Source: a virus
Reading direction: 5' to 3' (one strand)
IMG/VR virus record: IMGVR_UViG_3300011113_000271
Span: 1 to 35,645 of that record
DNA: 35,645 nt
Position numbers and translations under genes: made by a program. Below, one piece after another: positions 1 to 35,645 of the stretch. The notes under the pieces are model-generated. The model ran no database searches. It saw nothing but the letters and a program-made list of their open reading frames with translations, and was not told the DNA's origin. The number at the start of each line of letters is the position of its first letter. Positions within the stretch are counted from its first letter, which is position 1.

Positions 1-56
1 AAAAAACAGGGAAGTCGCTCAAGATAAAAGCCGGTTTCGTCATTTTAGGTCAATAG
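1..56 (+). CDS. 3' end of the GP88-like gene (redundant copy)
   Basis: This fragment repeats the last 18 codons and TAG stop of the gene at 34825-35574. It is not a separate gene; it appears because the window ends are redundant. Confidence 0.9.
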   Translation, partial: KTGKSLKIKAGFVILGQ

Positions 57-127
57 GGGGAAATCATGGTTACACTTAAAGCAGTATCAAACACACCGAT
101 ACACCGAATTTTAATTTGTACAATACG
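1..127. repeat. Terminal direct repeat, copy 1 (circle junction)
   Basis: Bases 1-127 are identical to 35519-35645. The unit length of the circle is therefore 35,518 bp. The repeat cuts through two genes: it carries the last 56 bases of the GP88-like gene and the first 62 bases of the gene starting at 66. A repeat of 127 nt equals a common largest assembly k-mer, so it is most simply an overlap left by the assembler on a circular or circularly permuted genome. A true short terminal repeat is less likely. Confidence 0.93.
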
Positions 128-287
128 ATCTGAGTACTCAGATCAAGAGATACCGCTTCGGGTACGATTTAACGCCGACAGCGTTGAGTTAACGCCGAAT
201 CTCGACGGGTTGGAATGGATACTCAACAAAGATCGTACATCGTTTCTCGATGAAATTAGGGACCTCGTATTTAATTGGAGTGAGTAG
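66..287 (+). CDS. Small hypothetical protein (73 aa)
   Basis: I do not recognise the family. The protein is 73 residues, soluble in appearance, with no membrane segment or cysteine cluster. The ATG at 66 follows a strong GGGGGA Shine-Dalgarno sequence nine bases upstream of the gene, just after the stop of the GP88-like gene (9-nt gap), so the two are probably co-transcribed. It ends with TAG at 285. Context places it among the small early genes that run from 33990 through the circle junction. Function unknown. Confidence 0.7.
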   Translation: MVTLKAVSNTPIHRILICTIRSEYSDQEIPLRVRFNADSVELTPNLDGLEWILNKDRTSFLDEIRDLVFNWSE

Positions 288-299
288 CTTAGAGGGTAT

Positions 300-331
300 C
301 CGTGAGCGGGTACCCCATAGGTTTCTCACGG
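300..331. other. Intergenic hairpin
   Basis: CCGTGAG (300-306) and CTCACGG (325-331) form a perfect 7-bp stem with an 18-nt loop, in the 81-nt gap between two small early genes. No U-tract follows directly, so it is not a good intrinsic terminator. It may be an mRNA processing or stability element; this is inference. Confidence 0.45.
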
Positions 332-368
332 TTCTATTTACGTTTTAGACTATAAACAAGGGGACAAA

Positions 369-641
369 ATGAATGCTTGGGATGATAATATCGTGCGTTA
401 TTTTCTGCGAGATCGTCAGGCTTATAACGCAATCCTACCGCTCTTAGAGAAGGGGGTTCCGTTGTGTATGCTATCCGATTCAATGGAACAGTATGCACGG
501 CAAACGATAGCTATATACCCGCATGACGCGGTAAACTGGACCGAATGCGCCAATTTTTTATTGATGGAACATTATGGCGCGATAGAATCAGGGGAGCCTA
601 TCGCGGAATGGTCAGATCAATTCGATCAATCTGAGTACTAA
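369..641 (+). CDS. Small hypothetical protein (90 aa)
   Basis: An acidic protein of 90 residues that I do not recognise. The ATG at 369 has a GGGG-type ribosome site eight bases upstream. Sequence is consistent with a mostly helical soluble protein, with aromatic residues spread through it and an acidic C-terminus (WSDQFDQSEY). It is the last gene of the first early sub-operon: a strong hairpin follows at 651-680 and a new promoter at 681-708. Function unknown. Confidence 0.7.
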   Translation: MNAWDDNIVRYFLRDRQAYNAILPLLEKGVPLCMLSDSMEQYARQTIAIYPHDAVNWTECANFLLMEHYGAIESGEPIAEWSDQFDQSEY

Positions 642-650
642 AAAAAGTGA

Positions 651-690
651 GGGGGTAGGGTAAAAAAACACCTTACCCCCTTGCTTCTGT
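651..690. terminator. Hairpin terminator after the first early sub-operon
   Basis: GGGGGTAGGGT (651-661) pairs with ACCTTACCCCC (670-680): 11 bp with one G-T wobble and an A-rich loop. A run of A lies upstream (640-646) and a partly T-rich TTGCTTCTGT downstream, so it may terminate in both directions, better on the minus strand. It separates 369-641 from the next promoter. Confidence 0.6.
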
Positions 691-708
691 AAACAGACAT
701 GATATAGT
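681..708 (+). promoter_or_regulatory. Early promoter P1 with palindromic operator
   Basis: TTGCTT (681-686) is a possible -35. A TG (700-701), one base and TATAGT (703-708) form an extended -10, 16 nt after the -35. The palindrome TCTGTAAACAGA lies at 686-697, between the boxes. The same arrangement, with identical spacing from palindrome to -10, occurs at 33929-33951. This suggests a sigma70-type promoter controlled by a dimeric repressor; the HTH protein at 33610-33906 is the obvious candidate regulator (inference). Confidence 0.6.
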
Positions 709-721
709 CGGCGTGTCGATT

Positions 722-746
722 GGGAATGGTTCCCGCAACGATTGGA
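722..746 (+). promoter_or_regulatory. Leader hairpin plus ATTGGAG ribosome site
   Basis: GGGAA (722-726) and TTCCC (730-734) form a small hairpin in the mRNA leader. ATTGGAG follows at 741-747 and gives the GGAG Shine-Dalgarno for the ATG at 756 (8-nt spacing). The same hairpin-then-ATTGGAG order recurs before several other genes of this phage. Confidence 0.5.
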
Positions 747-755
747 GAAACGAAA

Positions 756-839
756 ATGACTGCAGCGATTATAACAGTGACCTACGGACTCACGGCTTTT
801 TGGATAGGGTATAACTGGGAGAGATTACGGAAGGAGTAG
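756..839 (+). CDS. 27-residue single-span membrane protein; frame open past amber stop
   Basis: Starts at ATG 756 behind GGAG (744-747). The product, 27 residues, is one hydrophobic segment (residues 2-19) followed by a charged tail ending in WERLRKE, so it is probably an inner-membrane peptide. It stops at TAG 837-839. The same frame then stays open for 51 more codons to a TAG at 993, coding a Pro/Glu/Asp/Arg-rich tail (starting GPPPTQREDG). Readthrough, or a Trp-to-amber change in a former 79-residue protein, would join the two parts. TAG is used as an ordinary stop elsewhere in this genome, so general recoding is unlikely. Family unknown. Confidence 0.5.
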   Translation: MTAAIITVTYGLTAFWIGYNWERLRKE

Positions 840-962
840 GGACCCCCACCCACCCAAAGGGAGGACGGCACACCTGAGCCGGAGCCGGACGGGGACCGCA
901 AGCCGACCGCCGCCGAGGCGCGCAGGCTGCAGCCAGCGTCGCAACCCGCGAAATTTTTCTTG
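840..962. other. GC-rich block after the small membrane gene
   Basis: Bases 840-950 are strikingly GC-rich compared with neighbouring sequence and include C-runs (CCCCCACCCACCC at 843-855). No independent start codon with a ribosome site is visible. In frame with the gene at 756 it reads as an uninterrupted hydrophilic tail after the amber codon. It may be the decayed or readthrough 3' part of that gene, or a recently acquired segment. Confidence 0.5.
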
Positions 963-1020
963 GGTGAAAATAAAATTCGGAATTTTGAGTTCTAGGTGAA
1001 ATAAAAATTCGGAAATTTTG
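963..1020. repeat. AT-rich imperfect direct repeats with inverted cores
   Basis: Two copies of a ~25-bp element lie at 963-987 and 995-1020, both starting GGTGAAA and ending ATTTTG. Each contains an inverted repeat around CGG; the first has perfect 7-bp arms (AAAATTC/GAATTTT, 973-987). A partial third copy (AAATTTTTC) lies at 951-959. They abut the ATTGGAG leader of the gene at 1039. They could be operators for that DNA-binding-type protein or origin iterons; neither is proven. Confidence 0.6.
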
Positions 1021-1038
1021 GATTGGAGAAATATGACT

Positions 1039-1467
1039 ATGTTTTGGAAACTGTTTAGTAAAACCGAGCAAAAACCAGCTACAAAGCTGGAAGAGATGAT
1101 AACAGCTACACCAGCTCTTGCAAAGCTGCCTGTACGCAAGAAAGAGCCAGGCAAGGAATGCAGGTACTGCCACACTGTCAAGCCAGCAGCGGAGTTTAAT
1201 AAGTCACAAAAGGCAGGCGACGGGTTGCAACCTTACTGCAGATCATGTCAGTCAAAGTGCAGTAAGAAGTACCAAAAGAAGGCAAAGAAACTTGAGCAAA
1301 AAGCTATTGAGGCAGGTCAGAAACCACCGACGATGACGATATGCGTTAAAGGTGTTCCAAAGGATATGCACGAACGTCTTATGCGGCTTGCAGAGCGTAG
1401 AAAGTCTACGTTCCGTGCCATGTACCTCGACATGGTGAAGACCTACCTCATTCTTAACGACAAATAA
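1039..1467 (+). CDS. Zinc-finger plus ribbon-helix-helix-like protein
   Basis: The N-terminal half has a Cys cluster (CRYC at 41-44, CRSC at 67-70, a further Cys at 74) of the zinc-binding type seen next to HNH and endonuclease VII folds. No His-Asn-His catalytic set follows, so a binding role is more likely than a nuclease role. A Lys-rich helix links it to a C-terminal stretch (98-140, ICVKGVPKDMHERLMRLAE) resembling an Arc/CopG ribbon-helix-helix. I favour ATG 1039, 10 nt after GGAG; ATG 1033 would leave only 4 nt. The gene precedes bet by 10 nt and follows AT-rich repeats it might bind. DNA binding is inferred from motifs. Confidence 0.75.
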   Translation: MFWKLFSKTEQKPATKLEEMITATPALAKLPVRKKEPGKECRYCHTVKPAAEFNKSQKAGDGLQPYCRSCQSKCSKKYQKKAKKLEQKAIEAGQKPPTMTICVKGVPKDMHERLMRLAERRKSTFRAMYLDMVKTYLILNDK

Positions 1468-1477
1468 GGAGACCTTT

Positions 1478-2155
1478 ATGACTACAGAGTTAACAACAGT
1501 GAACTATCAAGACCCACACGTTATCAAGGTGCTGAAACACACAGTCGCTCGCGGAGCTACAGACGCAGAGTTTGCGCTGTTCCTTGAGTACTGCAAGAGC
1601 ACAAAACTAAATCCGTTTAAGAAGGAAATCTGGTTTATAAAGGCTGGAGACCGCGTACAGCTTATGACGGGTATCAATGGCTACTGGACAATCGCCAACG
1701 CTCATCCTGAGTTTGACGGTGCCGAGAGTGGCATGATTAACAAGGATGGTGAGTGGGTAAAGTCTGTAGGCGATACGAGCTTCATTGGTGCTTGGTGTCG
1801 CATCTACCGCAAGGACAGAAAGTATCCAATGGAAGGCGAGGCAATGATGGCCGACTACGACACTGGCAACGGTCTGTGGAAGTACAAGCCACGGATCATG
1901 ATAAAAAAGGTCGCAGAGTCCATCGCGTTGCGTAAAGCATTCTCTCAAGAACTAAATGGCCTGTATACAGAGGAAGAGATGCCTGCTAAGTATGCTGCGC
2001 CGCCAGGAGAGTTCGTAGAGATAAAACCTCCTGTCATGCAGGTGACAAAAGAAATACTCAACAAAGAGACTGGCGAGCTGGTAGACGTAGTGTTTACTGA
2101 CGATGACCTCCCTTGGGAGGCTGAGAAAAAGTCAGCAAGTGGAAAGAGAAAATGA
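1478..2155 (+). CDS. bet: Single-strand annealing recombinase, Bet/RecT superfamily
   Basis: The 225-residue protein matches the Bet/Red-beta group of phage annealing proteins. Diagnostic stretches are ATDAEFALFLEYCKSTKLNPF (about 27-47), which is the family's D-E-L-x-x-F pattern, then LMTGINGYWTIA (62-73) and the RIMIKKVAESIALRKAF helix (about 136-152). The family coats single-stranded DNA and anneals complementary strands during replication and recombination, usually with an exonuclease partner. No lambda-Exo homologue is obvious; the VRR-NUC protein at 5426 and the candidate nuclease at 3626 are possible partners. The ATG lies behind AAGGAG. Its stop overlaps the next start (ATGA), so the next gene is translationally coupled. 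Confidence 0.9.
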   Translation: MTTELTTVNYQDPHVIKVLKHTVARGATDAEFALFLEYCKSTKLNPFKKEIWFIKAGDRVQLMTGINGYWTIANAHPEFDGAESGMINKDGEWVKSVGDTSFIGAWCRIYRKDRKYPMEGEAMMADYDTGNGLWKYKPRIMIKKVAESIALRKAFSQELNGLYTEEEMPAKYAAPPGEFVEIKPPVMQVTKEILNKETGELVDVVFTDDDLPWEAEKKSASGKRK

Positions 2156-2331
2156 ACCGAGATTACAAGCCTGGTTACGACAAGCCGAGAGACGGGTACG
2201 TTCGTTACACGATTTACCTGGACAGCGAACTATTGCAGAAGTTCAAAGAGATGGCCGCTCAAGAAGGTAAGTCAATGCTGGAAGCAGCAAACGAGGCTAT
2301 CGGTAATTGGGTTTATGTCGAGGAAGAGTAG
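2152..2331 (+). CDS. 59-aa ribbon-helix-helix protein coupled to bet
   Basis: A short gene that overlaps the bet stop by four bases (ATGA at 2152-2155). The 59 residues contain a strand (YVRYTIYLD, about 16-24) then two helices (SELLQKFKEMAAQEGK and SMLEAANEAIGNWV), the layout of Arc/MetJ/CopG ribbon-helix-helix dimers that bind DNA through the strand. It most likely represses or modulates this operon. The gene ends six bases before the tRNA. The fold is inferred from sequence pattern only. Confidence 0.75.
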   Translation: MNRDYKPGYDKPRDGYVRYTIYLDSELLQKFKEMAAQEGKSMLEAANEAIGNWVYVEEE

Positions 2332-2337
2332 CAGTAC

Positions 2338-2413
2338 TGGAGCGTAGTTCAGTTGGCAGAACAGGTGGCTGTTAACTACCATGTCGGAGGTTCGAGTCCT
2401 CCCGCTCCAGCCA
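2338..2413 (+). tRNA. tRNA-Asn(GTT), CCA encoded
   Basis: A complete cloverleaf: acceptor TGGAGCG/CGCTCCA, D arm, anticodon stem GGTGG/CTACC (one G-T pair) with anticodon GTT at 2371-2373, variable loop, and T arm GGAGG-TTCGAGT-CCTCC. Discriminator G is followed by genomic CCA at 2411-2413. The sequence resembles bacterial tRNA-Asn. Only this tRNA is visible in the window. Phage tRNAs usually supplement host decoding for biased codons; it is also a possible relic attachment site, but no integrase is present. Confidence 0.95.
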
Positions 2414-2459
2414 TAAAAAAACCGAGGGTAAGTAGAATCAAGGAACTACCTACCCTCGG
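2414..2459 (-). terminator. Strong hairpin with U-tract on the minus strand
   Basis: CCGAGGGTA (2422-2430) pairs with TACCCTCGG (2451-2459), extended by a GTAG/CTAC inner stem. The poly-T needed for intrinsic termination (TTTTTTT) is found when read on the minus strand (2415-2421). On the plus strand the hairpin is followed by CGATTGGAG instead. It could stop antisense transcription, and on the plus strand trim the tRNA transcript or protect the 5' end of the next message. Confidence 0.6.
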
Positions 2460-2478
2460 CGATTGGAGACAATCGACA

Positions 2479-2511
2479 GTGACTAGCTACCGAAAATCAA
2501 TAAATGAGTAA
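2479..2511 (+). CDS. Possible 10-codon leader peptide
   Basis: GTG at 2479 lies ten bases after GGAG of the recurring ATTGGAG element. It opens ten codons (MTSYRKSINE) and stops at TAA 2509-2511, overlapping the ATG of the next gene at 2504. Such an arrangement would allow coupled translation of the following gene, which has no ribosome site of its own. Evidence is limited to the signal and spacing. Confidence 0.35.
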   Translation: MTSYRKSINE

Positions 2512-2710
2512 CATATACCCACAAACAGAGCAACTTATGTCAATGCACAATAGAGGGTACTCAAACAATCGATACACATCTTCCTACCGGAAGACGAAGG
2601 ATCTAACTAACTCACTAATAGTTGATCCTACTAACTCACTAATGGGGTATTGGGGGAAGGTATTCTTTTTAACAGACAGAGCTAAGGCTGTTATCGAGAT
2701 TAGTGAATGA
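2504..2710 (+). CDS. Small hypothetical protein with internal 8-residue repeat (68 aa)
   Basis: A 68-residue frame with no recognised family. Polar, Asn/Ser/Tyr-rich N-terminus, then a tandem duplication of eight codons (DLTNSLIV / DPTNSLMG) encoded by 2600-2647, then a short hydrophobic C-terminal part. The ATG has no clear Shine-Dalgarno but overlaps the stop of a 10-codon frame that does, suggesting coupling. A G-run region follows. Whether this is a functional protein is uncertain. Confidence 0.45.
   Translation: MSNIYPQTEQLMSMHNRGYSNNRYTSSYRKTKDLTNSLIVDPTNSLMGYWGKVFFLTDRAKAVIEISE
2600..2647 (+). repeat. 24-bp in-frame tandem duplication
   Basis: Two adjacent 24-bp units (2600-2623 and 2624-2647), both beginning GATC and sharing ACTAACTCACTAAT. 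Being a multiple of three, the duplication keeps the reading frame of the surrounding small gene. Confidence 0.75.
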
Positions 2711-2713
2711 GTA

Positions 2714-2741
2714 GGGGGGTGGGGGGTATTAGGGGGGAGGG
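2714..2741 (+). other. G-quadruplex-type motif
   Basis: Four G-runs of 6, 6, 6 and 3 bases separated by loops of T, TATTA and A lie directly after the stop of the gene ending at 2710 and about 60 bases before the next start. This satisfies the canonical G3+N1-7 pattern on the coding strand, so both DNA and mRNA could fold. A role in terminating, pausing or replication is possible but not shown. Confidence 0.7.
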
Positions 2742-2797
2742 ACACCCACCTTGTCAAGACCCTAATAGTAAAAAAAGTTTAATTGGAGACAAAAAAT

Positions 2798-3310
2798 ATG
2801 ATGGATGTTGAACAAATCAAACAACTGATGCTGATTCTAAGAGCCGAGTACGGCAACAAGGTGGTCTGCACCGAGGATAGAGCAAGCGTGTGGCAGGTGG
2901 TATTGGCTCACGCCTCGTATAACGAAGCACAGCTCGCTATAGCGAAACTTCTCTCTGAGGCGAGGCCTTTCCCTCCCTCGATAGGAGAAATCAACCAGGA
3001 GGTCATTAGAGGCCGTAAAACGGAAACAGCAGACTGGTCCCAGTTATGGGACGCCGTGGCCGAGGCAGGGTCTCGCTCGCTCTACTACGCAGAAGAGGAG
3101 GCGGCAAAACTTCCACCGTCAGCCTTAAAGGCTATAGGCGGCATACCAGGTCTAAAGGAGGTCGCAAACAGCACCCCAGACCATATCGCGGTTATCCGCG
3201 CACAATTTCGTCAGAGGCTGGAAGCAGCAACCGAGAACCAGGATACCCAGGTAACTCGAAAGAACCTGTTAAGGTCCCTGCCGAAAATCAACGTAAAACA
3301 AATAGGATGA
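2798..3310 (+). CDS. Probable helicase loader / replisome organiser (G39P-like)
   Basis: A 170-residue protein. The N-terminal ~70 residues are helical and end with ARPFPPSIGEINQEV (55-69), the pattern of G39P-type helicase loader domains, in which a fPPs-x-gEI motif closes a small helical bundle. The rest is Ala/Glu-rich and ends in a basic segment (RKNLLRSLPKINVKQ) that could bind DNA or partner. Such proteins bring the replicative helicase to phage origins. No helicase is recognised here, so it may recruit the host enzyme. The start is ATG 2798, nine bases after GGAG; the TTG at 2783 is part of the ribosome site. It overlaps the next gene by ATGA. Confidence 0.6.
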   Translation: MMDVEQIKQLMLILRAEYGNKVVCTEDRASVWQVVLAHASYNEAQLAIAKLLSEARPFPPSIGEINQEVIRGRKTETADWSQLWDAVAEAGSRSLYYAEEEAAKLPPSALKAIGGIPGLKEVANSTPDHIAVIRAQFRQRLEAATENQDTQVTRKNLLRSLPKINVKQIG

Positions 3311-3561
3311 ATATGGCGTTCGCAAAAAAGACAAGAGAAGAGTGGGATGCAGAGGCTAAGGCAAAGAACCTGCAGAAGGCCGTCGACAACATCGACATGG
3401 TGAAGCAAATCGCTAAGGCCGCAGCGTTAGGCGCAGACAGCAAGACCGACGCGCTGCTGATGATTCTCCTCTCAGAGATCATGAACCTTAACAACAACCT
3501 CTATTGGATCAATCACGCACTAAAAAAAGCTAAAACCTCTAGCGATAACGTGCCGTTCTAA
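3307..3561 (+). CDS. Small helical protein with SSB-like C-terminal tip (84 aa)
   Basis: Starts at ATG 3307, overlapping the preceding stop by four bases; a second ATG at 3313 is possible. The protein is mainly helical: a charged N-terminal helix, an Ala-rich middle and a leucine-rich helix (ALLMILLSEIMNLNNNLYW). It ends SSDNVPF, similar to the acidic DDDIPF tip by which bacterial SSB recruits partners. There is no OB-fold, so it is not SSB itself; it may mimic or follow the tip, or the resemblance may be chance. Family not recognised. Part of the recombination/replication operon. Confidence 0.7.
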   Translation: MNMAFAKKTREEWDAEAKAKNLQKAVDNIDMVKQIAKAAALGADSKTDALLMILLSEIMNLNNNLYWINHALKKAKTSSDNVPF

Positions 3562-3572
3562 TGTATACAGAT

Positions 3573-3611
3573 GGTCGCAGGTGCTTACTCCATGAGTGCC
3601 TGCGACCTTTG
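3573..3611 (+). terminator. Hairpin before the gene at 3626
   Basis: GGTCGCAGG (3573-3581) pairs with CCTGCGACC (3599-3607), nine perfect bp, followed by TTTGTT and then TTGGAG. It fits a weak intrinsic terminator or attenuator, or the recurring leader hairpin placed in front of a TTGGAG ribosome site. Confidence 0.55.
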
Positions 3612-3625
3612 TTGGAGACAAATAC

Positions 3626-3985
3626 ATGACTAGACAACGAAACGACTCACACTCAACCGAGTTTGGATTGTGGCTACGCAATCAAAAAAGCCTCGACCAG
3701 AAGCACGGCTACCTCGCTACAAACCTGGATTATATTTGGGGAAACTACAACAAACTTAAGTGGATGATGATTGAAGAGAAACGCTGGAGAGCGCCTCTTC
3801 GTCAGGCACAACGTGACCTAATCGAAGTCCTCGACCAATGCTGCAAGAAAGACCCCATGTACGAAGGCTTTCATGTGCTGCAATTCGAACGAACGTCACC
3901 GGATGACGGACGAGTATGGTGGGACGATAAAGAAATAAGCAAAGAAGAACTACTTCAGCTATTATCGTTTAGGATCACACTATGA
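3626..3985 (+). CDS. Conserved phage protein, possible PD-(D/E)XK-like fold (119 aa)
   Basis: Begins at ATG 3626, eight bases after the GGAG of TTGGAG. The N-terminal part reads HSTEFGLWLRN, then ATNLDYIWGNYNKLKWMMIEEKRW (about residues 32-55). The spacing of Asp in LDYIW and of Glu-Glu-Lys in IEEKR resembles motifs II and III of restriction-endonuclease-like folds, so a nuclease role is conceivable. I know similar proteins only as unannotated phage genes. The gene overlaps the next by ATGA. Catalytic activity is inference from a short motif. Confidence 0.65.
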   Translation: MTRQRNDSHSTEFGLWLRNQKSLDQKHGYLATNLDYIWGNYNKLKWMMIEEKRWRAPLRQAQRDLIEVLDQCCKKDPMYEGFHVLQFERTSPDDGRVWWDDKEISKEELLQLLSFRITL

Positions 3986-4224
3986 ACAAATACTACAGCA
4001 GTCACAGAATCACAGACGGGAAATGGGAAGTGGTAGTGTGGATACGCGAAGACGAGAACTACACCCACGATCCAATTCAGAGACCAGACTTACGAGACCT
4101 TATAAACAAACACTACAACGCATCTCCAATAGAGATGGCGCGAGCAATTCTTGAGACGGTGTTACATGCGGAAAAAGTACAAGTCGATTCATTCGGAGGC
4201 AAAGGCGTATATGTCGAGCGATAG
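3982..4224 (+). CDS. Small hypothetical protein (80 aa)
   Basis: Overlaps the upstream stop by ATGA and the downstream gene by 14 bases, so it is part of a tightly coupled string. Eighty residues, no membrane span or cysteine; includes a basic/acidic N-terminal half (KWEVVVWIREDENY) and a helical segment (PIEMARAILETVLHAEK). Family not recognised. Confidence 0.65.
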   Translation: MNKYYSSHRITDGKWEVVVWIREDENYTHDPIQRPDLRDLINKHYNASPIEMARAILETVLHAEKVQVDSFGGKGVYVER

Positions 4225-4429
4225 CAAAACTAAAGACCAGTTGGCACAAGAATACGTCGATTACATGATTGAAAGAATCGGTGAGGGTAAAATCTACCCA
4301 GAGAACCTTAAAGACGCTTACTGTTCCGGCTACCTGCGAGGTACAATAGACACACTACTGAAGGAAGTTGCCGACTTCAGTAGCGACATATCCGTCTACA
4401 TACCCGGCAAGATTAAAGAGGACGCATAA
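4211..4429 (+). CDS. Small hypothetical protein (72 aa)
   Basis: I place the start at ATG 4211, 11 bases after GGAGG (4195-4199), inside the end of the previous gene. The frame is open further upstream but only as the shadow of that gene. The protein is acidic and helical with no known motif. Its stop TAA shares an A with the next ATG (TAATG). Confidence 0.65.
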   Translation: MSSDSKTKDQLAQEYVDYMIERIGEGKIYPENLKDAYCSGYLRGTIDTLLKEVADFSSDISVYIPGKIKEDA

Positions 4430-4587
4430 TGCCACTGAACAAGAAGGGACTTAAGATCCGCGCCGCAATGGAAAAGTACTACGGCAAGGAGAAGGGTGAA
4501 GATGTCTTTTACGCAAGCGAGAATAAGGGAACAATCAAAGGCGTAACAAAGAAAGAGAAGAAGGCAAAAGATGGCAAGGGAAAGTAA
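4429..4587 (+). CDS. Conserved small phage protein (52 aa, Lys-rich)
   Basis: A short gene starting in a TAATG junction at 4429. The product has the pattern MPLNKKGLKIRAAMEKYYGKEKGEDVFYAS split here as MPLNKKGLKI then EKYYGKEKG and DVFYASENKGTIKGV, which I recognise as a widespread small phage protein of unknown function, often beside head or replication genes. It is very basic at the C-terminus (KKEKKAKDGKGK). It overlaps the following gene by 17 bases. Confidence 0.75.
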   Translation: MPLNKKGLKIRAAMEKYYGKEKGEDVFYASENKGTIKGVTKKEKKAKDGKGK

Positions 4588-4834
4588 GATCCGTCAAAGC
4601 CTTGAAAAAAACATACGCTTGAACAAACCTTTCCGCACACCAGGAGAGCGAAAGAAGTTCGCTGTGTATGTAAAAAACGAAAACGGCAACGTCATAAAAG
4701 TTCGCTTCGGAGATCCTAACATGAAGATCCGAAAGAACGAGCCAGAGCGACGCAAGAGTTTTCGAGCACGGCATAACTGCGACGATCCAGGTCCGAAAAC
4801 AAAAGCTAGGTATTGGTCTTGTAGGAATTGGTAG
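4571..4834 (+). CDS. Conserved phage protein with FGDPNM / RHNC / RYWSC motifs (87 aa)
   Basis: The C-terminal half carries KVRFGDPNM, SFRARHNCDD and ARYWSCRNW. This combination is characteristic of a family common in tailed phages, often found as a separate protein or as the end of prohead protease/core proteins (DUF6321-like). The conserved Cys and His suggest metal binding. Here it lies in the early block, away from the head genes. ATG 4571 follows GAAGAAGG. The stop shares its G with the next GTG start. Function is not established. Confidence 0.7.
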   Translation: MARESKIRQSLEKNIRLNKPFRTPGERKKFAVYVKNENGNVIKVRFGDPNMKIRKNEPERRKSFRARHNCDDPGPKTKARYWSCRNW

Positions 4835-5442
4835 TGAATGCAGATATCCCACCTCTAAAAGTATGGATACATAACCGACATCTCCTCGACAACGATGAGG
4901 CAGACGGATACGAGGCAGGATACGCATTCGCTATTCAATCCTTCAAAGGTCGCGCATTGCAGTTTCATGTATTGCTACAATCCGGTGCGCACTTTCGCCA
5001 TGTCCCCCTTCACTGGGTACTCCACGACATTGCAGCAACAGAGACCTACGACCTGGAGCGCCTACAGCTCTGGGACTGCTTCAGCTACAAGCCAATCGTC
5101 ACAGTTTTTGACTTCTTGCGCGATTACTCATGTAACGCCACCCTAAAAGACAAAAGGACTGTGCATGGCCAATACTGGTTTACGATTGATTGGATTCCTG
5201 ACAGCGACGATAAGCCTGGTCTCTTGCTCCAGCCTGACCAAAACAAATGTGCACACGTCCTACTGCTGGCTAACGGACAAGTCGCGTGTTTGCCTACCAA
5301 CCGCGTGGCTTTCAAGGACGCCTACTTCATTGGTAATCAACCAGAACCCGGAAAACGAGGGTATAAGACAATCCCTACCGTTTGGAGCGCCGAGAGTTGT
5401 GATAGATGGTCAGTAGCAGACACCGATGAGACGTACTACTAA
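4834..5442 (+). CDS. Conserved phage protein of unknown function (202 aa)
   Basis: Start chosen at GTG 4834, seven bases after AGGA (4823-4826) and sharing a base with the previous stop; a TTG at 4828 is less likely. The protein contains GYAFAIQSFKGRALQFHVLLQSG split across two strands-rich segments (GYAFAIQSFKGRALQF, HVLLQSGAHFRHVPLHW) and two Trp-rich motifs. I have seen comparable proteins only as hypothetical phage genes. No catalytic signature is obvious. It overlaps the nuclease gene that follows by 17 bases, so the two probably act in the same process. Confidence 0.7.
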   Translation: MNADIPPLKVWIHNRHLLDNDEADGYEAGYAFAIQSFKGRALQFHVLLQSGAHFRHVPLHWVLHDIAATETYDLERLQLWDCFSYKPIVTVFDFLRDYSCNATLKDKRTVHGQYWFTIDWIPDSDDKPGLLLQPDQNKCAHVLLLANGQVACLPTNRVAFKDAYFIGNQPEPGKRGYKTIPTVWSAESCDRWSVADTDETYY

Positions 5443-5809
5443 GTTCAAACATGGTCCTGAAGAACTGGAAATGTTCGCCTTCTTCGACTTCTGTCGCTAC
5501 ATGGAAGAACAACACCCTGCATATAGACTCGCGTTCCACGTTCCAAACGAGCGTAAAGCCTCTATACAGCGCCGTGTTGCGCTAAAACGAGCAGGGGTAA
5601 GGAAAGGTATCCCCGACATAGTTATTCCCGTTCCTAACGAGAAATACGCAGGTCTCTACATCGAGATGAAAGTTAAGCCAAATAAGGCATCTCCCGAACA
5701 GATGGCTGTCCTACGGCATCTCAACTCAGTGGGAAATTATGCTGTACTGTGCTGGTCAGCATCGGAGGCAATCGAAACGCTTAAAAAGTATGTGGCTAAC
5801 CAACTATGA
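5426..5809 (+). CDS. VRR-NUC domain nuclease (PD-(D/E)XK)
   Basis: The 127-residue protein is a compact VRR-NUC domain. Visible features are an N-terminal Glu in PEELEMF (11-17), HVPNERK (38-44), AGVRKGIPDIVIPVP (56-70) with the catalytic Asp64, then LYIEMKVKPNKASPEQ (77-92) giving the E-x-K motif (Glu80, Lys82) and the trailing Gln92. Stand-alone VRR-NUC proteins in phages are structure-specific nucleases, some resolving Holliday junctions. With bet in the same operon a role in recombination or packaging-substrate clean-up is likely. Starts at ATG 5426 inside the previous gene and overlaps the next by ATGA. Confidence 0.88.
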   Translation: MRRTTKFKHGPEELEMFAFFDFCRYMEEQHPAYRLAFHVPNERKASIQRRVALKRAGVRKGIPDIVIPVPNEKYAGLYIEMKVKPNKASPEQMAVLRHLNSVGNYAVLCWSASEAIETLKKYVANQL

Positions 5810-6303
5810 TGTCAGACAACCATAGGCCATGGAAAACCAGTAAAAGCGGAGAAGATTCCCCGTCCAACGAAACACCAGAACGAAACTTGTGGTTCGCTGT
5901 AATCGAGCGAGCACTTAAAGACTACTGCTTCTTCTTCAATAAACTCTCAACCACAGGCCAGGGACAGCTTATAAACTGTGAGAGTAGGTCTCCAACCTTC
6001 AACAATGACTTTAACCTAAAGGCTATCGGCGAGTTTAACAGGCTACGCTGGTTCCTCTTTGAAAAAGAACCGCACCCATTCAACCTCACATACCTAACAG
6101 AACAACTATACGATGACGGAGAAGGCGCAGCCTCCTGCATACGCAAGCAGGCCGTCATGCAGTTCAAGCTACACTTCCTTACAACCGAAGAACTCGGACG
6201 CTTTGTAGCAATAACATCCTACATCAGAGACAGAATACGAATATGCGCCTCCGACGCAGCAGAGAAAGAAAGCGCGCTACGCTACAAAAAGTTTAGACTG
6301 TAG
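5806..6303 (+). CDS. Conserved hypothetical protein, last early gene (165 aa)
   Basis: Begins at ATG 5806 (ATGATG; 5809 is an alternative) overlapping the nuclease stop. Central part RNLWFAVIERALKDYCFFF, then AIGEFNRLRWFLFE and a segment ending DGEGAASCIRKQA, resembles a group of phage proteins of about 150 residues that I know only as unannotated. Basic C-terminus. It ends with TAG at 6301-6303, immediately against the stop of the convergent holin gene. Confidence 0.65.
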   Translation: MMSDNHRPWKTSKSGEDSPSNETPERNLWFAVIERALKDYCFFFNKLSTTGQGQLINCESRSPTFNNDFNLKAIGEFNRLRWFLFEKEPHPFNLTYLTEQLYDDGEGAASCIRKQAVMQFKLHFLTTEELGRFVAITSYIRDRIRICASDAAEKESALRYKKFRL

Positions 6304-6489
6304 CTACTTCTTCTTCTTGTCTTTAATCGACCAAACTTGCGACACGCCATAGAGAACAGCGCCAGACACAACAGGCGTCGCTGCTTCAGCCAACTGATGT
6401 GACTCAGCCTCTGATACACCTATTGTCAAAAGACCTCCGGCTACTAACGTAAGGAGGTGTCGGATTACCGATGCGATAATAAATTCCAT
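6304..6489 (-). CDS. Small holin, Pam3-gp28-like (61 aa)
   Basis: Two hydrophobic segments (about 3-23, IIASVIRHLLTLVAGGLLTIG, given here as IIASVIRHLL and TLVAGGLLTIG, and 36-54) and a lysine-rich C-terminus (KDKKKK). The pattern RHLLT-x3-GGLL-x2-G followed by VWSI-x-KK is that of the Pam3-gp28-type holins. These oligomerise in the inner membrane and open it to time lysis. It overlaps the secreted protein gene by 25 bases and is the last late gene. Assignment rests on size, topology and motif. Confidence 0.7.
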   Translation of the reverse strand: MEFIIASVIRHLLTLVAGGLLTIGVSEAESHQLAEAATPVVSGAVLYGVSQVWSIKDKKKK

Positions 6490-7307
6490 GCTATGCTTCC
6501 TGCTTCTTTAGTTTTAAACACAGACGAACTGCAACGACGCTCGGATGGAGGCGTGAATGAGGGGGACATGTTGCGCGAAGTATCTTTAACGCCGTTGCAA
6601 TTCATCCATGACGACCAATAAAACCGCAAGTCGCACTGTCTAGTGTTTCGATAGAACCTTCTGATGTCAACAGGTTTTGAAAGTTCCTCTCCGTCAAGGT
6701 CGGCAATGCAGGGAGAGGACAATCCTGGGTCGGAACCGTGTCGCTCACACACCGTGCCTTTAACGCAACCTCCCTTAAGTGGGTTGTCCACAAGAACACA
6801 AGCAGGCACAGCAACAGATACAATATCAAGCATAGCTTTCCGAGCTGGTCCATAAAGGTCACACTCCAGACAAGGCGATACATAACAGGTAAGCGGTCCC
6901 TTGGAGGCCGCAATACGTCTCTTAAACCGCTCTACAACGCGCTGAAACTTTCGCCTGACGTCAGACCTAGGCTTGAGCATTTTACGGCTCGCAGAGGCTG
7001 CAGACTGCTTATAAAGCACATCAGACGGCTCGCACCTGTTGTTCCTCATGCAGGGAGAGTTTATGAGGTGGATGCGAAGAATCTTTTCCTTGTTGCTACG
7101 AAGGATTCGCTTGCCACACTCGCACTTCTCACCAAACGACTCCTCAAGCCAGCCAGTAATAATAGGCTTGCCGTCCCAAGTACGCATCACATTGTCGCAA
7201 TCCCAAGTACGATTGCACAAACCTATATAACTAACTCCCTGCGCGATAACCGTGCGCCACGGTGCTAAAACAGATACACAAAGTATCGTTGTAAGCAGTA
7301 ACCTCAT
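6465..7307 (-). CDS. Secreted cysteine-rich protein in the lysis cassette (280 aa)
   Basis: The first 23 residues are a Sec signal peptide (MRLLLTTILCVSVLAPWRTVIA, cut before QG). The mature part has 16 cysteines, many in pairs (CNRTWDC, KCECGK, CMRNNRC, TCYVSPCLEC, GGCVKGTVC), so it probably folds with disulfides outside the cytoplasm. Hydrophobic strands each end in polar motifs (ILRIHLINSPC, CYVSPCLECDL, CVLVDNP, CDLRFYWSSWMNC), a rhythm reminiscent of TIM-barrel glycosidases, with Glu148 a candidate acid; this is a guess. Position between the coiled-coil membrane protein and the holin suggests a role in wall or envelope breakdown. ATG 7307 overlaps the upstream stop (ATGA) behind TTGGAGAA. 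Confidence 0.75.
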   Translation of the reverse strand: MRLLLTTILCVSVLAPWRTVIAQGVSYIGLCNRTWDCDNVMRTWDGKPIITGWLEESFGEKCECGKRILRSNKEKILRIHLINSPCMRNNRCEPSDVLYKQSAASASRKMLKPRSDVRRKFQRVVERFKRRIAASKGPLTCYVSPCLECDLYGPARKAMLDIVSVAVPACVLVDNPLKGGCVKGTVCERHGSDPGLSSPCIADLDGEELSKPVDIRRFYRNTRQCDLRFYWSSWMNCNGVKDTSRNMSPSFTPPSERRCSSSVFKTKEAGSIAWNLLSHR

Positions 7308-7546
7308 TTCTCCAATACCTTGTCCAGCTTTTGCTCTATGCGCTCAAGCCGCGACTTAATAGTACTAAGCTCAACATTGGCAACCTGTACCTGCATCGTA
7401 AGGTTGTATTTGCTCTGCTCCAACTCCTTAAGAGAGTTCTTCACCTGCCGATAATCCATGCCAACAAGCGATATGATGATGCCAATAACTCCCTTAAGCA
7501 AAAGGTCAAGCCAGTAACGAAACTCAGTAATGTCGTGCTCTGTCAT
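7304..7546 (-). CDS. Membrane protein with one span and coiled coil (80 aa)
   Basis: A single membrane segment (about 14-31, LLLKGVIGIIISLVGMDY) is followed by a long amphipathic coiled coil to the C-terminus (KNSLKELEQSK ... IEQKLDKVLEK). This topology is shared by inner-membrane spanin subunits and by small holin-like phage proteins. It lies between the DUF5675 gene and the secreted protein, with ATGA overlaps on both sides, so it belongs to the lysis cassette. The exact role is not decided by the sequence. Confidence 0.75.
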   Translation of the reverse strand: MTEHDITEFRYWLDLLLKGVIGIIISLVGMDYRQVKNSLKELEQSKYNLTMQVQVANVELSTIKSRLERIEQKLDKVLEK

Positions 7547-7935
7547 ACAATCTCAAGCGCTGCTTCCTCCACTCCAAGCATCTCTGTCATGAAGTTGGCG
7601 ACCGCAGCTCTACTTGAGAGGATTGCACTGTTCGTTCCAACTGTTCCAAACATCAAACCTAAAAGAATACAACCGTGAGTATCTATATGTGTGTTTCCCG
7701 CATGGATAAGAATCTCACTACGGTCAGGTACATCTTGCACCTTAAAACACTCTCCAAATTTAGGAGACGTATGCCGCTTGATAACGTACTTTCCTTTTGG
7801 AATGCACGATACCATGCGCTCATTGTCTCTCCACTTATCCTCAAGCGTAAGAAACATTGGCCTATCATTGATACAGAGAACGCCAAACGTAGCGTCATTG
7901 TGCTCTGTAACTCTGATGAGCCTTAGCTGCTTCAT
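7543..7935 (-). CDS. DUF5675 family protein, candidate wall hydrolase
   Basis: The 130-residue protein matches DUF5675: FLTLEDKWRDNE (28-39), CIPKGKYVIKRHTSPKFGE (44-62), FKVQDVPDRSEILIHAGNTH (64-83) and IDTHGCILLG (84-93). The His-rich segment ending THGC (86-89), with upstream His78 and His83, resembles the catalytic S/T-H-G-C signature of L,D-transpeptidase-like folds. In many phages DUF5675 genes sit in lysis regions where no other endolysin is found, as here. Enzymatic cleavage of peptidoglycan is therefore a reasonable but unproven inference. ATGA overlaps join it to the tail fibre gene and to the next gene. Confidence 0.8.
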   Translation of the reverse strand: MKQLRLIRVTEHNDATFGVLCINDRPMFLTLEDKWRDNERMVSCIPKGKYVIKRHTSPKFGECFKVQDVPDRSEILIHAGNTHIDTHGCILLGLMFGTVGTNSAILSSRAAVANFMTEMLGVEEAALEIV

Positions 7936-9377
7936 GCTTCTAGTGCCGCAACGCGAGCTTCAAGCAGTTCTACTTTAGCATTAAGTTCTTGAATTGCTTT
8001 AAATGCTAATGCAACCATATTGCCATAATGTAAGGCATCTGGTTCATTTTCATTATTATAAACAACAAATTCAGATAATCCTTGCGCGTCAACTTCTTCT
8101 GCTATCAATCCTGCAAACTGAGTTAATCCGTCATTTATCCCTTTATAATAAACTGGCCGTAATGCTAAAACATCTGATAATCCTTTGTTATAATCAATAA
8201 CATCAGTCTTATAACGTAGAGAGGATGTAGAGCGTTTTACATATCCATCCGCTTGAACAAAAAGATTTGCAGCACTAGCGGTTGTATCATTATAAGGAGA
8301 TCCTGCGGCTCCTCCAAAGTTTATAGCTCCATCATTTCTAACAGAAAATAATCCAGTAGTTGCAGAGTTTCTAACTGCGATTGCAGCATTTGAAGAAGTT
8401 GAATCTGATCCAACAACATGCAATCGAAAAGTTGCATCAGGAGTAGCTCCTATTCCAACATTCCCATTAGCAATAATACGCATTCTTTCAGTAAGAGATG
8501 CACTTCCATCTGCACATGTAAAAAATCGCAATTCTCCTGGCATATCACCACTGGCACCAGGTGTTCCACCAGAATGTCCAGTGATTGCGGCAGCAGCATC
8601 GTAACCAGTACCATTAGCTCCTGAGAAATAAATGCCACCTAACTGATCTCCTGATGTAACTATTGTATTAGTTCCAACAGCAGCACCACGAGATTTACGC
8701 AGATATAATTGTGATCCAGTAGTATCAGCACTGAATCTTGTCTCTAAAAGCTGTGTTCCAGTTCCTTGAACATCAAAATCAACACTTGGTGCAGTAGTTC
8801 CAACTCCAACACGGTTGTTAGTACGATCTACAAATAGTGGAGCAGTAGCGATATTAATTATTTGAAAGTTTGTGCCATCGTACACAACGCGAACTATATC
8901 GTTTGCTTTAAACTCATTGCCTACTAATGCAGTTCCTTGACGCTGCAATGTTGTTGCGGCAGTTCCATCAATTTTTAATGTAGCAGCAGCTCCGTTTGCA
9001 GCATTAGCTTTAAACGTATATTGAGCACCAGTCACAAGTGCCGTAATAGTTGGAGTGGCAGTTACAGTAAATGCAGTTGACGTGCCGCCAGTAGTTCCAA
9101 GCCAAACAAAAGCTCCGTCTTGAACTTGTCCTGCAGACGCATAATTGTTACGTGCAGTCGCATTAGCTACGTTGGTATGTTTAAACCCACCCATCGGAAG
9201 GTCAGCAGTAGCAGCGTTCTGACCATCCTTAGCGATACAGTTGTTAATGCCTGCCGCAAAGTCGTTATCCTGCGTGTCGTGACGGCCAGCCTCGATGCCG
9301 ATGCCTAGAGAAGCGTCACCAACCCAACCGCCTGTGGCGTTGTTACCCTTTGTGTATGTTCCCGCATTCCAACTCAT
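7932..9377 (-). CDS. Tail fibre with C-terminal S74 intramolecular chaperone
   Basis: 481 residues. The N-terminal ~100 residues (GNNATGGWVGDASLGIGIE) probably attach to the virion. A middle module (about 105-175, ending VRVVYDGTNFQIIN) is of the phage fibre type also seen in the protein at 24756. The C-terminal ~97 residues are an S74 peptidase/chaperone: SSLRYKTDV at the cleavage site (Ser about 386), FAGLIAEEV, and a terminal coiled coil (LNAKVELLEARVAALEA). S74 domains trimerise fibres and spikes and then cut themselves off. Base use is more AT-rich than in neighbouring structural genes over 8000-8900, suggesting exchange of receptor-binding parts. Confidence 0.88.
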   Translation of the reverse strand: MSWNAGTYTKGNNATGGWVGDASLGIGIEAGRHDTQDNDFAAGINNCIAKDGQNAATADLPMGGFKHTNVANATARNNYASAGQVQDGAFVWLGTTGGTSTAFTVTATPTITALVTGAQYTFKANAANGAAATLKIDGTAATTLQRQGTALVGNEFKANDIVRVVYDGTNFQIINIATAPLFVDRTNNRVGVGTTAPSVDFDVQGTGTQLLETRFSADTTGSQLYLRKSRGAAVGTNTIVTSGDQLGGIYFSGANGTGYDAAAAITGHSGGTPGASGDMPGELRFFTCADGSASLTERMRIIANGNVGIGATPDATFRLHVVGSDSTSSNAAIAVRNSATTGLFSVRNDGAINFGGAAGSPYNDTTASAANLFVQADGYVKRSTSSLRYKTDVIDYNKGLSDVLALRPVYYKGINDGLTQFAGLIAEEVDAQGLSEFVVYNNENEPDALHYGNMVALAFKAIQELNAKVELLEARVAALEA

Positions 9378-9386
9378 TGTGCTCTC

Positions 9387-12300
9387 CTACTTGCGAATGT
9401 TCGCTTTGACTTTTGGTATATAGTTAATAGTTTCCTGCGGAACTCCTATCTTCGATGCGTATTTTACCATGTTCTTAAACGTGGGAGATACGTTCTTTTT
9501 ACGAAGGTACGATACCGCTCTGTCTACGTTGCCTGGACCCCAGTTATAAGCAGCGAGTGCAAGGTCTGTGTCTTTGTACTTGTCTTTCATCTGTTTCAAG
9601 TACTGCATTCCACCACGCACATTCTCTTCAGGGTCATAAGGATTGATACGCAAGTGCGCCGCAGTTCCTGGCATAATCTGCATCAACCCAATCGCACCCA
9701 CAGGACTAATCTTTGTATGGTCTCCTGTGGATTCCGTCATAATTACAGCACGAGTGAGTGCGTCTACCTTCTTAAGCAACGCATCATACGGCTTGTTTGT
9801 GGCAAACTGCTGCAGAAGTCCTCGCTGCTCGCTCTTGTTCATACGAAAGGCTGTTTTAAGAGCGTTAACGCGCTCCTGTGACCAGTTCTTTCCTACAGGT
9901 GGAGCAGGAGGTTCTTTGGTTTTCTTTTGCAACTGTGGCCGCAATACAGGCTTTCCAGACACGGATGCCTTACGCACGTTGCCTTGAGGCTGTGGTCCTC
10001 GCGCTCGCAACTTAGCTTGCGCTGCAGCTACCTTGTCACTTGAAGTCCTCTCGGCTGCCTGTGCGCTCGGAATTAACACCTGCGATATCTTATCAAGTGT
10101 CGACTGCTGCGGAGCTTCAGCCGCACCGATGATATCATCAAGTGACATAAGCTCAGGCTTGCGAGGCTCTTCTTTCTTTGGCTGTTGCTTGCCAACAACA
10201 ATCTCTGTTGCAGGCGCAGCTCCTACAGCAGCAGTTGGAGCAGTACCTTTTGATACAAGTGCGTCAGTAAGCGTGGAACCTTGAATATCCTTCTTGGCTT
10301 TTCCAGAAGCCTCAACAATTCGTCTACGAACAAATGCACTCTTAGCTCTGTTTGGATCTCTAAGAGCAGCAACTAAACTCTCATTGAGCAAAGCAGCGTC
10401 TTTGTTTTGCTTCGCAAGACGTGCTACGCGTGCAGCAACACCAACACCAGCAACTAAAGCGCCAGCAACTGCGCCAGGAACTCCTTTATAGAGACCTCCT
10501 GTTGCTGCTGCGCCTCCAATGGTAGCGCCAATTCCAGTAAGAGCCATTCCAGAGGTTTGACGAATTTTATCTCTAAAGAATTGTCTCAGTCCCGCTTCTA
10601 CAGCTTTTGCAGATTCCCCACCAGCATTTGCACGCGCTGAAATAGCTATTGTTGCAAGTTCTGGAAGATCCTTTTGACCAAAAGTATCAAGACCTAATTT
10701 GTAGCCAACAGCCTCTTTTGCTTCTTTGCGAGCCTCAAACACTTCTTTAGCTTGGAGAAGAGTTTGCTTTGCAGCTTCAAGAGTACGCCTATATTTTGTG
10801 CCAATAGGAGTTTGAGAGATAAGATCGTTGATTCGTCTGTCAGCAAACAATGCAAGGTTGTTGTTAATCCAATCAATTTTAGCATTAACGTCACGACCAA
10901 GTTTATTGAACTCAGCAAATTTGGTTCCAAGAACATCGCGCAGTTGTTCTACGCTGTACCCTGTTTGACGCATGAACTGTTCAAAAGCAGCAACATTACT
11001 TGTTACGTTTGCGACTACGTTTTCAGGTGAGATAACGGTGCTATCTGTAAGATTCTTTATGTATCCCTTGTGGTAGGTGTCCCACATATTCGACCAGAAA
11101 TCGTTTGCGCGCTGATACTTCGACGCAATCGTTGGATCGCTCATTATCTTTTGATGAAGAAGAGCCGCAGCTTCTCCAGCAAGCAATGCTTCATCGCTGT
11201 TGCCAGCAGCTTGCAGCTTGCGAGATTCTTCAAGTAGTGCGCTACGAGCATTGACTAATTGCCGCGCTGTTACTTGTTCAGCACTAACTGCTGGTCCTTT
11301 TACCAACTCTGCAGTTACGTCTTTTTCACCTGCCTTGCGAAGAACATTAAGAATTTGACTAATGCGAGAACTTAAACGACCCTTTTCTTCAGGGTATAAT
11401 GTCTTTTCAAGGTCAAGAAGGTCTTTGTTTAATGTACCCTTATCAAGTAGAAGCTCGTCGGGAACTTTTTCGTATAACTTGTTACCAATAGAGTGTGCGC
11501 GAGTAATACGATCCTTAATGTTCTGTTGAATCTGATCACCAACAACAGCGCGTTTTGCAGGATCCGGTTCTGTTGCAATCTTAGCAAGTTCTTGCTCAAG
11601 AATTGCCATTTGCTTTTTTTCTTGAGTAAAAAAGTCTTCAGGTCCAACGCCGCTTGTTGCCTTTTCGGCTGTTTGTCTAAGCGCAGAGAGTTCTGGTTGT
11701 TGAACAAGTTCGTCAGTTGTAAGAGTCTTAGCAAGTGGATTAGTAGATGTGCTTTGCTTTGTTATTGCATCATCAATTTTCTGTTCAGTCACTCCCAAAG
11801 ACTCAAGAGTATTTGCAACTACAGCATCCGCTTCGCCTTGCGAAATTGACGTAAACTTCTTTGATAGTGTGTCGTAGCCACGCTTAGCAGCAGGACCAAC
11901 ACCAGTTGCTGCAGCACCCAACGCTCCAAGTAGAGTTCCTCCAGCAGCGCCAGCAACGCCACCAGTAGCGGCACCAGCAATACGTTGCTTAATTGCCTCG
12001 CCAACAGTTGCATCTGCCGATGGTTCTGCTGCGCCTGCACCAAACAATGCAGTCTGCGCTGCGCCAACAGTAGCAAGGTCTCTAAGTCTAGTGCCAATGC
12101 CTACTTTCTCTAAGGGACCAAGAGCACCAGCAGTTTTGAGAGCTGCATTCCGTGCCGCAGCAAGTTCTGCACTTGTTGTTCCTAGTAATACTTTTTCTGC
12201 AACAGTCGGAGCAGTTCGTCCAGTGCGAGCAACTTGACCAGCGTAACCAACACCTCCAGAAAGAAGCGCAGGAATTAACGAGCCTCCTATCTCTCCAACG

Positions 12301-12743
12301 AGCTGTGCGCTCGGAACAGTGCCTGCCATGCGACGCTGTTCAGCAAGTAACTGTCCATACGTTTGCTCAGAGAATGGCGCAAGTGCTGCAGCCGTAAGCT
12401 CGTTTCCAAAGCCAAATGTAGAACCTTCACTTATTCCACCAAGCAAAGAGCCAAGCGCCTCTTGATTGCGGATTTGCTGCTGACGCAAGCGTATATCAGC
12501 CTGAGACCCAGGAACGTATGCTGGAGCAGCTCGTCGCGCTAATATACCTGCTTCGATACGCCGCTTTTCAGACTCAGGCAGCAAGAACGGATTTACAGGC
12601 GTAGATACTGAAGTCTCGCCAATAGGCGTCATCATCTGCGGAGACAAGGCGCTCGTCAGTCTAGACGACAGCAACGTGCCAGTATTGTATGCACTATCAG
12701 TTGAGCTTGCCGCTATAATGTCGTCTAGTGACGTAAAAGCCAT
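9387..12743 (-). CDS. Internal virion protein with lytic transglycosylase domain (1118 aa)
   Basis: The largest gene. Residues ~993-1118 form an SLT-type transglycosylase: IMTESTGDH with catalytic Glu (about 1004), GAIGLMQIMPGTA (about 1017-1029), NVRGGMQYL and ALAAYNWGPGNV. The N-terminal third is Ala/Gly-rich with hydrophobic stretches (GVGYAGQVA, VAGAAGGTLLGALGAAATG); the middle is long helical coiled coil. The arrangement matches ejection proteins of podoviruses (T7 gp16, P22-type internal proteins) that leave the capsid, cross the envelope and locally open the wall. It lies between two other internal proteins and the tail fibre, the usual place. Confidence 0.88.
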   Translation of the reverse strand: MAFTSLDDIIAASSTDSAYNTGTLLSSRLTSALSPQMMTPIGETSVSTPVNPFLLPESEKRRIEAGILARRAAPAYVPGSQADIRLRQQQIRNQEALGSLLGGISEGSTFGFGNELTAAALAPFSEQTYGQLLAEQRRMAGTVPSAQLVGEIGGSLIPALLSGGVGYAGQVARTGRTAPTVAEKVLLGTTSAELAAARNAALKTAGALGPLEKVGIGTRLRDLATVGAAQTALFGAGAAEPSADATVGEAIKQRIAGAATGGVAGAAGGTLLGALGAAATGVGPAAKRGYDTLSKKFTSISQGEADAVVANTLESLGVTEQKIDDAITKQSTSTNPLAKTLTTDELVQQPELSALRQTAEKATSGVGPEDFFTQEKKQMAILEQELAKIATEPDPAKRAVVGDQIQQNIKDRITRAHSIGNKLYEKVPDELLLDKGTLNKDLLDLEKTLYPEEKGRLSSRISQILNVLRKAGEKDVTAELVKGPAVSAEQVTARQLVNARSALLEESRKLQAAGNSDEALLAGEAAALLHQKIMSDPTIASKYQRANDFWSNMWDTYHKGYIKNLTDSTVISPENVVANVTSNVAAFEQFMRQTGYSVEQLRDVLGTKFAEFNKLGRDVNAKIDWINNNLALFADRRINDLISQTPIGTKYRRTLEAAKQTLLQAKEVFEARKEAKEAVGYKLGLDTFGQKDLPELATIAISARANAGGESAKAVEAGLRQFFRDKIRQTSGMALTGIGATIGGAAATGGLYKGVPGAVAGALVAGVGVAARVARLAKQNKDAALLNESLVAALRDPNRAKSAFVRRRIVEASGKAKKDIQGSTLTDALVSKGTAPTAAVGAAPATEIVVGKQQPKKEEPRKPELMSLDDIIGAAEAPQQSTLDKISQVLIPSAQAAERTSSDKVAAAQAKLRARGPQPQGNVRKASVSGKPVLRPQLQKKTKEPPAPPVGKNWSQERVNALKTAFRMNKSEQRGLLQQFATNKPYDALLKKVDALTRAVIMTESTGDHTKISPVGAIGLMQIMPGTAAHLRINPYDPEENVRGGMQYLKQMKDKYKDTDLALAAYNWGPGNVDRAVSYLRKKNVSPTFKNMVKYASKIGVPQETINYIPKVKANIRK

Positions 12744-12744
12744 A

Positions 12745-14178
12745 TTATAATCCTAACGCAGCCTTTCGTTGTTTTAACTGTGCAGCTCTCTGCTTAATAT
12801 CTGCAGGAAGCGCAGCGCCTTGCTGTTGAAGTCTATTAGCTTCTTCCACAAGAGCAGCTTCTTCCATTGCGACAGCTTCAGCAGTATCTGCTGTGGGAGC
12901 TGCCATAGGAGTTGCTGTAGGAGCAGGCGCAGCCTCTCCGGTAGGAGACAACTGATTCATAAGCGAACTGAAGTCTGCTGTTCCTACGTTAGGACGCTCA
13001 ACATTAACCTTACGCGCTGACCGAGGAATGAGCGGCTGCTGAGTGCGAATCATCAAATCAAGGTCGGCGTTAATTTCTTGCGGAGACCTCGATGCGTTTG
13101 CAGTAATAATCCTAGACTTATCCAGCATTTTGTTTGCAACATCTCTGATGTTACGCGCAAAGGTTTCTGGACCAGTTGTAAAGTCGTCGCCAAAGATTGA
13201 CAGCAAAGTTTCAAGTTCGTTTTTGGTAAGAGATGCACCATACCGAGCATTACCAATAATACTCTTAATGTTTGCAAATGGTGACTTGATAGACTTTGCA
13301 AGAACGTCAAAGTTTTTATTTGCTTTGAACTCCGCAGGAGACATCTGATCAACTCTGTTTGCAATTTCGAATATCATATTCGATATCGACATTGCATTGT
13401 TGACTTCATTGCTTTCGGCTTTGCCAAGACCAGCAGCATCAAGCGATGCCTTAAATTCATCTTCGGCAATTCTTCGCTCTGACTCTTTTTGATTTATGGC
13501 TTCTTGCAGTTGCGCTCGTGTAAGAGCAATGGCTTTTTGACGCGCAAGAGTTGGATCTTCTCCTGCATCAATAAGCTCCATTTCTTTCTTGTCTCGTTCG
13601 CTTTCAAAGCGAAGTTTCTCATTGGTTCCAAGCGTCTTTAATTCCGCATCAAGCTCATTCTTAAGCTGCAAGGTCTTTCTTCGTTCTTCTGCTGTTGCAG
13701 CAGCCTTAGCAGCATACGCACCAGTCTGAGCCTGAAGATATTGCTGACCAGCCTCGCTGCCAAGAGCGCCATACAACGCCTCTTGTCTCTGTCCAGCCTC
13801 AAGAGCACCAAGACGAATTGCCTCTTCGCGACCTTGCAGAGCAGACTGCAAGCCAAGCAATCGTGGTTGTATGTAGCTATCGTCAACACCTTCAACAAGC
13901 GCCAAACGCTCTTCGGGTGTCTTCATACGCAGCATTTGTGAACCAAGTCGTCCAGCAAGAAGAGACTGCTCAGTTGCTTGCTTACGCGCTTGATAACCAA
14001 GCAACGACGACATGAGCGCACCACCAAGAACAACGCCAAGGTTTCGTCCTACGCTACCACTAGGATTAACAAGCTGTGGCAAGGACTGTGAGAGCGCAAC
14101 CGCACCTAGTCCGTATCCTGTGTCTGTTGCAGGAACATTTAGGTTTTGTAGTGCTGTGTATAAGTCCTCGCCAGCCAT
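12745..14178 (-). CDS. Internal virion/ejection-like protein (477 aa)
   Basis: Mostly helical: an N-terminal hydrophobic Gly-rich stretch (VGRNLGVVLGGALMSSLLGYQ, about 43-63), then long Gln/Glu/Ala coiled coil (110-245), a more structured region (245-380) and a Pro/Ala/Thr-rich linker before a final helix. No enzyme motif. Size, composition and position next to the transglycosylase suggest an internal virion protein that helps form the ejection channel. The next gene starts one base downstream. No sequence family recognised with certainty. Confidence 0.75.
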   Translation of the reverse strand: MAGEDLYTALQNLNVPATDTGYGLGAVALSQSLPQLVNPSGSVGRNLGVVLGGALMSSLLGYQARKQATEQSLLAGRLGSQMLRMKTPEERLALVEGVDDSYIQPRLLGLQSALQGREEAIRLGALEAGQRQEALYGALGSEAGQQYLQAQTGAYAAKAAATAEERRKTLQLKNELDAELKTLGTNEKLRFESERDKKEMELIDAGEDPTLARQKAIALTRAQLQEAINQKESERRIAEDEFKASLDAAGLGKAESNEVNNAMSISNMIFEIANRVDQMSPAEFKANKNFDVLAKSIKSPFANIKSIIGNARYGASLTKNELETLLSIFGDDFTTGPETFARNIRDVANKMLDKSRIITANASRSPQEINADLDLMIRTQQPLIPRSARKVNVERPNVGTADFSSLMNQLSPTGEAAPAPTATPMAAPTADTAEAVAMEEAALVEEANRLQQQGAALPADIKQRAAQLKQRKAALGL

Positions 14179-14188
14179 GATAGCTTCC

Positions 14189-15148
14189 TTATTTGTTGTA
14201 TTGTTGGTTCAAGTAGTTCTGAAATGCACTGGTAAACCCAGCAGCGCCGCCTTGAATTGCGGAATTCGCATAGTTTTGATTAGCACCTTGTGGAGCATAG
14301 TTTTGAGCCATTTGACCAAGAAGATACTGACCAAAATAGTCCGTGCCTCCTCCTCCGCCGCCGCCACCTCCACGAGGAGTAGCCTTAATTTGTTGCAGCT
14401 TGTACTTATTCTCAAGAGCAGCAAGTTCCTTGTTAAACGCTTGTTGTTGAGCCGCAAGATCCATGGCAGCGCGAGTTCCATACTGCGCCATGTACGGTGC
14501 CATATATTGTCCAGCAATTTGACCAGGAAGTAATGATGTTCCAGTTGCTTGCTCAAACCCTTGCTTCTGAACAGCATACGCCTGCTGCGTTGCTGCGTTC
14601 TGAGCTTCTTGACGAGCTATGTCCTGCCTGTCAGCAAGTTGCTTGGCAAGAGTCTTATAGGCTTCAGAGTTAGGATCTAATCCACGCTCTGCCATAGACT
14701 GCTGAAAGTCTTGGTTCTGTCTCGCAAACTCTGCTTCGTTACGTCTCTGGAACTGCTCATACACAGCGTTGTATGCACGATTCATCTGCTCGCCAAACTG
14801 AGGTTCGTACTGCTGCTGGAAGGTGGCAGGATTAAACTGCGAGGCATACCCACCCATCTGTTGAAATAGATCAGACCCTACGTTTCCTACTGCAGCATCT
14901 TCAGCGCGAACGTCAGCGCCTACTTGTGGTGCTTGATTACCTGGACCTTTTGGCACCCATTGCTGCCAATTAAGACCATACTTGCCGCCAAGAGTCTCAA
15001 GACGTTTTGCAGCGTTTTGAAACTCAGGAGAGCCAAAAGCGTACTTCTTTATGTTCTCTTGAGCAGCCTTGTACTTCTCCATGTCTCGTGGGTCACGAGG
15101 AGGACTCTTTTGTCCAGCTTTAGGATTCTTTGCTAATGCGCCAGCCAT
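14189..15148 (-). CDS. Internal virion-like protein with nine-glycine linker (319 aa)
   Basis: Gln/Ala/Tyr-rich helical protein. A basic Pro-rich N-terminus (KNPKAGQKSPPRDPRD) precedes a helical region (about 100-255) full of QQQ, EFARQNQDF and AATQQAYAVQKQ. A run of nine glycines at about 260-268 then separates a short C-terminal part rich in Asn, Gln and Gly. Located between tail nozzle and ejection proteins, it is likely a structural component carried in the head or neck. Unknown family. Confidence 0.72.
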   Translation of the reverse strand: MAGALAKNPKAGQKSPPRDPRDMEKYKAAQENIKKYAFGSPEFQNAAKRLETLGGKYGLNWQQWVPKGPGNQAPQVGADVRAEDAAVGNVGSDLFQQMGGYASQFNPATFQQQYEPQFGEQMNRAYNAVYEQFQRRNEAEFARQNQDFQQSMAERGLDPNSEAYKTLAKQLADRQDIARQEAQNAATQQAYAVQKQGFEQATGTSLLPGQIAGQYMAPYMAQYGTRAAMDLAAQQQAFNKELAALENKYKLQQIKATPRGGGGGGGGGTDYFGQYLLGQMAQNYAPQGANQNYANSAIQGGAAGFTSAFQNYLNQQYNK

Positions 15149-15150
15149 AA

Positions 15151-16725
15151 CTATACTTGACCTCCTATATCAAAACGTACCTCAAAGCCGTAAAATTGGC
15201 AGGATGTATTCTTTACTGCTCCACCAACTTTTATTGATGCACAGTGGCCTTGTCCCTTAACTGCATACCTGTCAAACACATACTCAACTCCTGACGACCA
15301 AGGAGTAAACGTAGGCGAGCCTCCCGTACTTCCCCAAGCGCTTCCCCATGGCGTAAAGTAGCCAGGAGAAAGCGTTGTTGTTGAGACGGTTTGAGTCTGC
15401 TTAAAGTCTGTGTCCAATCCAACATTAAACGTAATGCCACGCTTAATCTTAAGTAGCGGCCTGATATCCTTATACGCCTTGTAGTTTCCGCGACTGTCAT
15501 AAAAGCTAAACGGTCCACGAATAGTGAACGAAGTGCTCTGACCAGTACCGCCAGACAACAACACAGCGTCAGCTTGTCCCGTCTCTCCCTTCCAGATATT
15601 GCCTACGTTAGAGCCATAGTAAGGAAGATTGTTGAACACACAAGACGATACGGCGTCCGTGTTTGCGGCCATATCAAACTTTGTCCAGCCTTTTGTATCA
15701 ATGCTGTAGACAAGGAAGAATGACGTAGTGGAAGAGCTTGGTACGTTAATGTACACCCTGCGGCCAGCAGGCCAAAAGAATCCAGTCCACTTGTGACTAA
15801 ACGATATTTGCGTTGAGTACTCAGTGATAAGTGGGTTGATTTTCTGGCTAACTACATTAAGCGCCTGCTCTGGGTCTTGTTGGAATAGCGCTGAGACAGG
15901 GACGATTCCTTGCTGCGTAATAATCCAGATGTCGTTGTTAACGCGAATGAAAGCTCGATAACCGAGAGGACGACCAATAAAGTAACGAGCAACCAGACCC
16001 CAAGTGTTAGCATCTCCAGCATAGCTACCCGTATAGAAAACAATCTCTCCCTCGCTGCTTACAGCCATGAACAATGACTGAGAGCTTTGAGAGAATTGGT
16101 TTGTAAAACTGCTGGTAAACAGGAGTCTGCCACCTCGCGTGAAAACGTACTGAAAGTCAAAGCTGGTAAGAGCAGGAGTTCCACCAGTTCCAGTTACCTG
16201 CACACCTCCGTACCATACTTTTGATGTGTTCTTTTCTACGAAGTAAAGACGTTCCTTGTAAGCGTTTACATTTATAAGGTTGGAAAGAGTTACGCCAGTA
16301 AAGGTTACATTTGTCGCAGCAACGCCATTGCCTGTGTATACTTTTGCGTTATCAACGCCATTACAAAGGTACATGTTGTTTGCAAAGACAATGCTTTGAA
16401 ACTCTCCGTTCGTATGCGCTGGTGTGCTTGTAACATCTGTTACAACAGCAGAAGTACTTATTGAGTAAAGTTTGTTAGACGTTGCAACAACTAGCTCAGA
16501 GTTCCCATCTGCTCTGTGCAGCGTTTCAGTAAACGTAATAGGCGTGGTGCCTGCAAGGCTTGTTGGCGCAACAAACTCTGTGTAGCCATTGCGTACCGTA
16601 GGAGAGCCAGCACCAGGAAACACGTTTACCAATTCCAACGCATAGGTTGGCTCCATGTTATCAATGGCGCTCACTAGGTCGAGGCCATTGTACGGAGGTG
16701 GCATTGTGTAACCTTGAAACGCCAT
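15151..16725 (-). CDS. Tail nozzle / DNA stabilisation protein (P22 gp10-like)
   Basis: 524 residues, almost entirely beta-rich. Opening ALELVNVFPGAGSPTVRNGY (about 29-48) followed by repeated short strands such as KLYSIS, NNMYLCNGVD, YKERLYFVEKN, NDIWIITQQGIVPV and WKGETGQ is the beta-propeller type pattern of podovirus nozzle proteins, which plug the tail and hold packaged DNA. It is preceded in the operon by the adaptor protein and followed by internal virion proteins, the same order as in P22-like phages. Starts at ATG 16725 two bases after the upstream stop. Confidence 0.78.
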   Translation of the reverse strand: MAFQGYTMPPPYNGLDLVSAIDNMEPTYALELVNVFPGAGSPTVRNGYTEFVAPTSLAGTTPITFTETLHRADGNSELVVATSNKLYSISTSAVVTDVTSTPAHTNGEFQSIVFANNMYLCNGVDNAKVYTGNGVAATNVTFTGVTLSNLINVNAYKERLYFVEKNTSKVWYGGVQVTGTGGTPALTSFDFQYVFTRGGRLLFTSSFTNQFSQSSQSLFMAVSSEGEIVFYTGSYAGDANTWGLVARYFIGRPLGYRAFIRVNNDIWIITQQGIVPVSALFQQDPEQALNVVSQKINPLITEYSTQISFSHKWTGFFWPAGRRVYINVPSSSTTSFFLVYSIDTKGWTKFDMAANTDAVSSCVFNNLPYYGSNVGNIWKGETGQADAVLLSGGTGQSTSFTIRGPFSFYDSRGNYKAYKDIRPLLKIKRGITFNVGLDTDFKQTQTVSTTTLSPGYFTPWGSAWGSTGGSPTFTPWSSGVEYVFDRYAVKGQGHCASIKVGGAVKNTSCQFYGFEVRFDIGGQV

Positions 16726-16727
16726 TG

Positions 16728-17249
16728 TTACCTTCTATACATTTCCAAAAGACGCGCAATATCCATATCAGATGTTTGCGGTTGTGGTTGTCTTCTTGCA
16801 GCAACCATGGCCTGCAGCTCTGGTCCACTCATGCGCGATACCTGGCTAAGAGACAAAGGTTGCTGTTGCTGCATTGCCATCCCTGGATACGCTATTGCTG
16901 GACTGGCAGGATTATAATTTGGCATCATTGAAGAAAACCCGCCTGGCGCAGGAGGCCGCCTTGCTGGTTGATTAGCAGCATTCTCGATCAGAGCTTGGTA
17001 GTTAGGTGGAGGAGCTTGCGTCATGCTCTCAGTTAATCGCTGACCAATTCCTTGTCCTTGTCGAGGCAACACTCTTCCGCGACCAGTCATTAACTCGCCG
17101 CCAGGAGTGCGATACACGCCAGGACTAAGACGCTCAGATCCGCGAGGAGGTGCAATGTATCTACCTTTGTTTTCATCAAAGTTGGGAGACCCTCCTGCGT
17201 ATACTCGTCCTCCTGTCTTAGGAGTTTTTGTCATTGCACCCTTAGCCAT
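16728..17249 (-). CDS. Pro/Gln-rich structural-region protein (173 aa)
   Basis: Low-complexity protein with many Pro, Gln, Arg and Gly and a short run of glutamines (MAMQQQQPLSLSQ). Predicted disordered for most of its length with one terminal helix (DMDIARLLEMYRR). No family recognised. It is tightly packed between two structural genes (1- and 2-nt gaps) and so is probably a minor virion or assembly protein. A polybasic N-terminus (AKGAMTKTPKTGGR) might contact DNA. Confidence 0.68.
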   Translation of the reverse strand: MAKGAMTKTPKTGGRVYAGGSPNFDENKGRYIAPPRGSERLSPGVYRTPGGELMTGRGRVLPRQGQGIGQRLTESMTQAPPPNYQALIENAANQPARRPPAPGGFSSMMPNYNPASPAIAYPGMAMQQQQPLSLSQVSRMSGPELQAMVAARRQPQPQTSDMDIARLLEMYRR

Positions 17250-17250
17250 A

Positions 17251-18438
17251 TTACTTACCCTTGCTTGCTTTATAGTTTGCTCGTAGCGATTCTTTTACGG
17301 TCTTTGCAGGACCAACATGACCTTTATCGTTCATGTACATTCCTGGTGAAACGCGAACCACCTCACCCTTTGCAGGTCGTTGCACAGGAGCAGTTGGTGT
17401 TGGCACTTGAGCACCAGCCTGTTTTGCAAAGGTTGACTGACCAAGCATAGCTCTGATGTTGTTTTGCACGTCTTGCTCAGACTTTGCGTTTGAGGTCACA
17501 GCGTTTACAAGCATTCCAGTATACTGCTCTGGCTTAACCTGCTTTGGAGCTTCTGCGTAAATGTTGCGGATTATGGGATCAATCTGATCGGTAGCGTACT
17601 TTGCCAATGGATTGCTGAAGTCAACATCCCACGCCTGTCGGCTAGTTTTGCCGTCAATGTTCTCGCCTACGTTTTTGTAGCGAGTCTTGCCATCAAGTCC
17701 GATGTTAAACTTTGAGCCATCGGCAAGCGTTACATGATAATTCTTATCGGCAACGCCAGTTTCTTTAAGGATGCCTCGGAAATCATCGCGCATAAGTTGT
17801 GCGTCTGACTTGCCGGTGGTCATCATTTTGCCAACAGACCGTTTGCCAGCAAGCCTTAATCCTACATTCGCAAGACCTCCAATTCCCCCTGTTGCAAGTG
17901 GAAGTGCTATGTTTGTGTAGTCAGCTCTGTTTCCTCTGCCACGAACAATATCCTTCATGCCACTTTCCCAAAGCTGATTGAGGCCAAAAGCTCCAGCGGC
18001 AGCAATTCCTGCTATTGGTAAAGCTCCTAGTCCAGCAGTCGTTGCAGCCGTTCCGCCGACAGGAGTGGCGCTTAAAAGAGTCGGAGTCGCTACTGTTCCT
18101 GCAGTTCCCGCAGTAGTGCCAGCAGTTGTTGCGCCAGCTCCAGCACCTGCTCCAGAGCTAAAAAGTCCTGCTACATTCGGAAAGCCGCGAAGAGCTTCTT
18201 GCGTAACCAGAGCTGTTCCTACAGCACCTCCAACCTGTGCGAGCTGCGCGTTGGACTGTTGCGATTCTTGTTCTCTCTGTCGTTGCTCTGGCGTCTTGCC
18301 AGGACCGAAACGTGCGGCAACTGCCTCTTGAATTTGCAGAGGATTAAGACCACGAGTTCTAAGATATGCAATGTACGCAAGTGGATCTTGGTATGTAATC
18401 TGAGGGTCTTGTTGTTGTTGAGGATAGTTCTGTGCCAT
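17251..18438 (-). CDS. Virion-associated protein with Gly/Ala hydrophobic core (395 aa)
   Basis: I take the ATG at 18438, which shares its A with the stop of the adaptor gene (TAATG). N-terminus is Gln-rich and helical; residues ~70-165 are Ala/Gly/Thr-rich and hydrophobic (GAVGTALVTQEAL, LGALPIAGIAAAGAFGLNQL), able to enter a membrane, and the C-terminal half looks globular (YHVTLADGSKFNIGLDG). This resembles internal/ejection proteins rather than enzymes. It probably acts in DNA delivery or neck assembly. Family not recognised. Confidence 0.7.
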   Translation of the reverse strand: MAQNYPQQQQDPQITYQDPLAYIAYLRTRGLNPLQIQEAVAARFGPGKTPEQRQREQESQQSNAQLAQVGGAVGTALVTQEALRGFPNVAGLFSSGAGAGAGATTAGTTAGTAGTVATPTLLSATPVGGTAATTAGLGALPIAGIAAAGAFGLNQLWESGMKDIVRGRGNRADYTNIALPLATGGIGGLANVGLRLAGKRSVGKMMTTGKSDAQLMRDDFRGILKETGVADKNYHVTLADGSKFNIGLDGKTRYKNVGENIDGKTSRQAWDVDFSNPLAKYATDQIDPIIRNIYAEAPKQVKPEQYTGMLVNAVTSNAKSEQDVQNNIRAMLGQSTFAKQAGAQVPTPTAPVQRPAKGEVVRVSPGMYMNDKGHVGPAKTVKESLRANYKASKGK

Positions 18439-19295
18439 TAGATCCACGTTCCAAATACAGCAGTTCCACTACGAGCGAACAACTCAGCGCGAGTATGACC
18501 TCCAGCATAGTAAATCTTGCCAGGATTCTCTCGGCTAAATTCTTCGTCTACTTGTTGTTTGAATGTCGGCACTACGCCAGTAAGGCCGTGTATCTGAGCA
18601 AACCGCTCAATAACACCTTGCTCAACTAACTTCTCGTTAAAGATGCTAACATCGGTGTCGGCAAGGAATTGGTCATAAGCACCGCTATAATACGTCCACG
18701 TTACGCCACCATCAGATACAGAACCACTTGTATGCGTCGGTGCCGTTGAGCCAGTAGTGCCACCAGCAGTAGTTTGATAGTAGTTGCCGTTATAGAAGCA
18801 GTAAGCATTTGCAGCAAAAACAGTGCTTGCTATCCATGTCTTAGGACGCACACACCTATCGGCAATGTACTCAAAAACAATTATGTCGCCACTTGCTGAC
18901 GGTGTTGGACTAATAAGCAACTGACTATTACTGAGTCCTCTAATTTGGAATCGCTGGTAGATGGTAGTGTTAAGACCAAAGCCTCGGATCTCTCCGTACT
19001 CCTGCTCGGTCATTGGACCAAGGATTCTCCAGCGTGTGCTGCTATTCCAGAATGTCTCGTACTGATACCAGGAAAACGCAGCAGGAAGGTCATAGGTTGC
19101 TTGTCCGTTAACAAGCGTAATAGACCCAGCAGCATAACATTTCGGCCACGGATACGACTCAAAAATGTCCTTGTTTATGCGCTGGGTCATCGCCAGCAAC
19201 TGTTTCGTTGTGGTCTCTGATGAGCCAATAACAGTCGACTCTACGGTATACCCGCACTCAGCCGCCACATTTGAAACAATCGTTGCTAAACTCAT
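18438..19295 (-). CDS. Head-tail adaptor (P22 gp4 / tail tubular A-like) with inserted module
   Basis: 285 residues. The N-terminal helix pattern (ETTTKQLLAMTQRINKDIFESYPW split: KQLLAMTQRI, DIFESYPWP, about 31-52), then ATYDLPAAFSWYQYETFW and the strand pair QIRGLSNSQLLISPTPS followed by VFEYIADRC, are typical of gp4-like adaptors that bind the portal and hold the tail. Between about 149 and 206 is an inserted beta-rich segment (GNYYQTTAGGTTGSTAPTH ... DGGVTWTYYSG) of the kind found in fibre and carbohydrate-contact modules. The ending helices (FNEKLVEQGVIERFAQIHG) resume the adaptor fold. Confidence 0.78.
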   Translation of the reverse strand: MSLATIVSNVAAECGYTVESTVIGSSETTTKQLLAMTQRINKDIFESYPWPKCYAAGSITLVNGQATYDLPAAFSWYQYETFWNSSTRWRILGPMTEQEYGEIRGFGLNTTIYQRFQIRGLSNSQLLISPTPSASGDIIVFEYIADRCVRPKTWIASTVFAANAYCFYNGNYYQTTAGGTTGSTAPTHTSGSVSDGGVTWTYYSGAYDQFLADTDVSIFNEKLVEQGVIERFAQIHGLTGVVPTFKQQVDEEFSRENPGKIYYAGGHTRAELFARSGTAVFGTWI

Positions 19296-19996
19296 ACGGC
19301 TAATTTCCTTGGTCTACCCCTACGCTTGGGAGCTTCAGCGATAGGTTCTTCAGCAGTAACGTCTTCACCTTCATCTAAACCGTAAGAAAACTCAGTAGAA
19401 CGGATCACCTCCTTTCTCTGTGGTCGTAGGTCAATGCCTTCGTTACCTTCCACGCGTTGCATCAACAGCTCCACTTGCTCCCTAAGTTTTGCTGTTTGTG
19501 CCTCCGCACGTTCAAGTTGCTGCTTTAACGTAGTAACTTGATACTGAGATGAGTTGGCTGCATCCATCCAATCCTTAGCCATTTTAATGAAACGGCCTGT
19601 TGGTCCGAGCTTGCGACGAAGCTCATCATGAGCCTCTGCCAACTGTTCTACGGTCTTAAACCCAAGATGCTGCAGCTCTCGCAGGGTGGCACCGTTCATA
19701 AGCGGCCACTCAGCAAGAGGCGTTCCGCTTACTACAGGCTCGTTACCAGCCTTAAAAGCGGCGTACAGGTCTGGGTATTCCTCGATATCTTGTGGTTCAA
19801 TGCGTCTAACAGTCTCATCTCCACCTGGATACTGAATAGAGATAGACGGAATCTCATCAAAAATTGCTCTACCAGCAGTAAAGCTCTTTTCGCGATTCTC
19901 ATTGTAAGCATTGAAAAAACGAACATTTGCACCATGGTATCGGCGACGATTCTGTTGTCGTCCGTTCATAATGGCGTCCCAGTCTATTTGTGGCAT
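19292..19996 (-). CDS. Conserved structural-module protein with C-terminal AT-hook (234 aa)
   Basis: Start placed at ATG 19996 behind GGAGAAAT; the frame is open upstream without a ribosome site. Residues ~55-150 (PSISIQYPGGDETVRR, GTPLAEWPLM, LGFKTVEQLAEAHDE) match a protein seen in structural operons of many podo-like phages. A coiled coil follows (TTLKQQLERAEAQTAKLREQ), and the protein ends KRRGRPRKLAV, a clear AT-hook for minor-groove DNA binding. Overlap with the adaptor gene suggests co-production. A role at the head-neck DNA interface is plausible but inferred. Confidence 0.75.
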   Translation of the reverse strand: MPQIDWDAIMNGRQQNRRRYHGANVRFFNAYNENREKSFTAGRAIFDEIPSISIQYPGGDETVRRIEPQDIEEYPDLYAAFKAGNEPVVSGTPLAEWPLMNGATLRELQHLGFKTVEQLAEAHDELRRKLGPTGRFIKMAKDWMDAANSSQYQVTTLKQQLERAEAQTAKLREQVELLMQRVEGNEGIDLRPQRKEVIRSTEFSYGLDEGEDVTAEEPIAEAPKRRGRPRKLAV

Positions 19997-20071
19997 ATTT
20001 CTCCTATAAAAAGATTGCCTATGCCTTCTGTATACACCGAAACATAAAACTTGGGATCTCCACAAATTCGC

Positions 20072-20860
20072 TTACAAAGTTGGCGGTCCAGATTTATAGG
20101 GATGAGAAACTGGCAGTTTGCTTACCAGTCCCCACTTCCAAGCTAAATATCCTTCTAATTTTTGCCGGTCTGTAGTGGAAAGATTGGTTGCCGCAATCAC
20201 TATTTCCGACAACGATCCTTTCAATGGCTGACCAAATAGAACTGATGTTCCAATACGAGGGTTAGCGGCATTGCGAGCCGAAGTACCCGGCGTTACCGTA
20301 GCCTCTATAGTTCCATTTAACGCTAAAATACGGGAGGACGTGCTTTCTACGCCTACTGCTATGTTGTAAGCACCTGATGTAACCGAAGTTGTACTATCAG
20401 TGATCGGAACAGCATCTTGAGCCCAATATCGTACTTTGCTCGTGCTGACGAATCTCAGTAACAAACCTCCGCCGTAAGCAATACTATTGCTTTCGTCAAG
20501 AATATGCTGATCGGTTGTAGGTGCTGTCGTCGCCACTACAACTGCGGAACTTTGTATTCGACTGCCTGTAAAAGCACTAGGACTTAAGAAATTATTTACA
20601 CCGTCAAAGGTTACTACTGGTTTGCCGTTCAACGCACCAGTGGTGTAAACAGGTCGATTAGCTGCGGTTACTTGGGTAGCGTGTCGGTTGTTTCCTGATT
20701 TATCACGCCACTCGCTGACCGCTGTTCCAACTAACGTAAAAGTGCTGGCATCATCGGCATCAAACCAAAGGCCAAGGTTTGCGCCTAAAGCCGCTGGAGT
20801 CCACAAGGGAACTGCGCCTCCAACTCTTGTAATTGCAAACCCTCCAATGCCGATAATCAT
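20072..20860 (-). CDS. LamG/concanavalin-like lectin domain protein (262 aa)
   Basis: Pattern GLWFDADDASTF (about 31-42), SEWRDKSGNNRHATQ, RPVYTTGALNGKPVVTFDG and the closing STTDRQKLEGYLAWKWGL ... LPVSHPYKSGPP is that of concanavalin-like domains in phage tail and surface proteins. Such domains bind carbohydrate and may decorate the capsid or tail. It follows the spike-base gene by one base. Contact with a host glycan is likely but unproven. Confidence 0.82.
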   Translation of the reverse strand: MIIGIGGFAITRVGGAVPLWTPAALGANLGLWFDADDASTFTLVGTAVSEWRDKSGNNRHATQVTAANRPVYTTGALNGKPVVTFDGVNNFLSPSAFTGSRIQSSAVVVATTAPTTDQHILDESNSIAYGGGLLLRFVSTSKVRYWAQDAVPITDSTTSVTSGAYNIAVGVESTSSRILALNGTIEATVTPGTSARNAANPRIGTSVLFGQPLKGSLSEIVIAATNLSTTDRQKLEGYLAWKWGLVSKLPVSHPYKSGPPTL

Positions 20861-20861
20861 T

Positions 20862-21119
20862 TTAGTACAATGCTACGATAGACGTTGCAGTTGTTGCAGC
20901 CATGACTCGACTTGCAAATACAGGTAGGAGCACCCCACCTATCGGTATTGCAATCGTAACCGCAGCACTATCGTCTACACATTTGATGCTAAGATTTCCT
21001 GCTCCACCTACCCACAAAGCTCTAACGCCTGTGAGGTCTGTTGAGTCGGACGGAGTTACCGCAGCGAGTCTACGAGCAGAAAACAATGCAGTAGGATTAG
21101 AGGGTGTAAAATCTGGCAT
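20862..21119 (-). CDS. Spike base protein, Rcc01079-like (85 aa)
   Basis: A compact beta protein with TPSDSTDLTGVRALWVGGAG (22-41), a poly-small-residue strand IPIGGVLLPVFASRVMA and the C-terminal TSIVALY. This is the signature of the RCAP_Rcc01079-type spike base proteins that anchor head or tail spikes. It lies just upstream of the lectin-like gene, so the two may assemble together. Its ribosome site (AGGTG) follows the T-run of the terminator at 21129-21157, so expression relies on readthrough or processing. Confidence 0.8.
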   Translation of the reverse strand: MPDFTPSNPTALFSARRLAAVTPSDSTDLTGVRALWVGGAGNLSIKCVDDSAAVTIAIPIGGVLLPVFASRVMAATTATSIVALY

Positions 21120-21128
21120 AAATCACCT

Positions 21129-21157
21129 AAAAAACGGGGAGCTGTACAAGCCTCCCC
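21129..21157 (-). terminator. Intrinsic terminator between small capsid-region genes
   Basis: Read on the minus strand, GGGGAG pairs with CTCCCC (21136-21141/21152-21157), a 10-nt loop, followed by GTTTTTT. It lies between the stop of the gene at 21164 and the spike-base start, so it should reduce downstream late transcription. Confidence 0.75.
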
Positions 21158-21163
21158 ATCTTG

Positions 21164-21469
21164 TTATAGAGCCTTCGTAAACTTGAGGTAGAAGAAAGAC
21201 ACTCCGTTAGACACAACTACAAAGCAGTTAGTGTCAGCGTCAGCATCTTTAACTACGCCTACAAATCCAGTACCAACAGCAGCTGGAGTACCAAACGAGG
21301 TAGTAAGCTCTGCGGCAGTAGGAGTTGTATCGTTTACGTTGTTAATTGCTTGCTTAGTGCGCACACCAGCAGCAGTAGCGTTTACGACAGCAGAATTAAC
21401 TCCGTCGCAAATCTGCACAGCTTGCTCAGGTGGCAAACCAAGTCCAATAAGGTTTGTAACTGTTGGCAT
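21164..21469 (-). CDS. Small capsid-region protein (101 aa)
   Basis: Start at ATG 21469 behind CGAGGA, in the space after the upstream terminator. The protein has MPTVTNLIGLGLPPEQAVQI at its N-terminus (helix) and a beta-rich C-terminal half (GTGFVGVVKDADADTNCFVVVSN). Similar small proteins follow the capsid gene in several phages and are likely virion decoration or base components. No certain family. Confidence 0.68.
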   Translation of the reverse strand: MPTVTNLIGLGLPPEQAVQICDGVNSAVVNATAAGVRTKQAINNVNDTTPTAAELTTSFGTPAAVGTGFVGVVKDADADTNCFVVVSNGVSFFYLKFTKAL

Positions 21470-21479
21470 AAATTCCTCG

Positions 21480-21506
21480 AAAAAAAGCGGGGTATTTCTA
21501 CCCCGC
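21480..21506 (-). terminator. Strong intrinsic terminator after the decoration gene
   Basis: On the minus strand GCGGGGTA pairs with TACCCCGC (21499-21506/21487-21494) with a GAAA tetraloop, followed by seven T. It is the best intrinsic terminator in the window and lies just downstream of the gene at 21514-22011. Confidence 0.9.
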
Positions 21507-21513
21507 CTCAACC

Positions 21514-22011
21514 TTAGTCAATCGACAGGGTTCTAGTAGATTGAAGCTCCGCAGCAGCAGCAGTTGCGCCAACTGTAGTGAGTCCAATAACACCAGGAAG
21601 CAGTACGAACGAGCCGCCGGAAGCATCGTCGCAGACGCCACCAGTTGCAGTCGTGTATACTGACGATTTCGCTGTGTAGTTGATCAGACGGCCTTTAATG
21701 CCTTTTCCACTTCCACCACCAGCAACACCACCGACCCAAACCCAAACATACTCGTTTGTGTTTGCGGCAACCTGAACTGCACCAAAGCTGCGAACCTTAG
21801 TGGCAGCCTCAGTGTTGTCCATCTGCACTACTGTGAAGTCATCCTTAACCGATACGAAATCGTATTGGGTAAGAGCTTCAGCAGCCTTGCAGAATATGAA
21901 CGTGCCTTCGGTCGAATGTCCTACGTCACCTTGCTTAGCTGGAAGCGAAGGTACTGTCGTAGCATCGAAAGCCTTCTTGTAATTTACTCCAAATGATCCT
22001 GAACCTGACAT
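21514..22011 (-). CDS. Probable head decoration protein (165 aa)
   Basis: Immediately downstream of the major capsid gene with a very strong AGGAGGA ribosome site. Small, beta-rich and Gly/Ser-rich (GSGSFGVNYKKAF, FVSVKDDFTVVQMDN, EYVWVWVGGVAGGGSG), with an Ala-rich C-terminus. This matches head stabilisation/decoration proteins by size, composition and place. A strong ribosome site and a terminator right after it suggest high-level production of capsid and this protein together. Confidence 0.7.
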   Translation of the reverse strand: MSGSGSFGVNYKKAFDATTVPSLPAKQGDVGHSTEGTFIFCKAAEALTQYDFVSVKDDFTVVQMDNTEAATKVRSFGAVQVAANTNEYVWVWVGGVAGGGSGKGIKGRLINYTAKSSVYTTATGGVCDDASGGSFVLLPGVIGLTTVGATAAAAELQSTRTLSID

Positions 22012-22029
22012 ATTCTGTTCCTCCTACAA

Positions 22030-22986
22030 TTAAGCGTAAATAACAGCCTGAAGTGCAGGTGCGGCGCAGCAGAGGTTTCCTTCAACGATGATAACCGTGA
22101 AGAAAGCATCCTGATCCACTGGACGGTTCATCTCTGGAGCGAGAGGCTTGAAGTCAGCTCCTCGTACCATATCGAATGTCCAGTACTTCGTGTTGAGAAG
22201 GCGGCAGCTATTGGTCTCAAGAACCGCAGAACCGTATCCACCGTCAAACACGAAATCGCAACCGTCATAGCTGAGAACACGGAAACCAGCGACAGCCTTC
22301 TTTGTCGGAAGCTGAATACGCTGAATAGCCGTGAGAGAGCTGTGAAGGTATTTCCAAGCTGTTCGGTCCATGAGACCAAGGTCCGGCTGCTCATCGCCAC
22401 GAGTGATCTGGCTGATAACATCGGTGATCTGCTCCTGAACATTTGACGCAGACAATGTTACGTTAACCGCAAGATTGCGTGCGAAAGCGTTAGAAGTACG
22501 ATCAATGGTTCCATAAGTACCAGACGAAGGTGAAGTCGAAACCGCCTTCTTGATACCGTCGAACTCAAGTCCTCCAGAGCCAGTTCCGTCGCCGCGAAGC
22601 GAGGTCGACACTGTGTTCTTAAGACGAGCGATGGACGCATTCATCTTCGACTCAATGAGGTCAAGAAGCTGTGCCTGATCTCGGTTAGCTCGTCGCTCAC
22701 GACCAGAGATAGATACAGGCTCATAAACCTGCTTGATCGCAAATCGGAACGCCGTGAGGTCGTCGATTGCATCAAGGTTGAATGAAGAATAACCGGAATA
22801 GAAACCTCCCTGTGCGCTATCATTGTACATAATAGGCTTACGAAGCTCATATCCACCGGAGAACCTACGAATAAGACCCTGAGCATCCAGAGCTTTCATA
22901 AGCGGATTGTGGTGCAAAACCTCGTCCGCAATGCTGTCGCTCTGGTCAAACAGGGTCGCTACTACTGCTTCCTCTAAATTTGCCAT
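22030..22986 (-). CDS. Major capsid protein (HK97-fold type)
   Basis: Start at ATG 22984-22986 eight bases after AGGA, giving 318 residues; an upstream TTG is unlikely. Key stretches: YSGYSSFNLDAIDDLTAFRF, KQVYEPVSISGRERRANRDQ and LLDLIESKMNASIARLKNTVS (typical P-domain/spine helix of this capsid group), DRTAWKYLHSSLTAIQRIQ, and a C-terminal segment PVDQDAFFTVIIVEGNL. Position directly after scaffold and before decoration genes supports it. No separate prohead protease is seen, so the capsid may mature with scaffold only, as in P22-like phages. Confidence 0.85.
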   Translation of the reverse strand: MANLEEAVVATLFDQSDSIADEVLHHNPLMKALDAQGLIRRFSGGYELRKPIMYNDSAQGGFYSGYSSFNLDAIDDLTAFRFAIKQVYEPVSISGRERRANRDQAQLLDLIESKMNASIARLKNTVSTSLRGDGTGSGGLEFDGIKKAVSTSPSSGTYGTIDRTSNAFARNLAVNVTLSASNVQEQITDVISQITRGDEQPDLGLMDRTAWKYLHSSLTAIQRIQLPTKKAVAGFRVLSYDGCDFVFDGGYGSAVLETNSCRLLNTKYWTFDMVRGADFKPLAPEMNRPVDQDAFFTVIIVEGNLCCAAPALQAVIYA

Positions 22987-23024
22987 TTTAATTGTCCTTT
23001 TTAAGTTTGTTACGAAGGACAACT

Positions 23025-23043
23025 AAAAATAGCTACGCGCTAT
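23025..23043 (-). terminator. Weak hairpin between scaffold and capsid genes
   Basis: On the minus strand ATAGC pairs with GCTAT (5 bp, loop GCGTA) followed by TTTT. It overlaps the scaffold stop codon. At most it is a weak terminator or RNA-processing hairpin that lets capsid and scaffold be set at different levels. Confidence 0.4.
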
Positions 23044-24131
23044 TCGCCGTTGAAACGACGGCGTAAGTTGTCCCTCAAGTTTTTTATTTCTGCTCTGGGA
23101 GTCCCCGAACCAGCGGAGCCAGATATTGTCTTCGAAGCCGCTTTTGCTTTTTGAGCCACGGCCTGTTTTTGTTCTACCATCGGCCTTGCAGTCATTGCGG
23201 ATTGCAGACTGGAAAAGGTCGGATTGCCAGCCACTACATAGTTGTAGGCAGTTTCCAGGATCTCTTCGGGAGAGCTGTACTTGCCTGTGCTAGAGAGCGC
23301 ACTTACTATCGGTGCCATCTCAGCCTCTAACTGCGAAGCTGTTTCTGGGTCGCGAAAAAGTGGCTTGGCTGCTACAAAAGATTGTACAACCCGCTCATTA
23401 TAATAAGCAACGGCAGATTGTTTTTGCTCTTCCTGCTGCTGTTCAAACAAGGCTCGCGCCTTTTCCTCGGCAATTCTTTCTGCCTGCTCCCTGGTTAGGT
23501 AGTTGGCAGGAGGCTGCTGTGTTCCGTCTGTTGGAGTAGCTGTTCGGCCTTTGAGGTCTTCTAGGCTAAGTCCGTAAGAGTCTAGCCATTCAAGAGCAGT
23601 CTCTACTGGGTTGGACTGCATCGCTCGGTCCCAGGCGATAGACCGCTTGGTGAGGTCTCCAATGTTAATTCCCTTCCTAGCGTAGTCTTCCTCGTACTCC
23701 TTAATAGTATCGTATACAGACGAGGTTTTCTTTCTAAGGTCTTCAACTTCCTGCATTTTACGCTGATAGTCCGTGCGAGTCTCATAGGCTCGTCGGTTCA
23801 TGTACTGCTGCAGGATATGAGCATTTTCTGCTGTTGGGTTAAGGAATGCGTCCTTTTCCAACTTGTTCATGTCGGCAGGAGGAACAAGCGGAATTCGCTC
23901 GACTGCAGGTGTCTCAACTGGTGCTACAGGTTCTTGCGCTTCGACAGGTTCTGCTGGGGTCTCTGTCTCAACCTCATCCACACCCTCCTCAACCTCTTCA
24001 GTCTCTTCTACTGCTGCTGGTACCTGTGGCTCTACGTCTATGTTTTTAGCGGCCAAGGAACGGCTTATGGCCTCTCTGAGCGGCTGTCGTTCTTCCTGTG
24101 TATCCTCTACCTGATTCTCTACGTTATCCAT
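23040..24131 (-). CDS. Scaffold protein (363 aa)
   Basis: Highly acidic, disordered N-terminal ~100 residues (EETEEVEEGVDEVETET), then helical coiled coil (MNKLEKDAFLN ... QRKMQEVEDLRKK), an Ala/Gln helix region, and a strongly basic C-terminal helix (IKNLRDNLRRRFNGE). This is the standard layout of podovirus scaffold proteins, in which the basic C-terminal helix binds coat protein. It lies just upstream of the major capsid gene. It guides procapsid assembly and then leaves. Confidence 0.82.
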   Translation of the reverse strand: MDNVENQVEDTQEERQPLREAISRSLAAKNIDVEPQVPAAVEETEEVEEGVDEVETETPAEPVEAQEPVAPVETPAVERIPLVPPADMNKLEKDAFLNPTAENAHILQQYMNRRAYETRTDYQRKMQEVEDLRKKTSSVYDTIKEYEEDYARKGINIGDLTKRSIAWDRAMQSNPVETALEWLDSYGLSLEDLKGRTATPTDGTQQPPANYLTREQAERIAEEKARALFEQQQEEQKQSAVAYYNERVVQSFVAAKPLFRDPETASQLEAEMAPIVSALSSTGKYSSPEEILETAYNYVVAGNPTFSSLQSAMTARPMVEQKQAVAQKAKAASKTISGSAGSGTPRAEIKNLRDNLRRRFNGE

Positions 24132-24447
24132 TTGCTCTGTCCCTTACTTGTTTCATAAAATTAGCGACTACAGCCTTTTCCCGTGCGGCACTGTCCTTTT
24201 CAGGGTTGTACCCACGGTCGTATGAGTCACCTACTTCTATTGCGCCAGCAGCCTTATATGCCGCTCGCAGTTTACTTTTGCTTGTGTAAATTTCTTTCGG
24301 GTTTAGTGGGTTTCTGGTGGGAGGCATTTCATCGTGGATAAAGTTATGTGCTGCGTTGGCATGCACACGAACCATAACCTCATCAACTGGAACCACTTTT
24401 TCTTGTATTGGACACCATTGGAATAGCTTGTACTTACTCATACTCAT
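24124..24447 (-). CDS. Conserved phage protein next to scaffold (107 aa)
   Basis: YKLFQWCPIQEKVVPVDEV (7-25), AAHNFIHDEMPPTRNPLNP and KEIYTSKSKLRAAYKAAGAIEVGD are motifs of a protein family I recognise in structural operons of many phages, always annotated as hypothetical. Two starts in frame (24447, 24441) are possible. It overlaps both the upstream and the scaffold genes. A role in head assembly is inferred only from location. Confidence 0.78.
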   Translation of the reverse strand: MSMSKYKLFQWCPIQEKVVPVDEVMVRVHANAAHNFIHDEMPPTRNPLNPKEIYTSKSKLRAAYKAAGAIEVGDSYDRGYNPEKDSAAREKAVVANFMKQVRDRANG

Positions 24448-24754
24448 CCAAGATTAAAACCATCATGAGCAGGCGAACTCTCTTAACTCGTTCTTTTCCT
24501 GCGACCTCATCAGCCTTTGGCGTGTCAAACAGCTTGTCCTGCAACACATTGGCTAATTTAATCTTATTTATTTCTTGAGGTATTACTATATCCTTTTGAC
24601 GCTTTTTAAGGAGTTGAGCCGCTAATTCCTCTTCAAGTAGCTCATCCTCGCGTTTTCTACGACGCTTCCTGTATACATCAAGAATATCACTTGTGTCTTT
24701 AGTTTCTGTGACACCGCCATACTGCTTTGGGTTTAGCAGGAGTAAAAGGCTCAT
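24434..24754 (-). CDS. Small conserved structural-region protein (106 aa)
   Basis: Starts at ATG 24754, one base after the preceding stop. LLLLLNPKQYGGVTE at the N-terminus is a motif of a small phage protein group found near fibre genes. The rest is very charged and helical (KRRRKREDELLEEELAAQLLKKRQKD), with a Leu/Met-rich end. The longer upstream frame is the shadow of the fibre-like gene. Function unknown. Confidence 0.68.
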   Translation of the reverse strand: MSLLLLLNPKQYGGVTETKDTSDILDVYRKRRRKREDELLEEELAAQLLKKRQKDIVIPQEINKIKLANVLQDKLFDTPKADEVAGKERVKRVRLLMMVLILDEYE

Positions 24755-24755
24755 G

Positions 24756-25442
24756 CTACACGCTTGGATAGAAGAAATTCCATCGAATCGAACAAGTGCT
24801 AGTTGTTCCCCAGGCGGTAGTTGCGTTCCCGTTTGCCTGTACTTGGAACGAATTCGTGGCTCCTTGGTTATTACAAATAACATATTGTTGAGTAGAGCCG
24901 TTGAACACCTGCACAATCGTTATCCATAAAGATGAGGTAACTATATCCACTGGATTTAAAAGCCTAACAGTTGTGCCTACTCCACTGACATCAAAGTTGA
25001 CCACTCCACTATAATTGATTGTTTTTCCTATTTTTCGATATTGGCTACGAAGGACACTTAGGTTTGTAACAGACCCAACAAGAGGTGTAACTGTAGGTGT
25101 GAAATCAAGCCATTTGCCAGGATCATTGACAATTACCATGTTGGTACCGTCATACATGACCTCTACAATGGATCCTGCTGCCCACGTTCCCCGTGTGGGG
25201 TTAGTAGCATCTTCGTTATTCACCAAATTTTTTGCACCAAGGCCATTTACGTTGAGTGTATGTGCTGTGGCTGTAGAACCTGTCGAGCCAAGTCCAGTTC
25301 CAACTTTGAAACGAAATTTTTGACCTGCTGCGTAAGCACCTGGTGCCGGAGTGCAGGTAATTGTTTGTGCTGTCGCTGTGCCACCGGAGGTCTCACCGTA
25401 AAACTGCTGTTCACTAAGAGGATTAGGATTGAAAACAGGCAT
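24756..25442 (-). CDS. Fibre-like beta-rich protein (228 aa)
   Basis: N-terminal module (residues ~16-108) with GGTATAQTITCTPAPGAY, FRFKVG, TAHTLNVNGLGAKNL and IVEVMYDGTNMVIVN resembles the shaft/receptor module in tail and head fibres, and is of the same type as residues 105-175 of the S74 fibre at 7932. The C-terminal 120 residues are a further beta-rich domain (SGVVNFDVSGVGTTVRLLN ... SIRWNFFYPSV). Position between portal and scaffold argues for a head fibre or decoration rather than the main tail fibre. ATG shares its A with the upstream stop (TAATG). Confidence 0.7.
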   Translation of the reverse strand: MPVFNPNPLSEQQFYGETSGGTATAQTITCTPAPGAYAAGQKFRFKVGTGLGSTGSTATAHTLNVNGLGAKNLVNNEDATNPTRGTWAAGSIVEVMYDGTNMVIVNDPGKWLDFTPTVTPLVGSVTNLSVLRSQYRKIGKTINYSGVVNFDVSGVGTTVRLLNPVDIVTSSLWITIVQVFNGSTQQYVICNNQGATNSFQVQANGNATTAWGTTSTCSIRWNFFYPSV

Positions 25443-27451
25443 TAGCTAATCTCCGTCACTCTCATGCTGCCAGTCGGGGACGTATCCCAGATTGCATCAA
25501 TCGCACCTGTATAAACTGGAATCGGCAACTCTAAGGTTTGACCTGGCGTAAGTTTATACGAAAAGCTGGTGGTGCTTGCCGTTGCACCAAGTTTTACATA
25601 AGCGTTCTTGTCGGTGTCGTTCACCATAATTGCCATGCGACGATTAGCATTGCTAACTAGGATGCTTGTACTTACAGCCGCAGAAACTACGCTAGTGACT
25701 GAACTGGTTGAGTAGTTCTTAATAGCAACATCAGGCAGCGTAAGAACGTCTACGTCGCCAATGTTGTTTGTTCCGGCTGGTAATGCAGTTGAGATTGTAA
25801 CAGCTCCAGTATTGCAAGCCGTTACTTTACCATTAAGCGTAGACAGTGTTGACTCTGTAGCAGCACCAGTTGGAAGCGAGACTGCTCCACTGATGTTGGT
25901 AATATTCCATGTTCCTGATTGCGTAGCTGCAACTGTGCCATCAACGGTAATAGAACCGCCATTGTCCGAAACAGGAATTGCTGACGTAAACGGATTGGTT
26001 TGAGACGCAAGTGTGACGTTCGGTAAGGTTAAAACATCAATGTCACCAATGTTGTTCGTACCTGCTGGAAGTGCAGAAGAAATCGTTACAGCACCAGTAT
26101 TACAAGCTGTAACTTTACTGTTTAAACTACTAAGCGTTGTTTCTGTCGCTGCGCCTGTTGGCAACGTAACAGTGCCAGTAATGTTGTTAATGTTCCAGGT
26201 GCCTGATTGTGTTGCCGCAACCGTTCCATCAACCGTAATTGACCCACCGTTATCGGACACAGGCACAGCAGTTTGATTGCTCGCAATAACAACTGGTAAG
26301 CTGTTTGCCATCGTATTTTGGCCGACAATGCCTGTGATATCGCCAATAGCAGTAATGAGCGAACCGGACGGATTTACCTTTACGTTGTAGTATGTACCGC
26401 CACCAGTGCTTGAACGACCTGTAATAACTGAGCGTGTAAGATTTGCCAGACTATAATCCGTCAATGTTTCTGTAATTGGATTGTAGTCAGAGGTTGTTCC
26501 TGCTGCCCAACACGCCGTGTAAATTGAAAGGTCTGTAACTCCATCGGCGCTTTTTACGCACTCAATCTTCATCGGAAGATTTGGCGTTTGTATCGACGGT
26601 GCAAGCTGACTGTTTGGAATGCGAATAGTGTGAAACGTTACCCACTTCGCATCTGGACTAAAGACCTCAAAGATAAACGAAGCAGATCCAAGCCACGCAA
26701 AACGAATACGATAAAGGTTGGAGTAGGTGAGGTTAATAGCTTCTGGTGTGCCAGCACGAGTAAAGATAGACCCAACAGACCCATCGAGAGGGTCGCCGTT
26801 CCAACTTGCTCGTGCAATCGTTGTGTCAACCGTTCCAGAGCGTAGCGTTACGCCAAAAGATGTACCTTCATATCCAATGAACGCACCATTGTTGGCATCG
26901 TAAATACCAATGCGCTGGAATGAATTTGCTACGCCTGTCGTAAATGCTGCTGTAAAAAACGCATACTCTTCGTGCGCAGGTCTGTAGTTACATTTGTATA
27001 CTGACTCGCCTCGTGCTGCGCCGTTTACATTTGTTCCTGTGCGATACCGAGCGTGACCACCAGAGATTGTAGCAGAACCACCAGCAGCAGTAGTGTTTGT
27101 AATAAGGTTAGTGTCAAACGAGTCAAAGAAACTTAGTTCAATCTCATTATTGCGACGACCCGTAACGCTGACACCAAGAATGTCAGAGTTGGTTGTAATG
27201 TTAAAATACAACCCACCAGCAATAGCAGCGTTGATGCTTTGAAGAGTGTTCTCAGTCGCAAAGTCTTTTCCTTCAAGAGCTGACAACGTAGTCTCAGTCG
27301 CAAAGTCTGGCGTTGTAAGACTTTCAGTTCCTGCGCCACCCCAATCGACTGCCATTACCTGAACCTGCTCGCCACCCTTGTCGAGTGTGCGAACAGGTAT
27401 ATCAGTGTTGATACTGGTGGGTGAGTTGGAGACTGTTACGTTGTCTGCCAC
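25442..27451 (-). CDS. Repeat-containing virion surface-type protein (669 aa)
   Basis: Starts with GTG at 27451 behind GAGG. The N-terminal ~90 residues are Thr/Ser-rich with two short copies of (D)FATE-TL; residues ~120-330 look like a beta-sandwich lectin-type domain (SFFDSFDTNLI, RIGIYDANNGAFIGYEGTSFGV, SNLYRIRFAWLGSASFIFEVFS). Then come two 82-residue repeats (396-477 and 492-573), each beginning PVSDNGGSITVDGTVAATQ, and a final beta domain. Such proteins decorate heads or tails. It is the largest gene between portal and scaffold. No enzyme motif was seen. Confidence 0.72.
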   Translation of the reverse strand: MADNVTVSNSPTSINTDIPVRTLDKGGEQVQVMAVDWGGAGTESLTTPDFATETTLSALEGKDFATENTLQSINAAIAGGLYFNITTNSDILGVSVTGRRNNEIELSFFDSFDTNLITNTTAAGGSATISGGHARYRTGTNVNGAARGESVYKCNYRPAHEEYAFFTAAFTTGVANSFQRIGIYDANNGAFIGYEGTSFGVTLRSGTVDTTIARASWNGDPLDGSVGSIFTRAGTPEAINLTYSNLYRIRFAWLGSASFIFEVFSPDAKWVTFHTIRIPNSQLAPSIQTPNLPMKIECVKSADGVTDLSIYTACWAAGTTSDYNPITETLTDYSLANLTRSVITGRSSTGGGTYYNVKVNPSGSLITAIGDITGIVGQNTMANSLPVVIASNQTAVPVSDNGGSITVDGTVAATQSGTWNINNITGTVTLPTGAATETTLSSLNSKVTACNTGAVTISSALPAGTNNIGDIDVLTLPNVTLASQTNPFTSAIPVSDNGGSITVDGTVAATQSGTWNITNISGAVSLPTGAATESTLSTLNGKVTACNTGAVTISTALPAGTNNIGDVDVLTLPDVAIKNYSTSSVTSVVSAAVSTSILVSNANRRMAIMVNDTDKNAYVKLGATASTTSFSYKLTPGQTLELPIPVYTGAIDAIWDTSPTGSMRVTEIS
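25733..26266 (-). repeat. Two 82-codon repeats inside the surface protein
   Basis: Units at 26021-26266 and 25733-25978 (period 288 nt) encode nearly the same 82 residues: about 71 match by eye. The DNA differs much more, mostly at third codon positions. The duplication is therefore old and the protein sequence has been kept. Confidence 0.85.
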
Positions 27452-27454
27452 GGC

Positions 27455-29965
27455 TTACGCCTCTTCATCAATGTCGTTAAGTTCTATGCTTGGGTTTCCA
27501 AGCTCATCCATTGTTACTTTACCAACGCGCTTTGCACGTTTTGGAATAACATTATTGATGACGATTGGCTGAGACTTTGCGGTTTCTTGCGAGCCAACTT
27601 TGATAGAATCCATAGCGATACGGATCTTCTCAAGCTGCTGTTCGGACTCAAGACGTCGCTCTTCCATGAGCTTTTCCGACTCAACCAGGCGCATACGCAT
27701 TTGCTCAAGCTCAAGTTTTTGAATCTCAAGAATTTGTGCCATGCGATTGCTTTCTTGTGTGATAGCTTGCTTGGACGCATCAGACTCGGCCATTGCCTGC
27801 ACTTTGAGCATATCAACTTGTACGCTGTTAGCTTTGACCTGTGCTTCCTGTTGCGAGATGGCAACTTCTTGCTGGCGTATGTACTCGTTGAACTGTTGCT
27901 TTTGAATCTCAAGTTGCGCCATGAGTTGTTCGCGTTGTGCCTTAAGCTGCTGCTCTTGGAACGCAAGCATGTTCTTCTCATGAGCGTCAGCCATTTGCAT
28001 ACGAGTTGCCTCGATACGCGCCTGCGACTCAAGCTGTGCTATTTGGAGACGTCCCTGAACTTCTTGCATGACAGGATCTGGAGGCGGCGGTTGTTTCGCA
28101 GCTTCCTCCTTTGCTGCAGCGATTTCACCGATCTGCGCAAGCGCCTTAGTAAAGATACCATCGAGTTCCTTGCCACCTTTAAAGCGTTTAATAACATTTT
28201 GGAATAGCTCTATAGAAAACCCTAACAGTGGTGGGTACTGCTCAATGAGCGACCGCATTTGGTTGAAGAACTCTCCTGCGGTGGACATGAGTTGTGCGCT
28301 CTCTTGCTGTTCCTGCATCTGGTCAACAGCAACCATTGAGTCAGACGCAATACGGATACGGTAAGAGAGCCTGTCGTCATTACGATAGAGACCAATAATT
28401 TGCTGTTTAACTTGGTCTATCTGTATCTGTGGGTCTGGAGGAGGGACGGGTATAGGTTGTCCGTCTGGACCTACAGGAGGAGGTAATGGGGGTGGTAGTA
28501 CTGCGGCGATAAGTCTGTCAGCGTCTCCAACCTCAAATATCTCTTCCGGCTCAAACTGAGACGCAATAATCGTGCCAAGTTTCTCGATACCGTCAGAGAT
28601 AAACTTAGTGAACATGTTTTGACGCACAATAAGTCCCATCGAGGACCATGCGTTTTCGAGACGGTTAGCAGTTGCAGACTTGTACTGCTCGCTTGTGCCA
28701 CGAAGCAAATCTGACACTTTGAGTGTTTCATAGAGCTGCTGTAAGGCCGTCTGACGAGCCGCCTGCAGCACTTGGAGTGCATTGATGTATGGAGTTACAT
28801 CCATGAACTCTACGCCGTTAGCGAGGCCGCCTTTGCCTTTGTATGACGGCCAGTTAATTACTGGCACCATCTTAAGGTCGCCGATGAGCATCTGCTCAAC
28901 CTGATTGCCAAGGCTTGAGTCGTAGAGAGCGTTGGTGCGGATGGCCTGTGTTACGGCGTGAATACGAGTTGTGAGGCGCTCTACCTCAAGGATTTGGTCT
29001 TTAACATGAGCGTAGTCAGACACTGGCAGTACTGAGTCTGGGTCAGTGCTTTGCGCTATGATGGTGCATGGGTAGAAGTCTTCGAACTCAAAAGGAGGCT
29101 CGGACTCCATGATAACTCCCTCTTCGAAGCTATCGCTGTACCAGAAAACGCGCTCGGCATCTTCGCACCAAATCTCGTAAACCTCGGCTTTGCCTTCAAA
29201 CTTTGAATCATCGCGTTGATAATCACGATTGTTTTTGTCTGGGAAGGAATCGTACTTAAGTTTGTTTGCTCGCTCACCAAAGAGCTTTTCTGCTGACTCG
29301 CGACTAAGGTATGCGCGTTTTGCTCTCCACTCAACTTCAGTCTCGTTACGAGCATCGGAGCAGAAATAATCGCAGTACTGTACTACATCAAGGCAAGCGT
29401 ACTCTTCTTTCTTAGCCTCAATAGTAATTTTCACCAAGGTGATGTTGCCTGGTCCTTGGCGCAGCTCTTTGTCTGTAACGTCAAACGGAGCACCCTTGTC
29501 ATCAACGTATGTGCCGTCTGGTGCCTTAAAGATGGCGATTTCCACCATCTCATCCTCAAGCTCTACCTCGTAGCGAGGCCACAAAACTGCACGGCCTGTG
29601 AGGAGAAACTGCAGGGTAGCGTTAGAACCTACGGTATCGAACGGAAAGTTTACATCCATTTGATACTGAATGTTGCGTTCAAGGATGGTAGCGGAGAGTT
29701 CCTCAACGATACCTCCTGTGCGCTTACGAAGACCTACTTCCGCTTTTGGTGTAGATGAGTAATAAGCAGGGAGGAGAGTATTAACGCAATACCACCAACT
29801 ATTAAGTCTTCGCTCTGTATCGGTAAGTACATTGATTTGTTTTTGTGCGTTGTAAACCCGTATGGATTCTTCGGCCATGTCGATGAATGGCTTAGATCGT
29901 TCCTTGGCTCGTGTAATCTCTATCTTCCAGTAACGACCTGAGTACCTATCAACTAATGGCTTCAT
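27455..29965 (-). CDS. Portal protein with long C-terminal coiled coil (836 aa)
   Basis: The order after large terminase, the size, and segments such as WWYCVNTLLPAYYSSTPKAEV (57-77), SDYAHVKDQILEVERLTTRIHAV (316-338), RTNALYDSSLG and LRGTSEQYKSATANRLENAW (421-440) identify a podovirus portal of the P22-like group. A Pro-rich linker (490-512) and a helical region follow, then a very long Gln/Glu coiled coil (about 640-800), probably forming a barrel extending into the capsid. It forms the dodecameric DNA gate that docks terminase and later the adaptor. Starts at ATG 29965, two bases after the terL stop. Confidence 0.86.
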   Translation of the reverse strand: MKPLVDRYSGRYWKIEITRAKERSKPFIDMAEESIRVYNAQKQINVLTDTERRLNSWWYCVNTLLPAYYSSTPKAEVGLRKRTGGIVEELSATILERNIQYQMDVNFPFDTVGSNATLQFLLTGRAVLWPRYEVELEDEMVEIAIFKAPDGTYVDDKGAPFDVTDKELRQGPGNITLVKITIEAKKEEYACLDVVQYCDYFCSDARNETEVEWRAKRAYLSRESAEKLFGERANKLKYDSFPDKNNRDYQRDDSKFEGKAEVYEIWCEDAERVFWYSDSFEEGVIMESEPPFEFEDFYPCTIIAQSTDPDSVLPVSDYAHVKDQILEVERLTTRIHAVTQAIRTNALYDSSLGNQVEQMLIGDLKMVPVINWPSYKGKGGLANGVEFMDVTPYINALQVLQAARQTALQQLYETLKVSDLLRGTSEQYKSATANRLENAWSSMGLIVRQNMFTKFISDGIEKLGTIIASQFEPEEIFEVGDADRLIAAVLPPPLPPPVGPDGQPIPVPPPDPQIQIDQVKQQIIGLYRNDDRLSYRIRIASDSMVAVDQMQEQQESAQLMSTAGEFFNQMRSLIEQYPPLLGFSIELFQNVIKRFKGGKELDGIFTKALAQIGEIAAAKEEAAKQPPPPDPVMQEVQGRLQIAQLESQARIEATRMQMADAHEKNMLAFQEQQLKAQREQLMAQLEIQKQQFNEYIRQQEVAISQQEAQVKANSVQVDMLKVQAMAESDASKQAITQESNRMAQILEIQKLELEQMRMRLVESEKLMEERRLESEQQLEKIRIAMDSIKVGSQETAKSQPIVINNVIPKRAKRVGKVTMDELGNPSIELNDIDEEA

Positions 29966-29967
29966 AC

Positions 29968-31374
29968 CTATATCCTTGGCCTACCTGCGTTTGCTCTCAT
30001 TTGAGCGATATATGCCTGCAACTTTACCACACCCTTGTTGAACACTTCGGGTGGTTGCTGCCACTTGCTGTCTATGAGTCGTTCCTTACACAGGTAGCGT
30101 AGCGCGTCACAAGCATGGTCGTCGCCAGTACTATCGGCGTCTTCCATTCTCTTCTTGTTAATCGCCAGCGCTGGTAGGGTCTCTAACAGGTATGGACAGT
30201 TAGCGGTAATATATAACAGAGGAGGCTTTGCAACCAACCTCTGTCTTATCTGTGACCATCCGGTGACTCTATCGTTGTCGGCCATTCGGAAGTTAGGGTG
30301 TTTGTATCGCGCAAACACTGAATGAAACTGGTCTGCAATAGATGGTCCTCCCTGATTGTTGAAGATGGAGGGGTCGGCAGCAGCTTGTACATTCTCACCA
30401 ACCGAGACGGAGGCGATGCGGTTGGCCTGTTCGACGTTATCAATGCCTTTTCCGTGCATTTCTCGGTAGATAATAATGGCACCTTTTGGGTACGGCACTT
30501 CATTGCCGTGATCATCGCGTCCAGAGCTGACAGCACCCCAAACAGCAGCGAAAGGACTATGATACCCCCAATCGTAGCCAAGGTAGCGAGGCCAATGCTT
30601 AGGAATGTTAAAAGGCGCAACGATGTGCCTGCTACTAAACTCAGGAAAGAACGCTCCCTCATGGATTTCCCAATCTCCTTCTAACCAGGCTCGGACCAGT
30701 TCAGGAGAGCCTACCATGTGTAGTCTGCTTATGTACTTAGGGTCTTTGGCAAGGAGGATTTGGTTATCGTAAACCTTGCTTGGAATGTAGATGTAGTCGA
30801 ACTTGTCTCCGTTTGGCAGCTCCTTCCACAGGATCTTCTTCCCCATAGGACTTGGCGCTACAAACATGTTTTTTAGCCATGTGTGGCCTACGCCGCCTGG
30901 GTTGAAGGTAAGGATAACTTGACCTCCTCCCTCTCCTCGGAGTGCTCCAAACAGCTTCCAAATACAGCTTGGGTCAGGAAAGTTACCCGCCTCTTCAATG
31001 CAGCAGAGGGTTAAGTTTTGTCCCTGGTACTTCTCTGCGTCATCGTCGTTAGCCAGTGGACGAAACCGCAAGCGACCACCCTTGGGGAAGGTAAACTGCT
31101 TCTTTTGGTCCTGCCAATGAGCTTTTAGGGGTAGGTATATCTGCTTTGCTCGCTCGATAAGGTCGTCTGCCTGTGGCAACTCCTTACGGAAGAATATGGC
31201 GTTAAAATCACGTCCCTGACGGTCTTGGTCTACGGCTATCTTACCCAAGGCACCGTCTGTTTTACCGCCACCACGAGCACCTCCGTAGCCTATAAGGGTG
31301 ACAGGACAGTTAACGAGCATCTCCTGGGGTCCAGGTTGGGGACTCCATATAATTTGCTCGTTTGCTTGGATCAC
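29968..31374 (-). CDS. terL: Terminase large subunit
   Basis: 468 residues. ATPase domain: Walker A GGARGGGKT (31-39), Walker B LTLCCIEE (121-128), coupling motif TFNPGG (156-161). Nuclease domain (RNase H-like): GYDWGYHSPFA with Asp268, AAADPSIF with Asp334, and GDDHACDALRY (417-427). It translocates DNA into the procapsid and cuts the concatemer. Start is GTG 31374 in a GTGA overlap with the upstream stop. All expected catalytic residues are visible. Confidence 0.95.
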   Translation of the reverse strand: MIQANEQIIWSPQPGPQEMLVNCPVTLIGYGGARGGGKTDGALGKIAVDQDRQGRDFNAIFFRKELPQADDLIERAKQIYLPLKAHWQDQKKQFTFPKGGRLRFRPLANDDDAEKYQGQNLTLCCIEEAGNFPDPSCIWKLFGALRGEGGGQVILTFNPGGVGHTWLKNMFVAPSPMGKKILWKELPNGDKFDYIYIPSKVYDNQILLAKDPKYISRLHMVGSPELVRAWLEGDWEIHEGAFFPEFSSRHIVAPFNIPKHWPRYLGYDWGYHSPFAAVWGAVSSGRDDHGNEVPYPKGAIIIYREMHGKGIDNVEQANRIASVSVGENVQAAADPSIFNNQGGPSIADQFHSVFARYKHPNFRMADNDRVTGWSQIRQRLVAKPPLLYITANCPYLLETLPALAINKKRMEDADSTGDDHACDALRYLCKERLIDSKWQQPPEVFNKGVVKLQAYIAQMRANAGRPRI

Positions 31375-31580
31375 TTGTCCTTTTTCATTGGTTTTTGTTT
31401 AGCTCGTATCGCCGCATCGTACTCATCTTTACAAAAAACATACGATAATGGGGTATCAATCAAAACATATTTGTATTTTGGTAGTTTGACAGTAGGACCA
31501 GCGCCGCCTCTAAACCTAGTTATTCCTTCAGGACTCCATTCCATTTCTATACGAATTTTAAGCGGTCCTTGATAACTCAT
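31371..31580 (-). CDS. Small hypothetical protein before terL (69 aa)
   Basis: Strong GGAGGAGAG ribosome site, ATG at 31580 overlapping the previous stop (ATGA), and GTGA overlap with terL. Basic C-terminus (RAKQKPMKKDK). No family recognised. Its place between DUF551 and terL suggests a packaging accessory, but nothing in the sequence shows it. Confidence 0.7.
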   Translation of the reverse strand: MSYQGPLKIRIEMEWSPEGITRFRGGAGPTVKLPKYKYVLIDTPLSYVFCKDEYDAAIRAKQKPMKKDK

Positions 31581-31897
31581 CTCTCCTCCTTCGGCGGCTC
31601 AGGTAGCGGCATCCAATGAGTATAACGTTCCTCACTCCCACAGCAGCCACATCCGTTAGAAATAGGATATGCTTCGTTGCCTTTGTAGATACGAGCCATG
31701 TATATGTGTTTTCCCTCGGTATAAATTAAAACCTCATCATTTTCTTCCGGCAGCCGCTCCTTTACGCTGATCCATTGTTGTGCAGCCTTGTAGCCAGCAA
31801 GAAAGGCAACTTTGCTTTCACCCGAAATTGTCGGATCATGGACCGCATACCAGCGACCTAAAAGCCAATCCTCTGCCATCTGCTCAGGCGTTTTCAT
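31577..31897 (-). CDS. DUF551 protein with MKTPEQMAE N-terminal module (106 aa)
   Basis: ATG 31897 overlaps the previous stop (ATGA). Residues 1-38 (MKTPEQMAEDW ... AFLAGYKAA) match the start of the neighbouring protein at 31894-32232. Residues 42-101 are DUF551: WISVKERLPEENDEVLIYTE, a Cys cluster (CGCC, 83-86) and THWMPLPEPP. DUF551 proteins are common accessory phage genes of unknown function. Upstream frame is a shadow. Regulation through translational coupling with its neighbours is likely. Confidence 0.85.
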   Translation of the reverse strand: MKTPEQMAEDWLLGRWYAVHDPTISGESKVAFLAGYKAAQQWISVKERLPEENDEVLIYTEGKHIYMARIYKGNEAYPISNGCGCCGSEERYTHWMPLPEPPKEER

Positions 31898-32232
31898 TTT
31901 GTCACCTTCTTCCAAAGCTCGTAAACAATAAGGCCGCATCCACGCACTAATTCGCCGCCATCATCTTTGGGAAGTATGCCTGGGACCATTACGGATATTT
32001 TGTAATCATCGTTCTCAAAATGAGCGATCATACAATTCAATTCGTCTCTGCCAATTTCTTCAGTTGGCTTGATCAGCTTGTCGGCGTAAGCAAGCTGCTT
32101 CTTTGCGGCTTGCACTCCTTCGGAGTTTAAGCGTCCCGCCTGGTAGCCAGCGAGGAAGGCGTCCCGTGCAAATTCACATTCATCATTGTCCTCTGTCCAT
32201 TCCTCTGCCATCTCCTCAGGTGTCTTAGTCAT
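31894..32232 (-). CDS. Small hypothetical protein sharing the TPEEMAE / FLAGY module (112 aa)
   Basis: Start ATG 32232 lies behind ATTGGAGG. The first ~35 residues (TKTPEEMAEEWTED ... DAFLAGYQAGR) repeat the N-terminal module of the DUF551 protein downstream. The C-terminal part (MIAHFENDDYKISVMVPGILP, VYELWKKVTK) is different and unrecognised. The two genes therefore look like a duplicated module attached to different domains. Confidence 0.72.
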   Translation of the reverse strand: MTKTPEEMAEEWTEDNDECEFARDAFLAGYQAGRLNSEGVQAAKKQLAYADKLIKPTEEIGRDELNCMIAHFENDDYKISVMVPGILPKDDGGELVRGCGLIVYELWKKVTK

Positions 32233-32237
32233 TCATG

Positions 32238-32265
32238 CCTCCAATCAAAAAAGACCGTTGTCGGT
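32238..32265 (-). promoter_or_regulatory. Hairpin, T-run and ATTGGAGG leader
   Basis: On the minus strand ACCG-ACAA-CGGT (32265-32254) is followed by a T-run and then GATTGGAGG (32246-32238), five bases before ATG 32232. It is the same hairpin-plus-ATTGGAG layout seen on the plus strand. The 4-bp stem is weak. Confidence 0.4.
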
Positions 32266-32308
32266 TGCCTGACGCTGTTAATCTTCGGACAAACCACAAA
32301 CCTGTCGC

Positions 32309-32404
32309 TTATAACGACAAGAGTCCTATCGCTGCAGCGACGAGACCCCATGTACCGGACCAGGAAACAGCAAAAACGGTCACTACTAACGGACCAACGG
32401 CCAC
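32309..32404 (-). CDS. Possible 31-residue hydrophobic protein
   Basis: A GTG-started frame in the 241-nt gap between the zinc-ribbon ORF and 31894-32232. The peptide is almost all hydrophobic (VGPLVVTVFAVSW and GTWGLVAAAIGLLSL), like the small two-span membrane proteins common in phage operons. No convincing ribosome site is present and the frame is closed by TAA a few codons upstream, so it is only a candidate. Confidence 0.3.
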   Translation of the reverse strand: MAVGPLVVTVFAVSWSGTWGLVAAAIGLLSL

Positions 32405-32473
32405 CCTAGATATACCACTACCAACAACTTACAAGAATACCCGACACGCTGCGCGTATCGAGAGTACTCTTAG

Positions 32474-32713
32474 TTACAAATATACCCTCGTATAATGCTC
32501 TTTCGTGGTCTGGTTGGTATCAATAGGAAACTTCTTCCCACACCACTTCGCACCACAAGAAACCCACTTACAAGAGGTCACTACTATACCAATATGTTTA
32601 CATTTAGGACAGAGGTAATAGTAGAGTTTCTCAGAATTCGTCGGACTCTCCCTCGTCGTGCTCTTCTTCAACAACGGTAACTGGCGCTGGCGTGGCTTGC
32701 GTTTCCGTAACAT
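32474..32713 (-). CDS. Zinc-ribbon ORF overlapping the end of terS (79 aa)
   Basis: The frame, in a different phase from terS, carries CPKC (35-38) and CKWVSCGAKWC (48-58), a zinc-ribbon pattern, after a basic N-terminus (LRKRKPRQRQ). ATG 32713 follows AGGG by six bases and lies within terS; the first 28 codons overlap it. Because the cysteine motif is only downstream of the terS stop, an alternative is that it is the C-terminal extension of TerS reached by a +1 shift at the terS end (GAATTCTGAG). Either would give a small zinc-binding protein next to the packaging genes. Confidence 0.5.
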   Translation of the reverse strand: MLRKRKPRQRQLPLLKKSTTRESPTNSEKLYYYLCPKCKHIGIVVTSCKWVSCGAKWCGKKFPIDTNQTTKEHYTRVYL

Positions 32714-33113
32714 CAATGACCCTGTCGCTTGCTTCACCCAAATACTTTCTAGCGAACTCCTCCCTCGTCAAGGGTACCGCACTCACTACCGTCCTAACCT
32801 CACCAACATGCTCCACAACACTCGTCTCATTCCAACCCAACTTCGTCTTACACAAATACATCAACATAGGAACATTACCAGCCTCAGCCTGCTCCATAGC
32901 TAACCCAGCAAGCCTCCTCTGCATATTCGCCTGACCCTCCAAATACGCCTCGCCATACAACCTATCAAACGAGTCAAACCGCATCTTCAAAAACAACCTA
33001 ACCGCATTCTTCGATAACCCAAGCCGCGCTAACTCACGAACCTGCTGCGCTACCTCCTCATCAACAACAGCAGTCGCAGATACTAACGATTTGTCTCGTG
33101 GTTGGTCAGTCAT
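32631..33113 (-). CDS. terS: Terminase small subunit
   Basis: 160 residues. An N-terminal DNA-binding helix-turn-helix (VAQQVRELARLGLSKNAVRLF, about 21-41), then DSFDRLYGEAYLEGQANMQRRL (47-68) and AMEQAEAGNVPMLMYLCKTKLGW (72-94), the typical oligomerisation core of phage small terminases. The C-terminus is acidic (EEEHDEGESDEF). It recognises the packaging site and loads TerL. It is the first gene of the late block, after a 0.5-kb non-coding region likely to hold its promoter. The ATG at 33113 has no strong ribosome site. Five accessory genes separate it from terL, which is unusual spacing. Confidence 0.83.
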   Translation of the reverse strand: MTDQPRDKSLVSATAVVDEEVAQQVRELARLGLSKNAVRLFLKMRFDSFDRLYGEAYLEGQANMQRRLAGLAMEQAEAGNVPMLMYLCKTKLGWNETSVVEHVGEVRTVVSAVPLTREEFARKYLGEASDRVIDVTETQATPAPVTVVEEEHDEGESDEF

Positions 33114-33609
33114 AACAATGGTTCAAGTGTATATTTGGGGATTTTTATATGGGTAAATAGACTCAGGAAAAGCGAACTGCGTTTGAGACCGTAAAATAGG
33201 ATTTTTATGCGGGGAGATAGATGCGGCGCCGCCTCCACAGGGTGTGGGTTTTGAAACGGAAACAAAAACCAAAACCCTATTAGGTACTACGGAACGGATC
33301 CGATCCATATGGAATTGAAATCGTTTTTTCTTTTGGAGTAGTCTTTTTATCGCCGCGCTCACGCGCGCCATTGTCCCGCGATTTTTAATGCAACCGTGTT
33401 GCAAGTAAACGATGCGATGCGATGCGCGCGCGATGTTCCAGGGGGATGAAGACTTTTTTTGTTTTGAATAATCCATTGGGGGAGCCATGGCACTGGTCTT
33501 CAGGGTTGAGACACTGGCAGCAGCGGCGATGGTGAACCGCGATAACGTTGCGACCGCGAGCGACCACCCGGACCCGATTCGGCAAAACGCCGTGCTATGC
33601 ATCCAAACA
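33114..33609. other. Non-coding region rich in inverted and direct repeats
   Basis: No convincing gene lies here on either strand. It contains direct repeats around GGATTTTTAT (33139, 33199), the palindrome GCGGCGCCGC (33223-33232), GGGTTTTG...CAAAACCC (33246-33253/33270-33277), TGCAAC-CGT-GTTGCA (33389-33403), three tandem GATGC (33411-33425) and CG-rich runs around 33340-33440. This density of structure, between the regulator and terS, fits a late control region, replication origin or packaging (pac/cos) site. Which one cannot be told from sequence alone. Confidence 0.6.
33137..33222 (-). promoter_or_regulatory. Candidate late promoter region with direct repeats
   Basis: On the minus strand TATAAA (33149-33144) lies about 31 bases before the terS ATG and could be a -10; no good -35 is visible. 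The surrounding element CCCATATAAAAATCC recurs as CCGCATAAAAATCC near 33199-33212, about 60 bp away. The pair may be binding sites for an activator of late genes or a second promoter. Confidence 0.35.
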
Positions 33610-33906
33610 CTATGCACAGGATTCAATGAGCCGACCCATATCTTCCCATGTCATCCCAGACAACTCACGCAAGGCGCACAATTCACCAAGTCTATACACT
33701 TCCTTCTCTCGCTCTCTGTAATACCACGCCTCTTGAGATATCCCCACCAGAGCCGCTATATCGCACGCTGTTAAATCCATTTTCTGGCGTACCTTGAGGT
33801 ATAGGTTGCGTCTATTTCGTTTAATCTCGTGAGGTCTACGCACTGCCAGGAGCCATTTATTACCAATCTTTTCGTGTGTCATGTAAACAAGACTATCCCA
33901 TACCAT
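33610..33906 (-). CDS. XRE-like HTH transcriptional regulator (98 aa)
   Basis: Residues ~36-90 (VRQKMDLTACDIAALVGISQEAWY, split: VRQKMDLTACDIAALVGIS and QEAWYYRERE; then LGELCALRELSGMTWEDM) follow the Cro/C1-type helix-turn-helix pattern, in which the second helix lies at GISQEAWYYRE. A basic segment precedes it (RRPHEIKRNRRN). It diverges from the early promoter at 33929-33951 and is therefore the likely repressor of the TCTGTWWACAGA operators. ATG 33906 and ATG 33882 are both possible; neither has a good ribosome site. An AT-rich TATTTTATAA just upstream could be its -10. Confidence 0.72.
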   Translation of the reverse strand: MVWDSLVYMTHEKIGNKWLLAVRRPHEIKRNRRNLYLKVRQKMDLTACDIAALVGISQEAWYYREREKEVYRLGELCALRELSGMTWEDMGRLIESCA

Positions 33907-33928
33907 ATTCTTATAAAATACCCTCTTC

Positions 33929-33951
33929 TCTGTTTACAGAATTGTGATAGT
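33929..33951 (+). promoter_or_regulatory. Early promoter P2 with palindromic operator
   Basis: TCTGTTTACAGA (33929-33940) is followed after two bases by TG-T-GATAGT (33943-33951), an extended -10. Palindrome, spacing and -10 match P1 at 686-708. It drives the early block beginning at 33990 and overlaps the probable promoter of the divergent HTH gene, forming a small regulatory switch. Confidence 0.62.
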
Positions 33952-33959
33952 ATCCCTGC

Positions 33960-33980
33960 AGGCAATCATGCCTATTGGAG
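33960..33980 (+). promoter_or_regulatory. P2 leader hairpin plus ATTGGAG ribosome site
   Basis: AGGC (33960-33963) pairs with GCCT (33970-33973), directly followed by ATTGGAG (33974-33980), whose GGAG is nine bases before ATG 33990. It repeats the leader layout found at 722-747. Confidence 0.45.
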
Positions 33981-33989
33981 ATTAAGACT

Positions 33990-34232
33990 ATGATTACACA
34001 CCGACCAATTTACGAGATAGCGAGAGAGATTAGGAAATACTGGGAATCACCATACTTTGGAGCTGTTCCATACCTTAGAGCAATGCACGATCTAGACACC
34101 GTATCTGATTCATACGGCCTCGATTCAGCTCGTGAAATCCTTACCTATTTCCTATGCAATGCAGGGAGCTTTAGAGGTGAGCACGCACGCGCAATCAAGG
34201 CAGAGATCAAGTCTATCTTAGGGAGGAAGTAA
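33990..34232 (+). CDS. Conserved small phage/plasmid protein (80 aa)
   Basis: Start at ATG 33990, nine bases after GGAG; the in-frame TTG at 33975 is part of the ribosome site. The pattern THRPIYEIAREIRKYW, PYFGAVPYLRAM, YGLDSAREILTYFLCNAGSF and RGEHARAIKAEIKSIL is a small helical family I recognise from phages and plasmids, with no assigned function. It is the first gene after promoter P2, so it is expressed early. The next gene starts one base after its stop. Confidence 0.75.
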   Translation: MITHRPIYEIAREIRKYWESPYFGAVPYLRAMHDLDTVSDSYGLDSAREILTYFLCNAGSFRGEHARAIKAEIKSILGRK

Positions 34233-34233
34233 C

Positions 34234-34815
34234 ATGAAACCAATCAAACTCAAATGGTACTCAGATCCAAGCCACGCATGGTTACGAATCAGTCGGAAGG
34301 ATGCGGACTACCTCGGCATACTCCCTCAGATTACCTCTTATAGTTACCAGTCTAAGCACGGGAATATTTTATACCTTGAGGAAGATCAAGATGCCGCGCT
34401 AGTGCTCAATGCTCTTATGCAACGTGGTGGAGAGGTGAGGCCATGCTGGGGTATTGGCGTGGTTGAGAGAACTCGCCGATCTAACATTAGATACCTTCCT
34501 AGATACTTTCACGAACTATATTGTACTGTTTACAGTAAGGATCATAATCTGTATGAAAAGATCGATAGGGTTGATCAATTCATAAGAGAGCACGTTTCGG
34601 ACATGTACCATGTACCAAGACCAATTGCTCAGTACCCATGGGGGATAGATGATTTTTATACCGTACTCGATCAAGCTCGCGAATTCATACGCGAGCGAGG
34701 GTTTTACGCCTATAGCACCGACAAGCACGATCTTGTCGTCACTAACTCGCGACATCGCATGATCGTTGATAACGCGAGAACTGCTGAAATACTGAAATTG
34801 ATCTACGTTAAATAG
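34234..34815 (+). CDS. Two-domain protein with N-terminal SDPxHAWL domain (193 aa)
   Basis: Residues 1-62 (YSDPSHAWLRISRKDADYLGI, ITSYSYQSKHGNILYLEEDQDA) match a widespread small phage/plasmid domain of unknown function that often stands alone at about 60-100 residues. Here it is followed by another ~125 residues, rich in Arg, Tyr and His (RYLPRYFHELYCTVYSKDHN), which I do not recognise. GAGGAAG is the ribosome site. An operator-like palindrome lies inside the gene (34525-34538). Function unknown. Confidence 0.72.
   Translation: MKPIKLKWYSDPSHAWLRISRKDADYLGILPQITSYSYQSKHGNILYLEEDQDAALVLNALMQRGGEVRPCWGIGVVERTRRSNIRYLPRYFHELYCTVYSKDHNLYEKIDRVDQFIREHVSDMYHVPRPIAQYPWGIDDFYTVLDQAREFIRERGFYAYSTDKHDLVVTNSRHRMIVDNARTAEILKLIYVK
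34525..34538. promoter_or_regulatory. Third operator-like palindrome, inside a gene
   Basis: TACTGTTTACAGTA has six-base arms with a TT centre and shares the CTGTWWACAG core with the P1 and P2 operators. No extended -10 follows at the usual distance. It might be an auxiliary repressor site or roadblock. Confidence 0.4.
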
Positions 34816-34824
34816 GGGGACCCA

Positions 34825-35574
34825 ATGCCGAATTATAATTTGCTATCAGACAACCAACTAAAAATGGCTAAGAGCATCGATCTGGGATTCTACAGTGTAA
34901 TACTACATCTTGAGCCAGCGTATACATATAAAAGCCTAAAAACGTGTCCCTGGTCAGGTCAATGCGCTGGATACTGTCTCGGTAACTCAGGACAGATGCG
35001 ATTCGATACCGCACGGAAGGCAAGGATCCGGCGGACTCAGTTATTGGTGGACCATCCTAGCGAGTTTTACGCCGCGCTAGTGCTCGATATATGCAAGGCG
35101 CAACGGTACGCCAACTCCCTTGGGTTGTCGCTCACCGTGAGGCTTAACGGTACAAGCGATTTACGGTGGGAGAACATGGCAGTATCACCAGATGGTAAAA
35201 ACATATTTGAAGTATTTCCGTGGGTTCAATTCATTGACTACACGAAATCAGTTGAGCGAGCACTAACAGTTAACGTTGAGAACTATGATCTAACGTACTC
35301 ACGCAACGAAAAGAGCACGGAAGGGGAGATCGTTGAGATATTAGACAACGGCGGGAAGGTTGCCGTGGTGTTTGATATCTCCAAGGGGGACCCATTACCT
35401 AAAACGTATAAGGTAAATAAGAGGCGTTTTAAGGTAATCGACGGCGATATCTCAGACTTGAGGCACCTTGACCCTCACGGCGTAATCGTGGGGTTACGGT
35501 ATAAGCGCGCTTTCAGTAAAAAAACAGGGAAGTCGCTCAAGATAAAAGCCGGTTTCGTCATTTTAGGTCAATAG
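34825..35574 (+). CDS. GP88-family protein (249 aa)
   Basis: Starts at ATG 34825 after GGGGGA. N-terminal half: LKTCPWSGQCAGYCLGNSG with Cys41, Cys47 and Cys51, ARKARIRRTQLL, VRLNGTSDLRWEN (105-117) and FIDYTKSVERAL (137-148). This combination is the GP88/Gp68-like family of phages, whose Cys triad has suggested an iron-sulfur or radical-SAM-type protein, though no activity is established. The C-terminal ~100 residues (EGEIVEILDNGGKVAVVF) seem an extra beta domain. The last 56 bases are repeated at the start of the window. Confidence 0.82.
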   Translation: MPNYNLLSDNQLKMAKSIDLGFYSVILHLEPAYTYKSLKTCPWSGQCAGYCLGNSGQMRFDTARKARIRRTQLLVDHPSEFYAALVLDICKAQRYANSLGLSLTVRLNGTSDLRWENMAVSPDGKNIFEVFPWVQFIDYTKSVERALTVNVENYDLTYSRNEKSTEGEIVEILDNGGKVAVVFDISKGDPLPKTYKVNKRRFKVIDGDISDLRHLDPHGVIVGLRYKRAFSKKTGKSLKIKAGFVILGQ

Positions 35575-35645
35575 GGGGAAATCATGGTTACACTTAAAGC
35601 AGTATCAAACACACCGATACACCGAATTTTAATTTGTACAATACG
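35519..35645. repeat. Terminal direct repeat, copy 2
   Basis: Identical to bases 1-127; see the first copy. One copy should be removed when the genome is treated as a circle. Confidence 0.93.
35584..35645 (+). CDS. 5' end of the 73-aa gene (redundant copy)
   Basis: The first 62 bases of the gene at 66-287 repeat here and are cut by the window end. Not a separate gene. Confidence 0.9.
   Translation, partial: MVTLKAVSNTPIHRILICTI

Follow-up and report, generated by a model that had tools for sequence, protein, structure and literature searches.

Hairpin-linked start motifs of early phage genes and a candidate leader RNA whose loop pairs with the region of the upstream stop codon

Intercistronic RNase III sites of the T7 type place hairpins between early phage genes with a ribosome site directly 3', and the E. 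coli infC-rpmI pseudoknot is an intercistronic structure that couples neighbouring genes and can be melted by an upstream ribosome. Repeats associated with the starts of phage genes form a further group, which has stood without a known function since 2011. Those of actinobacteriophages are the start-associated sequences SAS and ESAS, whose function is still untested (PMC12699233). The inverted repeats of the ESAS were not considered evidence of RNA pairing (PMC3203893), the ESAS contain putative promoters (PMC11373665), and cluster EF provides a parallel (PMC7302621). Here we describe a related arrangement that can be tested with simple reporters.

The stretch of DNA analysed (the window), a virus record from IMG/VR, comprises 35,645 bases and has a direct terminal repeat of 127 bases, so that it is probably complete, with a genome length of about 35.5 kb. 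The plus strand carries the early genes, which start at 33990 and continue through the join as far as 6303, and the minus strand the late genes, from 33906 down to 6304, the late genes reaching the early region without a gap at 6303/6304. Bases 1-25000 have no DNA match to any named phage, and the named relatives of the portal and RecT-like proteins are distant only. Uncultured relatives were retrieved with four queries from the window (the RecT-like protein, gene 33990, gene 3626 and the gene at 2801), while a search of bacterial genomes with gene 2801-3310 found nothing. When the window was compared with the 4227 covariance models of Rfam, tRNA was the sole match.

The original prediction was of one recurring cassette, a hairpin followed by a TTGGAG ribosome site and a start codon, at six sites. 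The cassette is real at four of these (722-734, 2422-2459, 3573-3607 and 33960-33973), is unsupported at ~1004-1019 and at 32254-32265 on the minus strand, and is part of something larger. It looks phage-specific but is not one uniform thing, as its types differ: there are AAU-loop hairpins just 3' of promoter-like sequence, hairpins of a long intercistronic type, and a single probable terminator on the minus strand.

The motif occurs well beyond expectation, with 17 copies of TTGGAGA in the window compared to 4.95 ± 2.3 in shuffled sequence, where none of 100 shuffles reached 17. Six plus-strand copies stand shortly 5' of a start codon, all within the early region: at 742-748 before ORF 756-839, at 1023-1029 before gene 1033-1467, at 2463-2469 before the 10-codon GTG ORF 2479-2511, at 2783-2789, at 3612-3618 before gene 3626-3985, and at 33975-33981 before gene 33990-34232. 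The copy at 2783-2789, which the original prediction missed, lacks a hairpin both in the window and in its relatives and is a counterexample. The GTG ORF 2479-2511 overlaps the start of ORF 2504-2710, and the gene near 1039 has two possible starts, ATG 1033 and ATG 1039. A single minus-strand motif site (32244) lies 5' of a gene without a known family, and the ribosome sites of late genes are mostly of the AGGAG type.

At equivalent places in relatives, the form of the motif is near-uniform inside one genome and varies from genome to genome. It reads ATTGGAGA in the window and L002, and mostly so in L007, (A)CTTGGAGA in L005 and L006, and ACATGGAGA at several sites of L004 and in L066. The usual 16S tail pairs with GGAG only. 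Given that GGAG alone pairs, the fixed TT and A must have another role, an argument also made for the cluster K mycobacteriophage SAS (PMC3203893). The possibility of an antisense RNA with complementarity to the motif was considered and rejected, with no convincing candidate found and the early-strand TCTCCAA copies sitting inside genes. Across six phages, the stems adjoining intergenic TTGGAG starts are stronger than those at other GGRG starts (Mann-Whitney p = 0.004, the orthologues among them not being independent).

The ~1004-1019 site is no more than a palindrome, rich in A/T, within a twofold repeat and is degraded in L002; it fails the adjacent-hairpin test (p 0.57), and the hairpin before gene 1033-1467 is not convincing, while the 60 nt taken together fold somewhat better than shuffles (z -2.5). 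The minus-strand hairpin at 32254-32265 is not conserved, as L020 and L021 retain CATTGGAGG but no hairpin.

The long intercistronic hairpin at 3573-3607 on the plus strand (15 bp, 5-nt loop), which lies 5' of gene 3626-3985, folds well beyond its shuffles (z -5.0). Hairpins of the same kind with different stems occupy the 3626 position in L044, L066, L049 and L006, the L066 copy preceding a different gene, and each aligned stem is far past its shuffles (z -4.4 or lower). Over 12 pairs in five sequences every cell is paired, which follows by construction from an alignment made from each sequence's own stem, and 10 of the 12 pairs are changed on both sides, a score that 0 of 500 shuffles reach; MAFFT misaligned the stem arms, and constant anchors were inserted for this pair count. 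In six clear cases, G-U pairs of these hairpins fall on the plus strand 14 times and on the other once, and since nearly all are on the plus strand, it is the mRNA strand that is selected. Compensatory change thus shows that this long hairpin, of the type called P1 below, is selected as structure.

Two short plus-strand hairpins of the window are alike in their loops. The hairpin at 722-734 (GGG-AATGGTT-CCC), 5' of the 27-aa ORF 756-839, is kept in L003 and L020, and that at 33960-33973 (AGGC-AATCAT-GCCT), 5' of gene 33990, is kept in L020, with altered stems in L004 and L005. Both loops are 6-7 nt long and begin AAU, and both hairpins end 1-7 nt 5' of the motif. The original view that structure alone is kept therefore describes the covarying 3573 stem and does not extend to this pair, which has the AAU loop in common. 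The folding energies of the two are not significant relative to shuffles, and the case for them is the conservation of the loop. Just 5' of both stand CTGTNNACAG palindromes and -10-like sites: the palindrome CTGTAAACAG at 687-696, a putative operator also present in L003 and L020, is followed by the extended -10-like TGATATAGT at 700-708, a putative promoter element, and the palindrome CTGTTTACAG at 33930-33939, likewise a putative operator and conserved in L020, L021 and L004, lies just 5' of the -10-like GATAGTAT.

Unbiased scans indicate that the AAU loop marks a class. In a scan of eight phage genomes or records, run blind to gene positions, 12 of 37 AAT-loop hairpins have WTGGRR within 9 nt 3', compared to 0-3 for eleven other loop starts, and the same gene-blind approach recovered an AAU-loop hairpin before WTGGRR at both window sites. 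Across IMG/VR, the pattern GGCAATNNNGCC-N1-6-TTGGAGA-N3-9-ATG, a GGC-AATNNN-GCC stem-loop followed by the motif and a start codon, matches at least 80 contigs, several of them near copies, while controls with the loop scrambled or the stem broken give 4 and 8. Once similar leaders and ORFs shorter than 20 codons are dropped, 41 of the matches listed stay, a few of which sit inside genes and are probably chance. We rely on these unbiased scans because an earlier set of 42 start sites had been gathered partly after the hairpins were seen. Named phages gave no convincing DNA match to the leaders, and the AAU hairpin is absent from DSL-LC05 and ctNMl277, two of the nearest named phages. The bacterial genomes inspected among the pattern matches listed look like chance as carriers, with P1 absent. 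Together the scans show, by comparison of sequences, that the AAU hairpin, here termed P2, is selected as structure and present in many phages. The window hairpins at 722-734 and 33960-33973 share the hairpin features of the class, namely a GC-rich stem, a 6-7-nt loop with AAU first, and a Shine-Dalgarno (SD) site 1-7 nt on.

In many contigs, P2 is the 3' part of a larger leader. A stem, P1, lies directly 5' of the AAU hairpin, with 38 of 94 elements (40%) reaching the score threshold compared to 2.3% of shuffles, and 5' of P1 is a strand of at least 4 nt, X, complementary to bases 3-6 of the P2 loop. In a 10-sequence alignment, all positions of the pseudoknot helix formed by X and the loop pair (100%), and changes on both sides are seen in 3 of its 4 pairs and in 11 of 13 pairs of P1; the invariance of P2 in this alignment follows from the search pattern, in which it was fixed. 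The covariation of pseudoknot and P1 is matched by 0 of 500 shuffles, and slid versions also score far below it. With one element taken per similarity group, the complement of an element's own loop is found 8-10 nt 5' of P1 in 12 of 19 cases compared to 4.6% with foreign loops (0 of 20000 permutations). Compensatory changes in relatives, which had been set beforehand as a test of the original prediction, are therefore present in P1 and the pseudoknot as well as in the 3573 stem. A covariance model, R1, picks up additional copies within these contigs whose SD flanks differ, L092, L093, L072 and L136 contributing three apiece and the L125 record also three, of which one is weak.

The position of X ties the element to the gene before it. 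In 21 of 26 P1-bearing elements an upstream ORF has its stop codon 8-14 nt 5' of P1, overlapping or adjoining X, so the element is intercistronic and its loop is tied to the site of ribosome termination. In the full form, the alignments thus show complementarity and covariation between the P2 loop and X, the strand that overlaps or adjoins the upstream stop codon. Rfam gave no match at gathering for 15 loci with the element and none at E<=1 for five element loci. Whether this is a widespread phage leader RNA, not described in the open-access text searched, in which the AAU loop forms a pseudoknot with the upstream stop region across a stem and terminating ribosomes switch the next early gene, we regard as evenly poised.

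The relation of the window to this larger RNA is partial. Both of its AAU hairpins stand alone, with the P1 stem and the X:loop pseudoknot absent, and R1 matches nothing in the window at E<=1; we infer that these promoter-proximal hairpins (722-734, 33960-33973) are P2 only, near the mRNA 5' end. Relatives of gene 33990 are encoded by L071, L095, L105, L111 and L140, of which L105 and L140 additionally encode relatives of gene 34825. The AAU hairpin lies 5' of the gene-33990 relative in L071, L095, L105 and L111, these four having additional structured leaders at other places. The window has one leader, also missed by the original prediction, with the layout of the pseudoknot class. On the plus strand, a long stem of P0/P1 type at 280-329 (z -4.1), whose 5' strand contains the stop TAG 285-287 of gene 66-287, is followed in the P2 position by a small hairpin at 342-357 (GTTT-8 nt-AAAC), which lies 5' of AAGGGGA at 358-364 and gene 369-641. 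The layout is complete before gene 369 in L004, L005, L006 and L007, which belong to the clade of the window: the upstream stop region is in or beside a long stem and is followed by a small hairpin and the motif, the small hairpin having an AAU loop in L004, L005 and L006. The 342-357 loop of the window does not start AAU, so the 280-357 leader has the layout of the class and lacks its loop. Over the reading of the window as two reduced members plus one leader of the same layout as the pseudoknot class, we are equally divided.

The best explanation, to which we give slightly less than even credence, is that these are leader RNA elements for early phage genes that couple initiation to upstream termination. 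The unit would be a hairpin ending 1-7 nt 5' of a weak, fixed Shine-Dalgarno motif, TTGGAGA here, followed by the start codon. A ribosome terminating on the upstream gene would cover X and the 5' arm of P1, upon which the pseudoknot or outer stem would melt and the downstream leader refold; the state of P2 beside the SD may then alter downstream initiation, so that initiation on the next early gene would be coupled to translation of the preceding one. The promoter-proximal leaders at 722-734 and 33960-33973 would probably employ the same loop-recognising factor, or serve as 5' structure. Against coupling we count the missing X and P1 at these two hairpins. The idea that the hairpins raise SD accessibility was rejected, since the SD region is at least as likely to be unpaired when the upstream sequence is shuffled; the predicted states, too, leave the SD free, so the coupling model lacks the step that would lead from structure to initiation.

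The fixed loop invites a different reading, that of a translational operator: a phage RNA-binding protein would read the AAU loop and motif so as to repress, or activate, a number of early genes, in the manner of T4 gp43 acting on its own mRNA. Such an operator would account for a loop sequence held constant on variable stems beside the ribosome sites of many early genes, and has a precedent in T4 gene 43, where a hairpin with a specific loop lies 5' of the start together with sequence overlapping the ribosome site (PMC3014915). However, loop bases 3-6 of the full form are variable and pair with X, so that a protein would have only AA, and in part U, to read, and no candidate binding protein was identified, making the operator a doubtful alternative. 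Slightly less probable again is that the hairpins stabilise mRNA 5' ends, either at transcription starts or after intergenic cleavage. Both AAU hairpins are indeed just 3' of operator and -10-like sequence, near an expected 5' end, and the long hairpins are intercistronic, yet protection or processing leaves the fixed loop, the stop-region pseudoknot and the fixed motif unexplained. A loop-binding protein, or 5'-end protection at the promoter-proximal copies, can be combined with coupling.

The long hairpin at 2422-2459, 3' of tRNA-Asn, bears on a further alternative, in which the hairpins are minus-strand intrinsic terminators beside ordinary ribosome sites. This hairpin, which we leave unassigned to a strand, folds beyond its shuffles (z -4.7) and is present in relatives. 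In all six sequences an A-tract is invariant 5' of the stem, an antisense U-tract, and a 3' T-tract is absent; the hairpin thus has the intrinsic-terminator pattern on the minus strand, a stable stem followed by a U-tract. Because the A-tract is invariant and the G-U pairs favour no strand, a minus-strand terminator is a serious rival here, and 2422-2459 may be one. The late genes are directed toward this region without a gap at 6303/6304, and a stem near 650-680 is possibly another case. As a general account, however, termination is improbable, since it does not fit 3573-3607, with no A-tract and with plus-strand G-U pairs, or the AAU hairpins. On the plus strand, attenuation, a function originally suggested, and termination are unsupported because no plus-strand U-tract follows the stems. 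A DNA-level signal, with promoter inverted repeats bound by a repressor as has been suggested for the cluster K ESAS, is very improbable: CTGTNNACAG palindromes and -10-like sites do lie just 5' of two window hairpins, and ESAS do include putative promoters (PMC11373665), but the stems vary by site and so present no common DNA site, G-U pairs at 3573 favour one strand, and the pairing covaries here, unlike that of ESAS (PMC3203893).

If coupling between termination and initiation is true, the element would be a compact RNA device common to phages that orders the translation of early genes and is missing from Rfam. It would then also aid the calling of phage genes, both in placing start sites and in recognising very small ORFs.

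Each known system shares part of this arrangement. T7-type RNase III sites differ from the elements here, whose 9-15 bp stems are accompanied by a second, small hairpin and a pseudoknot. In contrast to infC-rpmI, the predicted states leave the SD unsequestered, and copies of the element precede unrelated genes across many phages. The operator of T4 gene 43 also has a hairpin with a specific loop 5' of a phage start and a ribosome site that is part of the operator (PMC3014915), but it serves one gene and is bound by DNA polymerase, whereas here many genes and phages are involved and the loop pairs with upstream RNA. The SAS and ESAS of actinobacteriophages are the closest known kind, being in the same place, before the same gene class, repeated and clade-specific. 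In both cases a repeated motif wider than the SD lies directly 5' of a subset of non-structural genes, an inverted repeat stands just upstream at about half of the sites, and the consensus varies by subgroup; the motif sites of the window, like SAS and ESAS, precede non-structural genes only. The motif sequences are unrelated, [AC]TTGGAGA or ACATGGAGA here rather than the 13-bp cluster K consensus GGGATAGGAGCCC, and the ESAS carry 17-bp inverted repeats of shared consensus, while the stems of the window differ from site to site. Unlike those of the ESAS, the stems described here vary freely and covary, bear a fixed loop and, where the element is in its full form, take part in a pseudoknot.

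The window carries a direct terminal repeat of 127 bases (1-127 and 35519-35645), which makes it probable that the record represents a whole genome, circularly closed and approximately 35,518 bases long. Within this genome, a third intact copy of the putative operator palindrome, CTGTTTACAG, lies at 34526-34535, inside gene 34234-34815, and CTGTATACAG is found at 1961, inside the RecT-like gene. Both sites are likely targets of the small repressor-like protein encoded at 33610-33906, whose PHROG match is weak.

On the 3' side of a non-coding, GC-rich stretch at 841-955, GGTGAAA(A)TAAAA(A)TTCGG occurs twice (960-980 and 995-1012). A comparable block occupies the same position as window 841-1019 in five phage relatives (L003, L004, L005, L006 and L007), and this block is possibly an origin or a non-coding RNA. 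One of these relatives, L005, also contains an intergenic cluster of DnaA-box-like TGTGGATAA repeats at 6809-6865, a probable origin.

Two further elements lie near TTGGAGA motifs. Downstream of the motif at 2463, a GTG ORF of 10 codons (2479-2511) overlaps the start of ORF 2504-2710 and may encode a leader peptide. At 2711-2760, a G-rich tract (ggggggtggggggtattaggggggaggg) followed by TTGTCAA is positioned approximately 30 nt 5' of the hairpin-less motif at 2783; both tract and TTGTCAA are retained in the relatives L002, L005, L006, L046 and L066.

Among IMG/VR contigs with the AAU-loop hairpin leader, near-identical copies of the AAGTATTGCAAGTATGCGCTGACCCGCATATAGTGGCGGTGGGCAATGTTGCC..TTGGAGAAAACA leader precede differing genes in L079, L106, L110, L114, L115, L132 and L145, as though the leader had travelled as a cassette. 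In the leaders of two other contigs (L093 3722-3796 and L092 2078-2152), the start motif recurs within the structure itself, as TTGGAGACAG in the loop of P1, the stem preceding the AAU hairpin.

In phage DSL-LC05 (L272), copies of a CCCGTAACCGTAAAGGAACC repeat, at positions 33990-34017, 34158-34184 and 34707-34734 of that phage, stand immediately 5' of three early genes, one of which is a relative of the window's early gene 33990-34232. This repeat constitutes another start repeat, resembling the start-associated sequences of actinobacteriophages, here in a named phage.

Follow-up and report, generated by a model that had tools for sequence, protein, structure and literature searches.

The YkuD-fold enzymes (PF03734) break the L,D bond between mDAP and D-Ala and can act as transpeptidases, carboxypeptidases or endopeptidases, as set out in the available part of a review (PMC12729407). 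Members such as YkuD, LdtMt2, Pgp2, Bd1075 and DpaA resemble the phage protein family DUF5675 in fold (Z 8-10.6) and in a His...Gly-Cys pair; by comparison, DUF5675 falls under the Pfam cut-off of the YkuD family, has relatives that lack a His before Gly-Cys, and is a stand-alone phage protein of about 125-156 residues, the copy described here being without a signal sequence and having a His-to-Cys spacing of 11 residues. The type VI secretion effector Tlde1 (PF10908) also has this fold in common with DUF5675 (7uma, Z 9.2) and is its commonest second profile match. Tlde1 is however a secreted effector, whereas DUF5675 is a phage gene in a holin cassette, and the protein described here scores far below the Tlde1 cut-off.

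Among endolysins, the GH108 (PF05838), GH24 (PF00959) and M15_3 (PF08291) families are, like DUF5675, small single proteins and occupy the same slot beside the same transmembrane genes; DUF5675 is unrelated in sequence to GH108 and M15_3, and the bond that it cuts presumably differs from those cut by all three. The M15_3 wall-peptidase gene of microviruses has been suggested to act as an endolysin (PLoS One 2012, PMC3394797, in the text available). Both M15_3 and DUF5675 would provide tiny genomes with a wall peptidase, the former a metallo-peptidase and the latter a Cys enzyme of the YkuD fold. Three of the crAss-like phage proteins labelled “transpeptidase” (cr10_1, cr7_1, cr124_1 and cr116_1) are tblastn relatives of the DUF5675 protein described here, and cr116_1 is a strong fold match; the label is an annotation, and those records carry no lysis role.

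The idea that DUF5675 is an endolysin is partly in print for one phage, Martha 12B12, whose endolysin was inferred from its syntenic position together with a weak HHpred match to an L,D-transpeptidase (mBio 2022, PMC9239132); according to the present analysis, the position concerned is that of the DUF5675 gene. The accessible text of that paper deals with a single phage, in one sentence and the methods, with no family name and no structure comparison. PhaLP, as far as its published description could be consulted, includes 10 phage lytic proteins with a YkuD domain (PMC8310338), and a YkuD-type lytic domain is thus not new in itself. Throughout the literature searched, whose scope left out most subscription papers and preprints and which was available in part, DUF5675 is met as plain annotation, and no family-level proposal of an endolysin role was found.

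Organization of the DUF5675 cassette

The window, meaning the whole stretch of DNA analysed, is an IMG/VR virus record of 35,645 bases. The genes run in the order tail fibre, DUF5675, 80-residue transmembrane (TM) protein, 280-residue secreted protein and holin, with successive overlaps of 4, 4, 4 and 25 nt. The features are as follows.

9387..12743, minus strand: 1118-residue virion-type protein with a C-terminal SLT transglycosylase domain
7932..9377, minus strand: tail fibre gene, directly upstream of DUF5675
7543..7935, minus strand: DUF5675 (PF18925, phrog_1501), 130 residues, lacking a signal sequence and TM stretches; putative Cys endolysin of the YkuD fold
7669..7704, minus strand: codons of His78 to Cys89 (H-A-G-N-T-H-I-D-T-H-G-C), with the invariant His/Cys pair
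7304..7546, minus strand: 80-residue protein with one N-terminal TM stretch and a coiled-coil-like tail; putatively inner-membrane spanin-like or accessory
6465..7307, minus strand: 280-residue secreted Cys-rich protein, modelled as a TIM barrel of 8 strands that resembles GH5/clan-A glycosidases
6304..6489, minus strand: 61-residue holin, Phage_holin_10 (PF23987, Pam3 gp28 family)

The original prediction had placed a four-gene lysis cassette at 6304-7935, and four overlapping minus-strand ORFs are indeed present there. Its small holin is confirmed by the 61-residue protein, which has one TM stretch according to hydropathy and narrowly passes the PF23987 cut-off (E 1.7e-6, 28.4 bits against 27); DUF5675 lies within the same overlapping run as this holin gene. 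The membrane/coiled-coil protein is likewise recognizable in the 80-residue product, in which a long heptad-like tail comes after a single TM stretch at residues 11-31. Its weak PHROG matches include phrog_6179 (E 1.3e-4), of unknown function, and none is named a spanin.

Relatives of all four genes recur across many loci (129 for DUF5675, 88 for the 80-residue protein and 78 each for the 280-residue protein and the holin, these loci overlapping and not being independent), and the cassette is thus not a chance arrangement. Among the records with a related terminase, 19 of 31 carry DUF5675 and 12 do not; the three longest of these 12 are fragments that end ahead of the cassette, hence give no evidence of loss, and the other nine are fragments of 12-15 kb.

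Comparison of 40 ORFs of the window with Pfam reveals a single canonical wall enzyme, namely the SLT domain (PF01464) at residues 996-1084 of the 1118-residue protein (about 9492-9758). The claim that the phage has no wall enzyme besides its virion transglycosylase and the DUF5675 candidate thus stands for known families, but it is put in doubt by the 280-residue neighbour, whose modelling as a secreted GH5-like TIM barrel weakens any argument by elimination for DUF5675 in the window phage. This neighbour had been described as secreted and Cys-rich, in agreement with a hydrophobic signal at its N-terminus (residues 3-22) and with its 17 Cys, and the description undersold it: in its model (pLDDT 89.8), built from a 45-member alignment, eight strands alternating with helices form a barrel. 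In structure comparison with VIA, the best match is 3wh9 (Z 14.6, 3.1 Å, 224 residues aligned, 9% identity) and most of the rows belong to GH5 mannanases or other clan-A-like glycosidases; the best Foldseek match is CtCel5E (E 7.6e-4).

In GH5 and clan GH-A, a Glu acid/base follows strand 4 and a Glu nucleophile follows strand 7. Across the 45 members, the invariant residues are Glu148, directly after strand 4, Asp174, Glu188, His190, Asp203 and Asp205; of these, the acids at strand 7 are Asp203 and Asp205 rather than a Glu. No glycosidase catalytic family was found in Pfam for these members at E<=1, nor a consistent PHROG family, the PDB sequence matches do not go below E 0.43, and relatives outside the window clade amount to 4 weak E. 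coli phage matches in 50,697 records. Judged by its model, the 280-residue GH5-like protein may be a second wall enzyme carried by the window phage.

Fold and conserved residues of DUF5675

The window protein is an unambiguous member of PF18925 (111.9 bits, E 1.9e-32, against a curated cut-off of 26.7 bits), and its signature reads ILIHAGNTHIDTHGC. An AF2 model computed from 49 aligned sequences, namely the window protein with 48 environmental relatives, has a mean pLDDT of 96.7 and a pTM of 0.90. Foldseek alone, run with this model against the PDB, returned nothing at E<=0.001, the best LDT standing at 0.32, and two DUF5675 profiles, searched against the PDB by sequence alone, gave chance matches only and no LDT. 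The 1000 best Foldseek chains were then re-aligned to the model with VIA, 996 of them successfully: rows 1 to 38 are all YkuD-fold structures, at Z 8.1-10.6, after which the score drops to Z 2.5 for an unrelated peptidase. The YkuD-like fold that had been proposed for checking by structure prediction is therefore upheld. The closest solved fold is that of Pgp2 (Z 10.6, 2.3 Å, 107 residues aligned), which we take to be an L,D-carboxypeptidase rather than a lytic endopeptidase, followed by YkuD (9.4), Tlde1a (7uma, 9.2), LdtMt2 (about 8.8), Bd1075 (8.6) and DpaA (8.2).

Profile searches point the same way below threshold: at E<=1, the 49 members match Tlde1_dom in 29 cases (best 0.0017) and YkuD in 12 (best 0.0042), and the next recurring Pfam family is found in 2. 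The window protein itself has no match to YkuD PF03734 at E<=1, and thus lies below the curated cut-off, and reaches 12.1 bits against Tlde1 PF10908, under the cut-off of 30.1.

Conservation was assessed on 20 GenBank homologues chosen by tblastn and not by motif; in the 49-member alignment, conservation around [DE]TxGCIL[VL]G is biased, its members having been largely collected with that pattern. Glu32, Pro46, Gly48, Tyr50, His78, Asn81, Gly88, Cys89, Gly93 and Ser108 are invariant in 20/20. The full [S/T]HGC motif is the signature of YkuD L,D-transpeptidases. THGC is present in the window protein, whose IH...THGC stretch had been likened to L,D-transpeptidase catalysis; the full motif is nonetheless not a family feature, as none of the 20 homologues has His at position 87. 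Of the two residues put forward as catalytic, Cys89 is thus supported and His87 is not, the conserved His being His78. From this conservation, His78 and Cys89 are likely the catalytic pair of DUF5675.

Exchange with known endolysins and gene neighbourhood

The strongest functional evidence for an endolysin role of DUF5675 is slot replacement. In Vibrio phage 1.226.O, DUF5675 lies between a 68-residue gene and a 160-residue TM gene. Its sister 1.133.O retains both flanking genes (98.5% and 95.6% protein identity) and its sister 1.228.O has the TM gene in common (95.0%); in these two phages, a Peptidase_M15_3 gene (PF08291; E 1.4e-21 and 1e-22) stands directly before the TM gene, and DUF5675 was not found anywhere in their whole records. 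In 1.228.O, a DUF551 gene also intervenes between the counterpart of the 68-residue gene and M15_3. The DNA of 1.226.O and 1.133.O matches at 94% up to the end of the 68-residue gene, breaks off and resumes at the TM gene; overall, the DNA flanks of this Vibrio breoganii phage slot match at 90-99% and the break falls at gene edges. Eight V. breoganii phages have the TM gene at >=92% identity, six of them with DUF5675 at >=94.9% identity, and in phage PVA1 the same TM gene is preceded by a GH108 endolysin.

A comparable situation is found in Mu-like phages, where DUF5675 occupies the lysin position of martha 12B12 and ZX4290, a position held elsewhere by GH24 (D108 lys, MuM16-1) or GH108 (1.028.O, MuM16-2, HS6). 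Martha 12B12 and 1.028.O have two downstream genes in common, at 93% and 99%, while their slot genes are unrelated; the exchanged block also takes in the gene ahead of the slot. Interchange with known endolysins is thus observed twice, with M15_3 and with GH108, and in relatives rather than in the window's own clade.

Co-occurrence with other lysins was assessed in 46 records, namely the window, 19 records of its clade, 20 varied GenBank phages with DUF5675 and 6 Mu-like phages without it, the DUF5675 profile being found in 20/20 of the GenBank carriers and in 0/6 of the Mu-like controls. The lysin families searched were GH24, GH108, M15_3, Amidase_2, M15_4, M23 and GH19. GH24 is found in 0/40 DUF5675 records and 2/6 controls, and GH108 in 0/40 and 4/6, the 40 records not being independent, as 20 form one lineage (the window clade) and the IMG/VR records may be fragments. 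M15_3 occurs in 1/40, in pf16, inside a baseplate hub gene adjoining DUF5675. Amidase_2, M15_4 and M23 were found in none of the 46 records; GH19 (PF00182) was also found in 0/46, an absence that says nothing, since the controls are silent too.

DUF5675 is moreover commonly followed by a small TM protein: after 60% clustering, this is the case in 20 of 31 DUF5675 clusters and for 6 of 115 control genes of similar size taken from these loci (p 5.6e-12 in Fisher's test, with a home-made gene caller and hydropathy cut-off). The 31 clusters derive from the 99 of 111 loci that gave a called DUF5675 gene, the other 12 being dropped because the gene was missed. Some copies look virion-associated. The pf16 gene has baseplate genes around it, standing between the gp5-like hub/lysozyme and the baseplate wedge genes, and in Ralstonia phage RP31 the domain is found within a 1251-residue protein; these placements fit a wall enzyme that some phages use at entry. 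The annotation of Cellulophaga phi39:1, which draws on virion proteomics, does not mark the DUF5675 gene as structural.

Proposed role, alternatives and distribution

Genomes and structure models together lead to the prediction that DUF5675 is the soluble endolysin of the window phage and of most phages that carry it, a reading to which we give a probability of about 0.8. The proposal of DUF5675 as a candidate new endolysin family thus gains support from the fold, the conserved residues, the two replacements and the near-absence of the tested lysins, its newness having been partly anticipated. DUF5675, having no signal sequence, would be made in the cytoplasm and reach the periplasm by way of the holin, whose gene lies farther down the same gene run. 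There, with the YkuD-fold enzymes as the model for attack on an L,D bond, Cys89 activated by His78 would attack the carbonyl of the meso-DAP3 L-centre in the mDAP3-D-Ala4 (L,D) bond, and water, not another stem, would resolve the acyl-enzyme; for a lysis enzyme, such a hydrolytic outcome is the simplest reading. As an L,D-endopeptidase, the enzyme would cut cross-linked stems, as an L,D-carboxypeptidase it would trim free tetrapeptides, and the wall would fail, the spanin-like 80-residue protein possibly helping with the outer membrane.

An alternative is that, in the window phage, the main wall cutter is instead the 280-residue protein, exported by Sec and held until the holin triggers, with DUF5675 as an auxiliary. 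Its signal-like N-terminus, its barrel model (pLDDT 89.8, GH5 mannanases in the best rows at Z 14.6), its invariant Glu148, Asp174, Glu188, Asp203 and Asp205 and its relatives in 78 loci all suit such a function; many unrelated enzymes nevertheless score high Z values against TIM barrels, Pfam and PHROG provide no match or no consistent one, the substrate could be an outer polysaccharide, and the protein is essentially confined to one clade whereas DUF5675 is widespread without it, so that we consider this arrangement unlikely. Quite improbable, in our estimate, is that DUF5675 modifies the wall by L,D-transpeptidation, trimming or exchange of D-amino acids and leaves it unbroken, the purpose being to exclude superinfection or to poison wall synthesis, with lysis coming from elsewhere. 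The closest solved folds are transpeptidases, carboxypeptidases and the type VI effector Tlde1a, Tlde1 is the best recurring sub-threshold family, and the accessible part of a review lists TPase, CPase and EPase activities alike for YkuD enzymes (PMC12729407); against this, DUF5675 stands next to the same TM genes in the place taken elsewhere by a GH108 muramidase or by an M15_3 peptidase, and the large majority of DUF5675 records are without any of the alternative lysins tested.

A virion-associated enzyme that opens the wall at entry would accord with the pf16 gene between the hub/lysozyme and baseplate wedge genes, with the domain in the 1251-residue RP31 protein and with the position of the window gene after the tail fibre gene. 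Most copies however stand alone beside small TM genes, the Mu-like and V. breoganii phages have DUF5675 in the endolysin slot itself, and the phi39:1 gene is not marked structural; as a general explanation, an entry function is very improbable. More far-reaching is the picture of DUF5675 as a class of Cys-based L,D-endolysins on the YkuD fold that is exchanged freely across phages as a whole, that also serves 5-kb ssDNA microviruses and that, in the window clade, is paired with a new disulfide-rich, pre-secreted TIM-barrel glycosidase, so that peptides and glycans would both be cut; taken as a whole, this picture is tentative, and we rather doubt it.

Should DUF5675 be an endolysin, a domain of unknown function would become an endolysin family, and the gap left where no endolysin has been found would be filled in many Vibrio, Bacteroidetes, Campylobacter and crAss-like phages. 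A fold that cross-links the wall would have been turned into a wall cutter, offering a small Cys-based enzybiotic scaffold directed at a bond different from those of amidases and muramidases, and microviruses would gain an enzymatic route to lysis. Sister phages that differ at the DUF5675 slot constitute a ready-made genetic test.

The family is broadly distributed, with DUF5675 present in 288 of 50,697 phage records and in at least 593 IMG/VR stretches; among the matches listed, 20 are microvirus-sized records of 4.7-7.2 kb. The best-known microvirus lyses its host with the E protein. No identifiable holin was found in the microviruses with DUF5675. Hydrophobic ORFs are overprinted in the +1 frame of their DUF5675 genes but carry no weight, such ORFs being common throughout most of those genomes. 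The presence of a wall-enzyme gene in so small a genome argues for a late function, as the available text of PMC3394797 has it for M15_3. While no microvirus capsid family was found among 20 short IMG/VR contigs, the PF02305 microvirus capsid is present in all four GenBank records examined (MW202581, PV067912, MH992181 and PQ007375), three of which have DUF5675 between the capsid and pilot (or minor capsid) genes.

A disulfide-rich secreted protein with a modelled TIM barrel

The third gene of the lysis cassette, upstream of the holin gene, encodes a 280-residue protein to which no Pfam family is assigned:
Window 6465-7307, minus strand: secreted, disulfide-rich 280-residue protein; predicted model, GH5-like TIM barrel
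Its Glu148 is invariant and follows strand 4 of the modelled barrel, and the protein may represent a new glycosidase family. Its C-terminal half weakly resembles (25%, E ~3e-3) a kuravirus region in phages Paul and vB_EcoP_IMEP8:
Escherichia phage Paul locus (L222) 4058-5029: gp91
COOH.NH2 ligase and amidoligase genes adjoin this region, a neighbourhood that may point to an operon for modifying the wall or the surface.

DUF5675 genes in other phages

In Pseudomonas phage pf16, baseplate wedge genes lie on one side of DUF5675 and a hub/lysozyme gene resembling gp5 on the other. The hub/lysozyme gene gives a Peptidase_M15_3 score as well. The pf16 DUF5675 protein is perhaps a virion enzyme:
Pf16 locus (L220) 3968-4399: DUF5675

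Hydrophobic +1-frame ORFs within DUF5675 genes of three microvirus loci recall overprinted lysis genes:
L012 92-250
L013 1850-2044
L014 3151-3327
Such ORFs are common along the whole of L012 and L014, not just within DUF5675; L013 holds just two, one of them within DUF5675.

DUF551 and Gene product 88 domains

DUF551 (PF04448) is common to the window and, by annotation, to the Peptidase_M15_3 endolysin locus of Vibrio phage 1.228.O:
Window 31577-31939, minus strand: DUF551
Phage 1.228.O locus (L224) 1948-2142: DUF551, directly upstream of the endolysin
Close to the window end lies GP88 (PF17338):
Window 34825-35574, plus strand: GP88
DUF5675 has one weak viral fold match to a large protein that carries the name Gene product 88 domain.
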